Source: Streptomyces sp. WM6378
Lineage (GTDB): Bacteria; Actinomycetota; Actinomycetes; Streptomycetales; Streptomycetaceae
Reading direction: 5' to 3'
Assembly (NCBI RefSeq): GCF_001279695.1
Contig: NZ_LGDD01000081.1
Coordinates: forward strand, 1-64,000
DNA: 64,000 nt
Position numbers and translations under genes: made by a program. The stretch's first letter is position 1. Each line of letters opens with the position of its first letter. A model generated the notes under the pieces. That model was not told where the DNA came from. It worked only from the letters and a program-made list of their open reading frames with translations, and did not search any database. Shown in pieces: positions 1-64,000 of this stretch.

Positions 1-351
1 GGCGTGGACTTCGTGGAAGCCGCCGGTGCGGTAGTGGACGGCCCATGCCGAGGCCCTGAGGGGGGTCTCGGGGCCGGCGCCGGTGAGGGTGAGCGCGGCC
101 TGGCGGATCCAGGTGTTCAGGGAGTCGATGGCGGGGAGCTGCCAGGTCAGGATGTCGGGGGCCGACTTGCAGGCGGCGGCTACACCGAGGGAGCGCGAGG
201 TGTCGGTGTGCTCGCGGGTGAGGATCTCCTCGGCCAGGGCGTCGGTGTCGGGTCCCGTGGGGGTGGTGCGCTGGTAGATCCGAGTGGGCCACAGGTCCCG
301 GCGGGCGCCGAGGACCGTCCAGCTGCCGGCGGTCGGCGCGGGGGCGGTCAT
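1..351 (-). CDS. 2OG-Fe(II) oxygenase, N-terminal part (cut by window edge)
   Basis: The gene starts at 351 (ATG overlapping the TGA of the methyltransferase upstream on this strand) and runs off the left edge, leaving 117 residues. The visible part aligns by eye with the complete oxygenase at 5147-5761: both have an LW-x-T/P-x-x-Y opening (DLWPTRIYQR versus ALWGTPLYTR), a block ending in W-x-x-PAID-x-L (LTWQLPAIDSLNTWI versus LRWEHPAIDQLRRWI) and an A-W-A-V-x-Y-R block. In such enzymes the His/Asp iron ligands follow that last block, so they lie outside the window. It would hydroxylate a peptide or small substrate with iron and 2-oxoglutarate. It forms a coupled minus-strand operon with the methyltransferase and the 106-residue protein. 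Family assignment rests on the paralogue. Confidence 0.72.
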   Translation of the reverse strand, partial: MTAPAPTAGSWTVLGARRDLWPTRIYQRTTPTGPDTDALAEEILTREHTDTSRSLGVAAACKSAPDILTWQLPAIDSLNTWIRQAALTLTGAGPETPLRASAWAVHYRTGGFHEVHA

Positions 352-1103
352 GGGGTGCCTCCGGCGCAGGTGTAGACGGAGATGTGCTGGGTGGACGAAG
401 CGGTCAGGGGCGCCCGGTGCCAGTCGGCGTACCGGTGGGTGAGGTCGAGGCCGGCGGCCGTGGCCAGCAGGTCGAGTTCGGAGAGGTGGACGTAGCGCAT
501 GGCGACCGGCAGGAGCCGTATGCCGGTCTGGTCGAAGCGGATCTCCTGGAAGCTGATGGTCTGGGCGACGGGGTCGTGGGTGATCGCGGAAAGACTCAGG
601 TGGGTGTCGGCCAGGTCGCGGATGGCGAGCTGCTGGCGGCCGGCCAGGAGACCGGGGGCGCGCGGGATGGTCGCCTCGATGACGAAGTTGCCACCGGGCG
701 CGAGGGAACGGGCCACTTGCTGGAGGCAGGTGGCCTGGCGGGGCTGGGTCATCAGGAAGTAGAAGCTCGAGAAGGCGACGTAGACCAGCTCGTAGCGTTC
801 GCCACCGGTGTCGAGGTCGGCCATGTCCCCGGTGTGCGTGGTGACGGCCCGGTCGCCGCGGTGGCGGTGCAGCTCGTCGAGCATGGCCGGGGAGACGTCG
901 ACGCCGGTGACGGGGATGCCGCGGTCCGCGAGCGGAAGGGCGATGCGGCCGGTGCCGACCGCAAGTTCCAGCGCCCGGCCGCCGGTGCCGACCAGCGAGG
1001 CCAGGAAGTCGGCGGCCGGCCCAGGGTCGCGGCCGTGGTGCTCGTCGTTGTAGTGGGGCGCCCACTGGTCCCACAACTGCTGCTGTCGTCCTATCTCGTC
1101 CAC
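348..1103 (-). CDS. class I SAM-dependent methyltransferase
   Basis: A 251-residue Rossmann methyltransferase. Motif I is ELAVGTGRIALPLA (about residues 45-58), followed by the acidic post-I strand TGVDVSPAMLDEL and the motif II region DMADLDTGGERYELVYVAF. The N-terminal YNDEHHGRDPGPAADFL block is typical of the small-molecule Methyltransf_25 type. It lies 92 bp downstream of the 106-residue protein (1196-1516), and its stop overlaps the oxygenase start by ATGA, so the three genes should be co-transcribed. In this setting it probably methylates an intermediate or product of the YcaO-TfuA locus. The substrate cannot be read from the sequence. Confidence 0.85.
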   Translation of the reverse strand: MDEIGRQQQLWDQWAPHYNDEHHGRDPGPAADFLASLVGTGGRALELAVGTGRIALPLADRGIPVTGVDVSPAMLDELHRHRGDRAVTTHTGDMADLDTGGERYELVYVAFSSFYFLMTQPRQATCLQQVARSLAPGGNFVIEATIPRAPGLLAGRQQLAIRDLADTHLSLSAITHDPVAQTISFQEIRFDQTGIRLLPVAMRYVHLSELDLLATAAGLDLTHRYADWHRAPLTASSTQHISVYTCAGGTP

Positions 1104-1195
1104 ATGCCTCTCCCGTTCGCGCGCTCTCGTCTGGAGGCCGGGGCAGCGCCCGGGCCGGCGGCATGCGGCTGGCCCGGGCGCACCGCGGTGGCGGG

Positions 1196-1516
1196 TCAGC
1201 TGTCGGTGGTGGGCGCCTTGTCCGGGTCGAGGAAGATCTTGCTCGCCCGGACGGTGCCGGTGATCTCCTCGGTGCCGGTGAGCTCCTCGACGCCGCCGTC
1301 GGCTCCGGCGATGCCGCCGCGGGTCAGCTGGACGGTCACCTTGGCGCTGAGGGCCATGTCCTCCTGGACGGCGGCCTCGTGCATGGCGGCCGCGCCAACG
1401 AGGCCCTTGTTCACCAAGTCCATGACGTGGGCGACGTCGTCAGGGTTGAGCTCGATGCCGGCGATGTTCGCCCTCTCGGCGTCGGTGGTGTAGCGAGTCA
1501 CTGCGGGCTGGTCCAT
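1196..1516 (-). CDS. small acidic protein, candidate RiPP precursor or partner
   Basis: A 106-residue protein. The ATG at 1516 is preceded by an AGGGAGGCAGG ribosome site, which makes it a better start than the ORF's upstream ATG. The N-terminal two thirds (AERANIAGIELNPDDVAHVM, then MDLVNKGLVGAAAMHEAAVQ) reads as a helical leader. The C-terminal third is rich in Thr, Gly and Glu (TRGGIAGADGGVEELTGTEE) and ends in KAPTTDS. It has no Cys, so azoline formation on Cys is not possible, but YcaO-TfuA enzymes can thioamidate backbones and the HExxH and 2OG enzymes could hydroxylate side chains. It is divergent from the YcaO operon across a 226-bp promoter region and heads the minus-strand operon. 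I do not recognise a family. The precursor role is inferred only from size, position and lack of a catalytic domain. Confidence 0.6.
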   Translation of the reverse strand: MDQPAVTRYTTDAERANIAGIELNPDDVAHVMDLVNKGLVGAAAMHEAAVQEDMALSAKVTVQLTRGGIAGADGGVEELTGTEEITGTVRASKIFLDPDKAPTTDS

Positions 1517-1742
1517 TCCTGCCTCCCTGTCGGGGTGGGGTGGATCGCTGTGAACCGTAGGCCGCGCCCCGGGCAGCAGCACAGGCCCGCTTCCTCCAAC
1601 TACCGCCTCTTATACGCCCCTTTGCCGGGCTGACGTGCAATGGCACATCCCCGGTTGGACCTCCCGCCCCGCGCTCTGGGCGGGGGATGCTCGGCAGGTG
1701 CCCGGCCCGCCGGAGGGGCCGACCGAACCGGAAGGCGTGCTC

Positions 1743-2528
1743 ATGCCCGCAATCCGCACTGCTCCCCTGCCCCAGCTGATGGACAACGAAGCCGTCGAGC
1801 AGGTGCTCGGCGCCTTCTACCGGACCCCGCGCGCAGGCGGACTCGACCGCCTCGCGGGCGGCGGCGGCCCGTTCGGCTTCGACGTCACCGCCGCCTGCCG
1901 CGTCCACACCCTGGTCACCCTGTTCAGGTGCGACGGGATCGTCGAGAGCGGCTGCCACTTGGGGGACACCACCGAGTACCTCGCGCGCGCCTATCCTCAC
2001 CTGCCGGTGCGGGCCTGCGACCTGGATGGGCAGCGCGCCGGGTTCGCTCGGGCCCGCCTGGCCGGCCTCAGCAACGCGGTGGTCCGTCACGGCGACTCCG
2101 GCCGGCTGCTGCCCGCTCTCCTGTCCGGGCTGGAGCGGCCTCTGGTGTTCCTGGACGCCCACTGGGGCCCCGACTGGCCGCTGCGCGCCGAGCTGACCGC
2201 GCTGAAGGGCGTACGGGCGCTCGTCATCGTCGACGACTTCCGTATCGGTCACCCACGGTTCGGCTACGACACCTACGACGGAATGGTCTGCGGGCCGGAG
2301 CTCGTCGCGGACGCGCTGCCGGGGCTGGGGCGGATGTTCGTCGGCGACGTCGAGGCCGACTACCCGTTGCCGTGCCTGCAGACGGGCCGGCGCAGCGGCA
2401 GCGGGACTATCGTCCTCGGCCTCGACGACACCCCGCTCGCCGCGCACCCCTGGTTCGCCGAGGTTCCGTTGCGCCCCTGCCCGGTCCTGCCGTCGTGGGC
2501 CTCCGTTCCGGAGGTGAGGGGCCGGTGA
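1743..2528 (+). CDS. class I SAM-dependent methyltransferase-like protein
   Basis: A 261-residue protein; the ATG at 1743 follows a GGAAGG site. A nucleotide-binding core is visible: GIVESGCHLGDTTEYLAR (motif I-like, about residues 65-82), then VRACDLDGQRAGFARARL with the acidic D-L-D after strand 2, and RPLVFLDAHWGPDWPLRAEL, an F-L-D-A-H-W block found in some O-methyltransferases. It is the first gene of the plus-strand operon, and its TGA overlaps the GTG of the YcaO gene. A tailoring role on a peptide or a small side chain is likely. Motif I has ESGCHLG in place of the usual E-x-G-x-G-x-G, so activity is not certain. Confidence 0.72.
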   Translation: MPAIRTAPLPQLMDNEAVEQVLGAFYRTPRAGGLDRLAGGGGPFGFDVTAACRVHTLVTLFRCDGIVESGCHLGDTTEYLARAYPHLPVRACDLDGQRAGFARARLAGLSNAVVRHGDSGRLLPALLSGLERPLVFLDAHWGPDWPLRAELTALKGVRALVIVDDFRIGHPRFGYDTYDGMVCGPELVADALPGLGRMFVGDVEADYPLPCLQTGRRSGSGTIVLGLDDTPLAAHPWFAEVPLRPCPVLPSWASVPEVRGR

Positions 2529-3721
2529 CTGTGCTGAGCAGCAGCGTCCGCGAGGCCGCGGCGGCCGACAGCTGTGTGCGGGCGTGGCCGGTTGCGCGGC
2601 GCCTGGGCGTGAGCCGGGTCGCCGAGACCACTCACCTGGACCGCATCGGCATCCCGGTCTTCGCCGCGGTGCGTCCCGGCGCCGAGTTGGTGGTGGTGAC
2701 CGCCGGCAAGGGCCAGTACGCGGACGAGGCGAGGACGGGGGCGCTGATGGAGGCCGTCGAGCAGGCCGTCGCCGAGCGGTGCGCGGCCACCACGCCGCTG
2801 CGGTGGGCCTCGCCCCGTGCGATCGCCGGCGAGGGAAGGGTGCGGCTCGGCGCCTGGTGCCCGCGGCCGGAGATGAGGGTGGATGTCGACCAGGCGCTGC
2901 CCTGGATTACAGTCCCCCTCCTCGACGGGACGGGTGACCTTGCCGTTCCCGCCGAACTGGTGCTCACCCCGTGCCCGTCCGAGGCCACCACGTCCCTGTT
3001 CGGGTCCACGACCACCGGGCTCGCCTCCGGCAACAGCCATACGGAGGCCGTCCTCCACGGGCTGTGCGAGGTGCTGGAGCGCGACCTCACCTCGCTGATG
3101 GGCGTGGCCGACACCTCCGCCCTCATCGACCCCGACACCCTGCCGGCCGGGCCCGCCCATCTGTACGGACGGATCCGCGCGGCCGGACTCGGGGTGTGGC
3201 TGCGCTGGGTCCCGGCGTACGGCGGCCACTACATGGCCTGCCTGATCGACGATCCAGACCGGGCGCACCCGCTGTACTGCAACGGCGGCTACGGCTTCCA
3301 CCTGCTCCCCGAGATCGCTGCCGTCCGCGCGCTGACGGAGGCCGCGCAGTCCCGCCTGACCTACATCCAAGGCTCCCGGCACGACCTGCCCGACAGCTAC
3401 GCCGCCTTCGCCGCCATGGACCGCGGCGAGCGGGACGACTGGCGAAACCGCCTCCTTGCCCGGTACGGCGCACCCGCCCCAGCCGCGGCCTTCCCCACCG
3501 ACCGGGAGCGGCCCGGGCCCCCTTCCCCGCAGGGGCTGCTCGAGGAACTGCTCGCCGCGGTCGGGGCGGCGGGCCTTGGCCCGGTCGGGGTGCATACCTT
3601 CGCGCCGCTGGCCAAGCCCTTCCACGTCGTGCGCGTCGTGGTCGTCCGCGCCGAACACTTCACCGCCTACACCCGCCGGTTCGGCCGCCGTCTGGCCGCG
3701 CACGCCCGGGAGGGACTATGA
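2525..3721 (+). CDS. YcaO-domain protein (TfuA-associated)
   Basis: A 398-residue protein starting with GTG at 2525 inside the stop of the preceding gene. YcaO proteins use ATP to phosphorylate a peptide backbone amide, giving azolines, amidines or, with TfuA, thioamides. Visible hallmarks: STTTGLASGNSHTEAVLHG followed by LCEVLERDL (ATP/Mg-binding segment, about residues 160-188), GGYGFHLLPEIAAVRALTEA, and AQSRLTYIQGSRHDL (about 255-290). The C-terminus (PFHVVRVVVVRAEH) lacks the Pro-rich tail of azoline-forming YcaOs, which suits the TfuA-linked class. The gene overlaps tfuA by ATGA, so the pair is translationally coupled. No RRE or ocin-ThiF domain is fused, so substrate recognition must come from elsewhere. 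The family call is firm; the reaction is inferred. Confidence 0.93.
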   Translation: MTVLSSSVREAAAADSCVRAWPVARRLGVSRVAETTHLDRIGIPVFAAVRPGAELVVVTAGKGQYADEARTGALMEAVEQAVAERCAATTPLRWASPRAIAGEGRVRLGAWCPRPEMRVDVDQALPWITVPLLDGTGDLAVPAELVLTPCPSEATTSLFGSTTTGLASGNSHTEAVLHGLCEVLERDLTSLMGVADTSALIDPDTLPAGPAHLYGRIRAAGLGVWLRWVPAYGGHYMACLIDDPDRAHPLYCNGGYGFHLLPEIAAVRALTEAAQSRLTYIQGSRHDLPDSYAAFAAMDRGERDDWRNRLLARYGAPAPAAAFPTDRERPGPPSPQGLLEELLAAVGAAGLGPVGVHTFAPLAKPFHVVRVVVVRAEHFTAYTRRFGRRLAAHAREGL

Positions 3722-4470
3722 CCACACCACCACGCACGGGGGCACTGGAGTTGATGGTCGGGCCCACCGCGCACGATTTGCCCGCCCAGCTGCTGGCCCA
3801 GGAGGACATACGGGTCCACCCTCCGGCCCAGCGCGGCAGCATCGCCGCCCTCGTCGACAGCCTGCCGCCCGGCCGCATCGCGCTGGTCGACGGCCGGTAC
3901 GACGACGTGCCTGCCGTCGGCCACCGCGAGATCCTCGATGCTCTCGCGGCCGGATGGCAGGTGACTGGAGTCGGCTCCATCGGGGCGCTGCGCGCGGCCG
4001 AACTGGACGGCTTCGGGATGTCCGGCTACGGGCGCGTCTTCGCGCACCTGCTGGCCACCGCCGCCCCGGATGACGAGGTCGCCCTGCTGCACGGCCCCGC
4101 CCCCGACTACCGGCCGATCAGCGAGGCCCTCGTGGACCTGCGCGCCTTCGCCGAGCACCTGGTGCACGCCGGAGTGGTTGGCCAGGGTCACGCCCGTGCC
4201 GCGATCAACGCTCTGGCCGGCCGGTGGTTCGGCGACCGCTCGCTGCCCGCCTTCTTCGACGCCATCGCGAGCGCCGCCGGCCAGGGCTCGGCCGTCGCGG
4301 CCCGCACTCACCTGCCCCAGCTGCCCGCGATCCGTTGGAAGTCCGCTGACCTGCGCACCTACCTCACGGAGCGATCATGGACGCTGCAACCGTCATTACA
4401 CCGTTCGTGCCCACGTACTGCGGCGGCTGGCCCTTCCTCGATGACGGCTTCGACAGCCGGCGGCTGCTGA
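3718..4470 (+). CDS. TfuA-like protein
   Basis: A 250-residue protein with the TfuA core: VGPTAHDLPAQLLAQ near the N-terminus, VHPPAQRGSI, ALVDGRYDDVPAVGHREIL, and VGSIGALRAAELDGFGMSGY (about residues 80-100). TfuA partners YcaO in thioamide installation (known from McrA methylation-site systems in archaea and from thioamitides) and is thought to help deliver sulfur. It starts inside the stop codon of the ycaO gene. The reading frame runs 94 bp into the next gene; the last 30 or so residues (RSWTLQPSLH and onward) lack the composition of the rest, so the functional end is probably near the TYLTERSW segment. The overlap is either genuine or reflects a small lesion that removed an earlier stop. 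Confidence 0.9.
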   Translation: MTTPPRTGALELMVGPTAHDLPAQLLAQEDIRVHPPAQRGSIAALVDSLPPGRIALVDGRYDDVPAVGHREILDALAAGWQVTGVGSIGALRAAELDGFGMSGYGRVFAHLLATAAPDDEVALLHGPAPDYRPISEALVDLRAFAEHLVHAGVVGQGHARAAINALAGRWFGDRSLPAFFDAIASAAGQGSAVAARTHLPQLPAIRWKSADLRTYLTERSWTLQPSLHRSCPRTAAAGPSSMTASTAGGC

Positions 4471-5150
4471 CCGCTACGGCCGGCGTCCGGGTGGCCCGCC
4501 GCGACGGCACCCGCTCCTCCCCCGCGCCTCAGGACCTGACCGCCGTCCTGGCCCCCGCGGAAGCCGTGCGGATCCGGGCCCTGGACCTGCCCAAGGCCCT
4601 CCCCGGCGGCGCGCTCACCGCCGACCAGGCCCAGCAGGTCCACCAGACGGTGCGGCTCGTAGGCCGACTCGTCCCCCCGTGGGCCCCGCTGCTGTCCGCG
4701 CTGCCCTTGGTGTATCTGCCGATGCCGGCCGGGTGGGCCAGCATCAGCGCGTCCTGCTTCGCCTGGCCCCAGCACATCCTTCTCGCGACGGACGCGTTCG
4801 ACAGCCGGGCGATCCTCGCCGAGCAGGTCCTGCATGAGACGTTCCACCAATGGCTCTACCTGTGTGAGGAGCTCGCGGCCCTGCAGCACCCGGGCTGCGC
4901 CCACCGGATCACCCTGCCCTCCGGTACCGGCGGCCGCAGCCCCGCCGAGCTTCTCGGAGCCGCCCACGTCGCCTGCGGACTCGCCCGCCTGTGGCCGCTG
5001 CTCGACGTCCCCATGCCGGTACGCGACCAGCGCCTGGTACTCCTCTCCGCCTACCGGAGCGGCTGTCTGGCCCTGCTCGAAACCGCCCGGCCGTGCCTGA
5101 CCCAGCACGGCCACGCCCTCGCCGACCGGATCCTGGAGGTACCCGCATGA
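4377..5150 (+). CDS. HExxH-motif protein, putative peptide beta-hydroxylase
   Basis: A 257-residue protein containing EQVLHETFHQWLYLCEEL (HExxH at about residues 155-159). This motif in a protein of this size next to RiPP enzymes matches the HExxH peptide-modification family, now described as 2-oxoglutarate-dependent peptide beta-hydroxylases in which the HExxH histidines bind iron. It has no signal peptide or membrane segment, arguing against a secreted protease. The ATG at 4377 follows a GGAG and lies within the 3' end of tfuA; its own stop overlaps the next oxygenase by ATGA. With two 2OG oxygenases adjacent, the pathway would install several hydroxylations. A zinc peptidase removing a leader is the main alternative. 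Confidence 0.75.
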   Translation: MDAATVITPFVPTYCGGWPFLDDGFDSRRLLTATAGVRVARRDGTRSSPAPQDLTAVLAPAEAVRIRALDLPKALPGGALTADQAQQVHQTVRLVGRLVPPWAPLLSALPLVYLPMPAGWASISASCFAWPQHILLATDAFDSRAILAEQVLHETFHQWLYLCEELAALQHPGCAHRITLPSGTGGRSPAELLGAAHVACGLARLWPLLDVPMPVRDQRLVLLSAYRSGCLALLETARPCLTQHGHALADRILEVPA

Positions 5151-5761
5151 CCACCACCACGCCCCCGCCGACCAGCGAGGCTCTGTGGGGGACCCCGCTC
5201 TACACCCGAGCCGTCGACCCAGATCCCGCCGTCAACGAGGCGCTGCGTGAGCTGATTCTGGAGCGCACCCGCAGCGTGCCGAGTTCGGCCGTCGGCGTGC
5301 GGGACGCCGACAAGACGACCTCCGACGTGCTGCGCTGGGAGCACCCGGCCATCGACCAGCTTCGCCGATGGATCCTGGACGCCGCGTGTGCCATGAATGA
5401 CCACGTCGGCGCCGGGCGGAATGCGGCTGGCCAGGAGCAGGCGATGGTGGCCGAGGCATGGGCGGTCGTCTACCGTCCCGAGGGACTCCACCAGCTGCAC
5501 AGCCACCACGACGCTGCCTGGTCCGGCGTCTACTACGTCGCCACCGGCCGCATGACCGAGGGCACCGGCCTGTTGGAGTTCGTCGACCCCCGCCCGGGCG
5601 CCGCAGCCCGGGAACCCGCCCGCCTGCCCCTGTACAGGCTCACCCCGACCCCGGGAATGCTGGTCGCCTTCCCTGCCTGGCTGCGGCACTGGGTCACCCC
5701 ATACCAAGGCGATGCCCAGCGCATCGTCATCGCCTTCAACATCGCCTTCCGGCACGCCTGA
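5147..5761 (+). CDS. 2OG-Fe(II) oxygenase
   Basis: A 204-residue protein of the TIGR02466-like 2OG-Fe(II) oxygenase type. The double-stranded beta-helix elements are readable: AWAVVYRPEGLHQLHSHHD followed by AAWSGVYYV (candidate His/Asp iron ligands, about residues 105-125), GTGLLEFVDPRPGA, and FPAWLRHWVTPYQGDAQRIV, in which H and R are the usual distal iron ligand and 2OG-binding Arg. It ends with the common IAFNIAF strand. It overlaps the HExxH gene by ATGA. It is a paralogue of the edge gene at 1-351, which fits two hydroxylations by related enzymes. The substrate is presumably the RiPP peptide. Confidence 0.85.
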   Translation: MTTTTPPPTSEALWGTPLYTRAVDPDPAVNEALRELILERTRSVPSSAVGVRDADKTTSDVLRWEHPAIDQLRRWILDAACAMNDHVGAGRNAAGQEQAMVAEAWAVVYRPEGLHQLHSHHDAAWSGVYYVATGRMTEGTGLLEFVDPRPGAAAREPARLPLYRLTPTPGMLVAFPAWLRHWVTPYQGDAQRIVIAFNIAFRHA

Positions 5762-5794
5762 TGGACGGGCCGGTTCTGAGCAAGGAGCACCCCC

Positions 5795-6238
5795 GTGATC
5801 ACCTCCCTGTGGGAATCCCCCGTCCACACCGCACAGTTGGCCAGCGACGTACTTGCCCGAGTCGCCGCCGATTCCGGACTGCTGCCCAGCCTGCTTCCCA
5901 CCGGGCACCCGGGCCGTGACCTGACCTGGACCAGCCGGACCGAGCAGTGGAAAGGCGGATTCCACGCCGGTCTCCGCCACGGCACCGGAGCCTGGTGCGC
6001 GCTGATCGTCCTCGACGCCCGGACCAGCCACGCAGAAACCCTGTCCGGAGCGGTGGTGCTCCACGATCCACGAGCCGGCGCCGCCAACGTGGGGCTCCCC
6101 GGGCTGCCCTGGGGCCGTCCCCTGACCCTGACCACCCGCCCCGGCCTGCTCGCGGTCGTCCCCGGCTGGCTGGGCTGGCAGGTCGCGCCCGTCCGCGCCG
6201 ACGACGAGCGGACGGTGCTGACCGCCGACTCCGCATAG
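5795..6238 (+). CDS. degenerate oxygenase paralogue (pseudo-enzyme)
   Basis: A 147-residue protein; GTG at 5795 after AAGGAGC. It is shorter than, but aligns with, the oxygenase just upstream: an LWESPVHTAQL opening, VVLHDPRAGAANVGLPGLP against LEFVDPRPGAAAREPARLP, and LLAVVPGWLGWQVAPVRAD against MLVAFPAWLRHWVTPYQGD. The distal His of the active enzyme (LRHWV) is LGWQV here, and the H-x-H/D block before the first strand is not recognisable (FHAGLRHGTGAWCALIV). The fold therefore seems kept while iron-binding residues are lost. It could be a substrate-binding or regulatory partner of the two active oxygenases. It is last in the operon, with a 33-bp gap. Confidence 0.65.
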   Translation: MITSLWESPVHTAQLASDVLARVAADSGLLPSLLPTGHPGRDLTWTSRTEQWKGGFHAGLRHGTGAWCALIVLDARTSHAETLSGAVVLHDPRAGAANVGLPGLPWGRPLTLTTRPGLLAVVPGWLGWQVAPVRADDERTVLTADSA

Positions 6239-6252
6239 CCCGACGGCCCCGG

Positions 6253-7053
6253 TCACGCCACCAGTTCCCGCAGGTCGGCGGCGGCCTGCCACAGGTCCTC
6301 GAATCGGGAGGCCGCACGCCCGTTGTGATCCGGAGCCAGACAGGGCCTGCCATCGTCCCGCTCCCGGGCCACGAGCATGAGCCAGCCGCCCCCCAGGACA
6401 GCCACAGCAAACCCCGACGGTGCCAGGGCAGTTCGAAGCGCCGGCAGCACCCGTACCTCCACCGGCGCCTGAAGAAGCCGCCGGTACTGCTCCCGCATCA
6501 CCCCCGGCCCGACCACACCGGGGGCAAGTACCGTCTCACCCAGCAAGATCCGCACCGTTGCACGACCGGTCTGGAAGAAGCGCTGCTGGCGCAGTCCCAG
6601 CAGCCACAGGCGCCGGTCGGCCTCGACGCTGCTCACGGGCCCCAGCAGCTCACGGGCGTAGTGGCGGGTCCGCACCACCGCCGGGAGCACCTGCGGCATG
6701 TACACCGCGCGCAGCCCGGCGGCCTCCACCTCCAGATAGTCGCGGGAACTCGCATCGGCCACATCGGCGAAGGAGTGGTAGACGCTTCGCCCCAGAGCCT
6801 GCCGGGACCACTCCAAGAGCCGGTCCCGGTCCCGGCCGTGGATTCCGTAGAAGTCCACGAGACGGACAACGTCATCCCCCGCCGCCCGATGACGTCCCCG
6901 TTCGATCCGCGACAGCTTGGACGTGCTCACGAACAGGGCACCTGCGACCTGCTCCAGAGTCAGCCCCCTGACCATCCTGGCCAGTTCGAACTGCCGCCCC
7001 AGGAGGAGACGGGCGACCGTCGCACTCGGTCGGTCATCGTGGAGCACGGACAT
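6253..7053 (-). CDS. XRE-family regulator with DUF5753 sensor domain
   Basis: A 266-residue protein; the ATG at 7053 has a GGAGG site, so the longer ORF start is not needed. An N-terminal helix-turn-helix (LARMVRGLTLEQVAGALFVS, then TSKLSRIERGRHRA) is followed by the long DUF5753 domain typical of streptomycete regulators (QALGRSVYHSFADVADASSR, then the LRAVYMPQVLPAVVRTRHYA segment). These regulators usually act as ligand-responsive repressors or activators of adjacent genes. It converges on the RiPP operon (15 bp between stops) and is divergent from the next regulator across a 200-bp region with two inverted repeats. Target genes are unknown. Confidence 0.85.
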   Translation of the reverse strand: MSVLHDDRPSATVARLLLGRQFELARMVRGLTLEQVAGALFVSTSKLSRIERGRHRAAGDDVVRLVDFYGIHGRDRDRLLEWSRQALGRSVYHSFADVADASSRDYLEVEAAGLRAVYMPQVLPAVVRTRHYARELLGPVSSVEADRRLWLLGLRQQRFFQTGRATVRILLGETVLAPGVVGPGVMREQYRRLLQAPVEVRVLPALRTALAPSGFAVAVLGGGWLMLVARERDDGRPCLAPDHNGRAASRFEDLWQAAADLRELVA

Positions 7054-7108
7054 GGCGCCTCCGTCCCCTCGGCGGCAGCCCCCGGCCCGACGGCCAAGTG
7101 CTGTCCTG

Positions 7109-7140
7109 CCGCTAGAAGCGGCACCACACTGAAAGTGTGG
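7109..7140. promoter_or_regulatory. inverted repeats between divergent XRE regulators
   Basis: Two adjacent inverted repeats lie in the 7054-7253 divergent promoter: GCCGC-TAGAA-GCGGC, ending at about 7122, and CCACACT-GAA-AGTGTGG at 7124-7140. The second is a perfect 7-bp-arm palindrome with the geometry of an operator. They are likely binding sites for one or both flanking XRE proteins, but weak transcription-terminating hairpins cannot be excluded. Confidence 0.4.
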
Positions 7141-7253
7141 GAACCGATCCGGCCAAGGGAAGCAAACCCCTGCCAAGAACGGTGACGGAATGATGAACTG
7201 AGCACACTCACGGTTCACTCACGCGCTCAACCGGCAGCCGGGGCGAGGCTTTG

Positions 7254-8231
7254 ATGGACACACAGGCTGAAACGGTCACCGTCGAGCAGGCCATCGCGAA
7301 CTTTTCCGCCGAAGTCGCCTACTGGCGCGAGGTGCGCGGGATGTCGAAGAAGACACTGGCCGCGGCCATGGGCTACACGCCTTCCTACGTCAGCCACATG
7401 GAAGCGGGGCGAACCAAGCCGAGCGAAGACTTCGCCCGGATCGCCGACGAGCAGCTGAACGCGGGCAAGGCGATCTGCAATCGCTGGTGCGAGTACGAAG
7501 CGGCCAAGGCCCGCGCCCACTCCCCCGCGGTCCCGCCGCCGCCCCGGCGGGCCGAGCAGCCGTACGCCACCGGCACCGCGCTTGTCGTCGAGCACGACGC
7601 GGCCCGCCTGGACTACGACGGGTCCATGTACCGGCTTACCATGCGCCGACTGCTGCGCAACACCGGCAACGACCCCATCACGCGGTATCTGATCCGCATC
7701 AGCGTCGACCGCTATCCCGGTGAGCCGGAGCGGTCCAACGAGCACTACCGGGCACACCCCCTCACCTGGGCCGAGCTGAACCTGACCGCGTGCAGCTGCG
7801 GCGAGGAAATGCTGTGGGAGGCCAAGCACGATCGCGACGCGTTCAAGGAGGTCTGGCTGCTGTTCGAAAACTCCGAGGGCCGCTTCCCTCTCTACCCGGG
7901 CGAGTCCGTATGGATCGAGTACGCCTACTCCGTCTCCGACTACAAGTGGGGCCGCTGGTTCCAGCGCGCTGTCCGGCTGCCCACGGAACACCTCGAAGTC
8001 CAACTCGACTTCCCCCTGGCACTCGACCCGGTGGTGTGGGGCACCGAGACGTCGATGACCTCCGAGGCCGCGCCGCTGCGGACAGCGCCGCACCGCCACG
8101 ACGATGAAGACGAAGGCCGGCGGACCTTCGCCTGGTCGACGTCCACGCCTGCCCTGCATGCCCGATACCGATTGGCCTGGAAGTTCCGGGCACGGCCCGA
8201 ACCCAGCACGAACCACGAGGAGTTGGGATGA
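7254..8231 (+). CDS. XRE-family DNA-binding protein
   Basis: A 325-residue protein; ATG at 7254 (GCGAGG upstream) is preferred over an in-frame TTG three bases earlier. The N-terminal helix-turn-helix is clear (YWREVRGMSKKTLAAAMGY, then TPSYVSHMEAGRTKPSEDF, about residues 22-60). The remaining 230 residues (SMYRLTMRRLLRNTGNDPIT, ESVWIEYAYSVSDYKWGRW) form a beta-rich domain common in streptomycete XRE proteins and of unknown ligand. Its stop overlaps the deformylase start by ATGA, so regulator and deformylase are co-translated. Confidence 0.82.
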   Translation: MDTQAETVTVEQAIANFSAEVAYWREVRGMSKKTLAAAMGYTPSYVSHMEAGRTKPSEDFARIADEQLNAGKAICNRWCEYEAAKARAHSPAVPPPPRRAEQPYATGTALVVEHDAARLDYDGSMYRLTMRRLLRNTGNDPITRYLIRISVDRYPGEPERSNEHYRAHPLTWAELNLTACSCGEEMLWEAKHDRDAFKEVWLLFENSEGRFPLYPGESVWIEYAYSVSDYKWGRWFQRAVRLPTEHLEVQLDFPLALDPVVWGTETSMTSEAAPLRTAPHRHDDEDEGRRTFAWSTSTPALHARYRLAWKFRARPEPSTNHEELG

Positions 8232-8800
8232 CCGAGGTGCGGCCCAGTCAGCGCATGCGAGAACTCGGAGTCGTCCAGCACGGCGCCCCAGCCCTGGACA
8301 CCCCCTCAACGGCCCTCGACCTGCCCGCCGAAAGGGCCACCGCCGAACTCGTCATCGACCAGCTCACCGAGGCGATGGATCGCATCGCCCGCGCCCACGA
8401 CTTCTCCGGCAAAGGCATGGGGCTGGCCGCACCGCAGATCAACATCGCCCACGCCGCCGCCGCGGTACGGCCCGCCGCTCCTGGCGCCGAGACGATCGTT
8501 CTCCTCAACCCCCGCATCACCGCGTCCTCCGATGAGATTGACGAGCAGTACGAAGGCTGCCTCAGCTTCTTCGACGTCCGCGGCATGGTGCCCCGCCCTC
8601 TGCGGATCACCGTCGAAACCACCGCGCTGGATGGCAGCAAGGTCACCACCGTGTACGAGCGCGGGCTCGCCCGCCTCGTCCAGCACGAGGTCGACCATCT
8701 TGAGGGGCATCTGTACATTGCCCGCATGCGTCCGGGAGTCGACCCGATCCCTGTCGAGGAGTACCGGCAAACCGGCCGCGCCTGGGCCTACGACCAGTAA
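8228..8800 (+). CDS. def: peptide deformylase
   Basis: A 190-residue peptide deformylase, the metal enzyme that removes the formyl group from nascent proteins. All three signature motifs are present in order: GMGLAAPQI (motif 1, about residue 63), EGCLSF (motif 2, Cys metal ligand) and VQHEVDHLEGHLYI (motif 3, HExxH, about residue 155). It is translationally coupled to the XRE regulator. Streptomycetes carry several def genes; one coupled to a regulator outside a ribosomal context is accessory. It may simply be a regulated paralogue, or it may protect against a deformylase-directed metabolite. Confidence 0.95.
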   Translation: MTEVRPSQRMRELGVVQHGAPALDTPSTALDLPAERATAELVIDQLTEAMDRIARAHDFSGKGMGLAAPQINIAHAAAAVRPAAPGAETIVLLNPRITASSDEIDEQYEGCLSFFDVRGMVPRPLRITVETTALDGSKVTTVYERGLARLVQHEVDHLEGHLYIARMRPGVDPIPVEEYRQTGRAWAYDQ

Positions 8801-8858
8801 CACCTGAACCGGCTCCGGGGCGGAAGGCCACCAGGGCCCTCCGGCTCCTGCGGCCGCC

Positions 8859-9641
8859 TCATGCAGCCCGTTCCACAGAGGGTTCATCCCGCAGCTCTAG
8901 CTCAGCAACACCCTTCAACCATGCATGAGTTCGAGAATCGAACTCTGCTTGATCACGGTACGTTTCTTCGGCACTCCACTGCCCGTCGTGGACGCGTCGG
9001 TGATACACAACATCGGGCAGCAGTTCCCCGGCAGCGCGTGCGCACACGCCAAGCACGAAGCTGTAGTCCTCCCCTTTGTGGAGACCGCCGTGTCCAACTG
9101 CACGCGCAAGGGCCGTGTCGGTGAGCAGCATGCAGTGCCCCAGGGGCGGCTTACTGGCGAGCGGGTCCGGCCAGTACGACAACACCTCACCGGCCGCGAG
9201 CGGCCCGACGGGGGTCGGGCACATCCACGTCGACAGGTTCCCGGAGTGGGGGTCCCAGTCGGCCGACCGGCCAGCGACCCAGCGCAGTCCGGCGGCGACG
9301 GCATGCTCGTTCCTGATTGCCAAGCTCAGCGGGGTGGCGAGCCGGTCGTCATCGTCTGCGAAGGCACAACGGGGAGCGTCGACATAGTTCAAGGCGGTGT
9401 TTCGGGCGGGCGCCGGCCCGGGCCCGGGCCTGGCGATCACTTTGACCCGGGGGTCCCTCGTGATCGCCCGCGGTATGAGATCGAGGTTGGCCTGGGGGCC
9501 GTTGGGCGCGACGATCCACTGCCAGGTGACCTCCTCCTGGGCGCGGAGGCTCTCGTAGAGCTCCTCGAGGAATGGCAGGCGTGTGGGGTTCAAGCCCGTC
9601 GGGGTGATGACGGCGACGGCAGGCTGGGCAGGGCTGGGCAT
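8859..9641 (-). CDS. family 2 glycosyltransferase
   Basis: A 260-residue GT-A-fold enzyme; the ATG at 9641 follows a GGAGAAG site. Visible features: VAVITPTGLNPTRLPFLEEL (N-terminal nucleotide-binding strand), VKVIARPGPGPAPARNTAL (R-N-x-A-L segment that packs the sugar nucleotide) and CAFADDDDRLATPLSLAI, whose D-D-D-D is the DXD-type metal motif (about residue 105). It is soluble with no membrane helix. It is the last gene of a minus-strand run starting at the MFS exporter. The acceptor is unknown; a peptide or small-molecule glycoside is plausible. Confidence 0.82.
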   Translation of the reverse strand: MPSPAQPAVAVITPTGLNPTRLPFLEELYESLRAQEEVTWQWIVAPNGPQANLDLIPRAITRDPRVKVIARPGPGPAPARNTALNYVDAPRCAFADDDDRLATPLSLAIRNEHAVAAGLRWVAGRSADWDPHSGNLSTWMCPTPVGPLAAGEVLSYWPDPLASKPPLGHCMLLTDTALARAVGHGGLHKGEDYSFVLGVCARAAGELLPDVVYHRRVHDGQWSAEETYRDQAEFDSRTHAWLKGVAELELRDEPSVERAA

Positions 9642-9667
9642 GGATCTTCTCCGTGGGCGAGTGGGCA

Positions 9668-10042
9668 CTACGCGGCGCGGCGCGGCACGTGGGATGAGGT
9701 GGCTCCGGGCCTTTGAGACCACGGTCCGATGACGTGGCGGGCGGGCAGGTGAATCAGGTGGAGGCCGGGGGGCAGTGATGCCTGGAAGTCCTGGAGTTCG
9801 GTGCGGCTGGGGGGCGCGGTGGGTGCTCGGGCGGCTGCGGCTTCGAGGATCGCAGGCGCTTCGGCTTCCTCGCTCGGTGGGCCGGTCCAGCGCAGGACGA
9901 GCATTCCGTGGTGGTCGTCAGTCTGCTGCTCGGGTGGGCCGGGGTGGACGGGCTGGTACCACCGGTGGACTTGGTCGAGGACGACGATCGGGTAGATCGC
10001 TCCGATGCCGTAGTGGGCGGCCTGAACTTCGTGCTGGGTCAA
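9668..10042 (-). CDS. hypothetical protein
   Basis: A 124-residue protein with no family I recognise. It begins MTQHEVQAAHYGIGAIYPIV and has VHRWYQPVHPGPPEQQTDDH and GLHLIHLPARHVIGPWSQRP segments, giving it many His, Trp and Pro residues. It is cytosolic, with no signal or membrane segment. It lies 26 bp upstream of the glycosyltransferase and 92 bp downstream of the lipoprotein on the same strand. Coding potential is supported by strong G/C third positions and by its place in the run. Confidence 0.6.
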   Translation of the reverse strand: MTQHEVQAAHYGIGAIYPIVVLDQVHRWYQPVHPGPPEQQTDDHHGMLVLRWTGPPSEEAEAPAILEAAAARAPTAPPSRTELQDFQASLPPGLHLIHLPARHVIGPWSQRPGATSSHVPRRAA

Positions 10043-10134
10043 CTCGTCTGTCCTTCATGGGTGTTGGTTCCGCTGCTGGTGTGGATGGGGCACGTCGGCG
10101 CCGTGTCGGCGGGGCGCTGGGCCGGGTGGTCAGG

Positions 10135-10860
10135 TCAGTGGGAGGGGGCTTCGACGACGTTGGTGGGCGTCGTGGCGCCGACGGGCTTGCCGAAGTCCGA
10201 GTAGGTGATGTCACCCGCCTCGGTGTTGTCGGAGCTGTCCACGGACAGGAGGTTGGAGGTGCCATCGGCCGAGACGAGGTAAGTCATCGGCTTGCCGCCG
10301 GACACGAGCTCTACGGGGACGGCTCGGTGGCCTCCCGTCTCCCGGATCGCCTTCTTGGTCATGGTGGTCGAGGCGGTGTAGGGGTGGGTGAACTGCTCCT
10401 GGTGGCAGTAGCTGGCCAGGGCCTTCATCAGGGCGTTATCGCGGGTGCCGTGGATCCACTGCGCGTCGGGGACTTGGTTATCGAGTTCCTTGGCCAGGGT
10501 CTGGTCGAGCTTGGCGAAGATGTCGCTGCCCTTGACGACGATCTCGAAGGAGCCTCGCTGCTTCTTGTCGACCGTGCCGGTGCACTCGGTGGCGGACAGC
10601 CGCAGGTCGGTGCCGGCGTCCGAGCGGTCCATGCGTTCGCGGAACGACCCTGCCTCGGCGTTCGTTCGCATCGCCTTGTTGTAGATGTCGGCGGCGGGCA
10701 GCTCTTCGATGCCGTTCGCCTTGGCCGGGGGTGCCATTGGAGCCTGCTCGGTCGACTTGGACGTGCCGGCGGAGTCGTTGTTGCACGCCGTTAGGGTCAG
10801 TAGGACGGCCGTGCAGGCGAGAGCGGCGAGCGGCAGGCGACGGGCAGTGGAGTTGTTCAT
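10135..10860 (-). CDS. secreted lipoprotein
   Basis: A 241-residue lipoprotein. The signal peptide (RRLPLAALACTAVLLTLTAC) ends in a lipobox L-T-A-C with the lipidated Cys at about residue 26, followed by a Ser/Thr/Pro linker. The mature domain (DIYNKAMRTNAEAGSFRERM, SFEIVVKGSDIFAKLDQTLA, then VSGGKPMTYLVSADG and ITYSDFGKPV) resembles streptomycete LppX/LprG-like lipoproteins that fold as an open beta barrel holding a hydrophobic ligand. It sits between EIIC and the small protein in the minus-strand run. A role in export or capture of a lipid-like product is inferred from family and location only. Confidence 0.8.
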   Translation of the reverse strand: MNNSTARRLPLAALACTAVLLTLTACNNDSAGTSKSTEQAPMAPPAKANGIEELPAADIYNKAMRTNAEAGSFRERMDRSDAGTDLRLSATECTGTVDKKQRGSFEIVVKGSDIFAKLDQTLAKELDNQVPDAQWIHGTRDNALMKALASYCHQEQFTHPYTASTTMTKKAIRETGGHRAVPVELVSGGKPMTYLVSADGTSNLLSVDSSDNTEAGDITYSDFGKPVGATTPTNVVEAPSH

Positions 10861-10907
10861 CGTGGTTGTCTCCAGGTGCGGGATGGCTGGGTAGGGGTGG
10901 GGACGAG

Positions 10908-12167
10908 TCAGGATCGGGGACGCGAAGGGCTCTCGGTGCGGGTGTCATCGGGTGGGGCGGGGGTGCGGCCGGGGGTGCGCAGGTTGAAGCGCGTGATCGC
11001 GAATCGGAAGATCATGTAGTAGAGGGCGCCGTAGGCGACGGCGAGGGGCAGCAGGAGCAACGGGCGTTGGGAGATTGAGTAGTTGAGGACGTAGTCGATC
11101 GCTCCGGCGCTGAAGACGAAGCCCGCATGGATGTCGAGGAGGTTGACGATCGCGAGGCTGAGTCCGGTGAGCACCGCGTGTACCAGGTAGAGCGGGAAAG
11201 CCACGAAAACGAACGTCAACTCGATGGGCTCCGAGACCCCTGCGAGGCAGCAAATTGAGCCCGCGGGCAGTAGCAGGGCGCCGACACGGCGGCGGTGCTC
11301 GGGCAGTGCGCTGCGCCACATCGCCAGGGCGGCGGCGGGCAGGCCGGCCATGTAGACAGGGAAGAAGCCGCCCATGAACACGCCGGCTTCCGGACTGTGT
11401 CTCTCGATGAAGCAGGGGACGTCACCTTTCACGCCGCCCCCGCAGTCGCCGGTCAGGTACCAGGCCACGGCGTTGAGAGGCTGGTGCATGCCGATGGGGC
11501 CCAGGAGGCGGTTGAGGAACCCGAAGATTCCCCCGCCGAGGACCGCGTGGTCCGCGACGGCGGCCGCGGAGGCGGTGAGTGCCCGTTCCACGGTGGGGTA
11601 GGCGAGCCCGAGCAGGGTGCCGACGGTGAGGGCGGCGAGGGCGACGATCCCGTAGGCGGCGAACGGGGGAATGCGGCTCCGTCCGGTGGTGACGCGCTTC
11701 CAGATGGCCATGGCCAGCAGGGCGCCGACGATCCCGGCGAGCGCCCCGTAGGGCCATCGGGCGGGCGGGGCGTCGAGTTGGTCGGCTGGCAGCGGGTTGA
11801 GGACGAGGACGACCTTGGCGAGGACCAGGTAGGAGATGAGGCAGGCCAGCACGGGGCCGGCAGCGTCCTTGGCGCGGTTGAGGCCCAGGGCGATTCCGAC
11901 GGCGAACAGGGCCGGGAGGTTGTCGAGGACCGCCGAGCCCGCTCCGGAGATGACCGCGGCCGCGGTGTGCAGGTGCTGGTAGCGGCCCAGGAGGTCGTCC
12001 TGTCCGAGGCGTAGGAGCAGGCCGGCGGCGGGCATCGCTGCGATCGGCAGGGCGAGGCCCTGGCCCATGCGGCGCAGCCGCGCCGTGAGCGTGGTCGGGT
12101 CGGCCGGTGCGGCGTTGTCGCCGCGGTGCGGGGCGGTCTTGGTTCGGGTGAACGGCAGGGTCACCAC
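10908..12167 (-). CDS. PTS EIIC component, N-acetylglucosamine/glucose type
   Basis: A 419-residue membrane protein with the glucose/GlcNAc-family EIIC layout: LALPIAAMPAAGLLLRLGQ at the N-terminus, LPALFAVGIALGLNRAKDAA, FFPVYMAGLPAAALAMW and the substrate-site motif CCLAGVSEPIELTFVFVAFP. There is no fused EIIB or EIIA, as in streptomycete NagE proteins, so it would need NagF-like EIIB and Crr EIIA encoded elsewhere. About ten hydrophobic segments are visible. Its place between an ATP-grasp ligase and a lipoprotein is unusual for a sugar permease and may mean supply of amino sugar to a pathway, or a chance insertion. Confidence 0.88.
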   Translation of the reverse strand: MVTLPFTRTKTAPHRGDNAAPADPTTLTARLRRMGQGLALPIAAMPAAGLLLRLGQDDLLGRYQHLHTAAAVISGAGSAVLDNLPALFAVGIALGLNRAKDAAGPVLACLISYLVLAKVVLVLNPLPADQLDAPPARWPYGALAGIVGALLAMAIWKRVTTGRSRIPPFAAYGIVALAALTVGTLLGLAYPTVERALTASAAAVADHAVLGGGIFGFLNRLLGPIGMHQPLNAVAWYLTGDCGGGVKGDVPCFIERHSPEAGVFMGGFFPVYMAGLPAAALAMWRSALPEHRRRVGALLLPAGSICCLAGVSEPIELTFVFVAFPLYLVHAVLTGLSLAIVNLLDIHAGFVFSAGAIDYVLNYSISQRPLLLLPLAVAYGALYYMIFRFAITRFNLRTPGRTPAPPDDTRTESPSRPRS

Positions 12168-12264
12168 GTTGTCGGCCTCCGGTCGTCGTACTGCGGGTGG
12201 AGGTGCCGTGGTGCGGTGGCGGCCAGGGCGCGGGGCATGGTGGTGGCTCCTGAGGCTGGTCGGG

Positions 12265-13527
12265 TCAGCGCACGCAGGCGGTGGTGCGGACGGGTGAGGT
12301 GATGTGCACGGTGAGGCTCTGCATCACCTGGTCGAGGCGTGCCTGGCAGGCGTCGGGGGTGGGGCCGCTGACGATGGCGTGGGCGAGGCGGTCGTTGATG
12401 GTGCTGTGCGGGCCGGCGACTACGACGTCGCCCGACTGCCGTGTCCAGAAGAGGCGTTCGAGCCAGTCGGCTGTGAACGCGCGGGCGTGGGCGGCCTGGA
12501 CGGGGCCGGTGACGGTCGGGTAGCGGAACTCGATCGCTGCGCTCTGCGCGACGGACCCGGCAAGGTCGGGGGTGTCGCCGGTGGCCAGGGCGGCCTGGGC
12601 CTGCGGGAGGGAGATGCCGGTCGCGAGGTGGACGAGGAGCGGAATGAGGTCGCCGCCGAGGCGGGCGTTGATCTCGATGATGCGCGGGCCCTGGCGGGTG
12701 AGGCGTACCTCGACGTGCAGGATCCCGGTGGTGATGCCGACCGCTTTGATGGCGGAGGTGACGACGTGGTGGAGGGCCGGGTCGTCGAGGAGCGGGTCGG
12801 TGGCGTCGACGAGGTGGCCGGTCTCCAGGAACGCCGGCTCGGAGCCGAGCCGTTTGCGGGTGATCGCGGCGATGTGTACGTCGCCCCGGCCGCGGACGGC
12901 GCACTCGACGCTGATCTCGGGGCCGTGGAGGTACTCCTCGACCAGGACGCCGGCGACCGCACTCGCCTCCAAGCCGATCAGGGTCGCGGCGGCGGCGTTG
13001 TCGTAGTGGGCGCTGACGTGCTCGCGGTAGTCAGCGCGATGGACGCCGGCGCTGCCGCCCAGGCCGCGGGGCTTGATGACGACGGGGTAGCCGATGGCGG
13101 CGGCGGCCGCGACTGCTTCGTCGGCGCTGTTGACGAGGACGGATCGGGCGGAGGGGACGCCGTGTTCGGCGAGGAGTTGGCGGGTGCGGGCCTTGTCGCG
13201 GCAGGCGGCGACGGCGTCCGGGTCGGCGCCGGGCAGACCCAGTTCCTTGGCCAGGCGGGCGACGAGCTCGACGTGGTGCTCAAGGTAGGTGGTGACGCCG
13301 GTGATGGGCTGGCGCAGGGCGATCTCGGTGACCGCGCGGTGGACGGCTTGGTGGTCGTGCAGGTCGACGGTGACCGTGTCGGTGACGTAGGGGCGGGTCC
13401 AGGCGGGCACCTGGTCGTCGAGGAGGACGAGGTGGTGGCGGGCGGCGAACTCCTGCAGGAGAAAGGAGCGGTAGGCGCGGTCGCCGGCGCCCAGGACGAG
13501 CAGGACGGGCCGGGTGTGGTGGTTCAT
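12265..13527 (-). CDS. ATP-grasp carboxylate-amine ligase
   Basis: A 420-residue ATP-grasp enzyme. The N-terminal Rossmann-like part (VLLVLGAGDRAYRSFLLQEF) is followed by the central domain (LLAEHGVPSARSVLVNSADE) and the ATP-grasp lysine strand AIGYPVVIKPRGLGGSAGVH. VLVEEYLHGPEISVECAVRG and PRIIEINARLGGDLIPLLVH contribute the Mg/ATP-binding Glu and Asn. This is the arrangement of dipeptide/amino-acid ligases such as BacD and carnosine synthase, which join amino acids through an acyl phosphate. It is followed 12 bp upstream on the strand by an MFS gene, a common ligase-exporter pairing. Substrates are unknown. Confidence 0.88.
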   Translation of the reverse strand: MNHHTRPVLLVLGAGDRAYRSFLLQEFAARHHLVLLDDQVPAWTRPYVTDTVTVDLHDHQAVHRAVTEIALRQPITGVTTYLEHHVELVARLAKELGLPGADPDAVAACRDKARTRQLLAEHGVPSARSVLVNSADEAVAAAAAIGYPVVIKPRGLGGSAGVHRADYREHVSAHYDNAAAATLIGLEASAVAGVLVEEYLHGPEISVECAVRGRGDVHIAAITRKRLGSEPAFLETGHLVDATDPLLDDPALHHVVTSAIKAVGITTGILHVEVRLTRQGPRIIEINARLGGDLIPLLVHLATGISLPQAQAALATGDTPDLAGSVAQSAAIEFRYPTVTGPVQAAHARAFTADWLERLFWTRQSGDVVVAGPHSTINDRLAHAIVSGPTPDACQARLDQVMQSLTVHITSPVRTTACVR

Positions 13528-13539
13528 CGTGGCTCCTGG

Positions 13540-14787
13540 TCAGCGGTGGTCGGGTACGGGGTGGGCACGGTGGATGAGCGCGGCCAGGGGCCAGGCCAGA
13601 GCGGCGCCGAGGGCGCCGACGGTGATGGTGGTGAGGGCGGCGAGTTCGGCGCCGCCGTGGGTCAGCGCCCATCCGGCGAGGGCGGGGGCGATGATGACGG
13701 CGCCGGCCAGGGTCGTTCCCCAGATCCCCGCGTACAGGCCGCGGGCGGTGGGCGGGGAGAGGCGGTTGAGGAGGTCGGACGCGGCGACGAAGACGACTAT
13801 CTCGCCGGGGACGGCGAGGGCGGCGGTCGCGGCGTAGCCGAGGGAGGTGGAGGCGAATCCGGCGGCGCCCATGCTCGCGCCCAGGGCGAGGGAGCTCGCG
13901 GCGAACAGGCCGGTCATCGGCTTCGGGCCGTCAGCCTGGCGGCTGAGCCAGCGGTTGAGGAGCGGGGAGAGCAGCAGGACCGCTCCCGCGTTGGCGGTCT
14001 GGGTCCAGCCGTAGGCGGCGGCGTCGAGTCCGTCGTCGGCCATGAGCATCGGCATGGAGGAGAACAGGCTCGCGGCGCAGGTCAGCGCGCACAGGCTGGC
14101 CAGGAGCAGCAGCCACAGCCCGCGGTCGGTGAGCGCGGCACGGTAGTTGGCGGGCCGGGGGGTGTTGGGGTCGGAGTGCGGGTCGGCGGGCAGGAAGCGC
14201 CACACCAGAAGCGCGAACAGGGTGCAGGCGCCGGCGTTGATCCAGATCAGGGCCGGGATGCCGAGCGGGCCGGCGAGCATGCCGCCGGCGGTTCCGGCGA
14301 CGGCGGCGCCGACGTTGACGGCGAAGTGCCTCCACGCGTTCACGGAGGCACGGACGCCGTCCTCGGGGAAGGCGTCAGCGATCGCGGCGGTGAACACCGA
14401 GCGGGAGGCGTCGTAGACGATGCCGGCGGTGAAGGTCGCCGCGAACAGGGCGGGAACGGCGTGGGCCTGGGCGAGCAGAGGCAAGGCGGCCGCGGCGAGC
14501 AGCATGGCCGTGATGAGGGTGGCGCGGTGGCCGATCCGGTCGGCGAGCCACCCGCACAGCACGGAACCCGCCAGCCAGCCGGCGCCGAAGACAGCGAGGA
14601 TGGCGCTGACGGTCCCGGTGGAAAGGTGCAGGTCGTGCAGGCGGTACGGCAGGAACGGGTAGGTGAATCCGAAGCCTCTGGCGAGGAAGGTACCGACCAT
14701 CAGCGTCCAGATCGCCGCCGGCCATCGGCGTGTGGCTCCGTTCCCGGCCCGGTCCGGTCGCCTGACCGGCGCGGCAGTGGTGGGCAC
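13540..14787 (-). CDS. MFS transporter
   Basis: A 415-residue major facilitator with about twelve hydrophobic segments. I place the start at GTG 14787, which has a GGAG site 6 bases upstream; the longer frame begins in Pro-rich non-coding-like sequence. The TM2-TM3 loop GWLADRIGHRATLITAM matches the MFS signature G-x-L-x-D-R-x-G-R. An acidic loop (AFPEDGVRASVNAWRHFAVN) follows TM4. It heads the minus-strand run and is 12 bp from the ATP-grasp gene, so it probably exports that enzyme's product. Confidence 0.87.
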   Translation of the reverse strand: MPTTAAPVRRPDRAGNGATRRWPAAIWTLMVGTFLARGFGFTYPFLPYRLHDLHLSTGTVSAILAVFGAGWLAGSVLCGWLADRIGHRATLITAMLLAAAALPLLAQAHAVPALFAATFTAGIVYDASRSVFTAAIADAFPEDGVRASVNAWRHFAVNVGAAVAGTAGGMLAGPLGIPALIWINAGACTLFALLVWRFLPADPHSDPNTPRPANYRAALTDRGLWLLLLASLCALTCAASLFSSMPMLMADDGLDAAAYGWTQTANAGAVLLLSPLLNRWLSRQADGPKPMTGLFAASSLALGASMGAAGFASTSLGYAATAALAVPGEIVVFVAASDLLNRLSPPTARGLYAGIWGTTLAGAVIIAPALAGWALTHGGAELAALTTITVGALGAALAWPLAALIHRAHPVPDHR

Positions 14788-14847
14788 ACAGACTCCAGCT
14801 AGGTTGCGGCGCTGATGGGCGGCGCCATGCAGATGCGAAAGGGGCGG

Positions 14848-14876
14848 GGGTGCCGCCGACGTGGGAGGCGGCACCC
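14848..14876. terminator. hairpin upstream of MFS gene
   Basis: Perfect 10-bp stem GGGTGCCGCC / GGCGGCACCC with a 9-nt loop. It lies between the convergently placed SH3 gene end and the MFS start. The same stem sequence recurs at 48400-48427. It is probably a transcription terminator insulating the MFS operon. Confidence 0.55.
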
Positions 14877-14964
14877 TCTGGTTGGCCAGGACAGGCCCGC
14901 TCTAGGAGGACGAGGAGCAGGACCGGGCACCGCTTCGGGGCTGAAGGGCGGTCCTCGGCCGGGG

Positions 14965-14996
14965 CCCGGCCGGGCAGGGGGTAGTGCCCGGCCGGG
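14965..14996 (-). terminator. terminator of SH3-protein gene
   Basis: Perfect 12-bp stem CCCGGCCGGGCA / TGCCCGGCCGGG with an 8-nt loop, 46 bp beyond the stop codon at 15043. GC-rich stems with no U-tract are the normal terminator form in streptomycetes. Confidence 0.65.
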
Positions 14997-15042
14997 AGTT
15001 CAGGACGGCGGCGTCAGCCGCGGGCCAGGAAGCTGTGGCCGG

Positions 15043-15420
15043 TCAGTCGAGCTGCATGTAGACGCACTGCTCGAGGTACTTCTTGTGGACCCAGCCGGTG
15101 GTGCCCTTCTTGATGCCGGTCTCCGACTTGTGATCGAGCTTGGTCTTGATCCAGTCGCCGCTGCTGCCGACCTCCGTGCCGGAGTCGCTCCAGCGGTAAA
15201 GCAACCCGAGCGACCGGTAGTTCGTGCTCGGTCCGCTGCGGAGGTTGACCGCCTTGCCGGTCACCGACCAGGTCGGGCAGGTATTCGCTGCGGCAAGCGT
15301 GGCCGGCGCCTGCGCGGGGGTGCTCGCGAGGGCGGATGGGGCGGCCGCCAGGGTGGCCGCGGCCCCCATCGTGATGGTGGCGACCGCGATGCCGGCGCGG
15401 CCTATGAACTTGGCCTGCAT
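15043..15420 (-). CDS. small secreted SH3-domain-like protein
   Basis: A 125-residue protein; the ATG at 15420 follows AGGAGACGAAG. The signal peptide (AGIAVATITMGAAATLAAAP) is cut near PSALAS-T. The mature part has a bacterial SH3 pattern: VNLRSGPSTNYRSLGLLYRW (N-L-R-S-G-P-S signature), SGDWIKTKL and GTTGWVHKKYLEQC. Two Cys (NTCPTW and EQCVYM) could form a disulfide. Such small exported proteins are common in streptomycetes; some bind cell wall or act as small extracellular effectors. It stands alone, with its own terminator. Confidence 0.8.
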   Translation of the reverse strand: MQAKFIGRAGIAVATITMGAAATLAAAPSALASTPAQAPATLAAANTCPTWSVTGKAVNLRSGPSTNYRSLGLLYRWSDSGTEVGSSGDWIKTKLDHKSETGIKKGTTGWVHKKYLEQCVYMQLD

Positions 15421-16007
15421 TCTTCGTCTCCTGAGCCGTGGACTGCGTTTCCCAAGGAGCCGTCCGAATTCGCGGGCAGGACGAGTTACGACGTCCCGCC
15501 TTCGAAGCGGAAAGCACACGCCCGAAAAGCTAGGAGAATTTCCCTGTGGATAAGTTCCGGCGTTTCCCAGGCACTCGTGCGCGCCATCACAGCGCGCGGA
15601 TACACGAAGTTCCCGCTGGATGATTCATGACAACTAGGAGATTTCAGGCAACGGATCTGATGGCCCGGCTAGCTCTGCGAACCGCTTCCAGTCCTGGACC
15701 GGTGAATTTCTGCGCCGCCCTGTACCCGCGCGGTCCCAAAGGGACCCCAAGTTCTGCTGCACACGAAAGACGCAGCGGCACCCTCCCCGAAACAGAGGGG
15801 ATTCCTCTCACGGACGGATAGCCCGCCACCTCGTCCCTGTGCGTGCGGTGCGCGGACGCGACCGGCGAAGCCCGCGCACCTGATGGGGAGTTAACCCGAG
15901 CTGGAGCTCGGGGAACGCCAAGCGTACGCGGTGGCCTAGGAGTTGAGGCGAGCGTTGCAGTGCCTGAACCACCCGGGACGGGGAGGTGGGCTCGCTACCC
16001 TGAGCTC
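15421..16007. other. intergenic, no gene seen
   Basis: 587 bp with no convincing gene. It is somewhat more AT-rich than its neighbours between about 15530 and 15700, suiting a promoter region for the SH3 gene. A short plus-strand frame at 15627-15821 lacks a good ribosome site and coding composition. Confidence 0.5.
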
Positions 16008-16250
16008 ATGGCACCCCAGGGCTACGCCACCTTCTCGGCGATCTTCGCCGTGGCGGGAATCGGACATCTCCTCACCGCAGCGAACCGGTGGACGGGCGCG
16101 CGACGGCACGCCGCCCACTACACGGCTCCGGAGATCAGCGCCCCCTTTGCCACCCGCCGCGCCCGGATGACGTTCCACTTCATGCTGGCCGCGGGCGTCT
16201 TCTACGCGCTCGCGGGCATCTGGCTGGGCTGGCGCGCCTCGAGCGGCTGA
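16008..16250 (+). CDS. small membrane protein
   Basis: An 80-residue protein with two hydrophobic segments: TFSAIFAVAGIGHLLTAAN and MTFHFMLAAGVFYALAGIWL, joined by a basic stretch (RWTGARRHAAHY) and ending in a positive tail. There is no known family. It converges with the next gene, with a 49-bp overlap of the 3' ends. Confidence 0.55.
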   Translation: MAPQGYATFSAIFAVAGIGHLLTAANRWTGARRHAAHYTAPEISAPFATRRARMTFHFMLAAGVFYALAGIWLGWRASSG

Positions 16251-16609
16251 GCTTCTGCCATCTCCCGACGTCCCGTCCGGTACGCCGCCATCAGCTCGGC
16301 CACGGGTTTACTGGTGAAGCCATCGGCCTCCTCCAGCGCCGCGAGCGGCAGCGGATCGTCGGGGGCGTAGCCGAGGGCCGGCTGCCCGGTGAGGTGCTCG
16401 CACAGTGCGTCCAGGCGCTCCATGAGGGCGGCGTGACGTTGTTGTTCCGCGGTCATGTCCTGCCACCAGTGCCAGCGCTGCGCGGCGTCGTCCGGCCGGG
16501 CGGGCAGCGCACGGCGCAGGGCTTCGGCCCGGTCCGCGAGTGCCTCCCCCACCGGCAGGCGCAGCGCGGCGGTCAGGCTGTCCGATGCGGACTCCACGGT
16601 GGTGGTCAT
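16202..16609 (-). CDS. hypothetical protein
   Basis: A 135-residue soluble, helix-rich protein beginning MTTTVESASDSLTAALRLPV, with RWHWWQDMTAEQQRHAALME in the middle. The start at 16609 has no strong ribosome site, so the true start could be slightly upstream. Third-position G/C bias is strong. It overlaps the 3' end of the small membrane-protein gene on the other strand. No family recognised. Confidence 0.55.
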   Translation of the reverse strand: MTTTVESASDSLTAALRLPVGEALADRAEALRRALPARPDDAAQRWHWWQDMTAEQQRHAALMERLDALCEHLTGQPALGYAPDDPLPLAALEEADGFTSKPVAELMAAYRTGRREMAEAQPLEARQPSQMPASA

Positions 16610-16829
16610 GCCGTTACGGTCGCACTCGGCACTGACATCGCGCGGGATCCGAGCGCCGGGTGGGCCGTCTGTGCACTGGAGTGCGCCCGGTCGGCTCAGC
16701 TGGACCTGTCGTCCACGGCACGGCGGACGGCCGATGCGGGTCCGGGGCGCGGTGATCGTGGGCACGGTCCGATGGTGGTCAGGCTGGCGGGTGCTGGGGC
16801 GGCGGTCCCTTCGGCGGAAGTCGGGGTCG

Positions 16830-17018
16830 TCACCGGGCGCGGGCGGTGGCGTAGGTCGCGTAGCGGGCCGCGTTCGGCGAGCGCTGCAGCGGGGCGTCGG
16901 CGACCTTCTCGAAGCCGCCGCCGTACTGCGTGACGACGTCGCCGAGGATGTTGGCGAGGTTCTCGGCGACCTCGACGTCCGCCTTCGAGGCGGACGACTG
17001 GGTGCGCGCCGAGGCCAT
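16830..17018 (-). CDS. small hypothetical protein
   Basis: A 62-residue reading frame with almost every codon ending in G or C: ASKADVEVAENLANILGDVV, then TQYGGGFEKVADAPLQRSPN. It reads as a genuine protein rather than an antisense shadow. The only visible ATG (17016-17018) sits in a CATG palindrome that is also the first possible ATG of the plus-strand frame, so the two frames back onto each other exactly. It has no ribosome site, so it may be the intact C-terminal part of a gene that lost its start at a junction. Confidence 0.5.
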   Translation of the reverse strand: MASARTQSSASKADVEVAENLANILGDVVTQYGGGFEKVADAPLQRSPNAARYATYATARAR

Positions 17019-17214
17019 GCCGTCGGAGGAGGAGATCCGCCGGGTGCGTCGGCTGATCGCCCGGGTCAAGGCGGACCTGGACGATCTCACCGACGAGGAG
17101 CGGGCCCAGATCCAGCAAGCTGTCTCGGTCATCCGCCGCGGGCGGTCCCTGATGTTGGGGATGCCCGGCATCGGCCAGCCCCTGCCCGACGTTCGACCGA
17201 GGCGGCGCGCATGA
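17017..17214 (+). pseudogene. C-terminal remnant upstream of TnpC-like gene
   Basis: A 65-residue frame (MPSEEEIRRVRRLIARVKAD, then LDDLTDEERAQIQQAVSVIR) that ends in an ATGA overlap with the DUF6262 gene. It is highly charged and helical with strong codon bias. In Tn554-type elements the gene directly before tnpC encodes a tyrosine recombinase, and this piece is in the right place to be that protein's C-terminal tail. No catalytic R-H-R-Y residues are present. It could instead be an intact small ORF. Confidence 0.45.
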
Positions 17215-17774
17215 GCACCGCGATGAGCGCGGGACGCAAGGCCGACGCAGACCGACGCCGTCAGCGTGTCGTGAAGGCGATCAGCGCTGCCGCGCAGAAG
17301 GGGAGCCGCATCACGGTCTCGGGCATCGCCCGCCAGGCGGGGGTGGACCGGACCTTCCTGTACCGGCACCGGGATCTGCTCGCCCTGGTCCACACGGCCG
17401 AACTCGAGCCGGCTGCGCAAGACCCGGCCTCCGGTGCGTCTGCGGTGAGCAGGGCCTCGCTCCGGTCCGATCTCGCGAACGCGCAGTCCCGCAACGTGCG
17501 CCTCGCCGCCCTAATCCAGCAGTTGGAGCGGCGCCTGTCCCAAGAGCTCGGTGAGCAGGCCTGGCGCGAGTCGCGACTCGGCGCGCCCACCGACATCGAG
17601 GAGCTGCAGCGGACGATCACCCGTCTTGAACAGCGCAACGTCGAGCTGACCGAGGCCCTGCAGGAGAGCCAGGCCGATCTATCGGCGGCCAGGGAAGCCA
17701 ACCGTGAGCTGACCCGCGCAATCAACCAGCGCGGGCAGCAGGCGGGATCAGGCCCGCCTGCAGGTCCGCAGTGA
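17211..17774 (+). CDS. DUF6262 / TnpC-like protein
   Basis: A 187-residue protein with a TetR-like N-terminal helix-turn-helix (RRQRVVKAISAAAQKGSRIT, then VSGIARQAGVDRTFLYRHRD) and a long C-terminal coiled coil (IEELQRTITRLEQRNVELTE, ALQESQADLSAAREANRELT). This architecture matches DUF6262, the third protein of Tn554-like integrating elements carrying two tyrosine recombinases. The recombinases themselves are absent except for a possible tail just upstream, so this is probably a stranded marker of a decayed mobile element. Confidence 0.7.
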   Translation: MSTAMSAGRKADADRRRQRVVKAISAAAQKGSRITVSGIARQAGVDRTFLYRHRDLLALVHTAELEPAAQDPASGASAVSRASLRSDLANAQSRNVRLAALIQQLERRLSQELGEQAWRESRLGAPTDIEELQRTITRLEQRNVELTEALQESQADLSAAREANRELTRAINQRGQQAGSGPPAGPQ

Positions 17775-18060
17775 CGCCGGTGAGGATGCTGAGGGCTACT
17801 CCTCGGCATCCTCGTCCGGGGGCAGGTAGTCCGCGAGGGTCGGTTACGGCTTGCCCTGCTCAGCGACGGAGGCTTCCCAGGGAGAGAGTGGGGACCAAAG
17901 AGGTGGAGCGCGGGGAAGTGCGCGAGTTCGCAGAATCCTCCATGGGGCGGAACCCGCGCAGGAGTCTCTGAATTTGGGCTCTGGAGGGGCGAGTTCGGTG
18001 ACCGTCGGCGCCGCTACTGGCGCTGTCCGGCTCCGAGGGGAGCTGTCCGAGGACCGGTGA

Positions 18061-19113
18061 CTATTGTCCCGTCTCTACACGGTCTCCGTGGGCGACCAGC
18101 AGCCGTTCGCCAGCGGGCGGCCGCTGGGTGAAGTCGCCGCGGGGAAAGCCTTCGATCCAGAGAGGCCGGTGCTCGTCGATGCTGGCGTAGTACTGGTTGC
18201 GCCAGTGCCCGCGGACCCAGTGGCCGGCGGGCGTGCGGCCTTCGGCGGCTGCGCGTGCTGCGGAGAGTTCGTGGGCGGCGGCCTCGGGGCGGCGCAGGGC
18301 GATGCGGCGGAAGCTCTCGGGGCGGATCTTCGCGTTGCGTGCGATGGCGCGCACCGATTGGTGGATCTTCGGGGAGTCCTCGCGGGTCAGGGGCTGTTTG
18401 GCGAGCGCGGACAGGGCTCTGAGTATGGAGATGCAGTGGGTGCCCGCGTGCGCGGGCTTGTCCCACGGCACGAAGTAGGCGAGCTGCGGGAAGAGCGCGG
18501 TGACCTGCACCGTGACGCCGTTGACGTCGTACGCCCCGGATGGTGTGCGGATCCAGGTGAAGGCGTTGACTCCGTCGTCCACGCACGCCCAGGTGATGGC
18601 GGTGGCCGGCGGCTGGTCCGGGAACAGAGGTGCGAAGGCGGTGGATGGGACGGGCTTGGCGAAGAACAGGAAGCCGATGGGGGCGAGGAACTCGTCGCGC
18701 CGCACGCACTGCTTCGGGAAGGTTTGGGCGGCGGCCGTCACCATGTCGCACATGGCTGCATCCGCGTAGATGGTGTCGGCGTTCTGCCATGTCTCCAGCG
18801 GGATCAGGTCGTCCGAGGTGAAGAGCTCCATCCTTTCCTCGAGCGAGGCGGTTGGCCACTTCTCGGGCCACACGCCCGGCCCGTACTCGGGGAGGCCGTC
18901 GGCGGCCAGGTAGCGAATCCACTGATCGGAGTCGAACCAGCCGGTCAGTGATGCTTTGAGGCGGATCGCGTCGGCCGGCGTCACGCTCCGGGCAGCGTGA
19001 GAGTGGAGCCGAGCGCGGAACTCCGCTGCGCCGCCGGGTGAGTTCGCGCGGGTTGCTCGCGCACGGCCGTTCTTCAGTCGCTTCGTCCTGGTGACCGCGT
19101 GGCGTTGGGTCAC
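18061..19113 (-). CDS. uncharacterised two-domain protein (family A)
   Basis: A 350-residue protein; GTG at 19113 overlaps the stop of the gene upstream (GTGA). The middle has NADTIYADAAMCDMVTAAAQ, then LAPIGFLFFAKPVPSTAFAP, which matches the pattern Y-x-D-x-x-M ... P-x-G-x-L-F-F-x-x-P also seen in the proteins at 19637 and 23952. The C-terminal tail has the GHWVRGHWRNQYYASIDEHR block, a basic H-W-x-x-x-x-x-R-x-Q/S motif common in streptomycete plasmid-type proteins. No catalytic motif recognised. Coupled to the helix-turn-helix gene at 19110-19550. Confidence 0.65.
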   Translation of the reverse strand: MTQRHAVTRTKRLKNGRARATRANSPGGAAEFRARLHSHAARSVTPADAIRLKASLTGWFDSDQWIRYLAADGLPEYGPGVWPEKWPTASLEERMELFTSDDLIPLETWQNADTIYADAAMCDMVTAAAQTFPKQCVRRDEFLAPIGFLFFAKPVPSTAFAPLFPDQPPATAITWACVDDGVNAFTWIRTPSGAYDVNGVTVQVTALFPQLAYFVPWDKPAHAGTHCISILRALSALAKQPLTREDSPKIHQSVRAIARNAKIRPESFRRIALRRPEAAAHELSAARAAAEGRTPAGHWVRGHWRNQYYASIDEHRPLWIEGFPRGDFTQRPPAGERLLVAHGDRVETGQ

Positions 19114-19550
19114 GATGTGCTCTGCCCGTCGGCCGGGTCGTCTGGTGGGGTTGCCCGCCAGTCCTCCCGGGTGGTGCGGCCGAGGGCCTGCTCCACGGCC
19201 GCGACTTCGCCGTGGCCGTAGGCGGTGCGGATCCCGGAGATGGACATGCCGGAGGCGGCAGCGAGGTCGGCGAGCTTGTAGGGGCGGGGGCGGGCGAACT
19301 CCCGTCCGTAGGCGATCAGTCGGCGGATCTCGTCCTCGGCCTGCGACTTGCGGTAGTGGGCCATGCCGATCGCCGAGAGCAGCGGCTCGTGCTCCTCCCA
19401 GTCCGCGAGAGCGGCGGCTTCGAGGTTGTGGATCATCGCCTCCCGTTCGGTCTGGACGGCGTGGCAGACGTCGTTGAACACATCGTCGGGCACGTCCCCG
19501 GGAGCAGGCATCGGGTGGCAGATCGCAGCGATGTCGGTAAGTACGTTCAT
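19110..19550 (-). CDS. small helix-turn-helix protein
   Basis: A 146-residue protein starting at ATG 19550. The C-terminal half contains YKLADLAAASGMSISGIRTA, a helix-turn-helix of the homeodomain-like kind, preceded by a helical region (IRRLIAYGREFARPRP). Its start lies 11 bp from a 54-bp inverted repeat carrying two TTGCG-N5-CGCAA palindromes, a natural operator for autoregulation. It is coupled by GTGA to the family A gene downstream, suggesting the two function together. Confidence 0.65.
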   Translation of the reverse strand: MNVLTDIAAICHPMPAPGDVPDDVFNDVCHAVQTEREAMIHNLEAAALADWEEHEPLLSAIGMAHYRKSQAEDEIRRLIAYGREFARPRPYKLADLAAASGMSISGIRTAYGHGEVAAVEQALGRTTREDWRATPPDDPADGQSTS

Positions 19551-19560
19551 GACGAACAGC

Positions 19561-19614
19561 ATCCCAGAAATTGCGATGAACGCAACGGGTTGCGCTCATC
19601 GCAATTTCTGGGAT
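19561..19614. promoter_or_regulatory. 54-bp inverted repeat with two TTGCG-N5-CGCAA sites
   Basis: Arms of 26 bp (19561-19586 and 19589-19614, 25 of 26 matching) flank a GG centre. Inside are two 15-bp palindromes, TTGCGATGAACGCAA (19571-19585) and TTGCGCTCATCGCAA (19590-19604), 19 bp apart centre to centre, about two helical turns. It sits between the stop of the upstream gene (19637) and the start of the helix-turn-helix gene (19550). A paired-dimer operator is the best reading; it could also act as a terminator for the upstream gene. Confidence 0.65.
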
Positions 19615-19636
19615 GGTCGCGCTGCAGGGCGGATTG

Positions 19637-20641
19637 TCAGCGGCGCAGCACGTTGACGACCCGCTCTCTGCCCAGGATGGGGGCGTTCTCGCACCCTGCG
19701 GGGGTGACCAGGTACGGGCCGACCCACCTGCGGGAGCGGCCGGTTGGGTCGTTCCGGTCGGGATAGGTGCGCCGGTGCGGACGGACGAACCATTGGTGGC
19801 GGTAGACGCGGCTGGCGGTGTCCTGGGCCCCTCGATCGTCCTCGGGGGCGGGGCGGATGGACTGGCGCAGGGTGACGTAGCGGACCGTCGCGTCGGGGCG
19901 CTCCGCGTTCATCCGGCGGAGCCGCTTGCGGGCCGCCGAGTCGGGTCGCACATCCTCGGCCTGCCGTAGGCCGCGGCGGGCGTCAGCGGGCTGCCGGATG
20001 AGGAGCAGAGTGCCGAGCAGTGTGCGGATCACCTGGAGCGCGTCATTCTCTGTTTCGCGCCGGTCGTCCTCGTCGACGTCCTGGGGTTGCCCTGCGCCAG
20101 AGGGTTTCCATGAACCCGGCAGCTGTTCCCATGGCGTCTCGGTGTTCAGCGGGACTGGGACGGCACAGTTCGCGCTGACAGCGCCGATGATCATGGATTC
20201 GAGGAAGAGGTATTCCATGGTGCCGGCCTTGTCGCGGTGTTCCTCCAGGAGGCGGCGATTGAAGCCCGCGTCGTCCAGGAGCAGGACACGCAGCGACAAT
20301 CCGGCCCGGCACCAGAAGACTGCTCGCGGACTGGTTGACGTCGCTTCGCCCCGGGGCCGAGGGTCGTCCGACCACACCAGGAGTCCCGCGGGGGCCGGGA
20401 GGTCGTCTACGTCGAAGGCGCAGAGGGGCAGGCCCTCGCCGATTTGTCGTGCCAGCCACGTCATCTGATCGTTGACGTAGTACAGTTCGGCGCTCTTCGC
20501 CGCTCGCTGCATCGTCGCCGCGTCGGTGAATCCGTGGATGTCGAATGCCAGGGAGCCGTGTGCCACGTTCTCGTCCGTCCACCGGACCAGGTCCTGGCGG
20601 AGTTCGGGAACATCACAGGCCCGCAGGTGAGTTGTCGCCAC
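19637..20641 (-). CDS. uncharacterised two-domain protein (family A)
   Basis: A 334-residue protein. The N-terminal part contains AKSAELYYVNDQMTWLARQI and DDLPAPAGLLVWSDDPRPRG, matching the Y-x-x-D-x-M and P-x-x-G-L-L-x-F-x-x-P signatures of its neighbours. The C-terminal tail, YRHQWFVRPHRRTYPD then RRWVGPYLVTPAGCENAPIL, is the W-x-V-R-x-H / G-P-x-G-x-P type found at the end of many streptomycete mobile-DNA proteins, where W-V-G-P-Y-L-V-x-P occurs before a final L-R-R. No known catalytic motif. It is upstream of the palindrome and the helix-turn-helix gene. Confidence 0.65.
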   Translation of the reverse strand: MATTHLRACDVPELRQDLVRWTDENVAHGSLAFDIHGFTDAATMQRAAKSAELYYVNDQMTWLARQIGEGLPLCAFDVDDLPAPAGLLVWSDDPRPRGEATSTSPRAVFWCRAGLSLRVLLLDDAGFNRRLLEEHRDKAGTMEYLFLESMIIGAVSANCAVPVPLNTETPWEQLPGSWKPSGAGQPQDVDEDDRRETENDALQVIRTLLGTLLLIRQPADARRGLRQAEDVRPDSAARKRLRRMNAERPDATVRYVTLRQSIRPAPEDDRGAQDTASRVYRHQWFVRPHRRTYPDRNDPTGRSRRWVGPYLVTPAGCENAPILGRERVVNVLRR

Positions 20642-20686
20642 GGCGCTCGAACTTAGCGCAGGCCATGGGGAGTTGTGCTCGTCTCG

Positions 20687-23638
20687 CTACTTTGTGCGGG
20701 GCTCCGGGATGCGGTACACGCGCTGTCCCTGGACGGATCCGAGCGCGGCGTTGACGACGGTGGGCGGGATCCAGGCGTTGCGGTAGGTGCCGTCCCAGTC
20801 GGTGCGGGACCCGATACGGGAGCGGCGCCAGTGTCCGCGCCGTAGGTGAGGGGATAGACGCCGGCCCGTCTCGGTAGCGACGCCGTCCTCCCGTGGAGCA
20901 TCATCGCCGCGCGAGGCGCGGGTGAGGGACAGGACGCGCACGCCGCCGAGGAGCCCTTGGCGTTCTTGCCGGGCGGTGGTTGCGGTCGGGCGCCGGGTGG
21001 GGAGCTCGGTGGGCTCGGGTGTGTTCCACGAGGCCCAGGCCAGAGCGGCCGCCAGATTGGTGACGGTGTCCGCCAGGGTGGACAGGGAGCGCCAACCGGG
21101 CAGGGCGGCGCGCGTGAGGGTGGTGCGGCTGGTGCCGGGGATGCGCAGCAGCCAGATCACCTCGTCGGCGAGCTGCCCGTCTTCGTCGGCGAGCAGGACC
21201 AGGCCGTCGATGAATGCGCCGCGGGCGTAGACGGCGTTCACGACCGGGACCGGGGGCGGCGGTGAGGCCAGATTGATGGCGAGGCCCTGGCCGCGCGTCT
21301 CCGCGGCCGCCACCGCCTCGTCCACGGGCCGTCCGCTGGGAGCCGTCTCGAGGAGGTGGGCGAGGCGGGGGTGCCACAGCCCGCTGCGCGGCTGCAGATG
21401 CAAGGGGGCGCCGAGTGCGAGCAGGCAGGAGCGGAAGGGCAGGCGGATGTCGTCGAGGGCCTCGCCCTGGGGCGGGGTGCTGTCGGCGACGCCGGCACAG
21501 GTGGCGGTGGGGATGTAGAAGGGCACGGCGTCGGCGAGGGCATGGCCGATGCTGGCGCAGGCGGCGCCCAGGCCCGTGCTCGCGTACGCGCGGCTGTCCA
21601 GGGCGATGCCCTCGCCGCGTAGTCCGTTGGCGGAGTCGGCCAGCGCGTTCTGGCCGATCACGGCGCCCAGGGTGAGGGCCCGCAGGGCGATGGCGTCGCC
21701 CGGCGCTGCCGGTTCGGTGCGCTGCTGGGGGTCGCCCCACCGCCCGCCGACCGTGAGGACCCGCATGTCGTGCTCGAAGACGGGGCGCATCGCGGCGTCC
21801 AGGCGGTCGTCGGCCACACCGGGATCCGCGAAGTCCTTGTTGATGCGGATGGCGACGCCGGTGGTCAGGGCGATCTGGCTGCCGAAGGTTTCCGGGAGTC
21901 CGAAGGGGGTGCGCGCGGGCGGGGCCGGCTTCCCCACGGTGAGTGCGCCCTCGTCGGTGGCGCTGGACAGGTCCGCGTCCACCAGGTCGGACAGCTGGCG
22001 CCAGATCACCGGGCCGTAGATCTGCTCGGCCCGTGCGGTGTACTCGGGGGTGGGGGTACCGACCGCCAGACGGCGCAGGGTGGCAGCATCGTAGGTCTTG
22101 AGGGCCTTGGCCATGCCAGCCGGCGGCCCGCAGAACTCCAGCAGCCGTTCACCGGCGCCGTGTTCGTCCAGTCGGTCCTCGGCGCGGTTGAACTCCATCC
22201 AGACACCCATGATGTGGCTGAGCGACGGAGTGTCGCGCGGGCCAAGGACCGGCAGCGCGTCTCCGTGCCAGCTGATCGGCTGGCCGTCGTGGACAAGCTG
22301 GAGATGGTCGTGCATGTTGACCAGGCCGTCGAGTCGGGCCGCCACCCAGTCGATGCGCCACCGCACCGGCTCCGTCTCCCCCGTTGCAGCCAGCGGCGTA
22401 CCGTCGAGCAGGGTCACCGGGCAGTGCGGCGCCTGCAGGAGTCCGATGGTCTGCTCGCGCACCTGCTCCCACGGCAGCGTGAGCTCGGCGGCGAGGCTCT
22501 CCCAGGTCACGGTGATCACCGCGGACCCCAGGTCGTAGGAGCGCTCCAGCAGACATCCTTGAACCGTCGCCCCCTGAACCGCGCCCAGCAGTTCGGCCGG
22601 CGGAGCAGGAGCAGCCGGCGGCAGCGGATTCAACGTCCACTGCCCGTCGGGGCCCACCTCGATGAGACCGGCCGTCACCAGGGTGCCCAGCAGGCGGCGC
22701 AGCGTTGTCGGCTCACCGGATTCGAGGACCGTGGCACACCAGACGCGGCGCAGCTCGGTGTCCGGCGGCGGTGTCAGCGCCGCCGTCTCCTCCATTACCC
22801 ACACCGAGGCGTCCCAGCCGCCGTAGCGCGAGACGAACTGGGCGATGGCACCGACCGAGTTCCCCAGCACCCGCGGGTCTCCCCGCACCCCCTCGCGCTC
22901 GAGCTCGGCAATACAGGCGAGCAACCAGGATGCGGCACGCGGCAGGACCGCGCCCCAGCCCTGGAGCACGAAGGGCTTGGCCCAGATGTGGTGATCCTCA
23001 TTGAACAGGCCCTCAACCAGACGCGGTTCGCCCATGGGCTCCGCTGGCCCGTGATCAGCCGGCTCATCACGGTCCCAGTGCGGCGCTGCACCGGATTCGG
23101 GTTCGGGGGCAGGCCAGTCGGCGAGCAGCGCACCGCGGGCGGCGGCGAGTCCGGACGCCGACGAGGGGGCCAGAACGCCGCGGGCGGCCTCGCGACCGCG
23201 GATCGCATCCACGTTCTCCGCATCGGTGACCAGCAGCAGTGCACCCTCGGCCATGCAGTCGAGCAGATCCTCATCTCGCCACGGGTCGAGGACGACCGAC
23301 ACGAGCTCCCGGCCGTTCGGCAGGGACAAGACCGCGACGAGATGCCCGCCCTCGTCCGACCCGCGAAAGTCCCAGCGCACCTGGGCATCGGTCGGTCCGG
23401 CCTCGGCCGGCAGCCACTCACCGCCATCTTCCGGCGGATCCACCACCATCACGGCCATGGGGTGTGGATCGCCCTTGAGCTGCATCACCTTTACTTCACG
23501 GAGCGCCGCCAGCTCACCGCTCGGAGACCATGCGGGGTACCCGCGGGTGAAAAGTACCGACGACTCCTTGCCCCCGCCCGAACGGCCCGCGCCCACCTGC
23601 TTATTACGGTCCCGCTTCCCGCGGCTCGCCTTGCCCAT
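20687..23638 (-). CDS. large uncharacterised protein with family A tail
   Basis: A 983-residue protein; I choose ATG 23638 (MGKASRGKRDRNKQVG, a basic start common in actinobacterial proteins) because the longer frame upstream is not coding-like. There are no membrane segments. Long stretches are recognisably globular (VEGLFNEDHHIWAKPFVLQG; VFEHDMRVLTVGGRWGDPQQ) but without a family I know. The last 70 residues, HLRRGHWRRSRIGSRTDWDG then AWIPPTVVNAAL and RVYRIPEP, carry the same basic C-terminal module as the proteins at 18061 and 19637. It is divergent from the 23952 gene across an inverted-repeat region. Confidence 0.65.
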   Translation of the reverse strand: MGKASRGKRDRNKQVGAGRSGGGKESSVLFTRGYPAWSPSGELAALREVKVMQLKGDPHPMAVMVVDPPEDGGEWLPAEAGPTDAQVRWDFRGSDEGGHLVAVLSLPNGRELVSVVLDPWRDEDLLDCMAEGALLLVTDAENVDAIRGREAARGVLAPSSASGLAAARGALLADWPAPEPESGAAPHWDRDEPADHGPAEPMGEPRLVEGLFNEDHHIWAKPFVLQGWGAVLPRAASWLLACIAELEREGVRGDPRVLGNSVGAIAQFVSRYGGWDASVWVMEETAALTPPPDTELRRVWCATVLESGEPTTLRRLLGTLVTAGLIEVGPDGQWTLNPLPPAAPAPPAELLGAVQGATVQGCLLERSYDLGSAVITVTWESLAAELTLPWEQVREQTIGLLQAPHCPVTLLDGTPLAATGETEPVRWRIDWVAARLDGLVNMHDHLQLVHDGQPISWHGDALPVLGPRDTPSLSHIMGVWMEFNRAEDRLDEHGAGERLLEFCGPPAGMAKALKTYDAATLRRLAVGTPTPEYTARAEQIYGPVIWRQLSDLVDADLSSATDEGALTVGKPAPPARTPFGLPETFGSQIALTTGVAIRINKDFADPGVADDRLDAAMRPVFEHDMRVLTVGGRWGDPQQRTEPAAPGDAIALRALTLGAVIGQNALADSANGLRGEGIALDSRAYASTGLGAACASIGHALADAVPFYIPTATCAGVADSTPPQGEALDDIRLPFRSCLLALGAPLHLQPRSGLWHPRLAHLLETAPSGRPVDEAVAAAETRGQGLAINLASPPPPVPVVNAVYARGAFIDGLVLLADEDGQLADEVIWLLRIPGTSRTTLTRAALPGWRSLSTLADTVTNLAAALAWASWNTPEPTELPTRRPTATTARQERQGLLGGVRVLSLTRASRGDDAPREDGVATETGRRLSPHLRRGHWRRSRIGSRTDWDGTYRNAWIPPTVVNAALGSVQGQRVYRIPEPRTK

Positions 23639-23823
23639 AGCGCCCGAGCATAGAGGCCTCCTCGCACCCAAGACGCCACGTCTTGACAGACCCGGCAGTG
23701 CCCTGCATCCCGTGGTGTACCTGTCGGAAGGCCTCGATCCAACCGCAGTTCGTGAACCGGCCCCGGCCCGGGTAGGGCCCTGCGCCCGAGCGATTCCGGA
23801 CAGGGCCTTACCACACGAAGCCT

Positions 23824-23907
23824 CGTTCGAGTGGATTTCCGCACTGCCGTCTTCCGTGAGCGCAGCGTGGTGGCAGCATGCGGAAATCAGGTGGTTCCGC
23901 TCGAACG
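23824..23907. promoter_or_regulatory. nested inverted repeat in divergent promoter
   Basis: Outer arms CGTTCGAG / CTCGAACG (23824-23831, 23900-23907) and inner arms GATTTCCGCA / TGCGGAAATC (23834-23843, 23879-23888), with CTGCC / GGCAG further in. It lies in the 313-bp gap between two divergent family A genes, the rest of which shows nothing. It is most likely an operator for a shared regulator, and may extrude as a cruciform. Confidence 0.5.
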
Positions 23908-23951
23908 CGGAATCCTGGGAGCGCACGGTTCACGGTCTGGGGAGATCTCGG

Positions 23952-25511
23952 TTGAGGACGCAGGAGACGCGCGAGATCGCCGCCGTGGACACGATCGCCT
24001 CGGTGGCGACGCTGCTCATCGACACCGTGATCGACCATCCGCAGTTTCCCCTTGAGCAAGTGTTCGGCACGGTCCTGGCGCAGCTGCCCGAGGTAGACGC
24101 GGAGGCGGACCGGAGCACCGAAATCGTCTGCATGCGGCAGCAGCAATGGCTGCTGCTGAACTGGCTCGCCGGGGTCAACGAGACCATCCCCGGCAGCATC
24201 GCCCAGGAGGCCGTTGCCTGGGTTCGCCGCACGGTCGGCCCCGCCGCAGCCCGGGAGTGCGAGGCGCACGCCTGGGCTCTTGGCCACCCCCAGGGCCCAG
24301 TGGACACCGTCATCCGGGACCGGCACCGTGTCGAGCGCATCACCGCCTGGTCACGGCTCCTCGCGGCCATCACCTGCCTGCACGGTGATGGAACATCAGC
24401 GTGGCTGCGACGCTTCGACCCGTCCGACATGGTCGAGACGAACACGCTCGCGTGGCTGACGGGCTGCGAACCGCCCGGCTGGGATCCGCTGTCCTGGCCG
24501 CCCGATCCCCGCACTCTGCCAGAGATCCGCCGCAAGACGATGAAGTTCGTCGACCACCCCGAGAGCCGGGCGGAGGCGACCGGATTCCTTGACATCGTCG
24601 GCCTGACCATGGTCCCAGCCCCGCACGGAAACCCGGCCACCGGCGACATCCTGGCCGACCAGGAACTGGAGCGCCTCGCCAAAGCCCGGCTCTACTTCGT
24701 CGACGCCGACATGTGCTCCGTCGCCGTGCGCAAAGCGGCCCGTCCACGGACCACCCCGATCGCACCCCACCGGGTGCCCTCGCCGAACGGCATGCTGTTC
24801 TTCTCCGAGCCGGTCTCCTTCACAACTTCCGGCAGTTCCGATGTCGTTGCCGCCTCCTGGGGACTGTGGGACCCGCGCTCCCACCCCGACGGCTGGCTGC
24901 GGCTGAACAACGCCGACGCCTATGAACACCTCGCCTACGGGGACGGCCCTCACTGGTGGGTCACCCTGTACCACGTCCAGGACGCCGTGATCGAGGACGA
25001 GCGCGAGACACCGCCCCTGGACCTCACCGACACACACATCGTGTCCGCCGGCCAGGTCTTCGCACCCCTATCCGACGTCCTGTCCACCCAGCACGCGGCG
25101 CGTGCCCTGATCGCCTGCTGGGATCTGATCACCCAGGAGCAGATCGGCAAGCCGATCACCGACACCACGCTCCTGCAGCGCAAGCCCACCAAGACCCGCG
25201 CCGACCGCAGGCGCGGCATCGAGGACGACGGCACGGTCCGCCTCGTCACCGTCCGCGGCCGAGCCCCCCAGCCGTCCAACGACTCAGGTGGCGCCTCGGC
25301 CGCCGTGCCCGCCCAACGCTCATCCATCCAATACAAACACCGGTGGACCGTGCAGGAACACAGCCGGTCCCACTGCATGAACCCGCGTGCACACACCGAC
25401 GGGGGCTGTACGCACGAGGACATCACCATCCTGGACTTCGTCAAGGGGCCCGAGGGCGCGCCGTTCCTACGCCGCGACATCGTGCACATCCTGCGCAAGC
25501 TCGAGCAGTAG
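23952..25511 (+). CDS. uncharacterised two-domain protein (family A)
   Basis: A 519-residue protein. The TTG at 23952 is preferred because GGGGAG lies 7 bases before it; no ATG or GTG is better placed. A helical N-terminal half (QQWLLLNWLAGVNETIPGSI) is followed by the shared module ARLYFVDADMCSVAVRKAAR and NGMLFFSEPVSFTTSG, and then the C-terminal tail IQYKHRWTVQEHSRSHCMNP, DFVKGPEGAPFLRRDIVHIL, which shows the full consensus H-R-W-x-V ... K-G-P-E-G-A-P ... V-x-x-L-R. It is the longest family member with both parts intact. It is followed 30 bp later by a truncated zinc-finger gene. Confidence 0.68.
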   Translation: MRTQETREIAAVDTIASVATLLIDTVIDHPQFPLEQVFGTVLAQLPEVDAEADRSTEIVCMRQQQWLLLNWLAGVNETIPGSIAQEAVAWVRRTVGPAAARECEAHAWALGHPQGPVDTVIRDRHRVERITAWSRLLAAITCLHGDGTSAWLRRFDPSDMVETNTLAWLTGCEPPGWDPLSWPPDPRTLPEIRRKTMKFVDHPESRAEATGFLDIVGLTMVPAPHGNPATGDILADQELERLAKARLYFVDADMCSVAVRKAARPRTTPIAPHRVPSPNGMLFFSEPVSFTTSGSSDVVAASWGLWDPRSHPDGWLRLNNADAYEHLAYGDGPHWWVTLYHVQDAVIEDERETPPLDLTDTHIVSAGQVFAPLSDVLSTQHAARALIACWDLITQEQIGKPITDTTLLQRKPTKTRADRRRGIEDDGTVRLVTVRGRAPQPSNDSGGASAAVPAQRSSIQYKHRWTVQEHSRSHCMNPRAHTDGGCTHEDITILDFVKGPEGAPFLRRDIVHILRKLEQ

Positions 25512-25541
25512 AGATCGCGGCGGGCATAGCGTGGCGCATCT

Positions 25542-25745
25542 ATGGACGAACTGACTGCTGAGACCGGCTGCCGGGGCTGCGGCCGGCGCCCAGCGGATCA
25601 GTGGCTCGACGGCGACGGCCCGCTGTGCGACGTTTGCCTCGACGAGCGGATCGCGGCGGCGACGGGGATGCCCAGACTCCCACTCGCCCCACCTCCAGTA
25701 GAGATCGACGGTGGGGACGGGCGCAGGCATGTACTGCGCTACCGC
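25542..25745 (+). pseudogene. truncated zinc-finger protein gene
   Basis: The first 68 codons read as a small treble-clef-like protein: TGCRGCGRRPADQW then PLCDVCLDERI give the C-x2-C ... C-x2-C metal site, followed by LPLAPPPVEIDGGDGRRHVL and RYR. In this streptomycete family a further 30-40 acidic residues usually follow, but here the frame enters sequence antisense to the lasso-cyclase-like fragment at about 25745, and the continuation to 25889 is not coding-like. The gene appears cut by a rearrangement. Confidence 0.6.
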
Positions 25746-26367
25746 CGAGCAATGCGGCCAGGGCGGCCAACGCCCGGGGCTGGCTGCTGTGTTGAGTGCG
25801 TGCGGCCTGCTGCAGCATCGGCCACAGCGCCGTGTGCCGGGCACGGGCAAACCGGGCCGTCTGGCCGACGGCAGCGAGGCGGTGGCTGACGCGGTACTGG
25901 TCGATCACCGCCATGGGCAGGGCGTCCAGGACGTTGTCGCCGCCGCGCCCGGTCAGATGCAGGTGCGAACCGTACGCGGTGGCCGGGGCGAGCTGGGCCG
26001 TCTTGATGGCGAGCAGGCCGAGGCTGAGCGCGGGGGCGTCGGTGAGCGGCAGCGCGGCGGGATCGTCCAGGGCGTCGAAGTGCTGCACGCCGTCGCGGGT
26101 GCCGTGCACCCAGGCATGCTCGATCGCCGGGTTGCCGGCCGCGATCCGCTCCGCGTACCGCACGTCGTCCTGCTCGCCCATGCGGTCGTCGGTGTACGTG
26201 ACGGCGAGCAGCGGGGTGCGTGGGGCGGCGAGGCTGGTGATCACCGAGCTGTCGATGCCGCCGGACAGGTCCGTGGAGAGCCGGTCGGTGCCTGTCGTGC
26301 GCCGGGTGACCGCCGAGGTCACCGTCTCGCGCACGAGCGGGGCGCTCTCGGTGAAGGCATGCGGCGG
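25745..26367 (-). pseudogene. asparagine-synthase / lasso-cyclase-like fragment
   Basis: The frame contains the ATP-pyrophosphatase loop STDLSGGIDSSVITSLA and HLHLTGRGGDNVLDALPMAV, the S-G-G-x-D-S and T-G-x-G-G-D signatures of AsnB-type enzymes. Among these, the segment order PPHAFTES...VRETVTSAV before the loop resembles lasso peptide cyclases (McjC type), which adenylate an Asp/Glu side chain. There is no N-terminal glutaminase-like domain: an in-frame TGA at 26368-26370 stops reading upstream. The C-terminal third is missing beyond about 25745. Only about 200 of the roughly 600 residues of a full enzyme remain, so it is non-functional. Confidence 0.7.
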
Positions 26368-26883
26368 TCAGAAGGCGGCGTCGAGGTGGAACGGGCGCGT
26401 GTGCGGCTTCTTGCCATGCGCGGCGGTGTAGATGAACGGCAGGAACGCGCGGGCCCCGTCGGCAAGGTACAGCCCGACGCCGGGGTGCTGTGCCGGTGAG
26501 GTGGTGGAGTAGCCGTACGCGCTGGCGATCTGTGGGGCGAGCCCGGCCAGGAGGACCGCAGTCAGGTACTGCTCGGCGCGCGTCGCCGTGATCTTCCCGG
26601 CGTCGTCGAAGAGCGCGGGCAGCGGCGGCGCGGCGGCCGGTGCCTCCGCGGAGGGGTCGGTGCCGGTGGCGCCGGCGGTGGTGATCGCGGTCCACAACCG
26701 TGCGCCACTGCTGAAAGCGATCATGAGTCCGCAGGGGCGGCCGCTGTCGGACCAGCTGGTTGTCGAGGTGATGTCCGGGGCCTTGGCCAGGATTTCGATG
26801 CACATGTCCCGGACTTGCTCGGGGCCCACGGCTACCGCCTCTCTGTCGTACGCGCGTGCGTCAAGACTAGGCACATCTGACAT
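26368..26883 (-). CDS. hypothetical protein
   Basis: A 171-residue protein starting MSDVPSLDARAYDREAVAVG at 26883. The centre reads DITSTTSWSDSGRPCGLMIA and ITATRAEQYLTAVLLAGLAP, and it ends cleanly in HTRPFHLDAAF. No family recognised; soluble, no signal. Its stop is in the same frame as the truncated AsnB-like fragment, probably by chance: its N-terminal sequence does not resemble the glutaminase domain of lasso cyclases. No good ribosome site is seen, so the start is uncertain. Confidence 0.55.
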   Translation of the reverse strand: MSDVPSLDARAYDREAVAVGPEQVRDMCIEILAKAPDITSTTSWSDSGRPCGLMIAFSSGARLWTAITTAGATGTDPSAEAPAAAPPLPALFDDAGKITATRAEQYLTAVLLAGLAPQIASAYGYSTTSPAQHPGVGLYLADGARAFLPFIYTAAHGKKPHTRPFHLDAAF

Positions 26884-26940
26884 CGCGCAGCAGATGGAGC
26901 CTGGGGGCAAACATGAAGAAGTCTGTCATCGGGGGGCAGG

Positions 26941-27129
26941 TCAGCGACGTCGGCGGGACAGGGGATGCTGTTCCAGGAGCTGCCGGGCATCTCGTCGGCG
27001 GGCGCTGGACGGGTGGAACAGGGCGACTCCGGTGCAGGCGAGGTAGCTGACCACCAGGACGGCCAGGACGGACAGCGCGCCCGGAAGGGCTGACGCGGCC
27101 ACACACAGGTTGAGCAATGCAGTCGCCAT
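26941..27129 (-). CDS. small membrane protein
   Basis: A 62-residue protein with an excellent ribosome site (GGGAGGAG, 6 bases before ATG 27129). Two thirds is hydrophobic (MATALLNLCVAASALPGALS, then VLAVLVVSYLACTGVALF), followed by a strongly basic tail ending RRRR. A single- or two-pass inner-membrane peptide is expected; function unknown. The spacing suggests it is transcribed alone from the 27130-27278 gap. Confidence 0.65.
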   Translation of the reverse strand: MATALLNLCVAASALPGALSVLAVLVVSYLACTGVALFHPSSARRRDARQLLEQHPLSRRRR

Positions 27130-27278
27130 GGCGATCTCCTCCCATCGGGCCGGATCAAGCGCCGGCGATGGCCGTAGACAACCAGTCCGCTGTCGGAGGG
27201 ACCTGACGAAGGTGGGGTGTCTCTAAAGGCCTTTCCATAGTGGCCACTTGAGTGTGGGAGGACCGCTAGCGTCGCCGC

Positions 27279-28418
27279 ATGTCTCACCGCGCGCTTGGTC
27301 CGAGTCCGGCCGACCAACAGCTCATCGACCACGCATCGCAGCACGGGCACGACGTGTCGGCGAAGCAACTGGCGACGTGGCGCCGGGCAGGCCTGCTGCC
27401 TGGAAACACCGTGTCCTTCCCAGGCCGCGGGGGCAGCGCTTCCGAGCCTGTGCCCGCGGGTTTCGACCTAGTGGTGGGGCTGGCCCGCCATGCCGGACGG
27501 GGCCGGCGTCCGGATGACCTCGCCCTCTTGTTGTTCGGCGACGGCCTGCCGGTGTCTGAGGCGCGCGTCCGGGCAGCCTTTGGCGCCGCTGTGGGCCGGA
27601 TCCACATCGCGGCCGAGAATGCCGAGACTCGGAACGGCGGCCCGGAGGAGCATGCTGCGCAGGTTGCTGACCGGGCCGTCGGAGCGGGGCTGTCCGTGGT
27701 TCTGGTTCCAGCCCGTGTCCGGCGCATCGACGAGCGGCTCACCCGCCATATGCACGGCATGGGACTGCCCTGGCCTCCGCCGGAGCTGGCTGCCCTGGAC
27801 CGCAACCCCCACCCGACACCTTGTACTCCCCAAGAAGCCACGGCTGCGAGCGTGTACGCGGTCCTCCTGGGCGGCGCCTCCGTCACCCCGCAGGGGATTG
27901 GAGATCTCGTCCGCGCCATGAACCCTGGCATGCCGGGGAATCCCCTGGCCTCGCTCGCCGAGTACACCGACCAGGACGTACCCGACGGCCCCACTGCCTT
28001 CCGCCCCGAGGGTGGCATGACCACGATCCCCGAAGGCGATGTGCGGGACGTGCTGCAGCAGTTGGTCGTCGCGACGCCCCTCGACGACCTCCATGCGGCT
28101 TGGATGGCCGCGGAGGGCATTCGTGACTGGGCCTGGGACCTGTGTAAGCGCGTCGAAGCCGAGCTCGACGCCGGCAAATTCGGGGAAGCCCTCGCCGAGT
28201 GGGCGCCCAGTCGTACCCTCCTGGCCAGCATCTCGCTCCTCACGGCGTTGCGGAACCGCCGCTGGTCCCCCGCCGACCATGCGACATCCGCGCTGTACCT
28301 GCTACTGATGAGGCAAGGGCTCCGCGCGCTGGATGAACAGATTCCCGGATGCCAGTGGGAAATCCTCGACACCCCAGGCATGCTCCCGCCGCCCCTCAAG
28401 CCACTGCTCAGGATGTAA
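27279..28418 (+). CDS. hypothetical protein with MerR-like N-terminal helix-turn-helix
   Basis: A 379-residue protein. Near the N-terminus, DVSAKQLATWRRAGLLPGNT resembles the first helices of MerR-type winged helices (helix, then W-x-R-x-G-L-L-P), and a similar arrangement occurs in streptomycete orphan proteins. The rest is mixed alpha/beta (LVRAMNPGMPGNPLASLAEY; SALYLLLMRQGLRALDEQIP) with no known domain. A DNA-binding role is possible but unproven. Stop at 28418 is followed directly by a degenerate gene fragment. Confidence 0.6.
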   Translation: MSHRALGPSPADQQLIDHASQHGHDVSAKQLATWRRAGLLPGNTVSFPGRGGSASEPVPAGFDLVVGLARHAGRGRRPDDLALLLFGDGLPVSEARVRAAFGAAVGRIHIAAENAETRNGGPEEHAAQVADRAVGAGLSVVLVPARVRRIDERLTRHMHGMGLPWPPPELAALDRNPHPTPCTPQEATAASVYAVLLGGASVTPQGIGDLVRAMNPGMPGNPLASLAEYTDQDVPDGPTAFRPEGGMTTIPEGDVRDVLQQLVVATPLDDLHAAWMAAEGIRDWAWDLCKRVEAELDAGKFGEALAEWAPSRTLLASISLLTALRNRRWSPADHATSALYLLLMRQGLRALDEQIPGCQWEILDTPGMLPPPLKPLLRM

Positions 28419-28429
28419 ATCCTCTCGTC

Positions 28430-28794
28430 TCGAGCGCGTCCAGCTCCAGCTCCAGCACCTGGACCAGACCCGACGGTGGATCGCGGCCGAGGAGCAGCGT
28501 GGCCGACACGGCCCGGCTATTACCGCCACGACGGCAGCGAAGCCCGGACCATTCATTGACCAGGCGCGGCAGGACCTCGCCGACGGTGTCGAGTGCGTGG
28601 ACGACCTCGGTACCGACCCGGCCGGCACCAGCCGGGACCAGCCGTCCGTCTCATGGGCCCCGGATTTCAGGGACGGCGACGCCGGATATCGCGCAGCGGT
28701 CGCCGACCTTCGCCGGCGGTGGTCGGCGCGGGAATGGAAGGTGACGACGGAACAGCAGACCGACCCGGTCACTGGCGAAGCGACCGGGTTCTAA
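28430..28794 (+). pseudogene. degenerate gene fragment (DUF6233-like start)
   Basis: In-frame coding-like sequence without a usable start: the only ATG in frame (28333) lies inside the upstream gene. LERVQLQLQHLDQTRRWIAA followed by ARQDLADGVECVDD resembles the helix and the A-x-x-A-L-A-x-G-V segment of streptomycete DUF6233 proteins. The Cys/His metal site expected after it is missing, and a different-looking tail (EWKVTTEQQTDPVTGEATGF) follows. It is probably a rearranged remnant. Confidence 0.4.
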
Positions 28795-28923
28795 ATGATC
28801 CGTGCCACCGACGACTGCGGCGTCACCCTGTCGCTGAGCCCCGGCTGGCGTACCGGTGAGGGACTGGTCGTCGCCGACGGCGGCTGCATCCGCCACTACG
28901 GCTACTGGAACACGAGCGGCTGA
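28795..28923 (+). CDS. very small hypothetical protein
   Basis: A 42-codon frame beginning MIRATDDCGVTLSLSPGWRT immediately after the previous fragment's stop (TAA-ATG). It reads GLVVADGGCIRHYGYWNTSG to a TGA. It may be a genuine coupled small gene or the start of another truncated gene; downstream sequence to 29180 shows nothing coding. Confidence 0.35.
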   Translation: MIRATDDCGVTLSLSPGWRTGEGLVVADGGCIRHYGYWNTSG

Positions 28924-29180
28924 ACCACCTGCTGATGGACCCGAGCCCCATGTTCCCTGCCGCTCCGGCGACGTGTACGTCGTGCGTCTCCTCACCGAAC
29001 TCAGCAGCGTACTCGGCGACATCGACCGGGACGCTCAGTCATCACAGTGACGGTGTCCTGTGCCACCGGATCTTGATCGATTGCCGCTTTGGCCACTGTG
29101 CGGTTCGTGCCATCTAGCCTTGGCCAGCCTAGTCAGGGCCTCGCTGAGCAGCGTCAGACCCTTGCTGAATGATCTGGTCG

Positions 29181-29546
29181 TTACTTCTCCAGGTGAGCAT
29201 CCGCTGGCGCGTGTTCTTCGACGATTGTCTCCAGCACGGCGTCTTCGATGTCCCCCAGCGCGCTGTGTACCGCCTCAAAGAGTGCGTCAACTTCTCCTCG
29301 GGACTGTCCGGCGAGTATGTGGATCTGATCGCCAGCCAGCCACGCCCCGTCAGGGAGCCGGGCATCAGCGATCTCCGTCAGGGCGCGCACCATGTCCTCG
29401 AACGCGCCGCTTTCGTGCACCCAAGTCCGCCAGTCGACGTCACCGCCGTCGACGAAGACCCTGATCAGTTCGTCAGGGGTACAGCCAGATCCGTTCTGGG
29501 CAGCCAGGAAACTGGACAGAGCACCAAGAGACGTGGTGGTAGGCAT
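29181..29546 (-). CDS. hypothetical acidic protein
   Basis: A 121-residue acidic protein with start ATG 29546 behind a GGGGAA site. It has ALSSFLAAQNGSGCTPDELI then EIADARLPDGAWLAGDQIHI and an acidic C-terminus (GDIEDAVLETIVEEHAPADA). It has the look of a small immunity- or SMI1-like protein but I cannot assign it. No partner toxin is visible beside it. Confidence 0.55.
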   Translation of the reverse strand: MPTTTSLGALSSFLAAQNGSGCTPDELIRVFVDGGDVDWRTWVHESGAFEDMVRALTEIADARLPDGAWLAGDQIHILAGQSRGEVDALFEAVHSALGDIEDAVLETIVEEHAPADAHLEK

Positions 29547-29605
29547 AGATGATCATTCCCCGGGTTGATTTGAGTGTGCAGCGGCCTCTGGGACGAGCCA
29601 GGGCC

Positions 29606-29662
29606 GGACTCCCGCAGGGGCGGGGCTGCTCTGCATGACGGGGACTCCCGCAAGGGGCGGGG
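29606..29662. repeat. imperfect direct repeat in intergenic region
   Basis: Two copies of GGACTCCCGCA(A)GGGGCGGGG (29606-29625 and 29642-29662), 36 bp apart, within the 378-bp gap before the polymerase-like gene. G-rich runs on one strand could form structured DNA. Nothing else apart from the LexA box is seen in this gap. Confidence 0.4.
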
Positions 29663-29884
29663 TGCCGGAAGGATCCGGGAACGGACGCAACCATACAGGC
29701 TGTGATTCTTCTTCGCTTCCGCCTCGCACGCCCCACACAGGCTGTCTCCTCGGTGCGCCCGGAGGACTGCCGGGTCGACTGCCAGCGGGCACGGACCGAA
29801 CAGTTGGTCAAGGTGGCAATCGATCAAGATCGGGTGGCACAGGACTGCCGGTCACAACGGCAGCTGATTCCACGAAGTGCATTT

Positions 29885-29900
29885 TCGAATACCTGTTCGG
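29885..29900 (+). promoter_or_regulatory. LexA (SOS) box
   Basis: TCGAATACCTGTTCGG fits the actinobacterial SOS box TCGAAC-N4-GTTCGA at 14 of the 16 positions that matter (T for C in the left half, G for A at the end). It ends 24 bp before the ATG of the Y-family polymerase-like gene, the right place to block a promoter. Damage-inducible expression of the operon is expected. Confidence 0.7.
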
Positions 29901-29924
29901 TACCGTGAGGGTGGAGGTGCCCTC

Positions 29925-30956
29925 ATGGACACAGACGACCGCGTGGGACCCACGTCATCGATCCTGCATCTGCGGTGCGCTCGTGATATCGACGAGCAGG
30001 TGTACCGGCTGGTGCTCGGCCTGATCGCCGACATCACGCCGGTCGTCCAGGCGCTTCCGCCTGCCGCGGCCGTAGCCGATGTGGCGGGCAGCCTGCGCTA
30101 CCACGGTCAAGACCCGGCTCATCTTGCACGCGTACTCAGAGCTCGGGCGCTGGGGCTATATGGGGTGTCGGTGGACGTCGGGGTGGGTCCGACCTGGTCG
30201 GTTGCCTCGATGGCCTCACAAGCCCCTGGGCCAGGCGGTGTCTGTGCGGTGGGCGCCAGCTCCAGGGAGGTCACCGCGTTTCTGCAGCCACGTCCGGTTG
30301 GTGACTTGCCGGGTGTCGGTCCCGTCCAGGAACGCACTCTGCGGACGTTTGGGGTGCACAGCATCGGCCTGCTGGCCCAGCTTCCCCTGGGGACCGTTCA
30401 GCGTGTCGTAGGAGGGGCAGCGGGGCGCCTGCTGTGGGAGAGGGCCCGCGGGGTGGACCGTCGGACGGTTGTCCCTGCGGCGCTGCCCCTCAGTGCCTCG
30501 GTCTCGACGCGGTTCACCACCGACACTCTGGACTCCGACGTGGTACGCGCCGCTCTGCTCGGCCTCGTGGTCGATCTCGGTGAGCAGCTCCGGGTCCGTC
30601 GGCAGGCGTGCCGTGCGCTGACTCTGACCGTGGTGCTCGCCAACCGCAGCAAGGTCGTTCGGTCTCGTACCCGGCCGGACGGGCCCAGCGCGCACACGGG
30701 CGACTTGCGCCTCCTTGCGCTTGAGGCGTATGAGGCTTTGGGATTCCAGCGGGCGCGGCTGCGGGCGCTGACGCTGACCGCCGAGCGCCTTGTGTCCGCC
30801 GCTCAGGCGCATGAGCAGCTCAGCCTCGATGAGCGACGCGAACGCGGGCTGCGCATCGAGACCGTCCTGGACCGCGTGAATGCGCGGTTCGGGTCCGGGA
30901 CCGTGGGTCCCGCAGCAGCAGTCGCTCATCATGGTGCCGTGTCATGGTCTGCCTGA
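29925..30956 (+). CDS. Y-family DNA polymerase-like protein (ImuB-type)
   Basis: A 343-residue protein; ATG 29925 after GGAGG, with a LexA box just upstream. The sequence follows the Y-family layout: ILHLRCARDIDEQVYRLVLG at the start, AAAVADVAGSLRYHG in place of the catalytic S-I-D-E-A, and a helix-hairpin-helix-like VGDLPGVGPVQERTLRTFGV (P-L-G-V-G-P motif), then a little-finger domain. The catalytic acidic residues of active polymerases are not seen at either site, as in ImuB proteins that act as non-catalytic adaptors between the sliding clamp and DnaE2. No dnaE2 or imuA gene is present nearby. Confidence 0.75.
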   Translation: MDTDDRVGPTSSILHLRCARDIDEQVYRLVLGLIADITPVVQALPPAAAVADVAGSLRYHGQDPAHLARVLRARALGLYGVSVDVGVGPTWSVASMASQAPGPGGVCAVGASSREVTAFLQPRPVGDLPGVGPVQERTLRTFGVHSIGLLAQLPLGTVQRVVGGAAGRLLWERARGVDRRTVVPAALPLSASVSTRFTTDTLDSDVVRAALLGLVVDLGEQLRVRRQACRALTLTVVLANRSKVVRSRTRPDGPSAHTGDLRLLALEAYEALGFQRARLRALTLTAERLVSAAQAHEQLSLDERRERGLRIETVLDRVNARFGSGTVGPAAAVAHHGAVSWSA

Positions 30957-31531
30957 TCGGGCCCTCGCTCACCCAAGATGCGCAGCCCGTGGCGTTCCGG
31001 GCGCGGACTGCGGCCGTCGACGGGCACGTCTACGCCCAGGAGCAGTGGCTCGACGCCCGGGTTCGTCTCGCGGGCCGGGTCCGGCGGGCCGCTGTGACGG
31101 AGTACCGCGACCATGGTGGACGGCGTATGGCTCATCTGCTGCTGCGTCCGACCGACGGTGCACCGCCGGGTCTCGGCTGGTTCTGGTGGCATCCGCGCTC
31201 CATGCACCTGTCTGGTGCCGGCCCCTCCCCGGTCGAGGCCCTGCCCGCTCGCCCCGATGATGCTGTACGCCTGCATCCGGCCCAACTCGAATCTGGTCCA
31301 GGGCCATTGTCGTTCGAGGATCTGTCCGGCGGCATGTTGTCCGCCCGCGTCCAGGTGGCCGGCCGATTGCACGAGGCTGTCATCCTGCGCACCTCGGTTC
31401 TCGCCGATGGCAGTCGTGCCGCCCTCGTGCACATCCACATCGTCGACGGGCTTTGGGCCGTCCATTACCCGCGGCTGTATGCATGGGACGGCACAGTCGT
31501 CGTTCCGGACGCCGCCCGGGAGGTGTCGTAG
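30944..31531 (+). CDS. hypothetical protein in SOS operon
   Basis: A 195-residue protein starting inside the polymerase-like gene (13-bp overlap), so co-expressed under the LexA box. It is beta-rich, with GLGWFWWHPRSMHLSGAGPS in the middle and LWAVHYPRLYAWDGTVVVPD near the end. A DNA-repair-accessory role is inferred only from operon membership; no known domain. Confidence 0.6.
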   Translation: MVCLIGPSLTQDAQPVAFRARTAAVDGHVYAQEQWLDARVRLAGRVRRAAVTEYRDHGGRRMAHLLLRPTDGAPPGLGWFWWHPRSMHLSGAGPSPVEALPARPDDAVRLHPAQLESGPGPLSFEDLSGGMLSARVQVAGRLHEAVILRTSVLADGSRAALVHIHIVDGLWAVHYPRLYAWDGTVVVPDAAREVS

Positions 31532-31533
31532 CC

Positions 31534-31896
31534 GTGGCCGCCTTCGAGGAGCCCGAACAGGCGCCGCCCTGGCGTGAAGGGGCCGGCCCGCCTCCGCAGG
31601 TCTGGCTGTGGCCCCGCGGCGACCGTCCCGCGCTGTGGATCCGGGCAGCAGGTCGCTGGCGGTACGCAGTCGTCATGGCCCGTCATGAGTACGCCGATGG
31701 CCGCGTCGTCGTCCAGGTCGACGTCCGGCTGCCCCGCCAGAGCGCTGAACAGGAGGCGGGGGTTTTCACCCGCTTCTACCGCTGGCCGCAGGACGGTCTC
31801 CGTGTCGCACACGCCAGCACCAGCCAGCCTGCCCACGATCGCATTCCCACCCGCGCCAGTCCCTCCCAGCACAGCATCGACTCGGCCGACGCGTAG
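31534..31896 (+). CDS. hypothetical protein in SOS operon
   Basis: A 120-residue protein; GTG 31534 has GGAGG about 10 bases before it and starts 2 bases after the preceding stop. It reads PPQVWLWPRGDRPALWIRAA then GVFTRFYRWPQDGLRVAHAS, Trp-rich, followed by a Ser/Pro tail. Third gene of the LexA-controlled operon. Function unknown. Confidence 0.58.
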   Translation: MAAFEEPEQAPPWREGAGPPPQVWLWPRGDRPALWIRAAGRWRYAVVMARHEYADGRVVVQVDVRLPRQSAEQEAGVFTRFYRWPQDGLRVAHASTSQPAHDRIPTRASPSQHSIDSADA

Positions 31897-31950
31897 GGCA
31901 GCTCATTGTCACGTGGCCGGACAGGACGAGCCGAGTTCGTCTTCGCCCGG

Positions 31951-32613
31951 CTATGCGGCGAGTGCGGCGGGTTCGCCCAGATGGGCGGCCGCGGTACGCC
32001 AGGCGGCGGTCACAGCACTCCGGGCCAAGGCCGTCCGTGCGGTGTGGTCGCCAGTCAGCTCCAGCGGTGCACCCACGTGAACGTGCAGGTCCGGCCGACG
32101 CATCGGCGCAGTGGCCAGGCCGAGGAGCTGCTTGGCAGTGCTGCCGGAGGTCACCCGCCGGGCTCCAGCCTGACCCACAGGCACGACCGGTGCACCGGTG
32201 CGTTCGACGAGGCGGGACAAGCCGCTGCGGAAGGCCTCGGGGGCCGCTTCCGCGGCATCCCTGCGGCGGGGCAGACCGCCCTCCGCGTAGATGAGGAGCA
32301 TCCGCCCTTCCTTCAGAGCCTCGACGGCTCCGTCCAGTGCAGCTGCGGCGCGGTGGTCCTTGCGGTAGACGGGGATGTGCCCCTCACGGAGGAGTGAGCG
32401 CCCCAGCAACGGAACGCGCCACAGTCCTGCGGTCGCCATGATGACCGGTTCGGCGCCCAGCCGGCGCAGGGCTGCGATCACGATGGCGGGGTCGGCGAGG
32501 GAAGTGTGGTTCGCGGCGATGATGCTGCCCGGCGCGAGCGCGGTGCCGGGGTCGGTGGTCACCGACAGGCGGCCGACGGCGGGCACCAGGATGTCGGCGA
32601 TGCGGCTGAGCAT
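31951..32613 (-). CDS. PlsC-like acyltransferase
   Basis: A 220-residue lysophospholipid-type acyltransferase; ATG 32613 after GGGAG. The catalytic N-H-x4-D block is IIAANHTSLADPAIVIA (about residues 32-48), and the second motif is LLIYAEGGLPRRRDAAEA, where E-G-G replaces the usual E-G-T. It may acylate lysophosphatidate or a related acceptor. It is convergent with the SOS operon and divergent from the ligase. Confidence 0.78.
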   Translation of the reverse strand: MLSRIADILVPAVGRLSVTTDPGTALAPGSIIAANHTSLADPAIVIAALRRLGAEPVIMATAGLWRVPLLGRSLLREGHIPVYRKDHRAAAALDGAVEALKEGRMLLIYAEGGLPRRRDAAEAAPEAFRSGLSRLVERTGAPVVPVGQAGARRVTSGSTAKQLLGLATAPMRRPDLHVHVGAPLELTGDHTARTALARSAVTAAWRTAAAHLGEPAALAA

Positions 32614-32866
32614 GGGAACTCCCTGGTCTCGACGATGTTGTTGTCCATCGTCGGCGGCAGGCCCCCACCAAGCGTGAGTCGTCGTACTCATTTTCTCCGC
32701 GGGGCTACCCATCAGCACCGCGTCGCAGCCTGTTACTCGATGGCTGCCGACACGCGGCGCAGAGCTGGTCGGCACGGGCCGATGGAGTTGGGCAAGGCGC
32801 TGCCTCGAATCGGCTAACCGGGCGATGACCCTCGCAACCACCTCTGCAGGGTGGAAGACGTCGACC

Positions 32867-33853
32867 ATGTCTTTGACGTGGGAACTACCGGAACCGATGC
32901 TCGCGACGCCCACAGAGGATCCAGTGCTGCCGGCTGGTCACGCTGCCGAGCCCAAATGGGATGGTTTTCGGGCTCTGGTGGGCTGTTGGGCAGATGGCCA
33001 TGTCCAGATTCGCTCGCGCAGCGGCGGTGACCTGACGGCCGCATTCCCTGAGATCGCCATCGCCGCGGCTGGCTTGCCGGCCGGAACTGCTCTCGACGGC
33101 GAGTTCGTCATCTGGGAGCACGATCGCCTCGCCTTCGAGCGGCTTCAACAACGCCTGCACCGGCGTGGGTCAACGGCCGCTCGCGCTGCTGCTCAGTGGC
33201 CGGCCCATTACGTCGCCTTTGACCTGCTGCGTCTCGACGCTGTCGATCTCACGGCCACTGCCTACCGTGACCGCCGGGCGGCCTTGGAAGCCCTCTTCGC
33301 CAATCACGGTCTGCAGGCTCCCTGGGCCCTGTGCCCTGCCACCACCGATCCGCGGCAGACCGCCGAGTGGCTGTCGTGGACGGCGGTGGGCATGGAAGGG
33401 CTCGTCTTCAAGCGCCTGGATCAGACATATCGTCCGGGCTGGCGGGGGTGGCGAAAGTACCGGTCTAGGCACAGTACGGAGGCATTGATCGGCGCGGTCA
33501 CCGGAACTCTGTCCGCCCCCGTTACCGCCCTTCTCGGCCGCCTCGATGCCGGCGGGCAGCTGCAGTACGTGGGCCGCACAACGGTGCTACACACGGCGGC
33601 TCGTCAGGCCCTGGGCGCGAGGCTCCGAGACGGCCACGCTGACCACCCGTGGACGGGATGGTCGTTCTCCGCAGGGTGGGGCTCTCAAGATCAGCTGGAC
33701 GTGCGACTGGCTGACCCTGTCATCGTTGCGGAAGTCGCTGTCGACGTTTCCCTCGACTCCGCCGGCCGGTGGCGGCACCCGGTGCGGCTCCTGCGGGTCC
33801 GCACCGACCTGGCTGCTTCCGACGTCCCCCCGCTCGGCACCGACAAGGGGTGA
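32867..33853 (+). CDS. ATP-dependent DNA ligase
   Basis: A 328-residue ligase of the LigC type. The adenylation motif is AAEPKWDGFRALVGCW (motif I, K-x-D-G with the lysine at about residue 37); motif III is ALDGEFVIW, motif IV VGMEGLVFKRLD and motif V WRKYRSRHS, followed by an OB-fold domain. The start at 32867 gives MSLTWELPEPMLATP, the usual beginning; an ATG 42 bases earlier adds non-conserved residues. With the LexA-controlled operon next door it suits a DNA-repair cluster, though LigC enzymes are also common alone. Confidence 0.88.
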   Translation: MSLTWELPEPMLATPTEDPVLPAGHAAEPKWDGFRALVGCWADGHVQIRSRSGGDLTAAFPEIAIAAAGLPAGTALDGEFVIWEHDRLAFERLQQRLHRRGSTAARAAAQWPAHYVAFDLLRLDAVDLTATAYRDRRAALEALFANHGLQAPWALCPATTDPRQTAEWLSWTAVGMEGLVFKRLDQTYRPGWRGWRKYRSRHSTEALIGAVTGTLSAPVTALLGRLDAGGQLQYVGRTTVLHTAARQALGARLRDGHADHPWTGWSFSAGWGSQDQLDVRLADPVIVAEVAVDVSLDSAGRWRHPVRLLRVRTDLAASDVPPLGTDKG

Positions 33854-33906
33854 ATACGAGTCCTCCCAACCAGCGTCCCAGGGAAGCCGCACGCAGAGGT
33901 GGCTCG

Positions 33907-34173
33907 TCACAGATGCTCCCAAGAGCTCCAGGGCGATGCCCGCCGGGGTGACCTGGTCGCTGCCGGCCCTGACCTGGCGATGAGTGAGACGGCGAGCAGA
34001 CGCAGCAGAGCGTCGCGTTGGTCGTAGAGCGCGTCGAGATCAGGGTCGGTGATGGACGAGGCGGTCCGTCGGGCAGCCGGGTCCATGTCGGGGGTGGGGG
34101 TGGAATGTTGGCGTTCGGAGGTGGTCGATGTCACGGGTGGCTTCTTTCGTTCGGTCGCGCCGGCCGTGGGCAC
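33907..34173 (-). CDS. small hypothetical protein
   Basis: An 88-residue frame with a credible central helix, ITDPDLDALYDQRDALLRLL, preceded by a Thr/Ser-rich linker. A GTG 42 bases into the frame is an alternative start. It lies 10 bp downstream of the DciA-like gene on the same strand, so it is probably in that operon. Function unknown. Confidence 0.45.
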   Translation of the reverse strand: MPTAGATERKKPPVTSTTSERQHSTPTPDMDPAARRTASSITDPDLDALYDQRDALLRLLAVSLIARSGPAATRSPRRASPWSSWEHL

Positions 34174-34183
34174 GACGAGGTGG

Positions 34184-35050
34184 TCATGTGGGGCGGGTCT
34201 GGTTGCGGACTTTGCCGTCCAGGAGTGCGCGGGGGGTGAGGTGGTATCCCGCCGAGGCCGCCTCCCGGGTGTGGAGGGCCGCCTGGTCCGGGGTGCGGGC
34301 CTGGGGCGGAGCTCCGACCTCGGCGAGTGTCTGGCGGTATCCGGCGCATCCGTCCTCGCGCGTACGGACGGGGGCCCGGTCGGTAGTGCGCCGGGCTGCC
34401 GGCGGGCTCTTCACGAGCGCCATGACGTGCTGGTAGCCGTCGCATCCGTCCGGGCGCGTGCGGGGCGGCGGCGGGGAGGGTTCGTCGGGCGGGAGCACGA
34501 TCGCGGCGCGCGCCCGGTGGTAGCCGGCCGAAGCGCTCTCCCGCGTGCGGACCTCACCACACGGAGCCGGTGCTGCGGGCTCAACGGGGGTGGTAGGGGC
34601 TTGGGGGGTGCGTGCGCCGACGGGCAGAACCCGGATGTGGCGGACCGCTTCGGTACCTGCCGCGGCGTTGGCCTTCTGGATGAGCTGGGCGGTGATCAGG
34701 CGGGCCTGGGTGGCCCAGGCGTTGCTGCTCGGGACGAGATCGAGGCGGCCGGCGCGGTGGTCGTAGGCGACGGCTCGCAGGTGCTCGGCGATCTCCGGGG
34801 TGGTGATGGTCGGCCATCGGTCCATCACCGATCCGCCCGCCGCGGGACTCTCCCAGCCCTGCTCCGCGACGAGGTGAGCCAGGGCCCCGCCGAGTCCCAT
34901 GGGATCGCGGCCGTTGCGACGGGAAGCGGGGCGGCGCTTCGCGTTCTGCGTGGCCGAGGTGTGGGCGCCGCGTTCCTTGGCGGCCTTCCTGGCGGCTGCC
35001 AGGGCGACGCGGGCGAGGTCGACGCCAGCGGGCTTGTCTTCGGTGCTCAT
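34184..35050 (-). CDS. DUF721/DciA-like protein with C-terminal repeats
   Basis: A 288-residue protein; ATG 35050 overlaps the stop of the upstream gene. Residues 60-150 carry the DUF721/DciA domain (DRWPTITTPEIAEHLRAVAY, LDLVPSSNAWATQARLITAQ, then a V-R-x-I-x-V-L-P end). DciA-type domains help load the replicative helicase. The C-terminal 130 residues have four imperfect repeats beginning RTRESASAGYHRA, RTRPDGCDGYQHV, RTREDGCAGYRQT and HTREAASAGYHLT, spaced about 30 residues. Typical chromosomal DciA-type proteins have no such repeats. With the plasmid-type winged-helix gene it probably serves element replication. Confidence 0.72.
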   Translation of the reverse strand: MSTEDKPAGVDLARVALAAARKAAKERGAHTSATQNAKRRPASRRNGRDPMGLGGALAHLVAEQGWESPAAGGSVMDRWPTITTPEIAEHLRAVAYDHRAGRLDLVPSSNAWATQARLITAQLIQKANAAAGTEAVRHIRVLPVGARTPQAPTTPVEPAAPAPCGEVRTRESASAGYHRARAAIVLPPDEPSPPPPRTRPDGCDGYQHVMALVKSPPAARRTTDRAPVRTREDGCAGYRQTLAEVGAPPQARTPDQAALHTREAASAGYHLTPRALLDGKVRNQTRPT

Positions 35051-36435
35051 GCCGGACTCCAACGGTGGACGATGGTGCGGCCCAGGCGGGTGAGGTTCTG
35101 AACGTGGTTGACCAGCGCGGACGTGTAGAGGCGGCGGGCGTACGCCTCGCCGCAGGCGTGGACGGTGGCCCGGACGAGGGCAGGGTCTTTGAGGGCGGCG
35201 GCGCGCAGGTCGATGACCTCTTCGCGGGTGAGCTGTTCAAGGTCGACCAGGCCGTCGTCGCCGACGGCGAGTTCGCGCCCTTCCTGTGGCGCGGCGGCCG
35301 GCTGCTGCAGCTGTGCGAAGGCCGCTGCGACGTCGCGGGCTACGGCAGGGCTGACGGGCCGGCGGCAGTCGTCCTGCTGCCAGTCGGTGTGCCGGTCGCG
35401 TTCTGCGTGGCGCGCGTCCCGCCAGTGGTCCACGATCTGGGCGCGCTTGGCGGCGGTGTCGTACAGCAGGTGGGCGCCGGTGAGACGGCGGGCGAGGAAA
35501 CCGGATGGGCGGTGGACGCGGCGGGCCGGGGCCTGGAGCCCCACGACGGCGATGACTTCGGCTGCGGTCCAGCCGGCATCGGCGACGTGGCGCACGATCC
35601 AGGCGATGCGCGGGACCGCGGCGCGGCCGAGCCAGCCGATCTGCTGGGTGAGCTCGGCGGCGAGCTGGTAACGGCGGCCGGTCTGGTTCAGCGTCCGGCG
35701 GTTGGTCTTCTTCGGGGCGGTGGAGTTGTGCTGCCCGCTGGCGAGCTTGCTCTCAGAGGGAGAGGAGGTATCACCCGCAGTAGAAGAGCTAGAGGTACTA
35801 CCCACCATTGGGGTGCAAGACGGCCGGCGCGAAGTGTCCTGGGCCGGGCGGCGGTTGGCCGTCTTTGTCCGCTTCTGGCGCCGGGGGCGGGCCGCTGCGT
35901 GGAGCTCCTTCAGCAGGGGGATCCGGTCCGGGGAAAAGCCGCGTACGGAGCGGATGAGGGTGTCGGAGGGGCCGGTGCGCAGCCCTGCCGCGTCGTCGAA
36001 GGCGGGCGGGATGGTGCGCTCGAACTCGCTGGCCCGCCCGCCGACGCCGCGCACGCGGGTCCCTTTGGAGCGGTAGGTGAGCAGACCTGCCTCCCGCAGC
36101 ATCGCGAGGTGGTACTGCACGGTGCGCGTCGACAGTTTCAGCCACCCGACCAGGACGGCGACGCTGGGGCGGCATTCAGTGAGATGTGCGATCGCTCGGG
36201 CCAGGCGCAGGGTGGTGTCGCCGAACTTCTTGGGGCCGTGCGAGAGCTCGGAGGAGTAGGGGCCGTACTTGTAGACCCAGTAGACGGCTTCGAGCCAGGC
36301 GTGACCGTTCGGTGCGATGCGTCCGCCGGTCGTGGACATCCACTGCCCGCTGGCGGGCACGCGGGAGCTGGCTGCATCGAGCTCCGTGGCAGGCGGCAGC
36401 GGAGCCGGCCGGGGTGGTGCAAGGGTCGTGGGCAC
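35047..36435 (-). CDS. plasmid-type winged-helix protein (possible replication protein)
   Basis: A 462-residue protein. The N-terminal MSTTGGRIAPNGHAWLEAVY and YSSELSHGPKKFGDTTLRLA are followed by a winged helix (VGWLKLSTRTVQYHLAMLRE, AGLLTYRSKGTRV). The middle has a Ser/Thr-rich linker, the C-terminal domain PSGFLARRLTGAHLLYD then DHWRDARHAERD. This layout is common in streptomycete plasmids and integrative elements, usually next to a DUF721 gene, and is likely to be a replication or maintenance protein, though not proven. It is coupled to the DUF721 gene by ATGA. Confidence 0.65.
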   Translation of the reverse strand: MPTTLAPPRPAPLPPATELDAASSRVPASGQWMSTTGGRIAPNGHAWLEAVYWVYKYGPYSSELSHGPKKFGDTTLRLARAIAHLTECRPSVAVLVGWLKLSTRTVQYHLAMLREAGLLTYRSKGTRVRGVGGRASEFERTIPPAFDDAAGLRTGPSDTLIRSVRGFSPDRIPLLKELHAAARPRRQKRTKTANRRPAQDTSRRPSCTPMVGSTSSSSTAGDTSSPSESKLASGQHNSTAPKKTNRRTLNQTGRRYQLAAELTQQIGWLGRAAVPRIAWIVRHVADAGWTAAEVIAVVGLQAPARRVHRPSGFLARRLTGAHLLYDTAAKRAQIVDHWRDARHAERDRHTDWQQDDCRRPVSPAVARDVAAAFAQLQQPAAAPQEGRELAVGDDGLVDLEQLTREEVIDLRAAALKDPALVRATVHACGEAYARRLYTSALVNHVQNLTRLGRTIVHRWSPA

Positions 36436-36528
36436 GGGGGTTCCTGGGTTTTTGGGTGCGCGAAATGGACCCGTGGCGGCACGGGCCTGAAGGGGGCGAA
36501 GGCGCGCTTGGTGGGTGGCGCCGGTGGG

Positions 36529-36879
36529 TTAGTCGAGCGTGAAGGTCATCTGGACGGGTTCGGCCGTCTCATCTGGCTGGCTGGGCGGGGCAGATCCGCG
36601 GGGCCGGCCGGGGTGAACGCGGGCGGGTGTACGGCACACGATCCGTGGAGTGGCTGGGTTTTGTGCTTCTTCGGCGACCAGGGTCTGGAGGCGGCGTACT
36701 TCCTTGGGGGCCAGGCCAGTTGCGTGGCGGACCCTGAGATAGGAGGCGCCACGGGTGAGCATCTCGATCGCGATGAGCTCGGCGCGGGCCCGGTCGACGT
36801 TGAAGACCGGCCAGGGACGCGCCGGCAGGACGGTGACAGTCTCGGCCGTCTGCTCCGGTGGGTCGATGTCTTCGGCCAC
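36529..36879 (-). CDS. hypothetical protein coupled to sortase
   Basis: A 116-residue protein; GTG 36879 overlaps the TAG of the sortase gene (TAGTG). The middle contains a helix-turn-helix-like stretch, GASYLRVRHATGLAPKEVRR, resembling the recognition part of a small DNA-binding protein. The rest is Pro- and Ala-rich. Its coupling to the sortase suggests regulation or accessory function for that locus. Confidence 0.55.
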   Translation of the reverse strand: MAEDIDPPEQTAETVTVLPARPWPVFNVDRARAELIAIEMLTRGASYLRVRHATGLAPKEVRRLQTLVAEEAQNPATPRIVCRTPARVHPGRPRGSAPPSQPDETAEPVQMTFTLD

Positions 36880-37703
36880 TATGCACCGCCCTTGGCTGAG
36901 ACGAGGTCCGCCTCCACGACGACCCTCTTGGAATGGCCGGTGGCCGGCCAGCAGGTGACGAGCGTGAGCCTCGCCGCGGTGGGGGTGGCACCGGGGTTGC
37001 CGGGCACCTGCGCGATCACGTCCACATCGGTCGGCGCGACGGTCCGTACGCGGGTGACGGTGTAGGTGTAGGTGATGCGGTGCGCGGTGACCACCTGGAT
37101 CTCGGCGCCGGCCGTGATGCGGTCGATGCTGCGGAAAGCCGGGTCGGCGACGCCGGAGCGGTGACCTGCGATCGCGAAATTCCCGATCTGGCCAGGCTGT
37201 TCGGTGCCGGGGAAGTGACCGACGCCAGCTCGCAGTTGCTGCTCTGCGACGCCGTCGTAGACGGGCTGGGCCCAGTCGGCGCCGAGCGCGGGGATGCGCA
37301 GGACCGCCCCGATGCGGCCGCCGGGACCGGTCCCGTTCGTGGCGCCCACCGTGTGCTCTCCCTGAGCCGGCGGGTTGGCGGCGCTCCAGTCGGACAGCGT
37401 CCGGGTGGCGGCATCGTGGGACGTGCCGGTGGTGTCCGCCACCTTCGTGTCACTGGTGGGCGGCGTGGCGGAGGAGGTCAGCGGGTCCGGTGCCTGCGCG
37501 GTCGCGGACGAGGTGGGCTGCGCGGCGGCCGCGGAGCGGCTTCCGGAGTTGTGACCGGTCTGTGCCCACAGCAGGGCGGCGAAGGTGATGCCTGTGGCGG
37601 CTACCGCGGCGATCGCGAGGCGGCGCCTGCCGGGGCGGGAGGGGGCGGACTCGCGGGAGTTGACGGTGTCGTCGGACTGGGAGGTGCTGCTCGTGGGGGG
37701 CAT
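36879..37703 (-). CDS. class E sortase
   Basis: A 274-residue sortase. A basic N-terminus and single membrane segment (RLAIAAVAATGITFAALLWA, about residues 28-47) precede a long Ser/Thr linker, then the catalytic domain. The His lies in NFAIAGHRSGVADPAFRSID, and the Cys in AARLTLVTCWPATGHSKRVV (T-L-V-T-C, about residue 250) with the Arg in the last segment. Class E sortases attach surface proteins with LAxTG or LPxTG-type signals to the cell wall. The neighbouring surface protein (37819) is its likely substrate. Confidence 0.9.
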   Translation of the reverse strand: MPPTSSTSQSDDTVNSRESAPSRPGRRRLAIAAVAATGITFAALLWAQTGHNSGSRSAAAAQPTSSATAQAPDPLTSSATPPTSDTKVADTTGTSHDAATRTLSDWSAANPPAQGEHTVGATNGTGPGGRIGAVLRIPALGADWAQPVYDGVAEQQLRAGVGHFPGTEQPGQIGNFAIAGHRSGVADPAFRSIDRITAGAEIQVVTAHRITYTYTVTRVRTVAPTDVDVIAQVPGNPGATPTAARLTLVTCWPATGHSKRVVVEADLVSAKGGA

Positions 37704-37739
37704 GAGGGGTTCCTGCGAGTGAGAGCGGCTCGGGCCGGG

Positions 37740-37781
37740 CCGCTGGGTGGTGAGCAGCTGGTGCTGGTCACCACCCAGCGG
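37740..37781 (-). terminator. hairpin between surface protein and sortase
   Basis: Perfect 14-bp stem CCGCTGGGTGGTGA / TCACCACCCAGCGG with a 14-nt loop, 38 bp after the surface-protein stop and 37 bp before the sortase start. It could terminate most transcripts and let a fraction through, giving high surface-protein and low sortase expression. Confidence 0.6.
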
Positions 37782-37818
37782 TTGTCGGGTCCGTGGTGGA
37801 TGCGTGGCGCAGTGGCGG

Positions 37819-39075
37819 TCAGGCGCCGGTCTGCGGCAGGACGGAGATGGTGACCGGCCGCGGCTGCGGCTTCGGCTGGTCGGGGATCTTGACGTCCTTG
37901 ACCGCGACGGCGGCCGTCGCGCCGTCGAGGACGGTCGTCTGCTGGTCGGCGGCGAGCTGGTAGCCCTCGACAGCCTTCACCTCATGCACGGTGTACGTGC
38001 CCGGGGCCAGATTGTCGGCCTGCCAGTGGCCGGCCGAATCGGTCTTGCCGGTGGCTGCGGTCCTGCCGGCAGCGTCCCTGATCGTGAACTCGACACCGGC
38101 AAGCGGCTTGCCCGACTCGGCCGCGGTCTTAGTGACCTTGATGCCGCCCTTGAGGGCATCGACCTTGAGCTGCAGCTGCGCCTGGGCGCTGGAGACTCCG
38201 CCGGCGAGCAGCATGCGCTGTGCCTTGGCGTTGGCCGGCGTGATCGTGCGCAAGGCGTTGCCCGGAAGCGACTTGGCGGTCGCCTTGAGGATGGTGTCGC
38301 CCGCCTTGGCCGGGGTGATGCTGGTGGTGGCGACGCCGTCCGCGTTGGTCGTTACGGTGCCCGCGGCGGCGCCGGACAGGTTCAGGTCGAGCGTGACGCC
38401 GGGAATCTTGTGGCCGCTGGCGGAGGTGACGTCGAGGGTGACCGCGCTCTTTGCACCGGGCTTGAGGGCGGTGCCAGCCGGCTTGATGTTGACCTTGTAG
38501 GGGCCGGCGAACATGGCGGCCTCGGCCATGTAGCCGGTGGCGAACCGCTTCGCTTCGACTGGCACGTTCGGGTAGGTCAGGCGCTGCAGGGCACGCTTGC
38601 CGTTGGGCAGGGCGTAGGTGGTGCCGGCCTCGAGGTAGCTGTAGACGGCGGCGTCGACTGCGGCTGCCTGGGCGTCGCTCTTCGTGTCGCCGTACTTGGA
38701 CAGCACGTACGCGGCGCGGGCGATGTCCTGCGCCGTCGCCGACTTGCCGGTGGCCTTCGAGGTCCAGGCGGTGTTTTCCTGCACAGGGCCGTAGTTACCA
38801 GCGGATTCGGGTCCATCGAGCTCCGGATCACCGCAGTATGCAAGGCCGGTGAAACCGGGGAGCTGCGCCCCGGGCGGGCCGTAGGCGCCGATATGTGAGG
38901 CTGCGGGCTTCCCGGAGCTGTCTGATATCAGGTATCCGGGCCCCCAGCGGTCTGCCGCGCCGGCGGCCGGCGCGAGAAGCACTCCTGCTCCCACCGCGAT
39001 TGCCGTGCCGATCAGGGCCGATTGGCGAAGGCGGCGGCCCCGGTGGGCGGCTGCTGCGGGTGGTGACACATTCAT
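37819..39075 (-). CDS. secreted surface protein with thioester-like and SpaA-like domains, ending LPQTGA
   Basis: A 418-residue secreted protein; ATG 39075 after GGGGAG. Signal peptide LIGTAIAVGAGVLLAPAAGA-A. The N-terminal domain resembles thioester adhesin domains (FTGLAYCGDPELDGPESAGN with a Cys, then a helical AARAAY-type region). The middle is an Ig-like repeat (AGTVTTNADGVATTSITPAK), and the last 100 residues are a SpaA/Cna-B domain (GGIKVTKTAAESGKPLAGVE; TYTVHEVKAVEGYQLAADQQ) of the kind that forms an isopeptide bond. It ends ISVLPQTGA and stops, with no hydrophobic anchor or basic tail. Confidence 0.78.
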   Translation of the reverse strand: MNVSPPAAAAHRGRRLRQSALIGTAIAVGAGVLLAPAAGAADRWGPGYLISDSSGKPAASHIGAYGPPGAQLPGFTGLAYCGDPELDGPESAGNYGPVQENTAWTSKATGKSATAQDIARAAYVLSKYGDTKSDAQAAAVDAAVYSYLEAGTTYALPNGKRALQRLTYPNVPVEAKRFATGYMAEAAMFAGPYKVNIKPAGTALKPGAKSAVTLDVTSASGHKIPGVTLDLNLSGAAAGTVTTNADGVATTSITPAKAGDTILKATAKSLPGNALRTITPANAKAQRMLLAGGVSSAQAQLQLKVDALKGGIKVTKTAAESGKPLAGVEFTIRDAAGRTAATGKTDSAGHWQADNLAPGTYTVHEVKAVEGYQLAADQQTTVLDGATAAVAVKDVKIPDQPKPQPRPVTISVLPQTGA

Positions 39076-39292
39076 CCACGTCTCCCCGAGTTGGTGACGC
39101 CGAACGGCAGGGTTGCCGAGGCCGGGTGAGGCCGGATCCGGCGTTCAAGGTGCCCTGTGGCTCCTTGATCTGATGTGCTGACAGGCGCTGGATGAACGCG
39201 GCGCCGAGCAGAGCGCAAGGCGATGCGCCATGGGGCGTGTACGCCCCGTGACCAACGATGTCCGATCCTGCCTGATCATGGAGAAGGGTGTC

Positions 39293-39302
39293 AACAATTG
39301 TT
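39293..39302. promoter_or_regulatory. AACAATTGTT palindrome
   Basis: Perfect 10-bp palindrome with the same ACAATTGT core as two sites further right. It lies 218 bp upstream of the surface-protein start. The gap 39076-39658 holds only these sites. Confidence 0.45.
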
Positions 39303-39507
39303 CTTCAGGCGGGGAGAGTTGCCGTCGCCGTTGCACAGGGACGCCACCCCTCGCAGGTAGGTGCTCCTTCAACTAACCCGCAGAAGGCGGCCCTTGGCGT
39401 TGCGCCCTGGCCCGGCCGTCCAGGGGCCGCATCACCGTCGTGGCAGGCAGGAAGCCGACACGGGCCCAGTCGGGCCAAAGACACCCTCGAGGGACCCGCA
39501 CACTGAC

Positions 39508-39553
39508 ACAATTGTTGCGACTCGGCGCGGCCGACCCTCGAGGTCACAATTGT
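39508..39553. promoter_or_regulatory. paired ACAATTGT operator-like sites
   Basis: Two copies of CACAATTGTT-R-CGA, cores at 39508-39515 and 39546-39553 (38 bp apart), stand out in GC-rich DNA. An additional direct repeat ACCCTCGAGG/GACCCTCGAGG lies near each copy (39483 and 39532). They sit 106 bp upstream of the regulator gene start at 39659, as expected for autoregulation. Confidence 0.5.
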
Positions 39554-39658
39554 TACGATGCGGCGTGACGCAGACTGCCAACGCCCACTAACCTCTGGGC
39601 GAGCGCATCTTCACACCGTGCCCACCCTTTGCCCGCCAACCCAGGAGATCCGCCCAAC

Positions 39659-40417
39659 ATGAACCCTTCTGACGAGGCTGTCACGCCGGAGGGGATCGGA
39701 GTGGCAGACGAACTCGAAGTCGTTCTCAGTTCCGTAAATGACCTGATCAAGGAACTGGGTTACGCCCCCGACGGGTTCAATATCGATCGACTTGTGTATA
39801 GGACGGGCATACCCGCCGATCAGGTGGAACAGCTCCTCAACGGAGCGCCGGCGGACGAACCGGAGAACCTCCACAGCTCTGTCCACCGACGTCTCGTCTT
39901 CCTTCGCGATACCCGCCGTCGGCCCGATGGTGCGGAGTACAGCTACGACGAGATCGCCGTCAGGCTGGGGATCTCCCGGGCGCAGGTCTACAACGTCTTC
40001 ACCGCGAAGAGGAACCCTGGCCTGCAGGTCACCGTCGAACTGGAGAAGTTTTTCCGGGTCGAGGCCGGCTTCCTCACCCTCACGGACCGACAGGCACTCG
40101 CTCGCGCCCTCAAGCCGATCCGCGAACAGCTCACCTACGTGGCCATGCTCAAGAACAGGGGCGTGGGATACAACCAGCTGGCGCTCCGCAGTGCCCTGGC
40201 CACGGAGGACGACGCCGCGTGGGGCAAGGAGCTGATGGCCGCGCTCGGCGCTGCCATGGACCGGTCGGAGCAGGAACAGGAACTGCAAGAGCTGACCGAC
40301 TCGGTACGTGCGCTCCCCAGTCGCAGCAGAAGGCGGATCATCCCCTTGATGCGCGGCATGCTCGGCCTGACCAGGGCTGACGAGGACCCGGCTTCCGACA
40401 GCAAAGATCGCCCCTGA
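39659..40417 (+). CDS. XRE-type transcriptional regulator
   Basis: A 252-residue protein; ATG 39659 after AGGAG. The helix-turn-helix is in YDEIAVRLGISRAQVYNVFT (about residues 100-120), preceded by VNDLIKELGYAPDGFNIDRL and followed by an EKFFRVEAGFLT helix, an arrangement like EspR/SinR-type proteins. A helical C-terminal half (EQEQELQELTDSVRALPSRS) may dimerise. ACAATTGT sites upstream are its probable operators and would also bring the surface-protein promoter under its control. Confidence 0.72.
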   Translation: MNPSDEAVTPEGIGVADELEVVLSSVNDLIKELGYAPDGFNIDRLVYRTGIPADQVEQLLNGAPADEPENLHSSVHRRLVFLRDTRRRPDGAEYSYDEIAVRLGISRAQVYNVFTAKRNPGLQVTVELEKFFRVEAGFLTLTDRQALARALKPIREQLTYVAMLKNRGVGYNQLALRSALATEDDAAWGKELMAALGAAMDRSEQEQELQELTDSVRALPSRSRRRIIPLMRGMLGLTRADEDPASDSKDRP

Positions 40418-40976
40418 CTCACGCCTGCCGGCAGGACATCCAAACCGGGCCGAGACCTTGCATCGCTGCGCTGTGAGTTCCTTCCGGCTGCAGGCTTCTT
40501 CGTTTCCCTGCGACGCTGGAACGAACAGCGGTAGCGCCACTGTGTACGCGTTTCAGGCACCGCCTCTTCGGCTGCGAGACGAAGGGGCACGGCCCGCCCC
40601 CGCCAGCACGGGGACGGTCCAGATCGGCCCCTTCTCTCTATCCGGAGGAGGGACCCTTTCCTGTTCCCCGGGCACTTTGCGAAGGGAATGGTCGTCTAAC
40701 GGGCCAGTCATGGTAGAGCGGGTCGCCGCCTGAGCCTGCGTCGGACGCCGCATCCGGTCACTAGCGCCGCGAGGACCACCATCAGCAGACCGTCCCGCCG
40801 TACCATCCCTGAATTCCCCTTCCGTGCCTGCCGTGCCTCCCGAGCGACCGTGGCTGTCGGTGTTCACTCAAGCAGACCGCCAGGACCGTCGCGTGAGCCT
40901 GCGTACTCATCTCGTACGGTCGGTCCTGGCGTGGATGCGGGCATCCGAATGCGGCAGGGTGCAGTTCCACGGCCAC
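40418..40976. other. intergenic, no gene seen
   Basis: 559 bp between convergent genes. Short frames exist on both strands, but none shows coding composition or a good ribosome site. The terminator hairpin for the minus-strand gene lies immediately to the right. Confidence 0.5.
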
Positions 40977-41003
40977 TTGGGGTGGTGCTTCGCACCACCC
41001 CAA
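40977..41003 (-). terminator. terminator of propeller-protein gene
   Basis: Perfect 12-bp stem TTGGGGTGGTGC / GCACCACCCCAA with a 3-nt TTC loop, 21 bp beyond the stop at 41025. Confidence 0.7.
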
Positions 41004-41024
41004 GCACTCAATGGCCTGCCCTGG

Positions 41025-42587
41025 TCAGTTGGTGCCGAGGACGGCGAACAGGTACTGCGGGCCGTTCGTGTCCTTGTCCGTCAGGCGATCGCCTATGTAC
41101 AGCCGGCCCTTGTCGTACAGCAGGTCGTTGGTGCCCATGTTGAAGGCTCCCAAGGCAGGGGTGAGGATCTTGTCGTCGTTCGGGAGCTCCATGAGGACGG
41201 TCTGTTTCAGGGTGGCGCCGTCGATGCTGACCACGGCGCTGTGTCCTTGGTAGGGCGGGGTGCGCAGGGCGATGACGTTGTTGCCGTCCATGCGGATGGG
41301 GAAGAGTTTCCGCTCGTCGCCGGCGTCGGCGCGGCCCGGCACCGGCTTACCGGTGGCGAGGTCGAAGGCGACGAACTCGTTGGTGTGGCCCGGTACATCC
41401 GGTGAGGCGTTGTCGTGGTCAGTGGTCGGCAGGAACAGCTTGCCGCCGCCGGCGAGGGGGCCGCGGCACGTTCCCACCTGGGCCACCTTGCACTCGATGG
41501 CGTACTTCTCGTTGGGGATCGTGATGTGGGCGAGTTCCTTGCCGGTCGTGTCGTCGACCGAGTAGATGTCGGAGATCTTGGCGACGTCTCCGTCGCCTGG
41601 ATAGCCGCCGATGACCAGGGGCTTGGTGGACAGAACGTACATGTACCTGAATGCCGAGGACACCTTGTAGGTGGAGAGCGGCTGGCCGGTCGCCGGGTTC
41701 AACGTCTGTACCGAGAGGGTGGGGTGGTAGACGTCGCCGCATTGGCGGACGGTGACCAGCACTGGGCCACCGGCGTAACCGTTGTCCAGGCAGTTGTCGG
41801 CGGTGACCTGTGGCTTCCACAGCTGCTTGCCCGTGGCTATGTCCCAGGCGGTACCTCCGTCGTTCTCGCCACCCACCGCGGCGGTGCCGCCGCTGATGGC
41901 GATCTCCGCGGCCCCGACCTTGCGGTCACCTGAGCCGGACACGGCGACGCCGGAGGTGGGCATGGTCGCGTGCCAGAGCAGTTTGCCGGTGTTGACATTG
42001 ACCGCCGCGACCTCCGTGCAGAGCCCGCCGTCGAAATCGGGCAACTTCTCACCCTCGTACGCGATCACGGTGACGCCGTCTGCCGTGATCTGCGGGGTGG
42101 TGACGCACACCGGGGTTGGCAGGGGGAGCTTCCACCGCTGAGTCCCCTTGGCCGGGTCGTAGCCGCCGATCTCCTTGAGCCCTGTCTTGGCATACACCGT
42201 GTCGGTGAGCCACTCCCCGAAGACGCGGTCCCCGAGGCTGTTGGTGGCCTTGGGCGTGTACTGGTTGAAGAGCATCTTGGCGGAGGGCGGGGCGGCCTGA
42301 GAGGCGTGGTTGCCGTCGTTGCCGTCGGCACCCTTGCCGGCGTTGGCAGCGGGCTTGCTGCTGTCGCTGTCGCCCCCCGACGTCAGGTACCAGGTGCCGC
42401 AGCCGAGTACGAGAGCGGATCCCGCGATGATGGCGACGATCCCCGGCCAGAGCCGGGCGCGCCGTGCGGCCGGAGGGGGAACGTTCGGCGGCGCGGTGGG
42501 CATCGGCGGAACGGCCGGACCGAATCTCGCAGGGGGCGGCCCGAATCCCTGCGGAGCACCGGGCGCGGGTGGTGGGGGGTAGCTCAT
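41025..42587 (-). CDS. membrane-anchored PQQ-type beta-propeller protein
   Basis: A 520-residue protein. A Pro-rich cytosolic start (MSYPPPPAPGAPQGFGPPPA) precedes one membrane helix (LWPGIVAIIAGSALVLGCGTW), then an extracellular domain made of repeats of the PQQ-propeller type: IGGYDPAKGTQRWKLPLP, VAAVNVNTGKLLWHATMP, TAWDIATGKQLWKPQVTA, YSVDDTTGKELAHITIPN. The D-x-x-T-G-K-x-x-W blade signature is repeated at least five times. Function is unknown; such proteins often scaffold outer surface complexes. The zinc-ribbon membrane protein lies 103 bp upstream on the same strand. Confidence 0.82.
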   Translation of the reverse strand: MSYPPPPAPGAPQGFGPPPARFGPAVPPMPTAPPNVPPPAARRARLWPGIVAIIAGSALVLGCGTWYLTSGGDSDSSKPAANAGKGADGNDGNHASQAAPPSAKMLFNQYTPKATNSLGDRVFGEWLTDTVYAKTGLKEIGGYDPAKGTQRWKLPLPTPVCVTTPQITADGVTVIAYEGEKLPDFDGGLCTEVAAVNVNTGKLLWHATMPTSGVAVSGSGDRKVGAAEIAISGGTAAVGGENDGGTAWDIATGKQLWKPQVTADNCLDNGYAGGPVLVTVRQCGDVYHPTLSVQTLNPATGQPLSTYKVSSAFRYMYVLSTKPLVIGGYPGDGDVAKISDIYSVDDTTGKELAHITIPNEKYAIECKVAQVGTCRGPLAGGGKLFLPTTDHDNASPDVPGHTNEFVAFDLATGKPVPGRADAGDERKLFPIRMDGNNVIALRTPPYQGHSAVVSIDGATLKQTVLMELPNDDKILTPALGAFNMGTNDLLYDKGRLYIGDRLTDKDTNGPQYLFAVLGTN

Positions 42588-42631
42588 GACGGTACGTACC
42601 TCAGCAGAAGGAAAGTTGGCGGCACAACAGC

Positions 42632-42667
42632 GGCCCCCACGAGGGGAGCTGCCTGGCCGTGGGGGCC
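42632..42667 (-). terminator. hairpin after zinc-ribbon membrane protein
   Basis: Perfect 10-bp stem GGCCCCCACG / CGTGGGGGCC with a 16-nt loop, 24 bp downstream of the stop at 42691. It would limit read-through into the propeller gene. Confidence 0.6.
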
Positions 42668-42690
42668 GGTGCCGTGTCGGTGGCTGGGTG

Positions 42691-43227
42691 TCAGGACGTC
42701 AGATCGTTGATGATGTGGGAGAGGGCCCATATCGCCCAGGCCAGGGGGAGCAGGGCGGCCAGGGAACTGGCGCGCCGCAGCACCGGTGTTCCGGGGGACA
42801 GTTGCGGGCCGGGCTGCCCGGGAATCGGTGCGGGCAGTTTGTTGATCTGCGCGAGGGCGACGCGGTTGATGATCAGGGTGCCGGGGGTGAACAGGACCAG
42901 GGACAGGGGAGACCACCAGCCCTGCCACACCGTCTCGCTGGTCACCTCGCGGTAGATCGCGAGGCCGCACGGCCGGCAGAACGGCCCGTCCACGCGCGAG
43001 AACCGCATCCACATCAACACGCCGTGATGCGACCGGAACGTCGCGAACGCGGCCGGGAGCGCACCACAGATTCTGCACGTCAGAGGCGGTGCCACCAACG
43101 CGGGCATGAGCGGAGCAGCCCCGGGCGCGGGCGGTCCGAAAGAGCCGGGCTGCGGCGTACCGGGGTGCGGTGCCATCTGGTGGGGGACGGGGGAGGGCGG
43201 GAAGCCCTGCCACTGGGGGCTGGTCAC
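42691..43227 (-). CDS. membrane protein with Cys zinc-ribbon
   Basis: A 178-residue protein; GTG 43227. A Pro/Gly-rich N-terminus is followed by a treble-clef-like metal site, APPLTCRICGALPAAF and GPFCRPCGLAIYREVT (C-x2-C ... C-x2-C), and then two hydrophobic segments (WWSPLSLVLFTPGTLIINRV and LAALLPLAWAIWALSHIIND). It resembles small streptomycete membrane proteins of unknown role. The Pro-rich N-terminus is shared in style with the propeller protein. Confidence 0.7.
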   Translation of the reverse strand: MTSPQWQGFPPSPVPHQMAPHPGTPQPGSFGPPAPGAAPLMPALVAPPLTCRICGALPAAFATFRSHHGVLMWMRFSRVDGPFCRPCGLAIYREVTSETVWQGWWSPLSLVLFTPGTLIINRVALAQINKLPAPIPGQPGPQLSPGTPVLRRASSLAALLPLAWAIWALSHIINDLTS

Positions 43228-43570
43228 GGGAGTTGGGTTCCTCGCTCGGGGCAGACAGGGCCCTGCACCGTCAACGGGCTGAATGGGATGGACAGTTGGA
43301 GAGGTACGGGCGGCAAGTGATCCTCGTCGGCGTGCCGCACCTCACTCTTTGTCATGAACGCCACCTTAAACAGCCTCGGGCTCACGCACCTGAGTACCCC
43401 TACTCAGCCCGCGCCTGCGGCGTCGTAGCGTGGTCAGCCGGATTCCCCTGCTGAGGCGCCGTCGGCGAATGCGTCGGGTCACCTCGCCTTGGCGAGGCCG
43501 AGCTCGTCCGGGCGGAGTCCGGCAAGGAGGCGAGCCGCGCAAGCCGGCGCGGTCCCACCCTTCTCACCAC
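43228..43570. other. intergenic, no gene seen
   Basis: 343 bp with no coding sequence that I can support. A hairpin (CACCCTTCTC / GAGAAGGGTG, 43556-43592) at the right end partly overlaps a transposase remnant. Confidence 0.45.
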
Positions 43571-43684
43571 TCAGATGTGGCGGAGAAGGGTGAAGCCCGC
43601 TCGTCCGTGTATCTGGCGCGCGATCCGTTTGGTCTTGGTGGTGACGCCCTCGGCGGGGTCGTTGCCGTACGGGACTGTGAGTTT
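43571..43684 (-). pseudogene. C-terminal remnant of an ISL3-type transposase
   Basis: Reading the minus strand gives LTVPYGNDPAEGVTTKTKRI then ARQIHGRAGFTLLRHI and a TGA. This matches the well-conserved end of ISL3/IS204-type transposases (S-N-G-x-x-E-G-x-N-x-K-x-K-x-x-K-R-Q-M-Y-G-R-A-G-F-x-L-L-R). Nothing upstream continues the transposase, and the terminal inverted repeat is not visible, so only the last 37 residues remain. Confidence 0.72.
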
Positions 43685-43915
43685 GTCCTAACCTTCCTTC
43701 CAAGCGAAGCGCGGGTCTGAGTCGATCATTCGTAAGATCGGCGGGCCCAGGGGTTTCGGGTATGGCTGTGAGCTTGTCGCCCTTGGATGGCTCAAAGAAC
43801 TTGGCCGCCCGGAGCCCCGCGACGACTCGACCACTTGACGGGCCTGCCAGTCGCACAGTGATCCGCGGGTCCCCCGCCATGCGGGCAACCTGGGCCGCTC
43901 TGACAGGGTAGGGGC

Positions 43916-44419
43916 ATGGGCGAGCTGATTGAGCGAGTAGATGTACAGGACCACGTTATCGGCGTGGTGGAGCGAGGCGACGCGGTACGCAACGGGTGGT
44001 ACTACCGCATGTCCATGGTGCTCTGCCGAGACCACGACGGGCGGTATCTGGTCCATCAGCGTCCAAAGAACAGCTCCCGCTTTCCGGGACAGTACAGCTG
44101 GCTGGTCGCAGGTGCAGTCGGCGTGGGTGAGTCCTACGAGGCCGCGGCCGGCCGGGAACTTGCCGAGGAGATGGGCGTGACGGCCGCCGTGACGCCCCTG
44201 TTCAAGTTCCTGTGCGACGGCGAACTCGGTCCCTACTGGTTCGCTGTTCACGAAGCGACGATCGACCCGGTCCAGCTCCAGCCGAGCAGGGAGGAAATTG
44301 GCTGGTGCGACTGGCTCGCCGAGCGCGAGCTGACCGTGCTGGTGGACCAGTGGCCATTTGTCAGCGACAGCCGGGACGCATTCGAGCGCTATCTGAAGTA
44401 CCGCTCTGCGGTCGTCTAA
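43916..44419 (+). CDS. Nudix hydrolase
   Basis: A 167-residue Nudix protein. The box is GAVGVGESYEAAAGRELAEE-MGV (G-x5-E-x7-R-E-L-x-E-E-x-G-V, about residues 63-85), following RYLVHQRPKNSSRFPGQYSW. This N-terminal VHQR-P-x-x-x-x-x-F-P-G-x-W pattern is typical of isopentenyl-diphosphate-isomerase-like Nudix proteins. If it is one, it would fit the terpenoid enzymes to its right, but a general nucleotide-diphosphate hydrolase is equally possible. Confidence 0.88.
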   Translation: MGELIERVDVQDHVIGVVERGDAVRNGWYYRMSMVLCRDHDGRYLVHQRPKNSSRFPGQYSWLVAGAVGVGESYEAAAGRELAEEMGVTAAVTPLFKFLCDGELGPYWFAVHEATIDPVQLQPSREEIGWCDWLAERELTVLVDQWPFVSDSRDAFERYLKYRSAVV

Positions 44420-44501
44420 TGATCTTCCTGGCTGTCGGTTGGCTCAGAGAACAAGGGTGGGGTGGCGCTGCGTTCGGCAACTCCACCCCACCTCCACTCT
44501 G

Positions 44502-45740
44502 TCAGGCAGCCGGCCGGGCCTCTGTACCTTCTCGGGAACGCTCAGCCAGCGGGTGAACCAGGAAGCGCGCGATGCGCAGGAGGCGTTCGCGCTCCTCACT
44601 CGCTGGTGTGTCCTCCCCCGGCAGAACGACGGGCGGGCCTTCTGGTGGCGCGATGTCCGGGCGGCTCCGCTGGGCGAACTGCTCGCGTGCGATGTGCAGC
44701 TGCTGCACGGCTTCCTGGAGTGCGGCAGCGGCGGCCAGTGCCTCCCTGTCGGCTTCGGTCAGGTCGGAGGCCGAACGTCGGACGTCGTCGATAACGTCCT
44801 GTGAGACCCACGGACGCAGTGTCCGGATGCCGTCCAGGATCTCAATGACCCGGCGGTGCAGGTTGAACGAGACATTGGCCGGGAGCTGGCCCCCCTGGCC
44901 CGGAGTGCTGTCAGGGTTGAAGGCGAGGTCGTCGTCCACCTGGCCAACGACCAGTTCCCAGAGCGGCTGCAGCGTCGTGTAATCGCGCCGCTCACGCAGC
45001 CAGGCGCCGACGGCCGATCCGGACAGGCCGTAGCACATGATGATGGTGCCGAACGCTCCGAAGGAGGAACCGAAGACGCCTACGGTGTCGAGGGCGTGGC
45101 TTCCGCATACTGCCGCGACGATGGCCGGAGCCGAGCAGACGACGTAGCCGAAGATGGCGAGCATCGCATAGCCGAACACTGCGAGCGAGTGCTGCAGGCC
45201 ATGGTCCGAGACTTCAGCACGCCGACACTGACGGTACGCGTTCAGAGTCCCGCTGGTCAGCGTGGCAAGGAACACCGCGAGGAAGATCAGCACGAAAGGA
45301 TCGTCCGTGAACGCGGTGTTGAACTTGAGGGGGTCCGCAGGCCCGGACAGGTCGGCCGCGGCGAACGCCGCCACCATAAGGCACCCCGAGGCTACATAGC
45401 CGACGCTCCAGGCGGTGACCTGGGTCCGCCTGCGCTTCGGGACCTCCAGCAGCGCCGAGTCCCAGAGCAGCGTGATCAGATGCACCAGCGCGAAACACGC
45501 GAGGATGCCGACATAGACAGGCAGGGTGGCGAAGCTCGGCTGCCCCGTCCAGTCACCCAGGGTTCGGTACCCCACGGGCGAGGCCATCACGTAGACCAGA
45601 GTGGCGCAAAACAACATGCTGGTGGTCAGTGCGAGCGTGGTTGTCGGGTCGCGGCGCAGCGCCAGGGCTTTCCACGCGGCTATCGCGAGCGTGATGACCG
45701 ATATGGCCAAGTAAACAATGTTGGATGCATCTTCAGACAC
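44502..45740 (-). CDS. MAB_1171c-type membrane protein
   Basis: A 412-residue protein with about seven hydrophobic segments in the first 240 residues (IVYLAISVITLAIAAWKALA; TLPVYVGILACFALVHLITL; VLIFLAVFLATLTSGTLNAY) and a soluble helical C-terminal half starting RRDYTTLQPLWELVVGQVDD. The W-L-x-x-x-R-x-x-x-x-L-x-P-L-W junction and the later LHRRVIEILDGIRTLRPWVS match the second copy at 56531 (LRPLWKALASVLPAD; NRLDQRILEITDGAVPLAAW). The GTG start has its ribosome site too close, so the start is uncertain. It is divergent from the FAD monooxygenase. Confidence 0.75.
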   Translation of the reverse strand: MSEDASNIVYLAISVITLAIAAWKALALRRDPTTTLALTTSMLFCATLVYVMASPVGYRTLGDWTGQPSFATLPVYVGILACFALVHLITLLWDSALLEVPKRRRTQVTAWSVGYVASGCLMVAAFAAADLSGPADPLKFNTAFTDDPFVLIFLAVFLATLTSGTLNAYRQCRRAEVSDHGLQHSLAVFGYAMLAIFGYVVCSAPAIVAAVCGSHALDTVGVFGSSFGAFGTIIMCYGLSGSAVGAWLRERRDYTTLQPLWELVVGQVDDDLAFNPDSTPGQGGQLPANVSFNLHRRVIEILDGIRTLRPWVSQDVIDDVRRSASDLTEADREALAAAAALQEAVQQLHIAREQFAQRSRPDIAPPEGPPVVLPGEDTPASEERERLLRIARFLVHPLAERSREGTEARPAA

Positions 45741-45991
45741 CTCCCTTTTATATAGCCCGCGGGGTCATCAGCACGGCGGCAGGGCCCCGGCTCCGGCAAA
45801 CCGACAGACGTCGGCTCTATGCCCCGCCCATGTTGCGCCGGGTGCAGCCGTCGCCACTGTGATTCATACAGGCACTTTCGTACGCGCCGCACGACAAGGC
45901 CGGTAGTCTCCAAGTGCCGCGCAGGGCGGCGCTGTTCCGCGTACTGAGCAAGACCTGGCTGCGGCATGTCCGGCCAGGCATGGGGGACCCA

Positions 45992-47317
45992 ATGCGACGG
46001 GCTATCGTCCTCGGTGGATCGTTTGCCGGCCTGATGGCCGCGCGCGTACTCAGCGACCTCGCGGTGGAAGTCATCATCGTGGAGCCCGATCCGCTCGAGC
46101 CGGACAGTCTTGGCCGTGGCGCCCCGCATCGTGGGCAGTTGCACGCTTTGCTGGCCATGGGCCATACCCAGCTCGAGCGGTGGTTTCCCGGGATAACCGA
46201 CGAGTTGACCGCAGCTGGTGCGCGCACCGGGTCGGGATCCGCGGTGCAGTTCTACGTGGATGGCGTCCTGAAGGCTCCGGTCGTCCCGGACTCCACCATG
46301 CTCGGTGCGACCCGTCCCCTTCTTGAGCGCCACGTCCGAAGCCGAGTGCTGGGACTGCCCAACGTGCACCAGGTGCGCGGCCGGGCACGCGGGCTCACTC
46401 TCCTCGGCGGGCGGGTCGCCGGCGTTCGCTACACAGCCTCCGCTGATGACGACGGCGTGCTTGAGGAGTCTCTCGCCGCCGACCTGGTCGTCGACGCGAT
46501 GGGCAAAGCAAGCCGCCTGGCGTCGTGGCTGAGCGACGACGGCTGGGGTGTGGTGCCGGTGGACCGGATGACAGTCGACCTGGGGTATGCCACCGCCGCC
46601 TTCCGGCGCGGTACTGAACTGCCGGACCTCGTGATCGCGCACTCCTCGCCCGGGCCCTCCAGCGGATACCAGCCGACGCTGAGTGAAGCGGGTGCACTCG
46701 CTGCCGTAGAGGGCGACCGGTGGAGCGTCGTGCTCTCCGGCTACGCGGACCACGCGCCCAACCGTGATCCTGAGGAGTTCCTCGCACGCATGCGGCGATG
46801 CGTGAGTCCGCTCCGGCAGATCGCCGAGATCGGGGCTTTCGACGGTCCCGTGGAGCCGTTCCGGTTCCGCCAGAGCCAGCGCCGCAACTACCTGCGGCTG
46901 CTTCAGTTTCCGGGCGGCCTGGTCGTCGTGGGAGATGCCCTCGCGTCCGTCAACCCCATCTACGGGCAAGGCTTGACCCTCGCCATGCTGCAAGCCTCAT
47001 CGCTGCATGCGTACCTCCGTACCGGGGTGTCTCCGCACGTTCCGGCCCGGGGCTACTTCCAACGTGCTGCGGCTGTCGTCAATGCCGCGTGGCAGCTCTC
47101 CACAACGGCCGATCTGGCTCAGCCTCACGTGCGTGGGCCCTACCCTCCCGGGTACGCGATGACTCGCTGGGTCGGCGACCGGGTCATCGAGGCGTCGGTC
47201 AGGGACTCGGCCGTCAACACGGTCTTCATGGATGTTCTGCACATGCGGGCCCGCCCGCAGGCACTGAGCAGGCCCCGGGTCCTGCTACGGACAGCCCAGG
47301 TGCTTTTCCGGCCCTGA
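45992..47317 (+). CDS. FAD-dependent monooxygenase
   Basis: A 441-residue flavoprotein monooxygenase. FAD is bound through MRRAIVLGGSFAGLMAARVL (the G-x-G/S-x-x-G fold start) and LVVVGDALASVNPIYGQGLT (the G-D motif, about residue 310), with VDAMGKASRLASWL between. The start at 45992 is favoured by a GGGGGAC site; an ATG 12 bases upstream is also in frame. It resembles PHBH-type hydroxylases and epoxidases acting on aromatic or isoprenoid substrates. It is divergent from the MAB_1171c gene, with which it probably shares a 250-bp promoter region. Confidence 0.85.
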   Translation: MRRAIVLGGSFAGLMAARVLSDLAVEVIIVEPDPLEPDSLGRGAPHRGQLHALLAMGHTQLERWFPGITDELTAAGARTGSGSAVQFYVDGVLKAPVVPDSTMLGATRPLLERHVRSRVLGLPNVHQVRGRARGLTLLGGRVAGVRYTASADDDGVLEESLAADLVVDAMGKASRLASWLSDDGWGVVPVDRMTVDLGYATAAFRRGTELPDLVIAHSSPGPSSGYQPTLSEAGALAAVEGDRWSVVLSGYADHAPNRDPEEFLARMRRCVSPLRQIAEIGAFDGPVEPFRFRQSQRRNYLRLLQFPGGLVVVGDALASVNPIYGQGLTLAMLQASSLHAYLRTGVSPHVPARGYFQRAAAVVNAAWQLSTTADLAQPHVRGPYPPGYAMTRWVGDRVIEASVRDSAVNTVFMDVLHMRARPQALSRPRVLLRTAQVLFRP

Positions 47318-47475
47318 AGCCGGGCACCCTCCGTGGCCGGGATTTATGAGACACCGAGTGTCCGCGGCGACACCCTGTCGATGTGCGCAATGGCCGAGTG
47401 GCTTGCTCCGCCTCCTGGGAGTCGGGTGGACATGCCCGGTCTTCTCTGTGAGACACCTTCTGGCCTCGACTGGTT

Positions 47476-48114
47476 TCAGACTCCGGAGCGTCTGTGCGCG
47501 AGGGCCGAGCCAATGAAGCTGTCCTTGGTTGCAGCCCCGCCGAGCTTGAGGTGCCTCTGCACCATCACCGTGGCGAACGCCTCGGCGCGCCTCTCGTGTG
47601 GGTTGTCGTAGTGAGACCGCGCCAGCACCTTCCTGACGGCTTCCGGGTCTAGGTCCGGAAGCAGTTGGCGCACGGCCTCGGCCGCGGTCTCGGCCGACGC
47701 CGAGGTGTCTTGGGCCTCGGGTTCCTCGTCCCACAGGTGGTAGAGCTCGTGCATCGTGCTGTGGAGGCGGGTCAGTTCACTGGCGTTGGAGTCCACCACG
47801 ATGAAGTCCACCCTCCTGCCGCGAACACAGAACCCCGACACCTTCGCCGGCAGAGGCTCCTCGGCGATGGCGATCGGCCGACCCCGCTTCTGAGCAATCG
47901 CATCCACCAGGCTCTGCATATCGCGGACCCCGGACAGGCCCAGGTCCCGACGGATGAGCCGCGTGGTGGACCATGCCGACAGCTTGATGGCCAACTGGTG
48001 CTTGACCGCGGCATGCACAGAGCAGGCGAGACGGACAGGCAGGAAGCTGCGTCGTGTTCCCCGCTCCAGGGGGTTGCGCCCGTTCTGGTGAGTGCTCTCC
48101 GATGTCTCGCGCAT
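47476..48114 (-). CDS. ImmA/IrrE-type metallopeptidase, copy 1
   Basis: A 212-residue protein with the zinc-peptidase motif LTRLHSTMHELYHLWDEEPE (HELYH, about residue 120) and a later E-x-F-A (HERRAEAFATVMVQRHLKLG) as the third ligand. ImmA/IrrE peptidases cleave XRE repressors to switch on neighbouring genes. It is nearly identical from about residue 41 to the end to the copy at 54463 (shared RLIRRDLGLSGV, PLPAKVSGF, RGRRVDFIVVDSNASELTRL), but the N-terminal 40 residues differ. A palindrome lies upstream at 48172. Confidence 0.87.
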   Translation of the reverse strand: MRETSESTHQNGRNPLERGTRRSFLPVRLACSVHAAVKHQLAIKLSAWSTTRLIRRDLGLSGVRDMQSLVDAIAQKRGRPIAIAEEPLPAKVSGFCVRGRRVDFIVVDSNASELTRLHSTMHELYHLWDEEPEAQDTSASAETAAEAVRQLLPDLDPEAVRKVLARSHYDNPHERRAEAFATVMVQRHLKLGGAATKDSFIGSALAHRRSGV

Positions 48115-48171
48115 TCTCCGTCGTGGCCCTATCTCGTAACTGGGTTGGTGGCGGACTGCTATGCGCCTCTC

Positions 48172-48191
48172 GATGGTTCACCTGAACCATC
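48172..48191. promoter_or_regulatory. GATGGTTCA palindrome upstream of immA copy 1
   Basis: Perfect 9-bp arms GATGGTTCA / TGAACCATC around CC, 58 bp upstream of the start at 48114. It is the only operator-like feature in the 421-bp gap 48115-48536 apart from a terminator hairpin at 48400. Copy 2 has no equivalent, so the two copies may be regulated differently. Confidence 0.5.
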
Positions 48192-48399
48192 AGCACTATG
48201 GCCTGGCGCGTCACCTTTGCCTGTGTATGCCGGGCGTGACGGAACGCATGCTCATGCGGGGGCCGTCCGCCTGTCCGGCAAACTGCCTGGTGAGTGACAC
48301 CGTTCGGGACGCTGTTCGACGTCGGAGGTCAAGTAACAAGCTCAGCACCTGTTCCGCGGCTCAAGGCTCGCTCGCTTTGATGCGGGTTCAGCTGCATGC

Positions 48400-48427
48400 G
48401 GGTGCCGCCAGTTGTTCGGCGGCACCC
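48400..48427 (-). terminator. terminator of crystallin-like gene
   Basis: Perfect 10-bp stem GGGTGCCGCC / GGCGGCACCC with an 8-nt loop, 110 bp beyond the stop at 48537. The stem sequence is the same as at 14848-14876, with an unrelated loop. Confidence 0.6.
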
Positions 48428-48536
48428 CGTCCCGAGCCAGCCGCTTGCAATCGGCCCCTGCCATGAGCGGCCTTCGCCGTCCAGATACATCAGGCCAGCT
48501 GCCCCACCGCAGCCGGTGCCGACCACGTCGGTTGAG

Positions 48537-48881
48537 TCACGCGTCCTGGATGGCCTCTACCTTGAGCGAGGACACACCACCGTCCAGATGCTGGCCCACG
48601 CGGATGCCATCGCCACGCACGACTGTGCTGTACCCGGAGAAGTGGTCTCCGGAGAAGAGCGTGACCTGGAACCCCACTCCTACGAACACCGAGCCCACGG
48701 AGCCGGGGATCGAGGAACTCGTGTACTCGCCGGGTTCCAATATCTGAGAGTCTCCGCCGAATTCCCGCTCGGTGAACAGCACACAGGGATCTGTGTTTAT
48801 GAAGACGAACCCGTCCGTGGTGATGGACCCCGACTCGTGAAATCGGAAGTCGGAGGCGTGTAGGGACGACTCGATCTCCAT
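48537..48881 (-). CDS. beta/gamma-crystallin-fold protein
   Basis: A 114-residue protein with a clear crystallin motif pair: CVLFTEREFGGDSQILEPGE and VGFQVTLFSGDHFSGYSTVV, each with an aromatic-x-x-x-x-F-x-G-x-S signature, and GGVSSLKVE at the end. It has no signal peptide, unlike many bacterial secreted crystallins. These folds often bind calcium. Start ATG 48881 behind a GGAAG site. It sits between immA copy 1 and the P450 gene; its role there is unknown. Confidence 0.8.
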   Translation of the reverse strand: MEIESSLHASDFRFHESGSITTDGFVFINTDPCVLFTEREFGGDSQILEPGEYTSSSIPGSVGSVFVGVGFQVTLFSGDHFSGYSTVVRGDGIRVGQHLDGGVSSLKVEAIQDA

Positions 48882-49156
48882 GGCGTTGCCTTCCTACCGG
48901 GGCGCTGGGCGTGTAGTCGCCTAGCGCCGAACATGCTTGTTGACGGCGGTTGCTCGCAGCGGAGCAGCTCACGTACGCACGGTGTTGGCATGTGCTGCCT
49001 AATGCCGCGTCAAGCGCTGTTGTGAGCACGGTAGGTCTTTGGCTTGCTGCGCATCCGCAGGCCGATTCTCGCCCATATGTTTGCGCAGGACCATGCAAAG
49101 AAATTTCCTATACGAAGCGTATGGGAACGATCTGTTTACACGTGGGCAGCGAGTGT

Positions 49157-50488
49157 TCAGCGTGGCTGCACCGTGACGGGCGTGGGCGGGGGGCCCATGA
49201 TGAAACGTGGGGTGTGGCGGGCAGTGGGACTGCTGTGGTGGCGCAGGTCCCAGCTAGTGAGGATGACGGCGAGGGCGAGGATCAGTTCGTTCATGGCGAA
49301 GGTGTGACCGATGCACTTGCGGGTGCCTGCGCCGAACGGGAAAAAGTAGCGCCTCTGTTCGGGTGTGACGTTTTCCCGATTCCACCGGTCGGGGTCGAAC
49401 CGGTCGGGGTTCTCGAAGAGGTCGGGGTCGCGGTTCAGGGCGTACGGGCTGAAGACCACGGCCGTCTCCGGCGGGATGGTCCCCTCGGTCCAGGGCACGG
49501 GCGCGGTAGATATCCGGGTGCCCAGCCAGGCCGGCGGGTGGAGGCGGAGAGCCTCAGTGACGACCCGTCGCATGTAGTCGAGCCGGTCGATGTTCTCGTG
49601 GGCTGGGAGGCTGCCTCCCAGGACGTCGCGTAGCTCCTGGTGCAGGTCGCCAGCGACCTGGTACTGGTCGATAAGCCGGAGTGTCCACACCAGGGCCGCC
49701 GCCGTCGTCTCCACGCCCCCGAACACCATGCCGAGGACCTGGTCATGGACTGCCTGTTGAGGATTGGCCTCCTCTTCGCATGCCGGGACGACCTTGGACA
49801 GGACATCCCCAAAGTCCTCTCCGGCCGCGCGGTACTGGACAGTGACGCGGTTGATGGCCTGCCGGGTCCTGGCCATCTGCCGTTCATACCGCCGGTTGAC
49901 CGGGAGCGGGAGCTTGGCGAAGAGCTGGCCTGGGAAGAGGCTCCGCACGTAGATGCCTTGGCTGATGTCATCGAGTCCCGAGGCGAGCACGCTGGCCGCG
50001 TCGGCGGCGGCCGGCGCGGAGACCAGCGACCGCGTCACAGCAAGTGCGGCAAGGCGGTGCGCTTCGCGGTCAAGCCGGACAGTCTGGCCGGGCTTCCAGG
50101 AGGTGGCGACCTCGACGGCCGCCTCTCGTATGACGTCCGAGTAGGCCGGCATGCGAGAGGAGTGGAAAGCAGGATTCATCAGAGGGCGTTGGCGAGCGTG
50201 TTCACCGGCTGGGCAGGTGACCAGGTTGTCGCCGAGCGTGTCCTTCATCGACTCCGACAGTGGCCCCCCCTTGTCGAAGAGGTGTTGGTCGTCGACATGG
50301 ATCCGGTGGGCCAGCCGAGGGCTGGTGACTGCGAGGACGTCGCGGCGTGCGACGCGCAGACGTACCACCGGGCCATGGCTGGGTAACCGCCGGAAAAAGG
50401 CGAGCGGCGAGCGGGCCATGTGCGGGAGGTGCCCGAGCAAGGGCACAGCACCGGGGACCGTCGGAAAGGGCAGAGCAGGGGCGGTCAT
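49157..50488 (-). CDS. cytochrome P450
   Basis: A 443-residue P450; ATG 50488 after GAGGAC. Conserved parts: I-helix GMVFGGVETTAAALVWTLR (E-T-T oxygen-binding), K-helix VVTEALRLHPPAW (E-x-x-R), and the heme loop YFFPFGAGTRKCIGHTFAMN with the Cys ligand (about residue 390). The N-terminal VPGAVPLLGHLPHMARSPLA and AFFRRLPSHGPVVRLRV resemble terpene-oxidising P450s of the pentalenene-oxygenase type. With the FAD monooxygenase and the synthase-like enzyme at 58537 it may tailor a terpenoid. Redox partners are not encoded here. Confidence 0.93.
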   Translation of the reverse strand: MTAPALPFPTVPGAVPLLGHLPHMARSPLAFFRRLPSHGPVVRLRVARRDVLAVTSPRLAHRIHVDDQHLFDKGGPLSESMKDTLGDNLVTCPAGEHARQRPLMNPAFHSSRMPAYSDVIREAAVEVATSWKPGQTVRLDREAHRLAALAVTRSLVSAPAAADAASVLASGLDDISQGIYVRSLFPGQLFAKLPLPVNRRYERQMARTRQAINRVTVQYRAAGEDFGDVLSKVVPACEEEANPQQAVHDQVLGMVFGGVETTAAALVWTLRLIDQYQVAGDLHQELRDVLGGSLPAHENIDRLDYMRRVVTEALRLHPPAWLGTRISTAPVPWTEGTIPPETAVVFSPYALNRDPDLFENPDRFDPDRWNRENVTPEQRRYFFPFGAGTRKCIGHTFAMNELILALAVILTSWDLRHHSSPTARHTPRFIMGPPPTPVTVQPR

Positions 50489-50690
50489 GGTGTCCTCATG
50501 TCGCAGGGAGCGCTCGCTGGCCGCACAGTGCGGGCCGGGCGCCATTGCCAGAGTTGGAGCCTACTGTCCGTGCCGGTGTTCACCAGCGCCGAGTCGCTCG
50601 ACCAGCCCGAGCACAGCGGGCCACACATCGCTGGCGCACTGAGTCTGTTGGCCCCCGGCCTGTCGTCAACGATGCGTTGTTTTTAGACCG

Positions 50691-51383
50691 TTAGGGGCGG
50701 CGTGCCGTCCGGTCGGCCCCCGGCAGATCACGCGCCGCTTCCGGATGCCCCAACCGTCGCAGCTCCCAGGCCACCCAAGCCCGCACGGCCGACTGCATCT
50801 CGACATCCACGGCCTCCAGCACCCGAGTAAGGAATTCTCCTCCCGACGGCGCTTCCTGGTCGAAAGCCGCAGCCAGGCTGACCACCGGGACGCGTGCTGT
50901 TTCCGGGTTGGGATCGACCGCAGCGTCACTGTCGAGGCGGTGATGGATCGCACGGAGTGCCGCAGCTCGCAGAGCCGATATCAGGCCGGCCTCCACCTCA
51001 GCGTCAGCTTCGCATGCGTCGTCAATGATCAGATCCCGCAGTTCGCTCGGGACATTCAGGCCGACGAGGTCGGATGTGCGGGGGTACCTTCGCCCCTTCA
51101 CCTCCCTCCACAGGTCGTCGAGCACGAGCATGTCCCGGACGTTGCACAGCTTGCCGAAGGTGAGCAGGAGAGGGACCGATGGCTCCCGGCGCCGCCGTTC
51201 GTAGTTCTCATAGGTGATGGGCGCGACGCCCAGGCTGTAAGCCATGTCTGGTTGTGTGACCCGGGTGGTGGGCAGAAGCGCCAGTTGCTGCGCGCTCCAG
51301 CCGGACTCACAGAGGACGGAGGCCATCACCTCGGGGTCCGCCGATTCTCGCAGGACTCGCATCCGAGACTTCCCTCTCCCCAC
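50691..51383 (-). CDS. XRE-like regulator
   Basis: A 230-residue protein; GTG 51383 is preceded by AGGAGG at the right distance. The helix-turn-helix is PTTRVTQPDMAYSLGVAPIT-YENYERRRREPS, with an R-R-x-P-S-V-P-L-L-L-T-F-G-K-L helix after. The C-terminal 130 residues are acidic and helical (VPSELRDLIIDDACEADAEV). It is a plausible substrate for the neighbouring ImmA/IrrE peptidases. It is divergent from the tandem MmyB gene. Confidence 0.7.
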   Translation of the reverse strand: MGRGKSRMRVLRESADPEVMASVLCESGWSAQQLALLPTTRVTQPDMAYSLGVAPITYENYERRRREPSVPLLLTFGKLCNVRDMLVLDDLWREVKGRRYPRTSDLVGLNVPSELRDLIIDDACEADAEVEAGLISALRAAALRAIHHRLDSDAAVDPNPETARVPVVSLAAAFDQEAPSGGEFLTRVLEAVDVEMQSAVRAWVAWELRRLGHPEAARDLPGADRTARRP

Positions 51384-51756
51384 AACAGCCTCCTAAGCAG
51401 CCACAAACCGGTTGCCACCGTAACGGTGACGCCCCGGCCAGACCTCGAGCGGGGCGAACAACCGTACACAGAGCTCTCCTTGTCCATCTATTTCCCCTGC
51501 TGGATTGAATTTTGGGAAATGTGCATCTTTGCTCCGCAGGACCAGGGTGGGATGTATCGCGGCGAAGCGAAGGAAACTTGTGGCCCGTTCCTCCGATCCG
51601 TGTACTACGCTCTCGTGGCCCGCAAAAATGCTCGAAAGCGCTACGCCGCCCGGGGAACTCCATGACCCACTCAGACAGCCGTGAGAAATGCCCCCGCGTA
51701 CCTCTGCGCCGAGGCCTGCGCGGCTCGGCGCAAGCGCTCCCCCGACGGAGCCAGAG
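51384..51756. promoter_or_regulatory. divergent promoter region with inverted repeat
   Basis: 373 bp between divergent regulator genes. It contains an AT-rich stretch at 51485-51530 with ATTTCCC (51490-51496) and GGGAAAT (51514-51520) as inverted arms of 7 bp, centred 15 bp apart. Nothing coding is seen. Confidence 0.35.
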
Positions 51757-53511
51757 ATGACCGGCGAGCCCGATGAGGCAAGGCGCTCTCCGTCAGCGCC
51801 GCCGATCACCGCCGCAGAGCTCCTGCGCACGCACCGCATTCGACTCGGGTACAGCAGCCAGGAGGCGTTCGCCCACGAGCACGGCTACAGCCACCGCAGC
51901 TACAGCGACATGGAGAACGGCGGGCGGATCAGCATGGGGGCCATGTACGCGTTGCGTGAGCACCTGCAGATGAGTCCTGAGGCCAAAGACCAGCTGTTCC
52001 AACTGGTGACCGGAGCGCCTCCAGCGCTCAAGGCGCTCGAGGTCGACCCCGTACTCGACCGCATCACTGCGCGGTGGGCAGACGTCCACGTGCACACCCA
52101 GCTGGACCCCGTCATTCTGATGGATGGCGGATGGAATCTGCGGCACTTCAACCGGGCCTGGGCAGAGATCGTCGACGACGTTCCGCCTCACCCCGACGAC
52201 CACCCCCTGATCAACCCGATGCGTTTCCTGCTATTCCACCCAGATGCCGCACGTATGCACCCCGGGGAGAAGTGGCTCGTCACCGGTGTCACCCAGTTTG
52301 CCCAGCACTACGACCTGCACCCGGATAACCCCTACCTCCAGGACATGCGCCGACGCATCCGCGAAAGCGATCTCTTGGAGGACATCTACACCAATCGCGT
52401 ATGTCAGGAACTCACCGACCGAGGCACCGACGTTATCCTCCAGGCTGACGTCGATGAACGGACGGTGATGATCCACGGGGAGGCATGGACGATCCTGCTC
52501 ACCACCATGATTCCCTGGCATGCCCGGCACTATGGCTATCAGTTGATGAAGCTGAGCCTGATCGGCCGCGGGTCGGCCGGCAGCGACACGCCAACGAGCG
52601 TGCCATCAAGGCAGTGTTCACCGACCGCCGGCTCTTCCAGCGTGAGACACGCCGCTGCCGTCACCCACGAGCCGCTCGATCGTCCCTCGCCCGACCGTGC
52701 CCTGACTGCCGGCCAGCTCCTGCGTACGTACCGCCACCGGGCCGGGCTGAGCCAGGATGCCGTCCTGCGGTTCGCGAACCTGCCCGTAAGAACAGCTCGA
52801 ACGCTCAGAGCTTGGGAGGCCGACAAAGCGGCTCCCAAACCGGAGTACATCCCTCGTCTGGCTGCCGCCCTGAACATGAGCGTGTGGGTGCAGCAATACC
52901 TCGAGATCCTGGTCACCAAATTCGACCCACCCACCCTCGGCGTGCGGGGAGGCCCGGGAGTGGAAGCGCGCTGTGCGCGGTGGGCACGGCAGCACGTGGC
53001 GGACCAGGCGAGCCCGACCATCCTGACGGATGGCGCCTGGAATGTGATCCACTGCAATTCCGCCTATCGCCGGCTCTTCCACCACGTACCCGAGGACCCG
53101 CTCAGCCACCCCACCGTCAACTGGCTGCGCTATTTGGCGTTCTGCCCGGACGCCCGCGAAACCCTCGTCGACTGGTACGAGAACTGGCTGATCCCGGGCA
53201 TGGCGGACTTTGGAGCCACGCTGATGCGCCATGCCAAGGCACCCCATCCTGAGCATGGCGCGCTCCTCGAAGAGTTCAAGGAGAGCCCCCTTCTGTGGGA
53301 CGTCTACACGCAGCGCGCCCGCCAGGGGCTAGAGGGCTCAGGTACTATCTTCGCCACTCAGGGCGACGGAGATGTACGCAGAATACGCATCCCCGCCCGT
53401 GGTGACACCACCGGCGCCCGCATGGAAATTTCCGTCCAAATAACTGCCGGAATTCCCCTTCACGGAAAACCGTTCGGCTACCGACTGACCAGTCTCACGC
53501 CCTGCGACTGA
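51757..53511 (+). CDS. tandem MmyB-type XRE regulator (double unit)
   Basis: A 584-residue protein; ATG 51757 behind GACGGAG. It contains two complete MmyB-like units. The first has a helix-turn-helix (TAAELLRTHRIRLGYSSQEA) and a ligand domain (VILMDGGWNLRHFNRAWAEI; DDHPLINPMRFLLFHPDAAR; ESDLLEDIYTNRVCQELTDR). The second repeats the layout (TAGQLLRTYRHRAGLSQDAV; TILTDGAWNVIHCNSAYRRL; LSHPTVNWLRYLAFCPDARE; ESPLLWDVYTQRARQGLEGS). Usual MmyB proteins have one unit of about 280 residues. The second C-terminus ends with IPLHGKPFGYRL, as the first ends with IPWHARHYGYQL. Confidence 0.82.
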   Translation: MTGEPDEARRSPSAPPITAAELLRTHRIRLGYSSQEAFAHEHGYSHRSYSDMENGGRISMGAMYALREHLQMSPEAKDQLFQLVTGAPPALKALEVDPVLDRITARWADVHVHTQLDPVILMDGGWNLRHFNRAWAEIVDDVPPHPDDHPLINPMRFLLFHPDAARMHPGEKWLVTGVTQFAQHYDLHPDNPYLQDMRRRIRESDLLEDIYTNRVCQELTDRGTDVILQADVDERTVMIHGEAWTILLTTMIPWHARHYGYQLMKLSLIGRGSAGSDTPTSVPSRQCSPTAGSSSVRHAAAVTHEPLDRPSPDRALTAGQLLRTYRHRAGLSQDAVLRFANLPVRTARTLRAWEADKAAPKPEYIPRLAAALNMSVWVQQYLEILVTKFDPPTLGVRGGPGVEARCARWARQHVADQASPTILTDGAWNVIHCNSAYRRLFHHVPEDPLSHPTVNWLRYLAFCPDARETLVDWYENWLIPGMADFGATLMRHAKAPHPEHGALLEEFKESPLLWDVYTQRARQGLEGSGTIFATQGDGDVRRIRIPARGDTTGARMEISVQITAGIPLHGKPFGYRLTSLTPCD

Positions 53512-53631
53512 CCCGCGGCTCATCCGTGCCCCCGGTGCGGTCGTGCAGGTAGGCGCTCAGCTTGAGCAGGGTCTGCGGGCGGTGGGCATGAAGCCGCGAT
53601 GCCTCCGAGCGCCGCCGGAGGCACTATCCAG

Positions 53632-53862
53632 GTGAAACAACGTATCGGGTCCTACCCGTGTGTCCGCGTCGAGGGTGGCGGTCGCGGGGTGGTTTCGCAG
53701 GCCGGCGGGGTGCTGCTGATCGAGACGGTCCGCAAGACCGGTCTGGATGCGGTGATATCGGCAGCGCTTGAGCCGTGGTGGAAGGCTCGGGCGGTGCACG
53801 ATCCTGTCAAGGTCCTGCTGGATGTGGCGCTCGCGGTGGCGCTGGGCGGGGACTGCCTGGGA
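53632..53862 (+). pseudogene. IS1380-type transposase, N-terminal fragment
   Basis: From GTG 53632 the frame reads VKQRIGSYPCVRVEGGGRGV, then VSQAGGVLLIETVRKTGLDA and ARAVHDPVKVLLDVALAVAL-GGDCL, matching the beginning of actinobacterial IS1380 transposases (S-x-A-G-x-x-L-L-x-E-T-x-x-x-T-G-L-D). It breaks after GGDCL, where the sequence continues as a type III polyketide synthase fragment in another frame. Only about 75 of 450 residues remain. Confidence 0.72.
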
Positions 53863-54287
53863 GTACGTCCTACCCGACAGTCGGCACCGCTACGTCGGCC
53901 GCCTCGATGCCGCAGGACTGCACTTCGACTCAAAGAAGGCAGCCACCAAGGCAGTTGCCGACCTCATGCCAGCCCTGCGTAGTCACCTGGCTCAACAGAG
54001 CCTGACTCAGCCTGAATTCACCATGCTGCACCCTGGATGTCCGAGGATCATCGAGGATGCCGAGCGGGCGCTCGGCCTGGGACCACAATCCCGATCCGCA
54101 CGCGGACAAGTTGACCCGCCATGCCTGGGCCACGCTGCGCGAGCAGGGCAATCTCGGCGGTGTAGCGGTCATGGCCGTGCTCTCCCGAACCCACGACGAC
54201 CCACCGGCCGACGGCGCGCGCGGGCTGCTACTCGGCTTCGGCCCGGGCTTCGTCGCAGCAGCCGCCACGGCTACATGGCTGGCGTGA
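53863..54287 (+). pseudogene. type III polyketide synthase, C-terminal fragment with frameshift
   Basis: The frame from about 53863 reads YVLPDSRHRYVGRLDAAGLH, FDSKKAATKAVADLMPALRS, then TMLHPGCPRIIEDAERALGL, whose H-P-G-x-P-R-I matches the catalytic-His segment of chalcone/stilbene-synthase-type enzymes. After about 54085 the match moves to another frame: KLTRHAWATLREQGNLGGVA, then GARGLLLGFGPGFVAAAATA and a stop at 54287; L-R-E-x-G-N (catalytic Asn) and G-F-G-P-G are the signature. The Cys half is missing, so it is a dead remnant. Confidence 0.75.
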
Positions 54288-54405
54288 GGTTGTCTCCAGC
54301 TCACCGCGACGCCATGCCCCTCCTCAGCGAGGAAGCCTGGCCGGGCACCGAAAGGCCGCACACCCCGTCTCAATACCCGTCCGATCGGTGAAGGTGTGTA
54401 CTGCG

Positions 54406-54434
54406 GACCGAAGCACCACTCCTGTGGTGCGGTC
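54406..54434. terminator. hairpin before immA copy 2
   Basis: GACCG-AA-GCACCAC stem pairs with GTGGTGC-GGTC around a TCCT loop. It is 29 bp beyond the stop of the minus-strand immA copy 2 and could terminate it; it may equally belong to the dead polyketide-synthase gene. Confidence 0.45.
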
Positions 54435-54462
54435 GGCGGCGGCCCTGTTCGGTACTGCTAGC

Positions 54463-55098
54463 TCAGACGCCGGAGCGTCTATGTGTCAAGGCTGAGGTCA
54501 TGAAGCCGTCTTCGCGGGTTCCGCCGAGCTTGAGGTGCCGCTGGACCATCACCGTGGCGAAGGCTTCGGCCCTCCGCTCGTGCGGGCTGTCGTAGTGGGA
54601 GCGGGCAAGGACCTTCCGCACAGCCTCAGGATCAAGATCAGGGAGCAGCTGGCGAACAGCCTCTGCCATAGTCACGGCCTGCGAAGCCTCGTGCGAGTCC
54701 GGCTCCTCGTCCCACAGGTGGTACAGCTCGTGGAGAGTGGCATGAAGGCGGGTCAGCTCACTGGCGTTGGAGTCCACCACGATGAAGTCCACCCTCCTGC
54801 CACGGGCACAGAACCCCGACACCTTCGCGGGCAGAGGCTCCTCCGAAATCACGATCGGCCGGCCCCGCTTCTGAGCGACCGTCGCGACCAGATCCTGCAT
54901 GTCCTGCACTCCCGACAGGCCCAGATCCCGACGGATGAGCCTGGTGACTTTCCACGCCGACAGCTTGATGGCCAACTGGCTCTGGAACGCAGTGCACAGC
55001 GAACGCGCGAATCGGACGAACCGGGGGCCGCTGGAAGCTGCTGGCTGCACATGACAGCCGCCAACGGCCCCGTGCTGGCCTCCCGACGTCTCGCACAT
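54463..55098 (-). CDS. ImmA/IrrE-type metallopeptidase, copy 2
   Basis: A 211-residue protein with the same motifs as copy 1: LTRLHATLHELYHLWDEEPD (HELYH) and HERRAEAFATVMVQRHLKLG. From about residue 41 to the end it differs from copy 1 at few positions, and it ends in the same RRSGV. The N-terminal region differs (MCETSGGQHGAVGGCHVQPA). It lies beside its own XRE gene (55369) on the opposite strand and next to a second HELGH peptidase at 55949. It presumably cleaves one of the nearby regulators. Confidence 0.86.
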   Translation of the reverse strand: MCETSGGQHGAVGGCHVQPAASSGPRFVRFARSLCTAFQSQLAIKLSAWKVTRLIRRDLGLSGVQDMQDLVATVAQKRGRPIVISEEPLPAKVSGFCARGRRVDFIVVDSNASELTRLHATLHELYHLWDEEPDSHEASQAVTMAEAVRQLLPDLDPEAVRKVLARSHYDSPHERRAEAFATVMVQRHLKLGGTREDGFMTSALTHRRSGV

Positions 55099-55368
55099 TC
55101 TCTCAAGTCACCTGTCTCATTGCCGGGTTGGTGGCGGTCTGGCGAGCGCGGCGGCTTGAACGCCGAGTGGTGGTCCCCAACCAGCTCACGGGATCCGGAT
55201 GCCGCTACGCGACAGTCTGATCACGTTGCGCACAGGTGACCGTCCGATGCACACCCTAACCCAAGGATATGTGTCTCGACCCATGGCATTTTCCGGGTGT
55301 CAAACCAAAGATCTGTGGCATCCTCCTCCTGGACGACAGACCCGCCCCGACTCTTCACAGGAGGCTTC

Positions 55369-55869
55369 ATGCCGCGCAGGGACAACGCCCCAGAAAGTGG
55401 GGAACTGTCCATGGATCAGGCTCTCAATCTGCTCTTCAAGGCCAGCACAGGGCCGTCGGGGAAGGAGTACACCAACAAGCAGGTAGCCGACGACATCAAT
55501 GAGCGGGCAGGGCGTAAAGCCATCTCCGACGAGACCATCCGCAAATTGCGGCACGAGGGAAGCCCGAGTCCCTCACTTGACAAGGTGAGCCTCCTGGCGG
55601 ACTTCTTCCACGTACCCCTCGACTACTTCCGCACGGGAAAGATCCAGGAAGAGGTCATCGGGGAACTCAAGAAGAGGCTGCATCAGAAGGAGGAGGCGGA
55701 GCGACAGCGCAAGGCTCAGGAGGCTGAGCGGGAGCGGCCCGACGAGCACGTCCAGTTCCTCGCGCGGACGTTCGACGGGCTCACGCCCATGAGTCAGGGA
55801 CAAGTCCTGGGCTTCATTAAGGGCCTGGAGGAGGCTCAGAAGGCCCGGGAGCAGCAGGATGGCGGGTGA
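55369..55869 (+). CDS. XRE-family regulator
   Basis: A 166-residue protein; ATG 55369 after AGGAGG. The helix-turn-helix is YTNKQVADDINERAGRKAIS-DETIRKLRHEGSPSPSLDKV, followed by LLADFFHVPLDYFR, as in repressors controlled by ImmA/IrrE peptidases. The C-terminal 70 residues form a highly charged coiled coil (RLHQKEEAERQRKAQEAERE). It is immediately upstream of the HELGH peptidase gene (80-bp gap), a standard repressor-antirepressor pair. Confidence 0.85.
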   Translation: MPRRDNAPESGELSMDQALNLLFKASTGPSGKEYTNKQVADDINERAGRKAISDETIRKLRHEGSPSPSLDKVSLLADFFHVPLDYFRTGKIQEEVIGELKKRLHQKEEAERQRKAQEAERERPDEHVQFLARTFDGLTPMSQGQVLGFIKGLEEAQKAREQQDGG

Positions 55870-55948
55870 GCGGACTGAACCGCATGCGACTTCCCGCACC
55901 CTTCACCACTGCGTCCGTCCGCCCGTCACACGGGAGAGGAGTAATCCC

Positions 55949-56515
55949 ATGGCCGTGCTGCCCCCCACTTCGCGCCGTCGCGTTGCATCAGCGCTGAGCG
56001 AGTTCCGCATCCCCTATCCGCTCACCATAGACACCCTGTACCAGGCCATCCAGGAGCAGCGTGACCGGCCGTTGATCCTGCATCGCAGCCCCTTTCCGTC
56101 CCGCCTTGAGCAGCCGTGCGGGCTGTGGTGGCCGGATGAGGAGGGACGCGACAACGTGTGGGTCAACCCGATCGCCGTGGGAGTCCAGGCCGTCCAGTCC
56201 CTCGCGCACGAACTGGGGCACATGCTCCTTGAGCACCCGCCCTTGAAAGTCCGCCCTCCGGCGGCCGAGATGACACCACCTCCGGAACCGGAAGAGGAGG
56301 AGTCCGGGTTCAAGTGGTTGAGTCCCGCATTCCTTGAGGGTTCCCTCCTCGGAGTCAGAACTCGCTCCCGAGTCAGCCGCCGCGATCCCACGTACGTCCT
56401 CCACGAAGAGGAAGCGGAAAATTTCGCCGGCCTTCTGCGCCGGCAGGCCATGGTGCAAAGCCGCGACGAGAAGCACGGCGACCCCATGCTCAACCGGCTG
56501 TACCGCAGCCTCTAG
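55949..56515 (+). CDS. ImmA/IrrE-type metallopeptidase, divergent member
   Basis: A 188-residue protein; ATG 55949 behind GGGAGAGGAG. The zinc motif is AVQSLAHELGHMLLEHPPLK (HELGH), with a distal HEEEAENFAGLLRRQAM segment providing the Glu ligand. It is unlike the two near-identical copies at 47476 and 54463 and belongs to the same peptidase clan. It is likely the direct partner of the XRE regulator 80 bp upstream, cleaving it on a signal relayed by the downstream membrane protein. Confidence 0.87.
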   Translation: MAVLPPTSRRRVASALSEFRIPYPLTIDTLYQAIQEQRDRPLILHRSPFPSRLEQPCGLWWPDEEGRDNVWVNPIAVGVQAVQSLAHELGHMLLEHPPLKVRPPAAEMTPPPEPEEEESGFKWLSPAFLEGSLLGVRTRSRVSRRDPTYVLHEEEAENFAGLLRRQAMVQSRDEKHGDPMLNRLYRSL

Positions 56516-56530
56516 CGCAAGTGAATCCCT

Positions 56531-57772
56531 GTGATCCATGACTTCATAGCCCTGCTCATGGCCGTCCCCCTGTGGACGGCCGTCATATGGAGATCCAAAG
56601 GTCTCCTCAACACAAGAGGGCAGAGATCCCTCTGGTGCTGCTTCCTCTTCCTCGCGATCGGCGCCACCCTGCGGCTGGCCGCCATCGAAACGTGGGTCAT
56701 CGACGTGACCGGCGTGGAGGAGGTCGTTTCCGTCAGCAAGCATGTCGCGATCATCATGGCGGGGTTGTTGATGCTGCGGTGGTGCGACGCCTCCGCACCG
56801 GACCCTGAACCGACCCCCATGTGGCGGAAGTTGGCCCATGACCGGCCGCGCAACATCCTCGCGGTCGTCGCGATTACGCTCGCCATCGCTACAGCTCCGC
56901 TGGCCTCCCCCTCCATCCTCGAAGGTGACCACCGTGTCTTCTTGGAGGCGCAGTACGGCCACGCGGGCGGAACGCTGTCTCTCGCGGCGTACATCGTGGT
57001 TTCGGGGGTCTCGATGTACATGTCCGGCTACCTGAGCACCATGGCGGCCCGGAAGGACGGCAAGCGCCTCCTCAAGATCTGCATGACGATCTTCACCACC
57101 GGCTGCTGGTCCGGCGCGGCTTACTTCACCTTCGTTGGCGTGTACTTGGCGTACGGACTCACCGGAGCATCCGCCCCGCTGTCCCTGTCACTGGTCCAAG
57201 TGATCGGGAACCTGCTCCAACTCGTGTGCATCGTGGCGCTGGCCGTGGGCTCTTCAGTTCGTGGGTTCGACAGCGTCATGAACCTGCGCCGCTACCGGCG
57301 CTGGCTCATCCAACTGCGGCCTCTGTGGAAGGCCCTCGCCTCCGTACTCCCGGCTGACGCCATCGAGAAGGTGTTGGACGAGAACACCTCACTGGCCCAC
57401 GACCGCCGGAGCCTGCGCGGCCTGTACAACCGGCTCGACCAGCGCATCCTGGAGATCACTGATGGCGCCGTGCCGCTGGCCGCCTGGATTGAGGCCAAGC
57501 TGCCCGGGCGTGCACTGGCCGCCTCCAAGTCGGAAGGCCTCCGCGGTGATGACGCCCAGGCCGCAGCCGAGGCGTATGCCCTATGGATAGCGCGACGGCA
57601 CTACGATCAGCGGCAAGACCCCAGTGAGACACCCTCCGAAGTCGCACCGCTGACCCTGTCCAACGATACGGAGGAGAGCGCTGCGTGGCTGGCCCGAGTC
57701 TCGTACCACTACAAGCAGAACGAACTGATGGCCGCCATTAAGAACCGCATCGACGCCGTGGAGCCGGCATGA
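56531..57772 (+). CDS. MAB_1171c-type membrane protein
   Basis: A 413-residue protein starting GTG 56531, 15 bp after the peptidase stop. Six or seven hydrophobic segments fill the first 250 residues (VAIIMAGLLMLRWC; ILAVVAITLAIATAPLASPS; LVQVIGNLLQLVCIVALAVG), followed by the cytosolic part RRWLIQLRPLWKALASVLPA, LYNRLDQRILEITDGAVPLA and AWLARVSYHYKQNELMAAIK. The family is frequent in actinobacteria beside XRE/ImmA pairs and of unknown function. Its stop overlaps the next gene by ATGA, making a four-gene operon. Confidence 0.8.
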   Translation: MIHDFIALLMAVPLWTAVIWRSKGLLNTRGQRSLWCCFLFLAIGATLRLAAIETWVIDVTGVEEVVSVSKHVAIIMAGLLMLRWCDASAPDPEPTPMWRKLAHDRPRNILAVVAITLAIATAPLASPSILEGDHRVFLEAQYGHAGGTLSLAAYIVVSGVSMYMSGYLSTMAARKDGKRLLKICMTIFTTGCWSGAAYFTFVGVYLAYGLTGASAPLSLSLVQVIGNLLQLVCIVALAVGSSVRGFDSVMNLRRYRRWLIQLRPLWKALASVLPADAIEKVLDENTSLAHDRRSLRGLYNRLDQRILEITDGAVPLAAWIEAKLPGRALAASKSEGLRGDDAQAAAEAYALWIARRHYDQRQDPSETPSEVAPLTLSNDTEESAAWLARVSYHYKQNELMAAIKNRIDAVEPA

Positions 57773-58356
57773 GTACCACCACGGAGTCCCGCCGCGCCCG
57801 GCTGGTCACAGACGGCCTCAAGCCAGCCAACGTCCTCATCGTTGAATGCCTCGCTCTCGGCGCCGCCCAGGACAGCCCCTGGACCGGACTGGCGTGGGCG
57901 CTCCTCGGTCTGCTCTTCTCGGCCGTGATTCCGATGGCCTACATCAAACGGTCGATGCGCAAGGGCCTGGTCAGCGACCAGCACGTGGGCAACCGGGCAA
58001 GCCGCATGACCGTCCTGCCGGTCATCATGGCCTCCGTCGCGGTCTGCCTCGTCGCCATGTACGCCGGTGGTGCGCCGCAGCAGATGAAGGCTTTGGTCCT
58101 GTCGATGATGGCGACCCTCATCGTGATCCTGCCGATCACGGCGTTCTGGAAGATCAGTCTGCACACGGCGGTGAGTACGGGGGCCATCGTGGTCATCGCA
58201 ATCGGCGTGACCTGGTGGGCCGTGCTTGCCCTGCCGCTGGTCGGGCTGATCGGCTGGTCCCGGGTGGAGATCAAGGATCACACCCTCGGGCAGGTCATTG
58301 CCGGCACACTCGTCGGCTCTATCGTTGCCGGATCGGTCTTCGCGGCGTTCATCTGA
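57769..58356 (+). CDS. PAP2-like membrane phosphatase
   Basis: A 195-residue protein with about five hydrophobic segments. It shows the later two parts of the PAP2 signature: FWKISLHTAVSTGAIVV (S-x-H-T-A, motif 2) and IGWSRVEIKDHTLGQVIAGT-LVG (S-R-x-x-x-x-x-H-x-x-x-Q-V, motif 3). Motif 1 would be K-x6-R-P; the candidate KRSMRKGLVSD is poor. PAP2 enzymes remove phosphate from lipid or isoprenoid phosphates. Coupled to the MAB_1171c gene by ATGA. Confidence 0.72.
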   Translation: MSTTTESRRARLVTDGLKPANVLIVECLALGAAQDSPWTGLAWALLGLLFSAVIPMAYIKRSMRKGLVSDQHVGNRASRMTVLPVIMASVAVCLVAMYAGGAPQQMKALVLSMMATLIVILPITAFWKISLHTAVSTGAIVVIAIGVTWWAVLALPLVGLIGWSRVEIKDHTLGQVIAGTLVGSIVAGSVFAAFI

Positions 58357-58375
58357 GCCGGCTCACCTACGAAGG

Positions 58376-58401
58376 GCCCCAACAACTCGCTCTGCTGGGG
58401 C
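58376..58401 (+). terminator. terminator of the XRE-PAP2 operon
   Basis: Imperfect 9-bp stem GCCCCAACA / TGCTGGGGC with an 8-nt loop, followed by TCTTCTGT, 20 bp after the stop at 58356. Confidence 0.6.
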
Positions 58402-58536
58402 TCTTCTGTATTTCCGTTCCGTCCCGTTCTAGGTCAGTCCGGAATCGGTCGTCATCCACCTGGCCGTCCCAATTCCGAGGAGCCATGACTGACTCGGCGT
58501 CTCGATGAGGTCCCGGCAGGGGAACGCGGCCTCTGG

Positions 58537-59445
58537 CTACCGGCCCCGTCGGCAGTACTCACGGGTCAAGACCCGCAATGCGGCGGGAACCGAGGGGCTA
58601 GCGGAGTCACGCAGGACTGCCGGGCCCTTGGCGATCGCCGCATCCGCGGTGAGTATCTCCAGGGTGACAAAAGCCCGGATGAACGCACGGTGCGCCGGCG
58701 GTACGAGGGTCGGCAGCGTCTTGCTGTCGAGCAGGTCCCGGCGGGCCTGGTTCAGCGCCTGCTGCAGCATCGTTCGTGTTCCCGGAGTGTCGCGCCCCTG
58801 CTCAAGGTCCTCGCGGGAGACGTCGTGCTCTTTGAGGGTCTGCTCGGGAAGCCCAAGTCGCCCCTCGTCCAAGTCCTCGGCGAGGTCGCACACGAAGTCG
58901 AGGCGCTGACTGCCGTCGATGTAGGACCGGCAGGAACGCCGGACTTGAGCCGCATCCGCGTCCGGCGACACGAGGAGGCCGGCTACGAGCATGAACGCCG
59001 GCAACGAGTAGGCGTCGACATAGTGCTGGTAGTCCGTCTCGTCTGTGAAGCCCACGAAGTCCCGGTCCATGGGAGCCCCGGCGAGGAACTCCTCGACGTG
59101 GGTCCGCAACTGTGGGTGGGCGGCGATGGTGTGGAGCACGGGACGGAGTACGGGATGTGAGCTCTCCCCAGTCGTCAGGCCACGGCGGACCTCCTCCTCC
59201 CACTCGGCATATGCGTCATCGGCAGGCGAGGGCATGGGAGTGGCGTCGAGCAGTGTGTCGGTGTGATGCATGAACGCGACAGCAGCGATGACGTGCGGTA
59301 CGAGAACTGGCGGCAGCAGCAGACGTATTGCCACGTATGTGTGCCGACGATAGCCAGCAACGAGGCCACGTTGCTGGGTGTAGTCGTGCCTCAACTGCGG
59401 GCTGTTGATGCCGGCGGTATCGAGGGTCTTGTTCCATGTGCGCAT
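58537..59445 (-). CDS. squalene/phytoene-synthase-like enzyme
   Basis: A 302-residue protein; ATG 59445 after GGGAGATC. It carries both Asp-rich sites of head-to-head prenyl synthases: FMHHTDTLLDATPMP (D-x-x-x-D, about residue 64) and QRLDFVCDLAEDLDEGRLGL (D-x-x-x-D at about residue 190, followed by G-R-x-x-x-P). YIDGSQRLDF before it corresponds to the Q-L-T-N-I-x-R-D helix. It would join two prenyl diphosphates. It is convergent with the PAP2-like gene, so both ends of the second locus carry isoprenoid-type proteins. Confidence 0.82.
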   Translation of the reverse strand: MRTWNKTLDTAGINSPQLRHDYTQQRGLVAGYRRHTYVAIRLLLPPVLVPHVIAAVAFMHHTDTLLDATPMPSPADDAYAEWEEEVRRGLTTGESSHPVLRPVLHTIAAHPQLRTHVEEFLAGAPMDRDFVGFTDETDYQHYVDAYSLPAFMLVAGLLVSPDADAAQVRRSCRSYIDGSQRLDFVCDLAEDLDEGRLGLPEQTLKEHDVSREDLEQGRDTPGTRTMLQQALNQARRDLLDSKTLPTLVPPAHRAFIRAFVTLEILTADAAIAKGPAVLRDSASPSVPAALRVLTREYCRRGR

Positions 59446-59504
59446 GCCGACGATCTCCCTGCGGGTGGATGGTTGAGCCCCGAGCCTAGTTCTCTCCCGT
59501 CGGC

Positions 59505-59948
59505 TCACCGGGAACGGATGATGCGCAGTCCGGCGAAATCCTGCGGCTCGGCCTCACTACCGCCCAAGATGAAGGCCAGCGGTAGCACCACGACTCCGAA
59601 GAGGAAACCTCCCAGCCACCGGGCCACGGCCTGGTGCACCCGGGGCCGGCCGCCGTCTGCGCGGCGGACGACGCGGGTGCCGACGAGCGCCTTTCCCACG
59701 CTTCTGTGCGCCAGGCAGACCATAACCACGTGGTTGAGGAAGGATGCGATGAGCGCGCCGACCGCGAAACCCGCCAGCAGTTCACTGCCCACGGCGCCGG
59801 AGGCGCCAAGGATTCCGCTCTCGCGTACCCCCACGTAGACGACTGCCGACACCAATCCGCAGCCCGAAAAGAACACTCCATCTATCACGGCCGAGGCATA
59901 GCGGCGCCCCAGACCTGCCGTGTTGTCGACGTGCGCGACCGCGCTCAT
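59505..59948 (-). CDS. RDD-family membrane protein
   Basis: A 147-residue protein; ATG 59948 after a GGGGGGA site. Typical RDD layout: N-terminal R-Y-A-S-A-V-I-D-G helix (GLGRRYASAVIDGVFFSGCG), a second hydrophobic segment (GFAVGALIASFLNHVVMVCL) and then AHRSVGKALVGTRVVRRADG, a G-K-x-x-x-G-x-R-V motif, and a final membrane segment. Function of the family is unclear; some act in ion tolerance. It lies 60 bp upstream of the synthase-like gene on the same strand. Confidence 0.82.
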   Translation of the reverse strand: MSAVAHVDNTAGLGRRYASAVIDGVFFSGCGLVSAVVYVGVRESGILGASGAVGSELLAGFAVGALIASFLNHVVMVCLAHRSVGKALVGTRVVRRADGGRPRVHQAVARWLGGFLFGVVVLPLAFILGGSEAEPQDFAGLRIIRSR

Positions 59949-59998
59949 GTTGTGTTCCCCCCTCAGTCCGTACTCCGCCACACCGTACCCATCGCTGT

Positions 59999-60051
59999 CG
60001 ATTGCTCGCCGGCAGGGGAGAGCCGTCGGCTCGCCTGCCGGCGAGCAATCG
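59999..60051. repeat. 18-bp-arm inverted repeat
   Basis: Perfect 18-bp arms CGATTGCTCGCCGGCAGG and CCTGCCGGCGAGCAATCG around a 17-nt loop which itself contains GAGCC/GGCTC. It is between the RDD start (59948) and the end of the Nudix gene (60101), both on the minus strand. It may terminate the Nudix transcript; the long AT-containing outer arm could also be a protein site. Confidence 0.6.
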
Positions 60052-60100
60052 GTTCCTGAGTTGGTGCCTCAAGACTATGGAATGGACACGGAAGAGGGGG

Positions 60101-60535
60101 TTACCAGGCCGTGGGGGTGGTCAGCTCGGAGAAGGGCTGGCGGGGAGCCCGGGGAAGGCCGAACTGCCGACGGGCCTCGTGGACGGCGGCGAGTTGGTCT
60201 GCAGTAGCCGGTTCCCAGTCGAAGAGTTCCGTGGCTTGTTCTCGGGTGGCCAGAATGCGGGTGTAGGTGTGGCCGGTGGCCGGATCGGGCTGTGCGGGGC
60301 CGACGTTGGTGAGTGCTGCGGCGTAGCGCAGGTATCCGCGCTGCATGCCGGGACCGGTGACGTATCCCAGGAGTAGGGGGCTCCCGATACGGGCAACTGC
60401 CTCCGCTTCGGCTTCGCGACGCAGGGTAGAGGCGGGGTCGTCCTGGTCCTGCACCTCGGGGGCACCGCCGGGCAGGATGGCGACTCCGGTGTGGGGTTCG
60501 AGGAGGACGAGGACGCGCCCGTGGTGGCGATGCAA
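60101..60535 (-). CDS. Nudix-like hydrolase, uncertain start
   Basis: About 144 residues of a Nudix-like domain: GRVLVLLEPHTGVAILPGGA-PEVQDQDDPASTLRREAEAE, where G-G-A-x-E and R-R-E-A-E-A-E-A replace the usual G-x5-E-x7-R-E-x-x-E-E box, so the second Glu of the metal site is retained in weakened form. No ATG or GTG starts the frame: the only nearby candidate is a TTG at 60535 with no clear ribosome site. The frame continues upstream through a palindrome at 60603-60624 and into the preceding gene. It may be truncated. Confidence 0.55.
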   Translation of the reverse strand: MHRHHGRVLVLLEPHTGVAILPGGAPEVQDQDDPASTLRREAEAEAVARIGSPLLLGYVTGPGMQRGYLRYAAALTNVGPAQPDPATGHTYTRILATREQATELFDWEPATADQLAAVHEARRQFGLPRAPRQPFSELTTPTAW

Positions 60536-60602
60536 GCCGGGGCTGATCTCGGCGCGTGGCGCGGGAATCCCGATCCTGCGGCCTCTGACTTCGGCTCTGA
60601 TC

Positions 60603-60624
60603 GCGGGAACGGTGCCGTTCCCGC
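60603..60624. terminator. palindrome at end of DUF3592 gene
   Basis: Perfect 10-bp arms GCGGGAACGG / CCGTTCCCGC with 2-nt spacer, ending at the stop codon of the DUF3592 gene (60624). It is a compact hairpin on either strand and probably terminates that gene. Confidence 0.5.
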
Positions 60625-61061
60625 TACTGGAACAGCACCGACACGTCGATCCACAGGAGCACGGCGAGCGCGGCGGCGACGCCGAGCGCGGCGCAGCCCG
60701 GCACCAGCACCGGCGCGAGGTCGTCACGGCCTGCGACCGTGGCCGTACGCTGGGGGTCCGCCGGGTCGTAGTGGACGGTGGCGCGGTATCCGACTTGGGT
60801 GTACGGGGCCACGGCGTCCTCGGTGTAAGTGACGCGCTGGCCTTCCCCGGTCACGAACGCGAAAATGTGGTAGCGGGACCCATCCATGTCGGTGGAGTTC
60901 GAGGCGATGTCCCGGACCTCGATGCACTCGGCCACGGCGGCCTTGCCGTGCACGACGACCCGACGCATCCGCAGGAGCCGCCGCACGAGATAGGCGAGCA
61001 GCGAGGCCAGGCCGATGGTCGGCAGCACCAGCAGTGCCACGATGGTCAGCGTCTCCGTCAT
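60624..61061 (-). CDS. DUF3592 membrane protein
   Basis: A 145-residue protein: an N-terminal membrane helix (TIVALLVLPTIGLASLLAYL), a basic cytosolic stretch, a beta domain (VAECIEVRDIASNSTDMDGS then VTYTEDAVAPYTQVGYRATV-HYDPADPQ) and a C-terminal membrane helix (AALGVAAALAVLLWIDVSVL). The Y-x-V-G-x-x-V-x-V-x-Y-D-P-x-x-P block is characteristic of DUF3592. Function unknown. Confidence 0.78.
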   Translation of the reverse strand: MTETLTIVALLVLPTIGLASLLAYLVRRLLRMRRVVVHGKAAVAECIEVRDIASNSTDMDGSRYHIFAFVTGEGQRVTYTEDAVAPYTQVGYRATVHYDPADPQRTATVAGRDDLAPVLVPGCAALGVAAALAVLLWIDVSVLFQ

Positions 61062-61290
61062 GCGTCCGTACCTTTGACGATCTTTGGGCCCTGGGTGAAT
61101 GCAGAGCACGACGATGTTGGCCCGCCCAGGACCGTACGAGAGAGTAGAAGGATCTGGTCCGCTTCCCGGAAGGGCTCCCGCCAGGCTGTCCCCCCCCGCT
61201 CCCCGTAGAGAGCCCGCCCTGTATCCCGCCCATGTGCTGTACCCAGTTTGCCCGGTAGTACCGCAAGCACCTTGAGCGTGCTATTTGCCC

Positions 61291-62820
61291 TCACCCTGCA
61301 GTGATCCCAAGCCCGGTGGCCCGGAAGAAGCCGTGGGGGGAGCCGAGTTGGATGCCCTTCGCGACGAGGCCCTCAGGATCGGTGAGGCCGCGGGCGGCAA
61401 GTTCACCGACGATGAGCGCGGCCACCTCACCGGGAGTGCTTTCGGTCGGCTTCTTGAACTCGGCCTTCCAGCGGCGTCCCGACTGTTCCCAGCCGAGCGC
61501 ACTCATCTCGATCGCATCGTCGGCGAGGCCGCCTGTACGGCTGCCGATGCGGAGCAGGATGCCCTTGGTCGTGTCGAAGGCGAAGGAGAGGCCGCCGCTG
61601 ATGCCGCTGCCGGCGATCGTGAAGGTCACCTTCTTGCCGGGTTGTTGGACGGGGAGCTGCTCGATCCACGTGCTCAGCAGTGTCTCCAAGGCTTCTTGAA
61701 GGTGCGGCAGGGTCAGCGCCAGTCGGCCTCCCGGCAGGTACTCCGCCGTGTCACCCGGCCCGGAGAGGACGAGTTGCCAGTTGTAGGGCAGCAGCGGGAA
61801 GTCGCTGGGGCCGCCCGGCCCCGCAGCCGGTCCTCCGTGCTCGAATGTCGACAGTTCCTGATCTTCGAGTTGTTCGGCGGGGCTGGTCTCGATCCAGACG
61901 TGCCGAAGGTCCGCCCGCAGGCGCAGGACCCGCGCCTCGGTGCCGGAGTTCCTCCAGCGGACATCTGGCCCGTTCGGACCGCCACCGAGGAGGGTCGGTT
62001 CGCCGATGGCGCCGCAGACGGCCCGGAAGATCTCACCGAAGATGAACCGGCGTCGTTCCAGGTCCGGGGCGTCGGTGAAACGGTACAGGTGCAGGCGGTT
62101 GTAGTTGTCACGCTGACCAGCAGGACCGAGGAAGACCACCTCGCCGTCCCTGTCGGCGGTCCGGACAAGGGCTCGGGCCTGTGCTTCGTCGAACTCGGCG
62201 GACCAGGTCGGCGTCTTGGTGATGCATTGTTCGATGGCCGAGCGGTCGCACATTCCGGTGGCGTCATCGTGCAGCAGGGGCACAAGAGCCGCGATTACAG
62301 GGGGGAAGTCCGATGGGAGATGTTGGGCCTGGTGCTCGACGGGCTGGACGGACACCCAGGCACGCCGCTGGTTGCTCTGCAGGAGCATGGTGCGCTCCTC
62401 GGACTGCCAGCGCAGACCAAAACCGTCGGCGGCCGCCAGCACGGGCGTGGGCCGGCCGATCCCCGAGAGTATTTCGGCTAGTTCCTGCAGGGCTGCTGCC
62501 CGTTCTGCCGGAGTTGCCTGGAAGCCGAACTCGATGAGCGGCAGTCGCGCGCGGCCGAAGTGCGGGCTCTTGGGGATTCGTGTGTCGAAGAACAGTTCCG
62601 GACCGAGGGAGGCGTGCAGTTCGGTGGGTTCCAGGCCGACGACGAGGAGGTCGGCGAACTCCCGCCGGATTTTCCAGTCCGGGTGCCCATCCACCAGGCG
62701 CTCCACGGCGTCGCGGGTCCAGCACCCGTTGGTGTCGTGCAATATCTGTGCGTGCCGCAGAGTGGATGCCCGGCTGGTCACCCAGCCGACCGTGTTCGAG
62801 GTGTTCATACAGCGGATCAT
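61291..62820 (-). CDS. hypothetical protein
   Basis: A 509-residue soluble protein. The ATG at 62820 has GGAGG 8 bases before it; an in-frame ATG 12 bases later is an alternative. The sequence looks fully coding (SLGPELFFDTRIPKSPHFGR; LLLQSNQRRAWVSVQPVEHQ; GGLSFAFDTTKGILLRIGSR), and the C-terminal third, with AIEMSALGWEQSGRRWKAEF then VAALIVGELAARG, resembles T3SS/YbjN-chaperone-like TY-Chap domains only distantly. No motif suggests an enzyme. It is isolated, with 220-bp gaps on both sides. Confidence 0.6.
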   Translation of the reverse strand: MIRCMNTSNTVGWVTSRASTLRHAQILHDTNGCWTRDAVERLVDGHPDWKIRREFADLLVVGLEPTELHASLGPELFFDTRIPKSPHFGRARLPLIEFGFQATPAERAAALQELAEILSGIGRPTPVLAAADGFGLRWQSEERTMLLQSNQRRAWVSVQPVEHQAQHLPSDFPPVIAALVPLLHDDATGMCDRSAIEQCITKTPTWSAEFDEAQARALVRTADRDGEVVFLGPAGQRDNYNRLHLYRFTDAPDLERRRFIFGEIFRAVCGAIGEPTLLGGGPNGPDVRWRNSGTEARVLRLRADLRHVWIETSPAEQLEDQELSTFEHGGPAAGPGGPSDFPLLPYNWQLVLSGPGDTAEYLPGGRLALTLPHLQEALETLLSTWIEQLPVQQPGKKVTFTIAGSGISGGLSFAFDTTKGILLRIGSRTGGLADDAIEMSALGWEQSGRRWKAEFKKPTESTPGEVAALIVGELAARGLTDPEGLVAKGIQLGSPHGFFRATGLGITAG

Positions 62821-63040
62821 GTCAGTCGCCTCCGACATCACACCGCCTACCTGGAAGCCTCCGACCGGCCGGTCAGCGCCGAGTGCGAGCCCTGGCACGA
62901 CCTGATCACCGGCATCGCCGTTCCGCGCTGCCGTGCACGACGTCGCCGACCGCCTGCGGTCGATGCGCCCGCCGCGTAACGCAATGCAGGCCCCGCTGGT
63001 CGCCCGAGGCGACGTCAGCAGGGCCTGTGTGTACGACAGG

Positions 63041-63376
63041 TCAGACCGCGGGAAGCGGGTCTGCGGTGCCCGGGTACGGGCCGTAGGTCTCGTCGCAGTC
63101 GCTCCTCCCTGCGAGCATGACCACCAGCCAGATGACGCCGATCAGCGGGGCGAAACTGAGCAGGCACCACCATCCCGAGCGGCTGGTGTCGTGGAGCCGA
63201 CGGACGGTCACGGCCAGGTTCGGCAGAACTGTCGCGAGCGTGTAGATGAGCACGGGCGGATATGGCGCATGCAGATCCCAGCAAGTCGCTTGCGAGGAGG
63301 CGAAGTTGATGGTCGTCTGGCGACGAAGGCGGCGCGCTTCGAAGGCGCGCGATGCGACGACGTTGGGAGGCGTCAT
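63041..63376 (-). pseudogene. DUF805 membrane protein, C-terminal part
   Basis: The C-terminal 70 residues are a good match to DUF805: LIYTLATVLPNLAVTVRRLH-DTSRSGWWCLLSFAPLIGVI, then LAGRSDCDETYGPYPG, in place of the usual V-R-R-L-H-D-T-G-R-S-G-W-W and N-x-Y-G-x-x-P. The preceding sequence to the ATG at 63376 (SRAFEARRLRRQTTINFASS) does not resemble the expected first membrane helices, so the 5' end seems lost. The ATG overlaps, in antisense, the start of the peptide gene. Confidence 0.55.
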
Positions 63377-63485
63377 GGGCGGCAGCCGCGGTGATCAGGA
63401 CGGGCAGGTAGGCGGGGACTCATCGAGCCCGGGCGACCCCGGGAACCCGATGCCGGCCCCCGAGCCGGAGCCGGATGATGACTGA
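63375..63485 (+). CDS. small acidic peptide, possible RiPP precursor
   Basis: A 36-residue peptide with a strong GGGAGG site 6 bases before ATG 63375, read MGGSRGDQDGQVGGDSSSPG-DPGNPMPAPEPEPDDD. It is acidic, with Asp/Ser/Gly and a Pro-Glu tail. Its stop overlaps the start of the methyltransferase (ATGACTGA), so the two are coupled. In actinobacterial ATP-grasp (graspetide) systems a short peptide rich in acidic residues and Ser/Thr precedes the maturation enzymes; this one is shorter than usual, so precursor status is a guess. Confidence 0.45.
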   Translation: MGGSRGDQDGQVGGDSSSPGDPGNPMPAPEPEPDDD

Positions 63486-64000
63486 TGCCCCTGCGGAGGA
63501 CCGGCTGGCAAGCCTGGCCGCGGAGTTGCGCGCCGAGTGCGCGGCCGAGATCGACTGCCGGACAGTGGGGCATTTCAATCACCGGCCGTGGCTGCGGCAG
63601 ACCTTCCTGAAGGTGCCGCGCGAGTACTTTGTACCGGACCAGGTGTGGTGGCCGACGCCGCGCGACGACGGACTCCACCATGTGATCGACCGTCGTGAAC
63701 GGCCCCGTGCCTGGCTCAAGGGGGTCTACCGGCCCCGCGCATCCCTGATCACGCAGGTCGCCGACGGCGCAGTGCTACCGGAGGACGGGCCCACGGACGC
63801 GCCGTTCACGAGCGCCGTGTCCTGCTCGGCAGTCGTCGTCGACATGCTGCACTACCTCGACCCCGGGCCCGACGACACCGCACTGGAGATCGGCACCGGT
63901 TCGGGCTACAGCACCGCGATCCTGGCGCACCGGGTCCGGCCCGAGAGCCTGGTGACGATCGAGATCGACGAGCAGCTCGCTGATCGCGCCCGCAAGGCGC
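63478..64000 (+). CDS. PCMT-type methyltransferase of ATP-grasp peptide systems (cut by window edge)
   Basis: The first 174 residues of a protein-isoaspartate-methyltransferase-like enzyme. HFNHRPWLRQTFLKVPREYF-VPDQVWW, then KGVYRPRASLITQVADG and SAVSCSAVVVDMLHYLDPGP lead into the SAM motif TALEIGTGSGYSTAILAHRV. V-P-R-x-x-F-V-P-D ... V-Y-x-x-x-x-L-x-T-Q ... S-S/C-S are the marks of the methyltransferase subfamily found beside ATP-grasp peptide ligases. Such enzymes can form aspartimide or methyl ester on graspetides. The ATP-grasp gene would be expected to the right of the window. Confidence 0.78.
   Translation, partial: MTDAPAEDRLASLAAELRAECAAEIDCRTVGHFNHRPWLRQTFLKVPREYFVPDQVWWPTPRDDGLHHVIDRRERPRAWLKGVYRPRASLITQVADGAVLPEDGPTDAPFTSAVSCSAVVVDMLHYLDPGPDDTALEIGTGSGYSTAILAHRVRPESLVTIEIDEQLADRARKA

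Follow-up and report, generated by a model that had tools for sequence, protein, structure and literature searches.

The window analysed here is a 64,000-nucleotide stretch from the soil bacterium Streptomyces sp. WM6378, and its base 1 is also base 1 of contig C81. The gene set at this start of the contig (~1–7071) is likely to produce a small protein that then receives sulfur, hydroxyl, and methyl groups. The sequence-only reading had described the genes for YcaO (2525–3721, plus strand), TfuA (3718–4470, plus), an HExxH protein (4377–5150, plus), and a 2OG oxygenase (OG2, 5147–5761, plus) as translationally coupled, and they do lie in one operon with overlapping ends. Together with the preceding methyltransferase-like gene MTu (1743–2528, plus), the overlaps fall at 2528/2525, 3721/3718 (the adjacent YcaO and TfuA genes), 4470/4377, and 5150/5147. 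The flanking genes it named, two methyltransferases and a second oxygenase, are also in place: MTu on the plus strand and, on the other strand, the SAM methyltransferase MTd (348–1103, minus) and the oxygenase OG1 (1–351, minus). OG1 is incomplete because the window opens on the first base of the contig, leaving only its N-terminal 117 residues. The gene set runs on past this contig end, and partner genes are found at the end of contig C222. Judged by S. violascens, some 0.55 kb would separate C222 from C81.

The remaining members are P0001, a 106-residue candidate precursor (1196–1516, minus); P6 (P0006; 5795–6238, plus), an oxygenase-fold protein without the iron triad; and an HTH/DUF5753 protein (6253–7071, minus). 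The last is the likely regulator of the set and has relatives in the same position in S. violascens (93% identity, L012:4396-5274) and in genome G284 (51%, L016:6978-7826). The full gene order is repeated at these two loci, L012 and L016, and a reduced form is found in genome G252 (L017). The TfuA/HExxH overlap of 94 bp has equal length in L012 and L016 and is 85 bp in L017. Since the order recurs in this way, the arrangement is not due to chance. The gene set is known here from sequence alone, which leaves some room for chance neighbours without a shared pathway, but the conserved order and the co-occurrence in several genomes make this very improbable.

Enzymes of the gene set

YcaO (PF02624, 164 bits) and TfuA (PF07812, 110 bits) are recognized by their Pfam models. 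YcaO is nearer to the McrA-thioamidation model (TIGR03266, 166 bits; cut-off 365) than to SagD (82 bits; cut-off 219), and its best relative of solved structure is MJ1094. The HExxH protein, a putative aKG-HExxH-type peptide hydroxylase, scores 53.2 bits to TIGR04267, above the cut-off of 40, and the HExxH residues are invariant in all six aligned relatives.

OG2 is a 2OG-Fe(II) oxygenase (PF13759, 72.8 bits; TIGR02466, 72.9 bits, cut-off 62.5) with an intact HxD..H iron triad. The truncated OG1 by itself gave no family match in profile scans. It is 39% identical to OG2 over 107 residues, and with its S. violascens counterpart, which is full-length (L012:11163-11765) and retains the triad, it shares 79% identity. 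The triad is present in the aligned OG1 and OG2 sequences (six rows, two of them identical) and also in OG2 of L017 and L024, the latter a distant cluster in genome G460. P6 belongs to the oxygenase lineage but has no iron ligands: the triad occurs in none of 121 sequences (P6 and the 120 listed of 273 matches, in one MAFFT alignment), and this conserved triad-less family has its own motif, PGLPWG. The predicted model of P6 (pLDDT 85) matches best to PDB entries 2rg4 (E 3e-5, TM 0.65) and 3bvc (E 7e-5, TM 0.60) and shows the double-stranded beta-helix fold of the oxygenases.

The Pfam matches of MTu are all below cut-off, yet the protein is strongly conserved and is found in all five P0001-type clusters read. 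MTd matches PF13649 (61 bits) and shows daptide-type similarity (82 bits, below the cut-off of 175). Its identity is 87% in L012 and 73% in L016, while searches at E 0.01 gave no match in L017, L024, or L018; in L019 a weak 32% match lies far off.

P0001, its relatives, and natural variants

P0001 was absent from the gene set of the sequence-only reading. The comparison of conserved small ORFs proposed there does yield one, this gene, and a conserved small precursor-type gene thus accompanies YcaO–TfuA. Nine other small ORFs have no match in L017 or L024, leaving P0001, among the small ORFs tested, as the sole small gene kept as far as G252. Since a candidate starting protein has now been found, the pathway is directly testable.

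The P0001 family comprises 81 database proteins of uniform length; in the 83 rows aligned, lengths range from 101 to 180 residues, mostly 101 to 110, and seven residues are invariant in every row. The conserved stretch spans residues 42–56, AAxxH[ED]xAVQ[DE][ND][MF][AG]L. The N-terminal part has R8 and E14 as well as a helix predicted for residues 25–45. P0001 is free of Cys, which occurs in 4 of the 83 rows, and it evolves under purifying selection (dN/dS 0.165 and 0.338). AlphaFold2 predicts a helix and a hairpin at middling confidence (pLDDT 83, pTM 0.63), with poor results for two of the five models. P0001 may accordingly be a stably folded protein, a point against a RiPP precursor.

Every sampled genome with P0001 also has this HExxH group. 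A relative of this HExxH protein is present in 5 of 392 genus genomes and adjoins YcaO–TfuA in all five; P0001 is present in three of the 392, each among these five. In the class samples, P0001 (2/394) and the HExxH protein (2/384) occur in the same two genomes. The co-occurrence of YcaO, TfuA, HExxH, and TIGR02466, proposed as a check by the earlier reading, is therefore upheld for the first three at the genus loci, but the TIGR02466-type OG2 is present in only three of the five. There is also a sister type of cluster, in which YcaO–TfuA–HExxH stands with TldD/E-like genes and a 46-residue peptide of its own in a comparable place.

The G460 cluster keeps HExxH, OG2, P6, MTu, and a 69-residue peptide sharing MQDNFAL, and TfuA is absent from the G460 genome. 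Because this set persists, YcaO–TfuA is not an obligatory core, and thioamidation looks optional in P0001-type clusters, judging from the retained hydroxylase, oxygenase, methyltransferase, and shortened peptide. The idea of a peptide-tailoring set is thus well supported by co-occurrence and by the conserved small ORF, but not with YcaO–TfuA at its necessary centre. Three observations on this cluster count against the pathway proposed below: the peptide matches the P0001 profile weakly (32 bits), V50, invariant in the 83 rows, is Met in it, and the HExxH relative scores 39.8 bits, just below the TIGR04267 cut-off of 40.

The conservation of P0001 over its whole length, without a variable core, is unlike many RiPP precursors and counts against its being a substrate. 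It could instead assist or guide the modifying enzymes, as an RRE-like protein or a chaperone would, and the true substrate, whether a different peptide or a protein of the host, would then have its gene elsewhere; other YcaO enzymes act on McrA or a ribosomal protein. The compact helix-hairpin prediction and the lack of a double-Gly or other named cleavage site evident in P0001 are in line with such a role. However, the G460 peptide, cut to 69 residues but keeping MQDNFAL, is more substrate-like than a folded helper, none of the nine other small ORFs is conserved to G252 or G460, and the sister cluster holds its own small peptide, so that we consider an accessory role unlikely.

The fixed sequence and length of the family, together with the McrA-type affinity of YcaO, would also suit a P0001 that is modified but left uncut, a whole folded protein with fixed modifications, like McrA, and a cellular role. 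MFS proteins stand beside the cluster in L012, L016, and L017 and are also encoded at the C222 contig end, and an M3 peptidase adjoins the precursor in G252; both speak for a secreted, trimmed peptide, and the uncut protein appears distinctly improbable. The window contig itself has no gene that clearly encodes a protease, an RRE, or an exporter, which counts against a RiPP.

A proposed pathway

We favour, somewhat above even chances, a RiPP-type pathway in which P0001, expressed from its own divergent gene, would be the substrate of the modifying enzymes. The N-terminal part (R8, E14, and helix 25–45) would serve as recognition segment and residues 42–56 as the main target, modified around VQ[DE][ND]. 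The HExxH enzyme and OG2 would hydroxylate Gln, Asp, and Asn side chains in this stretch, P6 would act as a substrate-holding partner, and MTu would methylate P0001. YcaO–TfuA would introduce a thioamide into the backbone, and this step would need the C-terminal hairpin half, which is missing in the TfuA-less relative. The product would be trimmed by a host protease, or in G252 by the adjacent M3 peptidase, and exported by the MFS protein of contig C222.

The three clusters that carry MTd and OG1 have His at residue 46; G252 has Ala there and G460 has Cys, and both lack the two enzymes. Because in the five clusters read MTd and OG1 occur only where His46 does, methylation of His46 by MTd and its hydroxylation by OG1 are proposed; the three positive clusters are closely related.

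More tentatively, and with less than even confidence, the locus may represent a new class of YcaO–TfuA-linked modification. A single nearly fixed protein of ~105 residues, lacking a variable core, would be hydroxylated and methylated around VQ[DE][ND] with the aid of the triad-less partner, and also thioamidated there if TfuA is present. It would then yield a fixed cofactor-like product or a modified protein, not a variable antibiotic, and YcaO–TfuA with the hairpin half would form a removable module.

Relation to known systems

Thioamitides are made with YcaO–TfuA, their products carry methylated and hydroxylated His, and their precursors contain Cys for an AviCys-type ring. The modified His parallels the modification proposed for His46. 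P0001 does not fit the thioamitides: it is free of Cys, and none of the thioamitide precursor models recognizes it. A decarboxylase or lyase-type gene is not among the scanned cluster genes. Thioamitides (thioviridamide-like) are named in the accessible parts of PMC13174530 and PMC13185837.

The std cluster of Streptomyces thermodiastaticus, as described in the available text of PMC13174530, resembles the window set in several ways: it has YcaO–TfuA and a small precursor, it encodes an MFS permease, and its iron-dependent enzyme for hydroxylation works with a partner protein. In the std cluster that enzyme is an MNIO, its partner contains an RRE, and a peptidase-carbamoyltransferase is present. 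The window set has enzymes of the HExxH and 2OG types instead, together with methyltransferases, a triad-less oxygenase, and a Cys-free candidate precursor of 106 residues. The thiovarsolin clusters (PMC6511847, seen in part) are likewise from Streptomyces and join YcaO–TfuA to an MFS gene and a gene for an oxidative enzyme, but with a repeating precursor and heme-oxygenase-like, ATP-grasp, and amidinotransferase genes. None of these last three gene types is among the scanned cluster genes, and by eye P0001 shows no repeat. An ATP-grasp-like gene lies at 12265–13527, about 6 kb outside the set.

The aKG-HExxH peptide hydroxylases PflC and PosC and an rSAM-fused enzyme, according to the accessible part of PMC12636437, hydroxylate Asp, His, and consecutive Gln. 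They belong to the same family as the window HExxH protein, and their target residue types occur in the conserved stretch of P0001. In that text their partners are a radical SAM domain or an MNIO-nitroreductase rather than YcaO–TfuA.

No described pathway with this combination was found in the open-access literature, mainly titles, abstracts, and partial texts without supplements, and published precursor networks or the 613 gene-cluster families (PMC6511847, PMC8120280) may already include the family without a name. Few such pathways would be expected to have a fixed precursor sequence, and one here would suggest that the function is conserved. The natural variants, G460 without TfuA and G252 without His46 and MTd/OG1, suggest which enzyme serves which site. 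Peptide modification by YcaO–TfuA is itself known; what appears new is its joining with aKG-HExxH and 2OG peptide hydroxylases.

Gene layout and the candidate precursor

The window opens with base 1 of contig C81, in a 9.49 Mb genome of 361 contigs. On the plus strand, the genes for the methyltransferase MTu (1743..2528), YcaO (2525..3721), TfuA (3718..4470), aKG-HExxH (4377..5150) and the 2OG-Fe(II) oxygenase OG2 (5147..5761) each overlap the next, end to start, and P6, a triad-less oxygenase relative (5795..6238), follows 33 bp downstream. On the minus strand, the genes of the oxygenase OG1 (1..351, truncated by the contig end) and the methyltransferase MTd (348..1103) overlap. The family assignments made from sequence alone are borne out by Pfam and NCBIfam, with TIGR04267 and TIGR02466 exceeding their cut-offs. 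The YcaO scores 166 bits against the McrA-thioamidation model and 82 against the SagD model, each under its cut-off, and its best solved relative is MJ1094. For TfuA, all six aligned relatives have a Ser within [GC]S[IM]GA[LI]RA and a Lys within K[ST]xDL, which may correspond to the Ser-Lys pair reported for TfuA (PMC13185837). A peptide deformylase-like gene adjoining the set (8228-8800) scores under the model cut-offs and is matched at 97% in S. violascens. An ATP-grasp-like protein (12265-13527), whose top NCBIfam match is far under cut-off, lies outside the conserved set.

The set of genes is real, is conserved and extends beyond what was first reported. The sequence-only reading overlooked P0001, a separate 106-aa gene on the minus strand between MTd and MTu (1196..1516). 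Third-position GC is 0.91 (computed for a longer open frame), and GGGAGG precedes the ATG, as it does in S. violascens and genome G284, against which dN/dS is 0.165 and 0.338, respectively. Protein search finds 16 relatives and profile search 81, those with an organism name being Streptomyces, Micromonospora and Polymorphospora. Across 83 aligned rows (the 81 relatives, P0001 and the peptide of genome G252), R8, E14, G38, V50, Q51, R66 and K93 are invariant, conservation is densest in block 38-56, and Cys occurs in four rows. AlphaFold2 predicts a helix (25-45) and a hairpin (54-70/76-91) with pLDDT 83 and pTM 0.63, two of the five models being poor; comparison with the PDB gave no significant match. 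P0001 is the likely substrate of a pathway whose chemistry we infer.

Conservation of the cluster

Among 392 genomes of the genus, HExxH matches occur in five and P0001 in three of those same five. YcaO-TfuA adjoins HExxH at all five loci, and OG2, MTu, P6 and P0001 are also present at three. Across the samples from the class, 2/394 genomes match the P0001 profile and 2/384 match the HExxH profile; these are the identical two, and the second P0001 match is weak (32 bits). Of the 45 P0001-family proteins whose contig is 5 kb or longer, 13 lie on a contig exactly equal in size to one with a P6 protein among the P6 matches listed (120 of 273), compared with a mean of 0.03 and a maximum of 1 in a shifted-size control; the other 32 have no partner among those 120.

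In S. violascens (L012) and G284 (L016), the order is regulator, P6a, OG2, HExxH, TfuA, YcaO and MTu, with a divergent arm of P0001, MTd, OG1 and P6b faced by an MFS gene. In the window genome, a P6b fragment (L021:8631-8897), placed as the S. violascens order predicts, and an MFS gene lie at the end of contig C222, with 87% and 98% identity to S. violascens. The cluster therefore appears to be cut in two by an assembly gap of ~0.55 kb between C222 and C81. If tags rise by five per gene, two more strains fit the full order (AB0H07_40350/40380/40395; ADK76_10790/10820/10835) and one fits a reduced order (QQM39_45365/45395). The reduced set of G252 (L017) comprises a precursor (48%), MTu, YcaO, TfuA, HExxH, OG2, P6 and two MFS genes, with an M3 peptidase gene adjoining the precursor; MTd and OG1 were not found within the 19.9 kb around the locus. 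The P6 gene of the window (5795-6238) is 99% identical to that of S. violascens, and its synonymous difference of 0.04, against 0.17 in the neighbouring OG2 and 0.23 in HExxH, points to possible recent recombination across this part of the locus.

In genome G460, from another family of the class, an 11.3-kb contig carries a single run comprising HExxH, OG2, P6, the gene of a 69-aa peptide and MTu; no TfuA match occurs anywhere in the genome, and its single YcaO is on a different contig. The peptide aligns with the P0001 profile at positions 22-67 only and stops shortly beyond, retaining MQDNFAL (with Met in place of V50) and lacking the C-terminal hairpin half. This one genome, whose contig ends ~2.9 kb beyond MTu, speaks against YcaO-TfuA as the defining core. 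It also suggests that YcaO-TfuA and the hairpin half of the precursor go together.

A sister type is found in G116 and G207, where YcaO-TfuA-HExxH and an MFS gene diverge from two TldD/TldE-like genes. The family scan behind this assignment covered G116, and the G207 pair is 67% and 69% identical. The stretches compared gave no match to P0001, P6, OG2 or MTu. Just upstream of YcaO and on its strand, both encode a 46-aa peptide (L018:11661-11798, minus; L019:7068-7205, plus), identical at 43 of 46 residues, which is a candidate precursor of the sister pathway. Its tail contains VAHEANNLNEA and P0001 contains MHEAAVQED; the common HEA may serve as a lead only. Separately, contig C325 of the window's own genome holds two more YcaO and two more TfuA genes in tandem (L020:7844-12476, at 7844-9127, 9124-10482, 10344-11714 and 11715-12476).

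Putative sites and partners

All three clusters that have MTd and OG1 (window, L012 and L016) carry His at position 46 of P0001; G252 has Ala there and G460 has Cys, and both lack these genes. In the family, position 46 is His in 77/83 rows, the remaining six being four Ala, one Ser and one Asn. His46 may be tied to MTd/OG1, a lead and not proof because the three positive clusters are closely related. Hydroxylation of Asp, His and Gln has been reported for aKG-HExxH enzymes (PMC12636437), which would fit the Q-[DE]-[ND] of P0001.

P6 has no Pfam match, and PF13759 matches two of seven relatives, with E up to 0.1. P6 and OG2 align at 32% over 93 aa, and the best matches of the P6 structure model, 2rg4 and 3bvc, are the two entries that OG2 matches at sequence level. 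The HxD..H triad is intact in none of 121 P6 sequences (P6 and 120 listed of 273 matches), and PGLPWG is present in 119 of the 120 matches listed. Both OG1 and OG2 retain the triad in S. violascens and G284, as does the OG2 encoded in the window, in G252 and in G460. P6 is best read as a putative binding partner, because the lineage has been maintained without the metal site.

Relation to known YcaO-TfuA pathways

The set matches neither thioamitides nor thiovarsolins. Thioamitides require a Cys, whereas P0001 has none. The thiovarsolin genes described in PMC6511847 are absent from the set. As listed in a May 2026 preprint, the characterised YcaO-TfuA RiPPs are thioviridamide-like compounds, thiovarsolins, thioamidated thiopeptides and chimeric lanthipeptides, to which the std product is added (PMC13174530). 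Malit et al. have catalogued 613 TfuA gene-cluster families (PMC8120280), and the P0001-type family may be an unnamed entry among them.
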